Assembly: GCA_948468465.1 (NCBI GenBank)
Contig: CAOKJJ010000091.1
Coordinates: 1-19,008 of the forward strand
From: an uncultured Eubacterium sp.
GTDB lineage: Bacteria; Bacillota_A; Clostridia; Lachnospirales; Lachnospiraceae
DNA: 19,008 bases
Direction of reading: 5' to 3'
Shown here: one piece after another, positions 1 to 19,008 of the stretch
How the letters are laid out: every line of letters starts with the position of its first letter
Position numbering within the stretch: position 1 is the stretch's first letter
Position numbers and translations under genes: made by a program
Notes under the pieces: generated by a model
Seen by the model: only the letters and a program-made list of their open reading frames with translations
Database searches by the model: none
Told to the model about the DNA's origin: nothing

Positions 1-139
1 GGCTGTAAGCCAGGGGCGGACTACGCGACGCGACCGGACGCAGCCACAGAGTTTATGCAGAATGTCTAGAGATTCTTAGCATTCTGGAGTAGGAGCCGCA
101 AGCCAGGCCAGTTCCCCCTCACCCGGCGTCCGGGAATCC
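1..139 (+). ncRNA. 3' part of a structured non-coding RNA (cut by window start)
   Basis: No reading frame with a ribosome binding site is visible here; the stretch is GC-rich and full of short stems. Seen: hairpin GGCT-gta-AGCC at 1-11; hairpin CAGAATG/CATTCTG at 58-64/80-86; and the tail CGTCCGGGAATCC at 127-139, which is the exact reverse complement of 18899-18911 at the other end of the window. CGCAGC (39-44) and GCCAGG (102-107) can pair with GCTGCG (18973-18978) and CCTGGC (18920-18925), in nested order. I infer that this is the 3' half of an RNA whose 5' half is at the right end. The tail can also form a small local hairpin (CCCGG-cgt-CCGGG, 122-134), so the long-range stem is not the only option. 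It does not show the conserved segments of RNase P RNA, tmRNA or SRP RNA that I know. A raiA-type RNA is one untested possibility. Confidence 0.5.
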
Positions 140-199
140 AATCACGCACAAAAATGTCAAAAAGGTTTCTTTTCTGGTTCACCCAGGTTAGGAGTAATT

Positions 200-2269
200 A
201 TGTCAAAAACGTTATACATAGCGGAAAAGCCGTCAGTAGCGCAGGAATTTGCCAGGGCTTTGAAAACAGATATGAAAAGATATGATGGTTACCAGGAAGG
301 CGCGGATGCGGTTGTGACCTGGTGTGTAGGTCATCTTGTTACGATGAGCTACCCTGAGGCATACGATCCGAAATATAAAAAATGGAGCCTGTCCACACTG
401 CCGTTTCTTCCGCAGGAGTTTAAGTATGAGGTGATTCCAAGTGCGGCGAAGCAGTTCCGCATTGTTGCTTCTTTGCTCAACCGGAAGGATATTTCGCTTA
501 TTTATGTGTGCACGGACTCAGGGAGAGAAGGAGAATATATTTACCGGCTTGTCGAACAGCTTGCCGGGGTCAAAGGCAAACAGCGCAGGCGGGTATGGAT
601 TGATTCCCAGACTGAAGAGGAAATTTTGCGCGGCATTAAAGAAGCAAAAGATTTATCAGAATATGATAATTTAGCGTCCAGTGCGTATTTACGTGCAAAG
701 GAAGACTATTTGATGGGGATTAATTTTTCCAGGCTGCTTTCTTTAAAATACGGGGATGCGGTGGCGGCTTATCTGCATGAAAAATATGTCGTGATATCCG
801 TGGGCCGTGTCATGACCTGTGTGCTTGGCATGGTTGTTAGAAGGGAACGTGAAATACGTACGTTTGTGAAGACTCCGTTTTACCGGGTGCTGTCGCAGAT
901 TGATATTCAGGGCTATAAATTAGAATGTGAGTGGAAGGCAGTCGAGGGCTCTGCGTATTTTCAGTCACCTAAACTGTATAAGGAAAATGGTTTTAAGGAG
1001 AAAGACGACGCGCAGCATTTGATTGCGCAGCTGTCAGAACATCCGCCGGTTCAGGCGACCGTGTTTTCCATGGAAAAGAAAAAAGAGACAAAAAACGCGC
1101 CGCTTTTGTATAACCTGGCAGAACTGCAAAATACATGTTCTAAATTTTTTAAGATCAGCCCGGATCAGACGCTCGGCATTGTGCAGGAGCTTTATGAAAA
1201 GAAGCTGGTTACATATCCGCGTACGGATGCCCGCGTGCTTTCTACCGCGGCGGCAAAGGAAATTCGAAAAAATATCAGCGGTCTGTGTAAGGTTCCGGGC
1301 GTGCAGATGTTTGCGGAAACGATACTGAACAATAAAAGCTATGAAAATATAGGAAAGACACGTTATACCAATGATAAGCAGATTACGGACCATTATGCGA
1401 TTATTCCGACAGGGCAGGGTCTTGGGGCGCTTAAGTCATTGCATGCAAATGCCGCAAAGGTGTATGAGACAATCGTGCGCAGGTTTCTTGCCATTTTTTA
1501 TCCGCCGGCAGTTTATTTAAAATACAGCATAGTATTTCAGATAAAAGAAGAAAAATTTTTTGCGGGCTTTAAAGTGCTCAAAGATCAGGGTTACCTGCCG
1601 GTTATGGAATATTCTTTTTTTAAAAAGAAAGAAGAGGGAAGCACAGGGACAAAAGAGCATAAAAATGAAAAAAAAGATGCGGAAAACGAAGACGAGGCGG
1701 AATGGGATGCCGGATTATTGGAAGCGGTTGCTTCATTGAAAAAAGGCATGGTCTTTCCTGTAGATCAATTTCGGATCCGGGAAGGGGAAACTTCGCCGCC
1801 AAAACGGTATAATTCGGGTTCGATGATACTGGCGATGGAAAATGCGGGCCAGCTGATTGAAGATGAGGAGCTGCGGGCTACGATCAAAGGAAGCGGTATC
1901 GGCACAAGCGCAACGAGGGCGGAAATCCTCTCAAAGCTTGTAAGAAACAAATATCTGTCGCTGAACAAAAAAACGCAGGTCATTACGCCTACGCTGCTCG
2001 GTGAGATGATTTTTGACGTTGTAAACGCTTCGATTAAGTCGCTGCTGAATCCGGAACTTACAGCCAGCTGGGAAAAAGGGCTGACCTATGTCGCGCAGGG
2101 AACGATTACGACACAGGAGTATATGGAAAAGCTGGAGCATTTTATAGAGAGCCGTACGAGCGGGGTGCTGAACCTGAATAATCAGTACATGCTGCGAGGT
2201 ATGTTTGACCAGGCTTTTGCATATTATGGCAGTAGTAATAATAAGACGCAGAAAGGAAAAAGAAAATGA
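200..2269 (+). CDS. topB: DNA topoisomerase III (type IA topoisomerase)
   Basis: Type IA topoisomerase that cuts and passes single strands to relax negative supercoils and decatenate replication or recombination intermediates. The N-terminal Toprim domain carries Glu9 (IAEKPSVA) and the acidic motif TDSGREGE at about 105-112. The second Asp of the textbook DxDxE is Gly, as in the ATDAGREGE motif I recall from Bacillus TopB. The catalytic tyrosine is Tyr339 in TYPRTD. DHYAIIPT (397-404) and GIGTSATRAEIL near 585 are further signature segments. At 689 residues it is of usual TopB length, and it has no C-terminal zinc-finger repeats, which argues for TopB rather than TopA. Lys-rich linker residues lie at about 475-495. 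The start ATG follows TAGGAG (190-195). The stop overlaps the next gene's ATG by 4 bases. TopB is found both on chromosomes and on conjugative elements; no conjugation genes are visible here. Confidence 0.95.
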   Translation: MSKTLYIAEKPSVAQEFARALKTDMKRYDGYQEGADAVVTWCVGHLVTMSYPEAYDPKYKKWSLSTLPFLPQEFKYEVIPSAAKQFRIVASLLNRKDISLIYVCTDSGREGEYIYRLVEQLAGVKGKQRRRVWIDSQTEEEILRGIKEAKDLSEYDNLASSAYLRAKEDYLMGINFSRLLSLKYGDAVAAYLHEKYVVISVGRVMTCVLGMVVRREREIRTFVKTPFYRVLSQIDIQGYKLECEWKAVEGSAYFQSPKLYKENGFKEKDDAQHLIAQLSEHPPVQATVFSMEKKKETKNAPLLYNLAELQNTCSKFFKISPDQTLGIVQELYEKKLVTYPRTDARVLSTAAAKEIRKNISGLCKVPGVQMFAETILNNKSYENIGKTRYTNDKQITDHYAIIPTGQGLGALKSLHANAAKVYETIVRRFLAIFYPPAVYLKYSIVFQIKEEKFFAGFKVLKDQGYLPVMEYSFFKKKEEGSTGTKEHKNEKKDAENEDEAEWDAGLLEAVASLKKGMVFPVDQFRIREGETSPPKRYNSGSMILAMENAGQLIEDEELRATIKGSGIGTSATRAEILSKLVRNKYLSLNKKTQVITPTLLGEMIFDVVNASIKSLLNPELTASWEKGLTYVAQGTITTQEYMEKLEHFIESRTSGVLNLNNQYMLRGMFDQAFAYYGSSNNKTQKGKRK

Positions 2270-2934
2270 AACAGTGTTTAATCAAAAATTTGTATGATTT
2301 AAATGAAACCATTGCAGCAGAGCTGTTTGCGGAGGCAGACTATCCATGGGAAGTACTTGGAAAAATTTCAGATTTTATCATAGAGCTTGGAAACAGCCTT
2401 GACAGCAGCAAATATGAAAAGCGCGGTGAAAATATCTGGATTGCAAAGTCAGCGGAAGTCGCTCCGACTGCATGCCTGAACGGGCCGCTGATCATTGACG
2501 AAAAAGCGCAGATTCGTCATTGTGCATTTATCCGCGGCAGTGCGATTGTTGGAAAGGGAGCCGTAGTTGGAAATTCTACGGAGCTTAAAAATGCAGTGAT
2601 TTTTAACGGTGTTCAGGTGCCTCACTATAATTATGTCGGCGATTCTGTGCTTGGCTATAAATCTCATATGGGAGCCGGCTCCATTACTTCGAATGTAAAA
2701 TCAGACAAGACGCTCGTTTCTGTAAAAGACGGCAGTGCTGTAATCGAAACAGGACTTAAAAAATTCGGCGCCATGCTTGGGGATTATGTGGAAGTGGGCT
2801 GCAATTCCGTGTTAAATCCAGGGACTGTAGTGGGAAGGCATACGAATATTTACCCGTTGTCTATGGTTCGCGGTGTCGTCGCGTCAAATTCCATTTATAA
2901 AAACAAAAATGAAATCGTTGAAAAGGACAAATAG
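2266..2934 (+). CDS. GlmU-like left-handed beta-helix protein (acetyltransferase domain only)
   Basis: A 222-residue protein made of a short alpha-helical N-terminus (about 1-55) and a left-handed parallel beta-helix of hexapeptide repeats (about 58-210). The segment VPHYNYVGDSVLGYKSHMGA, followed by GSITSN, closely parallels the acetyltransferase active-site region of GlmU, including the His before the YxGD turn and the GAG-ITxN loop. The pyrophosphorylase (nucleotidyltransferase) domain of GlmU is absent, so it cannot be bifunctional GlmU. Such short proteins are often labelled UDP-GlcNAc pyrophosphorylase by similarity, which is probably misleading; an acyl- or acetyltransferase acting on a sugar phosphate is the safer reading, and the substrate is unknown. 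It starts inside the topB stop codon (ATGA overlap), so it is probably translationally coupled to topB. AAAGGAAAAAG lies just upstream of the start. Confidence 0.8.
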   Translation: MKQCLIKNLYDLNETIAAELFAEADYPWEVLGKISDFIIELGNSLDSSKYEKRGENIWIAKSAEVAPTACLNGPLIIDEKAQIRHCAFIRGSAIVGKGAVVGNSTELKNAVIFNGVQVPHYNYVGDSVLGYKSHMGAGSITSNVKSDKTLVSVKDGSAVIETGLKKFGAMLGDYVEVGCNSVLNPGTVVGRHTNIYPLSMVRGVVASNSIYKNKNEIVEKDK

Positions 2935-2945
2935 GAGTTTTTTTC

Positions 2946-3974
2946 ATGAACCTTTATGAGAATGGGGATGAATTATGGGATTTATACACAAAGGACAGAG
3001 AAAGGACGGGGCAGCTGCATCGGCGTGGAGACCCTATGCCGAAAGACAGTTACCGCCTGGCTGTCCATGTATGTATTTTTAACAGTAAAAATCAGCTGTT
3101 GATCCAGCAGCGCCAGCCCTTTAAAAAAGGCTGGCCAAATATGTGGGATATATCTGTCGGAGGTTCCGCGGTGGCAGGTGACAGCAGCAGCCAGGCGGCA
3201 CAGAGGGAATTGCGGGAGGAACTTGGCATAGAACTGGACCTTTCAAAGGAACGTCCGTTTCTGACGATGAATTTTTCAGAAGGATTTGATGATTTTTATA
3301 TATTAGAATGCGACCTGGAGCTGTCAGCACTGCGTCTGCAGCAGGAAGAGGTCCGGCAGGTACGCTGGGCCGAAAAAGAAGAGGTTTTGAAAATGCAGGC
3401 ACAGGGCATTATGATCCCTTACTGGTTTTTGGACAGGCTGTTTGATATCCGGGACAGCTATGACAGGCAGGGCGAACGAATTCACAGGATTCATACGGGG
3501 TTTGCCGGGTTTGCCCATCTGGAATCATGGATGAGCCTGGCGGAAATCATCAAAAATGATTTTCCGGGCATGGATTCATCCGCGGCATGGCACAGCTACT
3601 GTGATACCGTGATCCGGCATATGAAGCAGGGGACTGCTGTCTATGCGGCGGATGGCCGCATGCTTGTCGGTATCCTGCTTTTTTCAAAAGAAGAAAGCAA
3701 AATCCAGTGCCTGGCTGTCCACCCGGAATACCGCAGACAAAAAATTGCGACGAAAATGATACAGCTTATGAAAACGAAGCTGGAGCCAGATGCAGAGCTG
3801 TATGTGGAAACATTCCGCGAGGGTAATAAAAAAGGGGACGCGGCCAGAAGCTTTTACCGCGCGCTTGGATTTGTTCCGGGCAAATTAGATATGTATGAAG
3901 ATTATCCGGTACAGTTGTTTGTGTGCGGCACTGGCAGGGCTGGATATCCGGCAGATTGCGGAAATGAACCTTAA
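2946..3974 (+). CDS. Nudix hydrolase-GNAT acetyltransferase fusion
   Basis: Two enzymes in one 342-residue chain. Residues 1 to about 165 are a Nudix domain of the IPP-isomerase-like sort; the Nudix box lies at 73-95 and ends in RELREELGI. Its first acidic position is Asp79 rather than the usual Glu, while the catalytic EE pair is intact. Residues about 185-325 are a GNAT N-acetyltransferase domain; the acetyl-CoA loop is CLAVHPEYRRQKIATK (255-270), with Lys where the R/Q-x-x-G-x-A motif has Gly, and ARSFYRALGF near 300-309 is the usual C-terminal GNAT signature. Nudix-GNAT fusions are known in Clostridia, but the substrates are not. The start has AGGAG at 2933-2937. It lies 11 bases after the preceding gene, so it probably shares a transcript with topB. 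Confidence 0.88.
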   Translation: MNLYENGDELWDLYTKDRERTGQLHRRGDPMPKDSYRLAVHVCIFNSKNQLLIQQRQPFKKGWPNMWDISVGGSAVAGDSSSQAAQRELREELGIELDLSKERPFLTMNFSEGFDDFYILECDLELSALRLQQEEVRQVRWAEKEEVLKMQAQGIMIPYWFLDRLFDIRDSYDRQGERIHRIHTGFAGFAHLESWMSLAEIIKNDFPGMDSSAAWHSYCDTVIRHMKQGTAVYAADGRMLVGILLFSKEESKIQCLAVHPEYRRQKIATKMIQLMKTKLEPDAELYVETFREGNKKGDAARSFYRALGFVPGKLDMYEDYPVQLFVCGTGRAGYPADCGNEP

Positions 3975-4021
3975 GACACGCTCTGGTATGGCATTGTGGA
4001 AAGGAATGTGTAAAAGTAAGT

Positions 4022-4258
4022 ATGGAAAATTCATATCGTTTTTTTGAAAACAGAGACTGTAAATATTTTCCATGTCATAAGGAATCGGGGGATTTTAACT
4101 GTTTATTTTGTTATTGCCCTCTGTATTTAAGGGAGAACTGTCCGGGGAATCCTTCTTATATAGAAAAAGATGCGGGAAAGATAAAAGACTGTACAAACTG
4201 TACCTTTCCACATCGGCCTGAAAATTACGATATAGTCGTTCAGATGCTGAAAGAGTAA
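4022..4258 (+). CDS. Small cysteine-rich metal-binding protein
   Basis: A 78-residue protein with eight cysteines (13, 18, 27, 30, 32, 40, 57, 60) plus His19 and His64. This matches the clostridial 'cysteine-rich small domain' family (COG2158 type), thought to bind zinc or an iron-sulfur cluster; its function is unknown. In other genomes the family can sit beside cobalamin genes, but none is visible here. The start is not certain: the best Shine-Dalgarno-like sequence, AAGGAA at 4001-4006, is about 15 bases from the ATG, further than usual. However, the first residues (MENSYRFFENRDCKYFPCH) look like the normal family N-terminus. It follows the Nudix-GNAT gene by 47 bases on the same strand. 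No convincing terminator is seen after it. Confidence 0.82.
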   Translation: MENSYRFFENRDCKYFPCHKESGDFNCLFCYCPLYLRENCPGNPSYIEKDAGKIKDCTNCTFPHRPENYDIVVQMLKE

Positions 4259-4338
4259 AAAGCAACTTATCATGATTCACAATATATTTGGATATTACTT
4301 TCTAAAATCTTTCATGAAAAATTAATGTCCCTAACAGG

Positions 4339-4367
4339 TTGTAAATCAGAAGAAAAAGTGGTAAAAT
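4339..4367 (+). promoter_or_regulatory. Promoter for the secreted Ig-like protein gene
   Basis: TTGTAA (4339-4344), a 17-base spacer and TAAAAT (4362-4367), with an extended -10 TGG immediately before the -10 box. This is a good vegetative sigma-A promoter 42 bases upstream of the 4410 start. Confidence 0.7.
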
Positions 4368-4409
4368 ATAACAATCTTAGAATTTCAGACAAAAAGAAGG
4401 AGGGCAATA

Positions 4410-6953
4410 ATGTCTAAAAAGATTTTGAAAGAACTGACGCTGCTTTTAGCCGTTGTGATGATTCTCACAGGAATGCCGATAACGGTTCGTGCCGCGGCAA
4501 ATCCTGCATTTCAGACAACTTACTCGACCTTTTATGAAAATCGTGCCAACCAGGGCATTTATGATATTCAGGTCAACAATGTGCAAAAAGGCTACATATT
4601 GAAATGGCATATCACAGGAAAGGGCAAGAAATGGGCATCTTTTGACACGAAAAAGATCATTGCAAAAGGGACTACGGTGACAAATAAGCTGACGGTCGAC
4701 AGCAACGGAGAGTCAGCCTATGCTGCGGGCGAGCGGATCCGCATTACCGTAAATGTATACACGGCAAAGTGGAAACTGGTGGACAAGCTCACATTCGCGG
4801 GAAAACTGCAGAGCAAAGCGAAGTCGATCAATATTGATACGACAGGCATCAGTGACCTTAAGCAGTTAAAATCCGGTGAGACATATAAGCTGCGTGCGGT
4901 AATGACACCGCTCAACGCGACGAGCAAAGTATACTGGGAAGTAAAAGATGCCAAAGGTACGGACTGTTCTACACAGATTACCGCAGACGGCGCATGGACA
5001 CCGGCGCAGTCAGGAGAATATACGATTACCGCGATCGCTAGAAATTCTGCCAAAGGCGCGGCGCTTTGCACGAAGCAGATTCAGGCGACCGTTGGTACGT
5101 TTATCGAAAATATTGAACAGACTGCTTCGAATAAATTTAAAGTTTCATTTGCGACTGCTCCGGCAGTTACGTTAAAAGAAGCGGATTTTTCGATCAAGTC
5201 CGGTGAGACGACCGTTGTTGTGAAAAAAGTAAGCTATGCGGAAGACGGAAAAACGGTGGAAGTTACCACGTCCACAAACTTTATGGATGGCAAGGTTTAT
5301 AATGTGACATGCGCCGGATATTCGAAAGAGTTTACAGCCAGTGCGGGCAAGCCGGCGAAGCTTATGATTACGACGACCTCTGCGCAGGCAGGAAAATATA
5401 CGACGATTGAATACGCGTTTTATGACGCGAAAAATATTGATGTGACAGAAACGGTAAAAAGCGGGACGTTCCGCTATTCCGCGAATGTGACAAACGGGCT
5501 GCTTGACCAGCAGACGAACAAACTGTTTATGACGACGATCGGCAGCATCGCGAATGTGACATTAGAGTATACGGCAGTTGACGGCACACGCCTGACGGAT
5601 ACAAAGACGATTGTCTGCGTGGAACAAAAGGCTGAAGAAGCGGCGGATTCCAAGTTTACACTGACAAAAAGCGTACAGGCACCGACTTTCCAGGATGCGG
5701 AAGTGCGGGAGATTGCGATCGGCGATACCATGTATGCGCATTTTGCGGCATTGAATAAAAATGGCACAGCTATTACTTATGACAGCATTACATATACCTC
5801 TTCAGATCCGGACAGCCTGATTGTCAGTCCGGAAGGAAAGCTGACGCCGATCAAGGCGGGAAGTGTTACGATTGTAGTCACAGCGCTTCAGGGGACGATC
5901 CCGGTTACCTATTCCTATGATGTGACCGTGAAAGCAGGACGCTATCTGGCAACGATTCAAATGAAAGAGACAGCGATTGCCATGTCAAATACAGATGTGG
6001 CGGAATACCAGAAGATCGTACCGGTAACGGCTATGGATCAGTATGGAGAAACGCTTTCCCTGACAAATGCGACAGGAACAGTAACTGAATCTTATGGACG
6101 TACCATCGCGCGTTATGAGCCTTCGATCAACAGTATCGTAGTGACGACGCAAAGAGCGGCCGCAGGAATTTATAACTGCATTTTATCGCTGACTTCAAAC
6201 GGTGTGACATTAAAGCAGAATTTTACGGTGATTGTATCAGCGGTTCCGACAACGGGCGTGCTGACTTATCAGGTGGAAGTAAGCCATCCTGTTTTGGATT
6301 TGTCTGTAAATGAAAATACAGATATGTCAAATGTACCGAAGATTGAAGTACGTCTGGCAGAATACCGCGGCGGCGTATTTAATCAGTATATCCTGTTTGA
6401 GTCTGCCTACATTCAAAAAGGCAACGCAAAATACGCAAATGATATGAGGACGGTTGTAACGACTGACGGCGCGCTGGTGTCCAGCGGCAAGACGCTGGAG
6501 CTGAATCCGATTTATATCGGCCCGGTTGGGGATAACGGCGGACTCTTCTGCAGAAAAGCCGAAAAGGGAATTTATACCATTACGCTGAAATATAAACAGC
6601 AGGTTTCTTATATGGGAACATGGAGAAATGAAGATAAGACGGTTACTGCTAATGTCGAACTTACAGATACACAGGCGATACCGGATTACAGCATCCGCAG
6701 CCTGACGACAAGCACATCGGTACAGACAGCTTATCAGGTGGCTTTGGACTGCATTCAGCTGGCAAAGGATGACCAGATTATTGACTGTACCGTAACAGGT
6801 TCTAATAAGCTTGGCTCTTCTGTTTTAGTAAACAGCGGCGAACAGATTAATATTAGTACGATTACGATTCGTTCCGTAGTAACGATCAAAAATCAGCAAA
6901 AAGTATATGTAGATTATATGATACCGGTTGGAAGGACATTCACAAATCGTTAA
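4410..6953 (+). CDS. Secreted multi-domain Ig-like (Big_2-type) protein
   Basis: An 847-residue exported protein. The N-terminus has a Lys-rich start, a hydrophobic core (LTLLLAVVMILTGMPITV) and a likely signal-peptidase I site after VRA near residue 28. The rest is beta-rich, with Thr/Val/Lys-rich strands. Residues about 412-510 form a clear bacterial Ig-like group 2 domain (TYTSSDPDSLIV, LTPIKAGSVTIVVTA). A second, weaker Ig-like unit lies at about 135-228 and an S-layer-like strand pattern at 229-305; the C-terminal 300 residues are further beta-rich segments I cannot assign. No LPxTG anchor, SLH domain, lipobox or transmembrane helix is seen, so it is probably released or held non-covalently on the wall. 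A surface or adhesive role is inference. GAAGGAGGG at 4395-4403 is a strong ribosome binding site. It appears monocistronic, with its own promoter and terminator. Confidence 0.85.
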   Translation: MSKKILKELTLLLAVVMILTGMPITVRAAANPAFQTTYSTFYENRANQGIYDIQVNNVQKGYILKWHITGKGKKWASFDTKKIIAKGTTVTNKLTVDSNGESAYAAGERIRITVNVYTAKWKLVDKLTFAGKLQSKAKSINIDTTGISDLKQLKSGETYKLRAVMTPLNATSKVYWEVKDAKGTDCSTQITADGAWTPAQSGEYTITAIARNSAKGAALCTKQIQATVGTFIENIEQTASNKFKVSFATAPAVTLKEADFSIKSGETTVVVKKVSYAEDGKTVEVTTSTNFMDGKVYNVTCAGYSKEFTASAGKPAKLMITTTSAQAGKYTTIEYAFYDAKNIDVTETVKSGTFRYSANVTNGLLDQQTNKLFMTTIGSIANVTLEYTAVDGTRLTDTKTIVCVEQKAEEAADSKFTLTKSVQAPTFQDAEVREIAIGDTMYAHFAALNKNGTAITYDSITYTSSDPDSLIVSPEGKLTPIKAGSVTIVVTALQGTIPVTYSYDVTVKAGRYLATIQMKETAIAMSNTDVAEYQKIVPVTAMDQYGETLSLTNATGTVTESYGRTIARYEPSINSIVVTTQRAAAGIYNCILSLTSNGVTLKQNFTVIVSAVPTTGVLTYQVEVSHPVLDLSVNENTDMSNVPKIEVRLAEYRGGVFNQYILFESAYIQKGNAKYANDMRTVVTTDGALVSSGKTLELNPIYIGPVGDNGGLFCRKAEKGIYTITLKYKQQVSYMGTWRNEDKTVTANVELTDTQAIPDYSIRSLTTSTSVQTAYQVALDCIQLAKDDQIIDCTVTGSNKLGSSVLVNSGEQINISTITIRSVVTIKNQQKVYVDYMIPVGRTFTNR

Positions 6954-6961
6954 ATACAGTC

Positions 6962-6998
6962 AAAAAACAGACGTTTTACATCAAACGTCTGTTTTTTT
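6962..6998 (+). terminator. Rho-independent terminator after the secreted protein gene
   Basis: A 15-base stem (6962-6976 with 6983-6997, core CAGACGTTT/AAACGTCTG) closes a 6-base loop and ends in a run of seven T. The A-run on the 5' side could make it work in both directions. Confidence 0.9.
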
Positions 6999-7056
6999 GC
7001 AGATTTTTTAAGTGAATGTTTTTCATTTATAAAATGAAAAATTCTCACACTTTCAC

Positions 7057-7085
7057 TTTACAAACAAAGGGCAGGTGGTTATAAT
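7057..7085 (+). promoter_or_regulatory. Promoter of the 2-oxoacid oxidoreductase operon
   Basis: TTTACA (7057-7062), a 17-base spacer and a perfect TATAAT (7080-7085). Transcription from about 7092 would leave a leader of about 145 bases before the gamma-subunit start at 7238. Confidence 0.78.
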
Positions 7086-7097
7086 AGAATTCGTTGA

Positions 7098-7212
7098 GAA
7101 ACCAGTGTTCCGTCCGGACAGAGATGGGAGATGCTCTGGTTTCAAATACATATTGCCTGAAAAGGCTGATAAAGGTATCAGAGAGTAACAGTTCAAGGTT
7201 CTGAACTGTTAC
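7098..7212 (+). promoter_or_regulatory. Structured leader of the oxidoreductase operon, with strong dyad
   Basis: The leader holds a long-range stem GAAACCAG/CTGGTTTC (7098-7105 with 7136-7143) and then a perfect 11-base dyad, GTAACAGTTCA/TGAACTGTTAC (7185-7195 with 7202-7212), with a 6-base loop. The dyad ends 8 bases before the AGAAGGAGAT ribosome binding site and has no T-run, so it is not a simple terminator. It may be an RNA element that affects stability or initiation, or a protein-binding site for the LysR regulator encoded at the operon's end. A related, weaker hairpin lies between the first two genes (7852-7872). No T-box or known riboswitch consensus is seen. Confidence 0.5.
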
Positions 7213-7237
7213 ATAAGAGAAGAAGGAGATTAGGAAG

Positions 7238-7843
7238 ATGAACAATGGAATTGAGATCAGATGGCATGGAAGAGGCGGCCAGGGAGCCAAAACAGCAGCG
7301 CTGCTTCTGGCAGACGCGGCATTTCAGACTGGACAGTATGTACAGGGATTTCCTGAATATGGTCCGGAACGTATGGGCGCACCAATTACGGCTTATAACA
7401 GAATTGGACGGGAACCGATACGCGTGCATTCAAATATATATACGCCTGATCTGGTTCTTGTTGTGGATGAAACTTTGCTTCATTCGGTTGATGTAACAGC
7501 TGGACTGAAACCGGAAGGGGCTTTGATTATTAATACGCCAAAAACGAGGAAAGAGATACTGCCTTTGCTGCATGGGTATCGGGGCAGTGTTTATACCGTA
7601 GATGCCAGAAAGATTTCCGAAGAGACATTAGGAAAGAATTTCCCGAATTCGCCGATGCTTGCGGCGGCTGTTGCGGTCAGCGGTGTTATGGAACGGGAAG
7701 CGTTTTTAAAGGAGATGCAGTCCTTGTACGAGCATAAATTTGCAAAAAAACCGGAAGTCATCGAAGGAAATATGCAGGCGCTGTATGAGACATTTGACGT
7801 GCTGGAAGAAATGTTAAAACGTGATATAAGAAAAAGCGCATAA
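7238..7843 (+). CDS. porG: 2-oxoacid:ferredoxin oxidoreductase, gamma subunit
   Basis: The gamma subunit of a four-subunit thiamine-diphosphate enzyme that oxidises a 2-oxoacid with CoA to acyl-CoA and CO2, reducing ferredoxin in the cytoplasm. The N-terminal motif GRGGQGAKTA (11-20) is the hallmark of this Rossmann-like domain, which packs on the CoA side. FPEYGPERMGAP (about 38-49) and FPNSPMLAA (about 135-143) are typical. At 201 residues it is full length for a separate gamma chain. AGAAGGAGAT at 7221-7230 is the ribosome binding site. It is the first of four subunit genes in the order gamma, delta, alpha, beta, as in archaeal and Thermotoga POR/VOR. Clostridia usually carry out pyruvate oxidation with a single-chain PFOR, so this enzyme may act on another 2-oxoacid, but the sequence alone does not decide. 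Confidence 0.92.
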   Translation: MNNGIEIRWHGRGGQGAKTAALLLADAAFQTGQYVQGFPEYGPERMGAPITAYNRIGREPIRVHSNIYTPDLVLVVDETLLHSVDVTAGLKPEGALIINTPKTRKEILPLLHGYRGSVYTVDARKISEETLGKNFPNSPMLAAAVAVSGVMEREAFLKEMQSLYEHKFAKKPEVIEGNMQALYETFDVLEEMLKRDIRKSA

Positions 7844-7851
7844 AATGCAGC

Positions 7852-7872
7852 AGTTCAAGAGTTATCTGAACT
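7852..7872 (+). repeat. Second hairpin related to the operon-leader dyad
   Basis: AGTTCA/TGAACT (7852-7857 with 7867-7872) with a 9-base loop, followed by ATTAC. It repeats the core CAGTTCA...TGAACTrTTAC of the leader dyad at 7185-7212. It lies in the 72-base gap between the gamma and delta genes. Confidence 0.5.
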
Positions 7873-7921
7873 ATTACCATAAAATAGAATACATCAATAA
7901 TTAAATTGAGGATAAATGTTT

Positions 7922-8224
7922 ATGAGAACAGATGTACATAAAATTGATGAGCAGACAAGGCATCAGGACTTAACAGAAGGTCTGATGATGTTTGCGGCAG
8001 GAACGTCGAAATATTTTCATACGGGCGAGTGGAGGACAAGCACGCCTGTATTTCATGCGGATTTGTGCAGACAGTGCATGCTTTGCGTACCGGTCTGTCC
8101 GGATTCCAGCATACCGGTAAAGGACGGGGTGCGGGAGGATTTTGACTATGACCACTGCAAGGGATGTGGGATTTGTGCCAGTGTCTGCCCGTTTCAGGCA
8201 ATTACGATGAAGGAGGGAAGATAA
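7922..8224 (+). CDS. porD: 2-oxoacid:ferredoxin oxidoreductase, delta (2x[4Fe-4S]) subunit
   Basis: A ferredoxin-like electron-transfer subunit of 100 residues. Two classic cluster motifs are present: CRQCMLCVPVCP and CKGCGICASVCP, each C-x2-C-x2-C-x3-C-P, so it should carry two [4Fe-4S] clusters passing electrons from the alpha/beta core to external ferredoxin. I prefer the ATG at 7922 over the one at 7916: GAGGA at 7908-7912 is 9 bases from 7922 but only 3 from 7916. The stop is 2 bases before the alpha gene, and the alpha ribosome binding site lies inside this gene's end, so the two are tightly coupled. A 78-base gap containing a hairpin separates it from porG. Confidence 0.92.
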   Translation: MRTDVHKIDEQTRHQDLTEGLMMFAAGTSKYFHTGEWRTSTPVFHADLCRQCMLCVPVCPDSSIPVKDGVREDFDYDHCKGCGICASVCPFQAITMKEGR

Positions 8225-8226
8225 CG

Positions 8227-9408
8227 ATGGCGATCAAAGACCGTATGTCAGGCAATGAGGCGGTATCGTACGCAATCCGTCAGATCAATCCGGATGTTAT
8301 GCCCGCGTTTCCGATTACTCCGTCTACAGAGATTCCGCAGATGGTATCTGCGTATATCGCAAACGGGGAGATGGATACGGAGTTTATTCCGGTAGAAAGC
8401 GAGCATTCTTCCATGAGCGCGGCGATTGGAGCAGAGGCTGCCGGGGCAAGAAGCCTGACAGCAACTTCATCGGCAGGGCTTGCACTGATGTGGGAAGAAC
8501 TGCTGTTAGCGGCTTCCAACCGGATGCCGATCGTGCTTGCGCTTGTGAACCGGACGCTGTCCGGACCTATTAATATTAACTGTGACCATTCCGATGGAAT
8601 GGGGGCACGGGATACCGGATGGATTCAGATTTACGCGGAAAACAATCAGGAGGCTTATGATAATTTTATTCAGGCATATCCGATCGCGGAACACCAAAAG
8701 GTGCATTTGCCGGTCATGATCTGCCAGGATGGGTTTATAACAAGCCATGCTGTGGAAAATATAGAGCTGCTGGAAGACCATACAGTGAAAACCTTTGTCG
8801 GTGAATATGAACCGGAAGAGTATTTGCTTAATCCTGGAAAACCGATGGCAGTCGGGCCGTACTCGGCGTCCGGTTATGTGATGGAAGCAAAGAAAAACCA
8901 GGAAACAGCGATGGAGAACGCAAAAGAAGTAATATTGTCAGTGGCAAAGCGTTTTCAGAAAATATCAGGCAGAAGTTACGGATTGTTTGAACAATACCGG
9001 ACAGAAGACGCAGAATATATCATGGTGCTGATCGGCTCCGCGGCTGGAACTGCAAAACAGGCGGTCGATGACCTGCGTGCCAGAGGAAAAAAAGCGGGCG
9101 TGATAAAAGTAAGGGTCTTTCGGCCATTTCCGGCAAAAGAGCTGGCGGAAGCATTAAAAACATGTAAGATGGCGGCTGTTTTAGACCGCTGTGAGAGCTA
9201 TAATGGAAACGGCGGACCGCTTGGCTGTGAACTTGACGCGGCGTTGTTTCGAAATAAAATTGCAATTGAAACAGTAAATTATATCTATGGGCTGGGTGGT
9301 CGTGATTTTACGGTCCAGGAGGTGTATGCTGTATTTGAGGAAATGGAAGATGCCATTTTGCATGGAAAAAAAGTGGAACAGTATCAGTATATAGGGCTGC
9401 GGAAGTAG
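8227..9408 (+). CDS. porA: 2-oxoacid:ferredoxin oxidoreductase, alpha subunit
   Basis: A 393-residue alpha chain holding the pyrimidine-binding (PP) domain of the thiamine-diphosphate enzyme plus domain II. FPITPSTEIPQ (28-38) and ESEHSSMSAAIGAEAAGAR (about 59-77) are the standard signatures; the Glu of ESEH is the one expected to activate the cofactor. The NGNGGPLG region near 329-336 and the C-terminal YGLGGRDFT are also family-typical. The start at 8227 has AAGGAGGG at 8210-8217; an upstream in-frame extension overlaps porD and is not credible. The substrate is not readable: pyruvate, 2-ketoisovalerate and aryl-pyruvate enzymes share these motifs. A PorA-type enzyme is needed for aryl-acetate formation from aryl-pyruvates in Clostridium sporogenes, and the nearby aryl-CoA ligase makes that reading attractive here. 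Confidence 0.93.
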   Translation: MAIKDRMSGNEAVSYAIRQINPDVMPAFPITPSTEIPQMVSAYIANGEMDTEFIPVESEHSSMSAAIGAEAAGARSLTATSSAGLALMWEELLLAASNRMPIVLALVNRTLSGPININCDHSDGMGARDTGWIQIYAENNQEAYDNFIQAYPIAEHQKVHLPVMICQDGFITSHAVENIELLEDHTVKTFVGEYEPEEYLLNPGKPMAVGPYSASGYVMEAKKNQETAMENAKEVILSVAKRFQKISGRSYGLFEQYRTEDAEYIMVLIGSAAGTAKQAVDDLRARGKKAGVIKVRVFRPFPAKELAEALKTCKMAAVLDRCESYNGNGGPLGCELDAALFRNKIAIETVNYIYGLGGRDFTVQEVYAVFEEMEDAILHGKKVEQYQYIGLRK

Positions 9409-9417
9409 GAGGAAACG

Positions 9418-10458
9418 GTGGATAATCAGAAAGTGGACAATCAGAATCAAATAAATCAGGAAACAGGCAGTCCGGATTGTGTACAGCACGCCAGTGCCGG
9501 GAAGCCGGCGCCATACCGTCTGAAAGACTGGGTCAATCAGCCGGAACGTCTGGCGCCGGGACATCGTATGTGCGCAGGCTGCGGGGCGACGATAGGGGTG
9601 CGCGCAGTACTGCGTGCGCTTCATAAAGGAGATCATGCAGTGATTGGAAACGCTACCGGATGCCTGGAGGTATCTTCTTATATGTATCCGTATACCGCAT
9701 GGGAAGACAGTTACATTCATAACGCGTTTGAAAACGCGGGAGCGACTTTAAGCGGTGTGGAAACTGCTTATAAGGCTTTAAAGAAACGCGGCAGGCTGCC
9801 GGAAAATGAGAATTTTAAATTTATTACGTTTGGCGGCGACGGCGGCACGTATGACATCGGATTTCAGTCGCTGTCAGGTGCAATGGAACGCGGACATGAT
9901 ATGGTCTACGTATGCTATGACAATGGAGCATATATGAATACCGGCATCCAGCGTTCGTCAGCAACGCCGATGTACGCAGACACAACGACAACACCGGTCG
10001 GCAGCGAATCAGACGGAAAAATGCAGAACCGCAAAGACCTGTCTGCCATTATTGCAGATCATGATGTCCCGTATGTCGCGCAGACGACACTGACGCAGGA
10101 CTTTAAAGATCTGCATCTAAAGGCGGAAAAAGCAATTTATACAAAAGGGGCATGTTTTTTAAATATTATGACACCATGCCCGCGGGGATGGCGTTATGAT
10201 ACGCCGGAGATTATGAACATATGCAGGCTGGCAGTTGAGACATGCTACTGGCCGCTGTTCGAGGTAGATCACGGCGTATGGCGGCTGTCCTACGAACCGA
10301 AAAAGAAGCTCCCGGTGGAAGATTTTTTAAGGCCGCAGGGAAGATTCAGGCATTTATTTAAAAAAGGCAATGAACATTTGCTTGTACAGTTTCAAAAAGA
10401 AGTGGACAGACGCTGGGAAGAACTCCAGTACAAATGTGCGCGTCAGGAGCAGCGATGA
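9418..10458 (+). CDS. porB: 2-oxoacid:ferredoxin oxidoreductase, beta subunit
   Basis: A 346-residue beta chain that binds thiamine diphosphate and the proximal [4Fe-4S] cluster. Cluster ligands are likely Cys52 and Cys55 (MCAGCGA), Cys82 (ATGC) and Cys254 (TPCPRGW). The TPP/Mg motif runs from GDGGTYDIG (about 140) to NGAYMNTG (about 169-176). It starts with GTG at 9418, after AGGAGGAAA (9407-9415). The first 45 residues are an unusual Asn/Gln-rich, low-complexity extension ahead of the normal beta start (KDWVNQPERLAPGHRMCAGC); they may be disordered, and the true start could be further in, though no better ribosome binding site is obvious. The stop overlaps the LysR gene by 4 bases. Confidence 0.93.
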   Translation: MDNQKVDNQNQINQETGSPDCVQHASAGKPAPYRLKDWVNQPERLAPGHRMCAGCGATIGVRAVLRALHKGDHAVIGNATGCLEVSSYMYPYTAWEDSYIHNAFENAGATLSGVETAYKALKKRGRLPENENFKFITFGGDGGTYDIGFQSLSGAMERGHDMVYVCYDNGAYMNTGIQRSSATPMYADTTTTPVGSESDGKMQNRKDLSAIIADHDVPYVAQTTLTQDFKDLHLKAEKAIYTKGACFLNIMTPCPRGWRYDTPEIMNICRLAVETCYWPLFEVDHGVWRLSYEPKKKLPVEDFLRPQGRFRHLFKKGNEHLLVQFQKEVDRRWEELQYKCARQEQR

Positions 10459-11336
10459 CATTATTGACGTATCAGGTGTTTCAGACCGCGGCAAATATCG
10501 GCAGTTTTCAAAAGGCTGCCGATATTCTTGGCCTGACGCCGTCCGCAATCAGCCATGCGATATCTTCGATGGAAGATGAACTGGGGTTTAACGTGCTGAC
10601 CCGCAGCAAAGCAGGCATTACGCTGACAAACTATGGGGAGCATCTGCTGCCGTATGTCAACGCGGTATTAAACAGTGATGAAAGCTTACAGCAGGCCATC
10701 GCGGAACTGAATGGATTAAAGCAGGGAAAAGTTAAAATTGCCGTATTTTCCAGTGTATGTACAAACTGGCTGCCGGAGATTATGCGCTCTTTTGAAAAGC
10801 TGTATGATAAAATCAAGATCGAGGTATTTCAGGGAACCTATGACGATGTGTATTACTGGATCAAAAATGGCGTGGCTGATCTTGGATTTTTATCTGTATC
10901 CAGTGCAAAAGATATTCCCATCGAACCGTTGTATAAAGATCCTTTGCTGTGTGTCCTGCCCAAAGGAGCGAGAAAGGACAGCACCCGGCCATACATGGAT
11001 ATCGAAGAGATGCGTGCGTACCAGTTTGTGACGCAGCGTGAATGTACGGATGCAGACATTCAAAATTTTTTAAAAGAGAATTCGCTGCGCATTAAGTCCA
11101 ATTACCATGTGGTGGATGATTTGTCGACGATAGCGCTCGTGGCAAAAGGGTTTGGCATATGTCTGATGCCGGAGCTTGTCATGCGGGATATTCCTTATGA
11201 GGTTGATTGTTATCCCGTATATCCGCAGACTTGCCGCATTATTGGAATCGCCGCGCTGCACCCGGAATTTATGGCACCGGCAGTCCGTACGCTGTATCAT
11301 CATATTTTGGAAAATTATAAAAGTATATCAGGATAG
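10455..11336 (+). CDS. LysR-family transcriptional regulator
   Basis: A 293-residue LTTR. The N-terminal winged HTH is at about 4-62 (SFQKAADILGLTPSAISHAISSMEDELG), followed by a linker helix and a two-lobed periplasmic-binding-like effector domain (about 90-290, starting KVKIAVFSSV). The ATG at 10455 lies within the porB stop (ATGA) and has GGAG at 10446-10449; an upstream in-frame ATG at 10434 is poorly placed. Being the last gene of the oxidoreductase operon and translationally coupled to it, it probably regulates that operon and is co-expressed with it. Most LTTRs are instead divergent from their targets. The dyads at 7185-7212 and 7852-7872 are candidate sites. The effector is unknown; a 2-oxoacid or aromatic acid is a guess. 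Confidence 0.9.
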   Translation: MTLLTYQVFQTAANIGSFQKAADILGLTPSAISHAISSMEDELGFNVLTRSKAGITLTNYGEHLLPYVNAVLNSDESLQQAIAELNGLKQGKVKIAVFSSVCTNWLPEIMRSFEKLYDKIKIEVFQGTYDDVYYWIKNGVADLGFLSVSSAKDIPIEPLYKDPLLCVLPKGARKDSTRPYMDIEEMRAYQFVTQRECTDADIQNFLKENSLRIKSNYHVVDDLSTIALVAKGFGICLMPELVMRDIPYEVDCYPVYPQTCRIIGIAALHPEFMAPAVRTLYHHILENYKSISG

Positions 11337-11348
11337 GCGGTGGCTGAT

Positions 11349-11486
11349 ATGAGGCAGAGAGTTTTTGTAAAACTGAGGGAACAGGAAATCAAGAAAAGAA
11401 GAAAAAAATATGAATATTGGCAGACGATAGAAAATATAGGATGCAAAAGCCGTAAAAAGCTGATGCATCCTTATTTATGCGCTTGA
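11349..11486 (+). CDS. Possible small basic protein (45 residues)
   Basis: A 45-codon frame, MRQRVFVKLREQEIKKRRKK followed by YEYW...HPYLCA, starting 12 bases after the LysR stop. AGGCGG at 11335-11340 is a modest ribosome binding site. The product is very basic in the first half and has two cysteines. It resembles nothing I recognise, and its stop codon lies in the -35 box of the next promoter. It may be a real microprotein or chance. Confidence 0.25.
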   Translation: MRQRVFVKLREQEIKKRRKKYEYWQTIENIGCKSRKKLMHPYLCA

Positions 11487-11511
11487 ATAAAGCGAAATAG
11501 TATCGTATGAT
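11483..11511 (+). promoter_or_regulatory. Promoter of the flavoprotein gene
   Basis: TTGAAT (11483-11488), a 17-base spacer and TATGAT (11506-11511), about 50 bases upstream of the flavoprotein start. It suggests that the gene is transcribed apart from the oxidoreductase operon. Confidence 0.65.
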
Positions 11512-11561
11512 GAAAGAAGATAAAGCAGCAAATACAAAAGAAAAAAAGAGGGGTGAGCAGC

Positions 11562-12611
11562 ATGTATGATGTAATTGTGATTGGGGCAGGCCCGGCTGGA
11601 AGTACCGCGGCAAAAACACTGTCAGAAAGAGGATACAAAGTTTTGCTGATAGAAAAGTTTAAAATGCCGCGCTATAAGTCGTGTTCCGGTATTTTGATCA
11701 AAAAGACGCTGTCGCTGGCAGAACGCTGTTTCGGGGAAAGTGTGCCGGAATCTGTCATGTGTGAACCGGCGGAAAACAGGGGGATGATTTTTACTAATGA
11801 TAAAGGAAAAGAATATCGTTTTGAGCAGGAAGGGTGTAATATCTGGCGCAGTTCTTTTGACTACTGGCTCGTCAAAAAAGCAGAAGAAAAAGGCGCTGAG
11901 GTCAGAGAGGATACAATTGCAGTATCTTGTGAAGAAAAAGGAAATTTTGTAAGTGTCACACTGCATGGAAAGACAGAGAGTGTAAAACCTGGTATGAAAA
12001 CTTATACGGAAGAAGCAAGGTACATTCTGGATTGTGAAGGTGTGGGCCGTATGCTGAAACAAAAGATGATCCAGACGGTGCCCGCATATATTACTACGTT
12101 TCAGACGTTTCAGAATGGGAGCATAGATTTGGATCCGCATTATTTTTACGCGTATCTGCAGCCGGAACTGTCAGAGTATGATGCGTGGTTTAATGTAAAG
12201 GACGATTTGCTGGTGCTTGGCGTGGCGGTAAAGGATACCGGAAAGACTCGTTATTATTATGACCGGTTTCTCGCTTATATGAAAAAATGTCATCATCTTA
12301 ACATAGATAAGCAGATAAAATCAGAAAAATGGCTGATGCCGCATATCCGTCCAGGCTGCTATATTGATTATGGAGTGAATCACGTGCTATTTGCAGGCGA
12401 GGCCGCGGGATTTTTAAATCCTATGGGAGAAGGCATTTCGTCAGCGATGGAAAGCGGTTATGAAGCGGCTGCTGCCATAGCCGACCATTTTGATCATCTG
12501 GAACAGATCTATACGGTTTACCGGCAGAATACAGAAGGATTAAAATCGTATATGCAAAGACAGTGGAGCCTGGTTGGAGATATGGCGGAAACATTTAAGG
12601 AAATGAGGTAA
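11562..12611 (+). CDS. FAD-dependent oxidoreductase, geranylgeranyl reductase family
   Basis: A flavoprotein of 349 residues. The N-terminal dinucleotide fold is VIVIGAGPAGSTAAKTLSERG, followed by the PRYKSCSGIL segment typical of geranylgeranyl-reductase-like enzymes (PHBH fold). Near residues 275-300 is the second FAD motif, VLFAGEAAGFLNPMGEGISS. Family members reduce isoprenoid double bonds or act in quinone or lipid metabolism; many clostridial members have no known substrate. No membrane segment is seen. I place the start at ATG 11562, with GAGGGG at 11548-11553, rather than the in-frame GTG at 11553, which lies within the binding site itself. It has its own promoter. Nothing in the sequence ties it to the 2-oxoacid enzyme. 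Confidence 0.85.
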   Translation: MYDVIVIGAGPAGSTAAKTLSERGYKVLLIEKFKMPRYKSCSGILIKKTLSLAERCFGESVPESVMCEPAENRGMIFTNDKGKEYRFEQEGCNIWRSSFDYWLVKKAEEKGAEVREDTIAVSCEEKGNFVSVTLHGKTESVKPGMKTYTEEARYILDCEGVGRMLKQKMIQTVPAYITTFQTFQNGSIDLDPHYFYAYLQPELSEYDAWFNVKDDLLVLGVAVKDTGKTRYYYDRFLAYMKKCHHLNIDKQIKSEKWLMPHIRPGCYIDYGVNHVLFAGEAAGFLNPMGEGISSAMESGYEAAAAIADHFDHLEQIYTVYRQNTEGLKSYMQRQWSLVGDMAETFKEMR

Positions 12612-12614
12612 TTT

Positions 12615-12769
12615 TTGTCGGTAAAAAAGCTTGAAATCCCAAAAATATCCGTTTGGATATTCGGGTAACAAAAGAGGAACTAAAAATCCTTGACGACTAT
12701 TGTGAACGAAAAAATATAAAACGCCCACAGGGATTGCGTGACGGGATTAAAGCCCTTGAAAACTTATAA
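12615..12769 (+). pseudogene. Frameshifted ribbon-helix-helix (CopG/Arc-like) small protein
   Basis: Downstream of the flavoprotein, one frame reads LSVKKLEIPK from TTG 12615 and then goes off-frame. The neighbouring frame continues NIRLDIRVTKEELKILDDYC and ends ...LRDGIKALENL at a TAA (12767-12769). Adding one A to the A5 run at 12641-12645 would join them into a protein of about 51 residues with a clear ribbon-helix-helix pattern: a beta strand RLDIRVT, helix A EELKILDDYCERKN and helix B PQGLRDGIKALEN. So this is either a one-base deletion in a short homopolymer or a sequencing error. RHH proteins are DNA-binding regulators or antitoxins often carried by mobile elements; no toxin partner is visible. 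No good ribosome binding site is seen. Confidence 0.6.
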
Positions 12770-12771
12770 AG

Positions 12772-12812
12772 GAAGTGGTGCCACCGCCGGCAAAGGTAAT
12801 TTGCACCACTTC
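12772..12812 (+). repeat. 10-bp inverted repeat in an intergenic scar
   Basis: GAAGTGGTGC (12772-12781) and GCACCACTTC (12803-12812) with a 21-base loop, starting 3 bases after the broken RHH gene. There is no T-run after it. With the following GC-rich, gene-poor stretch to about 12900, it looks like a remnant of a mobile element or a degenerate terminator. Apart from this dyad, the RHH remnant and the next promoter, I see nothing in 12612-12986. Confidence 0.55.
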
Positions 12813-12918
12813 ACAGTATGCAACCCGCAGCAAGGCGAGCCGCACAAATATTATAGCACTGTTCGGGTGTGTCTTGCAAGCGGCTTGTGGAAGAAAGGAC
12901 AGGAAAGCTAATATTTTC

Positions 12919-12948
12919 TTGCGCAAAGGAAAAAAGATATGCTATAAT
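12919..12948 (+). promoter_or_regulatory. Promoter of the aryl-CoA ligase gene
   Basis: TTGCGC (12919-12924), an 18-base spacer and a perfect TATAAT (12943-12948), 38 bases upstream of the 12987 start. Confidence 0.65.
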
Positions 12949-12986
12949 GCTTTTACTACTAAAATTCAGAAAGGAACTTTAAAGCT

Positions 12987-14294
12987 ATGGAACACTATTA
13001 CCAGCCGGAAATCGAATGTGCTTCCAGAGACCAGATACGGGCCTGGCAGGATGAGAGATTGACGAAAACAGTGAAACGGGTTTATGAAAATGTAGCCTTT
13101 TATAAAAATAAAATGGATCAGGTGGGCGTAAAGCCTGAAGATATCCGATCTGTAGATGATTTACATAAGCTGCCTTTTCTCACAAAAGATGACCTGCGTG
13201 ATGCATATCCGTACGGCCTTTTGGCATCTCCTTTGTCTGACTGTGTCCGCATCCAGTCCACAAGCGGGACTACCGGAAGAAGGGTCGTCGCGTTTTATAC
13301 GCAGCATGACCTGGACCTTTGGGAAGAATGCTGTGCGAGGGCGATTGCCGCTGCCGGAGGTACAAAGGATGATGTCGTACATGTCTGCTATGGTTACGGC
13401 CTGTTTACGGGAGGCCCTGGCTTAAACGGCGGTTCTCACAAGATCGGCTCCCTGACGCTGCCAATGTCGTCAGGAAATACTGACCGTCAGATTCAGTTTA
13501 TGTGTGACCTTGGTTCTACGATTTTATGCTGCACGCCTTCTTATGCTGCTTATCTGGCAGAATCTATCTGGGAACGCGGCCTGCAGGATCAGATCAAACT
13601 AAAATCCGGTATTTTCGGCGCAGAAGCGTGGACTGAGGAAATGCGGCGGGATATCGAACAAAAGCTCGGCATCAAAGCGTTTGATATCTACGGGCTGACA
13701 GAAATATCGGGTCCGGGTGTGTCATTTGAATGCAGCGAGCAGACAGGCATGCATATTAATGAAGATCACTTTATTGCCGAGGTCATCAATCCGAAAACCG
13801 GAGAAGTGCTGCCGGATGGAGAAAAGGGCGAGCTTGTATTTACAAGCATTACAAAAGAAGCCTTCCCGCTGCTTCGCTACCGTACAAGGGATATCTGTAT
13901 TCTCAGCCATGAAAAATGCGCATGCGGCCGTACACATGTCAAGATGACCAAGCCGTTGGGACGCAGCGATGACATGCTGATTGTCAAAGGCGTCAACGTA
14001 TTCCCGTCTCAGATCGAAACGGTTCTGCTCAATCAGGGATATCCGGCGAACTATCAGATTATTGTCGGACGTAAGAACAACAGCGACACCATCGAAGTCC
14101 AGGTAGAAATGACACAGGAAATGTTCTCCGACAATGCCGGCATCGTCGCGCAGCGTGAAAAGAACCTTGTAAATGCGTTAAAAGCAATGCTCGGCATTTA
14201 TGTAAAAGTTAAACTCGTAAATCCAAAAACGATTACCCGAAGCGAAGGAAAAGCTGTCCGTGTCATAGACCAGAGAAATTTGTATCAGGGGTAA
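12987..14294 (+). CDS. paaK: Phenylacetate-CoA ligase family (AMP-forming)
   Basis: A 435-residue member of the ANL (adenylate-forming) superfamily that joins an aryl-acetate such as phenylacetate to CoA via an acyl-adenylate. The phosphate loop is STSGTTGRR (91-99), YGLTE lies at 235-239, the hinge/ribose region is YRTRDI (298-303) and GRSDDMLIVKGVNVFPSQIE (325-344) is the typical PaaK C-terminal signature. Cysteines in FECSE (249) and CACGRTH (311, 313) are positioned as in PaaK subgroups that appear to bind zinc. AAAGGAA at 12971-12977 precedes the ATG. It is followed by a tandem-ACT protein, a pairing often seen next to indolepyruvate or related ferredoxin oxidoreductases in anaerobes. 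Aryl acids are the likely substrates; the exact acid is unknown. Confidence 0.92.
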   Translation: MEHYYQPEIECASRDQIRAWQDERLTKTVKRVYENVAFYKNKMDQVGVKPEDIRSVDDLHKLPFLTKDDLRDAYPYGLLASPLSDCVRIQSTSGTTGRRVVAFYTQHDLDLWEECCARAIAAAGGTKDDVVHVCYGYGLFTGGPGLNGGSHKIGSLTLPMSSGNTDRQIQFMCDLGSTILCCTPSYAAYLAESIWERGLQDQIKLKSGIFGAEAWTEEMRRDIEQKLGIKAFDIYGLTEISGPGVSFECSEQTGMHINEDHFIAEVINPKTGEVLPDGEKGELVFTSITKEAFPLLRYRTRDICILSHEKCACGRTHVKMTKPLGRSDDMLIVKGVNVFPSQIETVLLNQGYPANYQIIVGRKNNSDTIEVQVEMTQEMFSDNAGIVAQREKNLVNALKAMLGIYVKVKLVNPKTITRSEGKAVRVIDQRNLYQG

Positions 14295-14386
14295 TGATCA
14301 TTTATATATTAAATGATTAAAATCAGAAAAATAAATTAGAAATAATGTATTTAGATATAACAAAATCAGACAGAAGGGGGATTTTT

Positions 14387-14818
14387 ATGACAGTAAAACA
14401 GATTTCTATTTTTGTAGAAAATAAACCTGGAAAACTGGCGGAACTGACCGAATATTTACAGCAGTCTCAGATTGACATGCGTGCGCTGTCCATTGCCGAA
14501 GCCCAGGATTTCGGCATTGTGCGCATTATCGTAGATGATGCCTACAAAACATCCTGCGTCTTAAAAGAAGCCGGATACGTTGCCTCCATTACACCTGTAC
14601 TGGCTGTTGAAATGCCGGATGAGCCTGGCAGCCTGTTTAAAATTTTAAAAATGCTTGGAGACGGCGGTGTCAATCTGGAATATATGTATGCCTTTCTGAC
14701 CCGAAAAAAAGCAACCGCTTATATGGTGCTTCGGGTGGAAAATAATGAAAAAGCCATTGAGGTGCTGAACAAAAACGGCATCCATACGATCTGTCAGGAA
14801 GCGCTTGCAAAATTATGA
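14387..14818 (+). CDS. Tandem ACT-domain protein
   Basis: A 143-residue protein made of two ACT domains, about 1-68 (VKQISIFVENKPGKLAELTE) and about 70-143 (VLAVEMPDEPGSLFKILKML). ACT domains bind amino acids and related small ligands at dimer interfaces. This stand-alone two-domain form is commonly encoded beside phenylacetate-CoA ligases and is presumed to sense an amino acid, perhaps aromatic, for that pathway; no enzyme domain is attached. I choose ATG 14387 because AGAAGGGGG lies at 14372-14380; an in-frame ATG at 14345 would place that binding site within the gene. The 92-base gap after paaK is AT-rich, with a weak hairpin but no strong terminator, so the two are probably co-transcribed. 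Confidence 0.87.
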   Translation: MTVKQISIFVENKPGKLAELTEYLQQSQIDMRALSIAEAQDFGIVRIIVDDAYKTSCVLKEAGYVASITPVLAVEMPDEPGSLFKILKMLGDGGVNLEYMYAFLTRKKATAYMVLRVENNEKAIEVLNKNGIHTICQEALAKL

Positions 14819-14831
14819 CTTACAGTTCAAA

Positions 14832-14870
14832 ATGACGGATGGTTTTTATCTTCTAAAAACCATCCGTCAT
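14832..14870. terminator. Hairpin between convergent genes (probable bidirectional terminator)
   Basis: A perfect 16-base inverted repeat, ATGACGGATGGTTTTT with AAAAACCATCCGTCAT (14832-14847 and 14855-14870), closing a 7-base loop. It starts 13 bases after the ACT stop and ends 8 bases before the oppositely oriented reductase stop. The T-run is within the stem rather than after it, so efficiency is uncertain, but the position fits a shared terminator. Confidence 0.75.
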
Positions 14871-14878
14871 GCAGGATG

Positions 14879-16900
14879 TTATACTTCATTTGCGGCCTGA
14901 TATCCGCTTCTGATTGCTTCCGCGATACCTGCTGTCTTTTCTCCGCTGCAGTCGCCGGCATAAATGACTGGTACGGTGATGCCTTCTTCTGAAAACGGCA
15001 GCTTGCGGGATCCAACTGCCATCACTACGTAATCGCATGGAACCGTAACCGTTTCACCTGTCTGTGTATGGACTGCGGTAACAGCATCTGGTGTGATGCC
15101 TGTGACTTTTGTCTGTGTATACTGCGCGACCTGATGTTCTTTAAAGTCCTGCAGGATAATAGGCAGAATCGTGGACGACTCTCCTGCCGCAACTTTGTCT
15201 AACATTTCTATAATAGATACGGTACAGCCTTGCTCCAGCAGATACTCCGCTGTTTCCGTACCGACCAGGCCTCCTCCGATCACAGCACAGCGGCCGGATA
15301 CTGTTTTTTCTCCGGCAAGGATATCCCATGCGGAAACGACATGTTCCAAGTCAGCGCCAGGCACCGGAAGCGTTACATTTTGCGCTCCGACTGCCGCGAT
15401 CACGGCATCCGCCTGATTTAGTGTCTGTGCATCTGGTTCTTTTCCAAGATGAACCGCAACGCCAAGCATCGGAAGTACTTTTTCGTAGTATTCGACTGCG
15501 CGCAAAATTTCGGATTTTCTCGGAGGTACCGCGGCAATCAGAATCTGGCCGCCTATTGCTTGTGCCTTATCATATACTTCTACCTCATATCCGCGCTTTG
15601 CCGCTACTCTCGCCGCTTCCAGTCCGGCGATTCCTGCCCCTATGACAACGACTTTTTTATGTCCGTTCCCTGGTTTGATAAAAACAGATGCCTCGTTTCC
15701 GTTTTCCGCATTCAATACGCAGGAAATATACTGACGGTTTTGAATCGCGTCCACGCAGCCTTTGTTGCAGTTTAAGCAAGTGCGGATTGGTTCTTTTGTT
15801 TCTGCTTTTAACGCAATGTCCGGATCTGTCAGAAGAGAGCGTCCATAGCCGATCACATCCGCTTTTTCTTCCTCTAAGATCTGCTCGCCTGCTTCTACGG
15901 TAACCACGCGTCCGACCGTTGCGATTGGAATCGAAACAAGCTGTTTGATCTCAGCTGCTATCGGAAGCACCCAATTGTATGGAACGGTACCCATCGGCGG
16001 GATCGTATCTCCCATATTTCCTGTATGGTTCGCCTGTGCCACCTGCAGCATGTCCACGCCTGCTTTTTCCAGCATGACCGCGAACTCTTTCGCCTCATCC
16101 GGCAGCAGTCCGCCTTTCCCTCTCAATGTTCCGTCCGGATTGGTCGTAATGATCGGCAGTTTGTATTCTATCATCATTCCCGGCACTGCTTTTTGTATCG
16201 CCGATACCACCTCCAGCGCATAACGGACACGGTTTTCCAAAGAACCGCCGTAACAGTCTGTTCTGTGGTTCAAAGATGCCGAACATAAGGAACCGAGCAG
16301 ACGGTCACCATGTATCTCGATCGCGTCAGCGCCTGCTTTTTGTGCGCGTACCGCACAGGCTGCAATCGCCTCTTTAATCTCTGTCAGCTGTTCGACGGTC
16401 GCCTCTGTCACAAAAAACTGCATATCATGGCGCAGCTTCGCATATGCCTGTGTGCGTATTTCGTCAGACTGTGCCATTTTCTTTTCAAATAAGTCCATAT
16501 CACCAGCTGCTTTGGCAGTCTCCGCCTCTTTTGCGGCTGCCATGGAACCCATGATCAGACGTCCGACTCCCGGCACGTCATATTCCGGATGAAACAGCTG
16601 CAGCGCCAGTTTGCAGTCATACGCATGCAGCGCATCCGCTAGTTTTTGGAAAGACGGTATCTGCCTGTCGTCACACAGCTTTGGTGTCGGAGAAGCGGTA
16701 TTCACCGGTGTAACATCCCCGATTACAATATATGCCGTGCCTCCCTTTGCAAGCCGTTCATAAAAACGCAGGCTCTGCTCTCCAATAGAACCATCCCTTT
16801 CTTCGTATCCGGTCGTAAGCGGCGGAAACATGATCCGGTTTTTCAGTGTCAGGCTGCCAATCTGGATTGGCTGTAATAATAGAGATTTTTTTTCGCTCAT
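14879..16900 (-). CDS. 2-enoate-reductase-like NADH:flavin oxidoreductase (FMN, [4Fe-4S], FAD)
   Basis: A 673-residue enzyme with three cofactor modules. Residues 1 to about 370 are an Old Yellow Enzyme TIM barrel for FMN. C-x2-C-x3-C-x11-C (Cys375, 378, 382, 394) is the [4Fe-4S] motif. Residues about 415-673 form an FAD/NAD(P)H domain, with VVVIGAGIAGLEAA near 417-430 and a second dinucleotide fold, CAVIGGGLVGTE. The architecture is that of 2,4-dienoyl-CoA reductase, BaiCD/BaiH and clostridial 2-enoate reductases such as FldZ. The active-site stretch IHGDRLLGSLCSASLNHRTD (196-215) and AQANHTGNMGDTIPPMG (288-304), with an extra helical insert at about 115-165, favour the enoate reductase branch over FadH. 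It would reduce an alpha,beta-unsaturated acid, perhaps an aryl-acrylate. AGAGGAAA precedes the ATG. Confidence 0.88.
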   Translation of the reverse strand: MSEKKSLLLQPIQIGSLTLKNRIMFPPLTTGYEERDGSIGEQSLRFYERLAKGGTAYIVIGDVTPVNTASPTPKLCDDRQIPSFQKLADALHAYDCKLALQLFHPEYDVPGVGRLIMGSMAAAKEAETAKAAGDMDLFEKKMAQSDEIRTQAYAKLRHDMQFFVTEATVEQLTEIKEAIAACAVRAQKAGADAIEIHGDRLLGSLCSASLNHRTDCYGGSLENRVRYALEVVSAIQKAVPGMMIEYKLPIITTNPDGTLRGKGGLLPDEAKEFAVMLEKAGVDMLQVAQANHTGNMGDTIPPMGTVPYNWVLPIAAEIKQLVSIPIATVGRVVTVEAGEQILEEEKADVIGYGRSLLTDPDIALKAETKEPIRTCLNCNKGCVDAIQNRQYISCVLNAENGNEASVFIKPGNGHKKVVVIGAGIAGLEAARVAAKRGYEVEVYDKAQAIGGQILIAAVPPRKSEILRAVEYYEKVLPMLGVAVHLGKEPDAQTLNQADAVIAAVGAQNVTLPVPGADLEHVVSAWDILAGEKTVSGRCAVIGGGLVGTETAEYLLEQGCTVSIIEMLDKVAAGESSTILPIILQDFKEHQVAQYTQTKVTGITPDAVTAVHTQTGETVTVPCDYVVMAVGSRKLPFSEEGITVPVIYAGDCSGEKTAGIAEAIRSGYQAANEV

Positions 16901-16945
16901 ATGTTTTCCTCTTTTTATATTGATAAATGTTTCAGTTTACTTTGG

Positions 16946-16956
16946 ATTGTATCATA
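16946..16956 (-). promoter_or_regulatory. Weak promoter region of the enoate-reductase-like gene
   Basis: On the - strand, overlapping -10-like boxes TATGAT (16951-16956) and TACAAT (16946-16951) lie about 45-50 bases before the start codon. No good -35 box is found at 16-18 bases from either, which would suit a promoter that needs an activator such as the adjacent AraC protein. Confidence 0.35.
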
Positions 16957-17004
16957 TCTTTTCGATTCCCACATCCACAGTCTCAGATATCAACCGTTCT
17001 ATTT

Positions 17005-17051
17005 TGTCCTGTTTTGTCAAAAAATTGGCATAATTTACTAAAAACAGGACA
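17005..17051. promoter_or_regulatory. Inverted repeat between araC-type gene and reductase: candidate operator
   Basis: TGTCCTGTTTT (17005-17015) and AAAACAGGACA (17041-17051) form an exact 11-base inverted repeat with a 25-base AT-rich spacer. It lies 105-150 bases upstream of the reductase start and just downstream of the AraC gene's stop. As a hairpin it lacks a T-run in the AraC direction, so an operator with two half-sites is at least as likely as a terminator. Confidence 0.5.
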
Positions 17052-17075
17052 TATATAAGCCCTTCTTATCACGAA

Positions 17076-18158
17076 TCATTTTGTATGCCCGCCTGGAATT
17101 CTTATGACCAGTGTACCATCCGGCTCTGTTTCCAGCCTGATGCCGCCGCTTTTTGGCCTGATCCGGCAGACCAGCTCGTCTTCTTTTAAACAGGCGCAAA
17201 ACGCCTCGTCCTCATACAATACCTGCTGGGATTGTTCCATAAACTGGCGCAGCAGTTCCTTATGCTCGTTATCCAGCGACATTTTCTGTATCTTCTTCTC
17301 TTTGCCGTATCTAAGATTTTGCCGGAACTGTTTACGGTAATCACTTGGCAAAATACCGTATAATTCTTTAAATGCTGCCGTATATGCCTTGGCATTCGGC
17401 ATCCCGCAGTCCGCCGCAACCTGCTCGATGCTGCTGCGCCCTTCCAGCAGATTCTCTAAAGACGCCCGAATCCGAACATAGGCAAGATATTTAATAAACG
17501 GTATGCCCGTATAGCGTTTAAACAGCTTGGAAGTATAAGACGGACTAAATGAAAGCTGCTTCGCGATATCAGACAGCGTCAGCTCCTGCTTGTAATGCGT
17601 ATCAATATAACAAATCGCTTTCATATAGTTTTCATGAGAATCGGAATGAAGCGGAAGATCTTCCATAGAAAAATTCTGCTGCCATGCAGACAAATATACA
17701 AGCTCCATCATAACCACATTCATTTCATACAGATTGTCCCTGCCCTTCATAAGCATTGCAAGCAATTGTCCGATCTTGCGCTTTAGGCGGATATAAAAAT
17801 CCCTGTTTTTTTCTTCGCTGCATACAACGGTACGAAATGCTTTTGCCCTGTCGCCTGCCATCGCGTCCGGCATACGGCTGAAATCCACATGGATCGTAAG
17901 AATCACATGCTCCCTGTCTGCCTCTTGTTTTTGACAGAGCATGTGCATCGTATCCGGCGCAATCACAATCAGACTGTGTTCTTTCAGCGTACAGGAAAAA
18001 TCCGCAGTCACCGCTTCATACTCGCCCTGCAGTATATAGGAGATTTCCAGGCTGCTTTGCCTGGAAAATACACTCCTGGAAAATCCGTTGATGCTAAGGC
18101 TCAGCGGGTAACCGAACTTCTGTCCGGAAAAATCATAATAATAATTCATATTCTGCAT
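17076..18158 (-). CDS. AraC-family transcriptional regulator
   Basis: A 360-residue regulator. Residues about 15-95 look like the cupin sensing domain (LEISYILQGEYEAV, LIVIAPDTMHML). The AraC DNA-binding domain is at about 177-282, with helix-turn-helix one at 197-216 (DIAKQLSFSPSYTSKLFKRY) and two at 244-266 (IEQVAADCGMPNAKAYTAAF). Unusually, about 78 residues follow the HTH domain, ending in a beta-like segment (RIRPKSGGIRLETEPDGTLV); most members end soon after the HTH. The start is weakly supported: no strong ribosome binding site precedes it, and an in-frame ATG three codons in is an alternative. It lies 6 bases after upp, so the two are probably co-transcribed. It is upstream of, and co-directional with, the enoate-reductase-like gene, its most likely target. 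Confidence 0.9.
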   Translation of the reverse strand: MQNMNYYYDFSGQKFGYPLSLSINGFSRSVFSRQSSLEISYILQGEYEAVTADFSCTLKEHSLIVIAPDTMHMLCQKQEADREHVILTIHVDFSRMPDAMAGDRAKAFRTVVCSEEKNRDFYIRLKRKIGQLLAMLMKGRDNLYEMNVVMMELVYLSAWQQNFSMEDLPLHSDSHENYMKAICYIDTHYKQELTLSDIAKQLSFSPSYTSKLFKRYTGIPFIKYLAYVRIRASLENLLEGRSSIEQVAADCGMPNAKAYTAAFKELYGILPSDYRKQFRQNLRYGKEKKIQKMSLDNEHKELLRQFMEQSQQVLYEDEAFCACLKEDELVCRIRPKSGGIRLETEPDGTLVIRIPGGHTK

Positions 18159-18164
18159 CGTTGC

Positions 18165-18794
18165 TTATTTCGTTCCAAAAATACGGTCGCCTGCATCTCC
18201 AAGCCCCGGACAGATATACGCATCCTCATTCAGACAGCGGTCCAGACAGCCGCAGTAAAGCTGTACATCCGGATGCGCATTATGCAGGCGCTCTACCCCT
18301 TCCGGCGCCGCGATAATACATAAAAATTTTATATGCTTCCCGCCATGCGCCTTGATAAAATCCACTGCCGCCACAGCCGAGCCACCCGTTGCCAGCATCG
18401 GGTCAAGCGCCGCAATGGTACGTTCTTCGATCGGGCTTGGCAGCTTGCAGTAATATTCTTCCGGCTCATGCGTCTCATGATTGCGGCAAAGGCCGATATG
18501 TCCGACTTTTGCACTCGGCACAAGCGTTAAAATCCCGTTCACCATTCCAAGCCCCGCACGCAAAATCGGTACAATGGCCAGCTTTTTCCCTGCAATCATC
18601 GGCGTCATACACGATTCAATCGGCGTTTCCACCTCCACCTTTTCCACAGGCAGATCCCGAAAAGCCTCATACCCCATTAAGACAGCAATCTCCTCCACTA
18701 ATTTGCGGAACTCATTCGTTCCCGTCCTTTTGTCCCTCAGCATGGAAATCTTATGCTGAATCAGCGGATGATCCATCAAAAATACATTATCCAT
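18165..18794 (-). CDS. upp: Uracil phosphoribosyltransferase
   Basis: Converts uracil and PRPP to UMP in the cytoplasm (pyrimidine salvage). At 209 residues it is standard length. The PRPP-binding loop is [19 protein letters not shown] (near 130-148), the uracil-binding C-terminus is [16 protein letters not shown], and PILRAGLGM near 76-84 is another family signature. AGGAGGAGG lies just upstream of the ATG (18798-18806 region, - strand). It has a good promoter of its own, facing away from the right-end RNA. Only 6 bases separate its stop from the AraC-type gene, an unusual partner for upp. Confidence 0.96.
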
Positions 18795-18841
18795 AGTTTG
18801 CCTCCTCCTGCTAAATGAAATGAATGCCTTTTTTATTCACA

Positions 18842-18870
18842 ATCTTACCATGCCGATTCTGAAAATGCAA
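18842..18870 (-). promoter_or_regulatory. upp promoter
   Basis: Reading the - strand: TTGCAT (18865-18870) as -35, a 17-base spacer and TAAGAT (18842-18847) as -10, with an extended TGG before the -10. It gives a leader of about 40 bases to the upp start. Confidence 0.7.
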
Positions 18871-18893
18871 CAGATCAGATATATTTGTTGCAT
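18865..18893. promoter_or_regulatory. Dyad between divergent upp and RNA promoters
   Basis: ATGCAACA (18865-18872) and TGTTGCAT (18886-18893) form an exact 8-base inverted repeat, with half-site centres 21 bases apart (two helical turns). The left arm covers the upp -35 box and the right arm touches the TATAAT of the divergent RNA. This geometry suggests a dimeric repressor or activator site; the protein is unknown. Confidence 0.45.
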
Positions 18894-18898
18894 ATAAT
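18893..18898 (+). promoter_or_regulatory. -10 box of the right-end RNA
   Basis: A perfect TATAAT six to eight bases before the predicted RNA 5' end (about 18904-18906). No good -35 box is seen at the usual distance, so the promoter may depend on a factor bound at the adjacent dyad. Confidence 0.45.
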
Positions 18899-19008
18899 GG
18901 ATTCCCGGACGACTCTGCACCTGGCGGGATGGTTTTGGCGGTCGGGACATGCCCTGAGCGGACTGGGGCAACGCTGCGGTGAACTAATCGCTAACTGCGA
19001 CTAAGACG
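18899..19008 (+). ncRNA. 5' part of a structured non-coding RNA (cut by window end)
   Basis: A GC-rich stretch with no supported reading frame, directly after a TATAAT. Seen: GGATTCCCGGACG (18899-18911), the exact reverse complement of 127-139; a hairpin from TCGGG/CCTGA (18942-18946 with 18952-18956, one G-T pair); and a hairpin TCGC-taact-GCGA (18988-18991/18997-19000). CCTGGC (18920-18925) and GCTGCG (18973-18978) can pair, in nested order, with 102-107 and 39-44. Joined to 1-139 this makes an RNA of about 245 nt with a closing stem and several internal hairpins. The strand is chosen from the TATAAT; on the other strand a TTGACA near 149-160 has no matching -10. The family was not recognised. 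Confidence 0.55.

Follow-up and report, generated by a model that had tools for sequence, protein, structure and literature searches.

In integron attC sites the structure is kept while the arms vary, and such sites are marked by conserved core sites and by the integron integrase. REPs are palindromes of 20-40 bp according to the main text of a paper on GTAG-/CGTC-tagged REPs, and that main text contains none of the terms Clostridi-, Firmicutes, Blautia or Lachnospir- (PMC3733652). Replication template switching was proposed in PMC8794818 as maintaining the hairpins of RNA genes. For the TwoAYGGAY motif (RF01731), the passages in PMC2864571 give the function as not known and the sources as the human gut, gamma-Proteobacteria and Clostridiales, and a passage of PMC4333381 records the proposal that the motif binds CsrA.

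Here, a stretch of 19,008 nucleotides from an uncultured Eubacterium sp. of the Lachnospiraceae (the window) was analysed. Each of its ends lies within a copy of a dispersed hairpin repeat, and the two repeats differ, type A standing at the right end and type B at the left. Type A, which has no match in Rfam and of which no description was found among the best-ranked matches in the open-licence literature on bacterial repeats and structured RNAs, appears to be a hitherto undescribed repeat family.

The two ends of the window

A sequence-only reading of the window had taken its two ends for the halves of one structured RNA, held together by a 13-base match of 18899-18911 with 127-139 and by two further 6-base helices. 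The match is an exact complement, with a true length of 14 bases (18898-18911 with 127-140). In 5000 dinucleotide-shuffled pairs of the last 120 and first 150 window bases, a complementary run of 13 was reached once and one of 14 not at all, so the match is indeed above chance. The two additional helices are no evidence, because runs of at least 6 bases occurred in 4960 of the 5000 shuffled pairs. The joined sequence of the two ends (249 nt) barely beat shuffles when folded (z -1.3), no overlap of 6-200 bases was found between the window ends, and a search against Rfam gave no match at cut-off in the whole window or in either end. The features at the two ends are given below, with the evidence in brackets.

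1..139, plus strand: 3′ half of type B, a TwoAYGGAY-like palindromic repeat, its 5′ side lost at the contig end (end-to-end alignment with complete B copies)
56..88, plus strand: inner stem strand of B, TGCAGAATG...CATTCTGGA (pattern match at 56; paired in the B consensus structure)
127..139, plus strand: terminal tag CGTCCGGGAATCC of B (complement of 18899-18911)
156..193, plus strand: 3′ outer terminal repeat of the element, GTCAAAAAGGTTTCTTTTCTGGTTCACCCAGGTTAGG (6 bases before the topB start codon)
200..2269, plus strand: topB, DNA topoisomerase III, directly 3′ of B (Pfam PF01131, PF01751)
18165..18794, minus strand: upp, uracil phosphoribosyltransferase, divergent from the A copy (Pfam PF14681)
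18865..18893, plus strand: small terminal hairpin ATGCAAC...GTTGCAT outside the A copy (read from the sequence)
18899..18911, plus strand: terminal tag GGATTCCCGGACG of the A copy (sequence; tag scan)
18912..18981, plus strand: 5′ arm of the type A hairpin, the 3′ arm lying beyond the contig end (layout as in complete A copies)
18978..19008, plus strand: 5′ part of the conserved apical core of A, cut by the contig end (covariance model R1; pattern match)

Window 1-139 aligned end to end with the 3′ half of the complete B copies L082, L090, L093, L099, L085 and L089, and B stands in the window immediately upstream of topB, on the same strand. At the right end, R1 matched 18978-19008 with 29.3 bits (E 1.5e-6; model positions 1-31 of 80, cut off at the 3′ side), and this was its sole match in the window at E up to 1. 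The sequence AACTAATCGCTAACTGCGACTAAG occupies 18982-19005, after which complete A copies continue with their own 3′ half (CTAAGTCTCCGTAAGCGCTGGATTTC onwards). Complete A copies in relatives carry the A 3′ half and complete B copies carry the B 5′ half. The right end therefore holds a 5′ half and the left end a 3′ half, as had been claimed, but of different repeats, and the two do not make up one RNA. The sequence-only reading was right in that both ends lie in structured sequence with dispersed copies in related genomes, but these repeats belong to two different families. Stem covariation is present inside A and inside B but absent between the two window ends.

The 14-base complementarity arises because some A and B copies have common terminal sequence. 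In a scan of 40 repeat-bearing loci for the tag GGATNCCCGGACG (at most one mismatch), 4 were positive, with the tag at the ends of the B copies L086, L090 and L093 and of the A copy L104. The outer terminal repeat of B copies was also found at the A copy in L118. The GTCAAAAAGGTTTCTTTTCTGGTTCACCCAGGTTAGG motif recurs in L001, and its reverse complement forms the outer end of the B copies L081, L085, L089 and L092 and stands 5′ of the A copy in L118. A hairpin like that at 18865..18893 stands 5′ of A copies in L114. The contig very probably terminates at both ends because these fall in dispersed repeat copies, and the complementarity as first stated is mostly an effect of contig ends falling in repeats.

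When window 1-199 was searched against the genomes of 12 relatives, dispersed matches were found in four of them (at least 47 in G001, at least 47 in G002, 17 in G003 and 2 in G004) and none in the other eight. These figures are not exact copy numbers: some palindromes contribute each arm as a separate match, and scoring covered 40 of 253 first-look candidates in G001 and 40 of 174 in G002. Of the 47 matches listed for G001, 14 or more begin within 61 bases of a contig start. Complete B copies form a palindromic element of about 240 nt, and the consensus structure from 12 sequences has 81 pairs, 29 of them with double changes. With pairs of G-U consensus excluded, 28 G-U were counted against 8 C-A, which fits an RNA on the window plus strand, and B may be an RNA element. 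The gathering cut-off of RF01731 (43 bits) was reached in 4 of 14 B-bearing loci (L082 45.1, L083 50.5, L087 46.6, L090 49.2); L100 scored 40.9, slightly under it, and the other nine had no listed match. The pattern A[CT]GGA[CT] was absent from 11 of 12 complete B copies and in L088 was confined to the outer stem, and two of three cmscan alignments of B to RF01731 left both inner hairpins unaligned. B is named TwoAYGGAY-like only, because the AYGGAY hairpin loops were not seen in the 12 complete copies. A SAM riboswitch lies near one B pair (L082:680-781).

The end match might have come from a circular molecule, real or collapsed in assembly, that left one structured RNA divided between the two ends. 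The complementarity above chance speaks for such a split, and against it stand the different repeat family found at each end, with its own other half, the lack of overlap of the window ends, and the gene order in relatives. Among 80 relatives found through topB (8 of which hold less than 2 kb upstream), none of the topB loci had a divergent upp within 2 kb upstream, which is where a 19 kb circle would place it. The order topB(+), hexapeptide gene(+), upp(-) was kept in 9 of the 80, with the window's own orientation; the number of genes between topB and upp is larger in the window than in these nine. We consider the circle extremely unlikely. Direct repeats of one same element that flank the 19 kb and could recombine are also very unlikely: the A and B copies with common outer terminal sequence would give short same-orientation homology at both ends, but the internal sequences differ, the A model being found at the right end only and the left end aligning with B. 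Nine window proteins have matches in ordinary families of bacterial proteins (topoisomerase, ferredoxin oxidoreductase and UPRTase among them), and we infer that the window comes from the chromosome and is linear, the assembler having been unable to continue through the repeats.

Several other features were recorded inside the window. The stretch 7238-14818 holds genes for 2-oxoacid:ferredoxin oxidoreductase (Pfam POR, POR_N, PFOR_II), followed by genes that, by eye only, resemble those of a LysR regulator, a phenylacetate-CoA ligase and an ACT-domain protein; together they possibly form an amino-acid or aromatic-acid cluster. The 847-aa protein encoded at 4410-6953 showed a weak Big_2 (Ig-like) match and is probably secreted or surface-located. 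Just after its gene, at 6956-7034, stands a hairpin with a T-rich end, which weakly resembles an Rfam sRNA (30.2 bits, cut-off 55) and is probably an ordinary terminator. A search for tRNA or tmRNA found none.

Conserved core and paired arms of type A

Type A is an imperfect hairpin that spans about 200 nt or more; the 80 nt at its apex form a conserved core. Covariation in this core was measured on 17 sequences (15 distinct, from 4 genomes), in which 96.9% of cells were paired, compared with at most 41.9% in slid controls. The same set showed 38 double-change cells versus 9.0 in shuffles, and 13 of its 26 pairs had double changes. Double-change cells numbered 385 versus 105.5 shuffled once the set was widened to 108 matches, of which 84 are distinct, and 135 versus 31.3 shuffled in the genome G012 (Blautia schinkii) alone (71 matches, 60 distinct), both sets consisting of sequences fitted to R1. 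In the G012 core, the count of further pair types was no higher than expected by chance, being equalled or exceeded in 177 of 500 shuffles. Lower down the stem, two pairs of the model were unpaired in 58 and 59 of the 60 rows. Seven unpaired bases (A10, A16, T19, C21, A26, T33 and C34) were invariant in 60 of 60 distinct G012 rows. The four G012 pairs from 12-69 to 15-66 varied with no G-U at all, the first being UA in 41 rows and CG in 18, the second GC in 46, UA in 11 and AU in 3, the third CG in 42, GC in 10, UA in 5 and AU in 1, and the last UA in 30 and CG in 29. G-U was seen at pair 20-61 in 9 of 60 rows, and U-G at pair 8-73 in 59 of 60. Mismatches in the multi-genome core set comprised 42 C-A versus 14 G-U, with related rows counted as they stand. 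A search of the A-bearing loci against Rfam gave only weak matches below cut-off to eukaryotic families, mostly plant or animal miRNA hairpins. A constant terminal tag GGAC, which had been seen by eye, is not claimed because G[GA]AC was found in only 14 of 82 copies, with noisy automatic calling of the stem ends.

The arms outside the core were examined in 66 distinct G012 copies, and 2089 Watson-Crick pairs (96%), 27 G-U, 27 C-A, 19 other pairings and 12 gaps were counted. Between copies, the identity of the G012 arms was 0.63 versus 0.56 for shuffled arms (65 arms, 600 pairs). The A arms of this genome are nearly copy-specific yet almost perfectly complementary. Since C-A on one strand is G-T on the other, the equal counts argue against selection on one RNA strand alone. 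The arms of 81 A copies from 13 other genomes, the stem limits of which are less clean, gave 133 G-U versus 76 C-A. The reading of arm pairing at the DNA level draws mainly on G012, and the counts in the other genomes are mixed.

Copy number, placement and turnover of type A

The A core pattern, with at most one mismatch, was found 145 times in G012, whose family we take to be Lachnospiraceae by established taxonomy, and 42 times in G001, 14 in G112, 10 in G002 and 3 in G067. It was found 0 times in G003 and G004, and the reversed core pattern used as a control gave 0 in all seven genomes. R1 matches were found within the family of G012 in at least 20 of 299 genomes (E up to 1e-5), within its genus in at least 20 of 64 (E up to 1e-3, weak ones included), in 4 of 5 of the genus of G112 and in at least 1 of 291 of the class, which was G112 itself. 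These genome counts are lower bounds, because searches over 40 genomes use stricter filters. One A copy searched against plasmids and another searched against phages gave no match, and the exact A core was found 0 times in viral contigs.

Type A often stands in convergent pairs and between genes in the genomes examined. Among the first 100 of the 145 places in G012, all 30 pairs of close neighbours (less than 1.5 kb apart) were convergent (plus, then minus). None of 54 A elements lay inside an ORF of at least 200 aa (mechanical ORFs), and the gene on the 5′ side ended toward A in 12 of 14 cases in G112 and 16 of 40 in G012. In 400 kb of one G012 contig, taken unselected, seven complete A copies were found by the model, all between ORFs, together with one more that was cut by the contig start and one further 5′ half at 89669 (by pattern). 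At least seven contigs of the Blautia schinkii isolate assembly (C1, C2, C3, C18, C23, C24, C26) start within 100 bases of an A core, indicating that A limits the assembly of isolates too. Short tandem repeats, some of them made from hairpin ends, flank A copies in L108, L109, L115 and L116 of G001, and a cobalamin riboswitch adjoins one A pair (L161:2476-2664).

The spacers of 20 A pairs in G012, compared with one another as a possible common cargo, showed no mutual match at E 0.01. In G515, two paired A copies and their spacer, which is alike from unit to unit, make up a unit about 550 bp long that is bounded by terminal repeats GTATACTTTTTTGTAATTC; no gene was seen inside this unit, which is repeated in many places. 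A motif of the GTATACTTTTTTGTAATTC type was found on both outer sides of G515 copies such as L244, L246, L247 and L253, and the flanks of the units showed no clear target-site duplication. No autonomous relative was recognised via the terminal repeat among the G515 loci read, and the search for a transposase or autonomous relative of A found none. Y1/RAYT was considered as a mobiliser of A and dropped, since Y1_Tnp was present in 6 of 11 genomes with R1 and in 6 of 9 without it, several of these hits being fragments and some genomes maybe incomplete, and no association was seen.

Seven A sites of G112 had a counterpart in another genome, five in G512 and two in G514, and A was present in both each time; the comparison was made among A-bearing loci, with one aligned flank at site 2. 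Site 1 was 93-98% alike throughout. At site 5 the arms were kept (0.88, 0.91) and the core was different (0.69), and at site 2 the core was kept (0.86) and the arms were different (0.60, 0.70). Site 3 was intermediate between these patterns, site 4 lacked part of the 3′ side in G112, and the G514 sites were about as alike as non-matching copies are (arms 0.60, core 0.73). Arms and cores of A thus differ independently at some matching sites. Some arm differences between species at sites 1 and 5 were one-sided and not mirrored, indicating that pairing is not restored at once. Two apical core types, ...GACTAAGAC...CTCGCGAGAG... and ...GACTATATTCACGAGGG..., were seen in L106, L127 and L156 of G112 and in L238 and L261 of G512, and matching sites of these two genomes can carry different types.

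Origin of type A and comparison with known systems

As a whole, the findings are probably best explained by a linear contig with A at its right and B at its left end, A being a REP/MITE-type element with arms paired largely at the DNA level. Type A would spread, or would once have spread, as a non-autonomous element of this type. Its apical core would be the recognition target of a putative enzyme or host protein on folded DNA (a single-stranded hairpin or cruciform), and its arms may be kept paired largely at the DNA level, by template switching or arm-to-arm conversion and not only by RNA selection. A bolder version, which we regard as rather unlikely, makes A a new class of dispersed folded-DNA element, with an apical motif read by a putative hairpin-specific recombinase or maintenance protein, exchangeable arms rewritten copy by copy through template switching, and cores and arms exchanged independently. 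Such independent exchange would give sister-species sites with the same arms and another core, as at site 5, or with a similar core and other arms, as at site 2.

Two other accounts of A were weighed, and we hold both to be unlikely. A and B could be structured RNAs, acting in cis in leaders or 3′ regions or in trans, that were amplified as useful to the host and whose arms are kept by RNA selection. The strong covariation with conserved unpaired bases would agree with this, as would the gathering score of RF01731 in 4 of 14 B-bearing loci, the excess of G-U over C-A in B (28 versus 8) and in the arms of other genomes (133 versus 76), and the gene ends that point toward the 5′ side of 12 of 14 A copies in G112. 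For A in G012, however, the arms show no wobble preference (27 versus 27) and the covarying core pairs virtually no G-U; moreover, A has no fixed downstream gene, reaches 145 pattern matches in one genome and has no match in the Rfam library. Alternatively, A could be an old MITE with copies that are now functionless, the core being conserved by recent spread and by conversion between copies. The terminal-repeat unit of G515, about 550 bp long, and the swapping of cores between copies (sites 3a and 5) are in line with such a history. It is hard to reconcile with A copies at matching sites in sister genomes, and with G012 copies so old that their arms are nearly unalike and yet invariant at the unpaired core bases in 60 of 60 rows. 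A REP/MITE-type element with largely DNA-level pairing of its arms remains our preferred reading.

Lachnospiraceae are among the main gut bacteria, and assemblies of their genomes are probably broken by A, whose core pattern was matched 145 times in a single isolate. The repeat could also shape gene ends, recombination and genome plasticity. The dozens of diverged A stems in one genome form a natural test of RNA selection versus DNA template switching in hairpin pairing.

Compared with RF01731, B has the long stem and the junction with two inner hairpins, but lacks the AYGGAY hairpin loops in its 12 complete copies and differs in being a high-copy dispersed repeat with terminal repeats common to A. 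Template switching of the kind described in PMC8794818 would give one-step Watson-Crick repair of stems without G-U intermediates, which is the pattern of the G012 copies of A; there, unlike here, it is described for RNA genes and not for a dispersed bacterial repeat. A resembles bacterial MITEs in G515, where the unit of about 550 bp is bounded by terminal inverted repeats, occurs in many places and has no gene seen inside. It differs from them in that a long hairpin with its conserved folded core makes up each half of the unit, and neither a target duplication nor a parent transposon was recognised for A. With REP, BIME and REPIN palindromic repeats (for GTAG- and CGTC-tagged REPs, PMC3733652), A shares a dispersed, intergenic, palindromic and high-copy nature, frequent inverted pairs and a frequent position 3′ of genes. 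The inverted pairing between genes that marks REPs and REPINs was found in A (30 of 30 close pairs among 100 of 145 places in G012). In contrast to their palindromes of 20-40 bp, A measures about 200 nt or more, has an apical core of 80 nt and long copy-specific arms, and shows no association with a Y1 (RAYT) transposase. A is unusual in its size, in the conservation of its core and, in one genome, in its wobble-free covariation.
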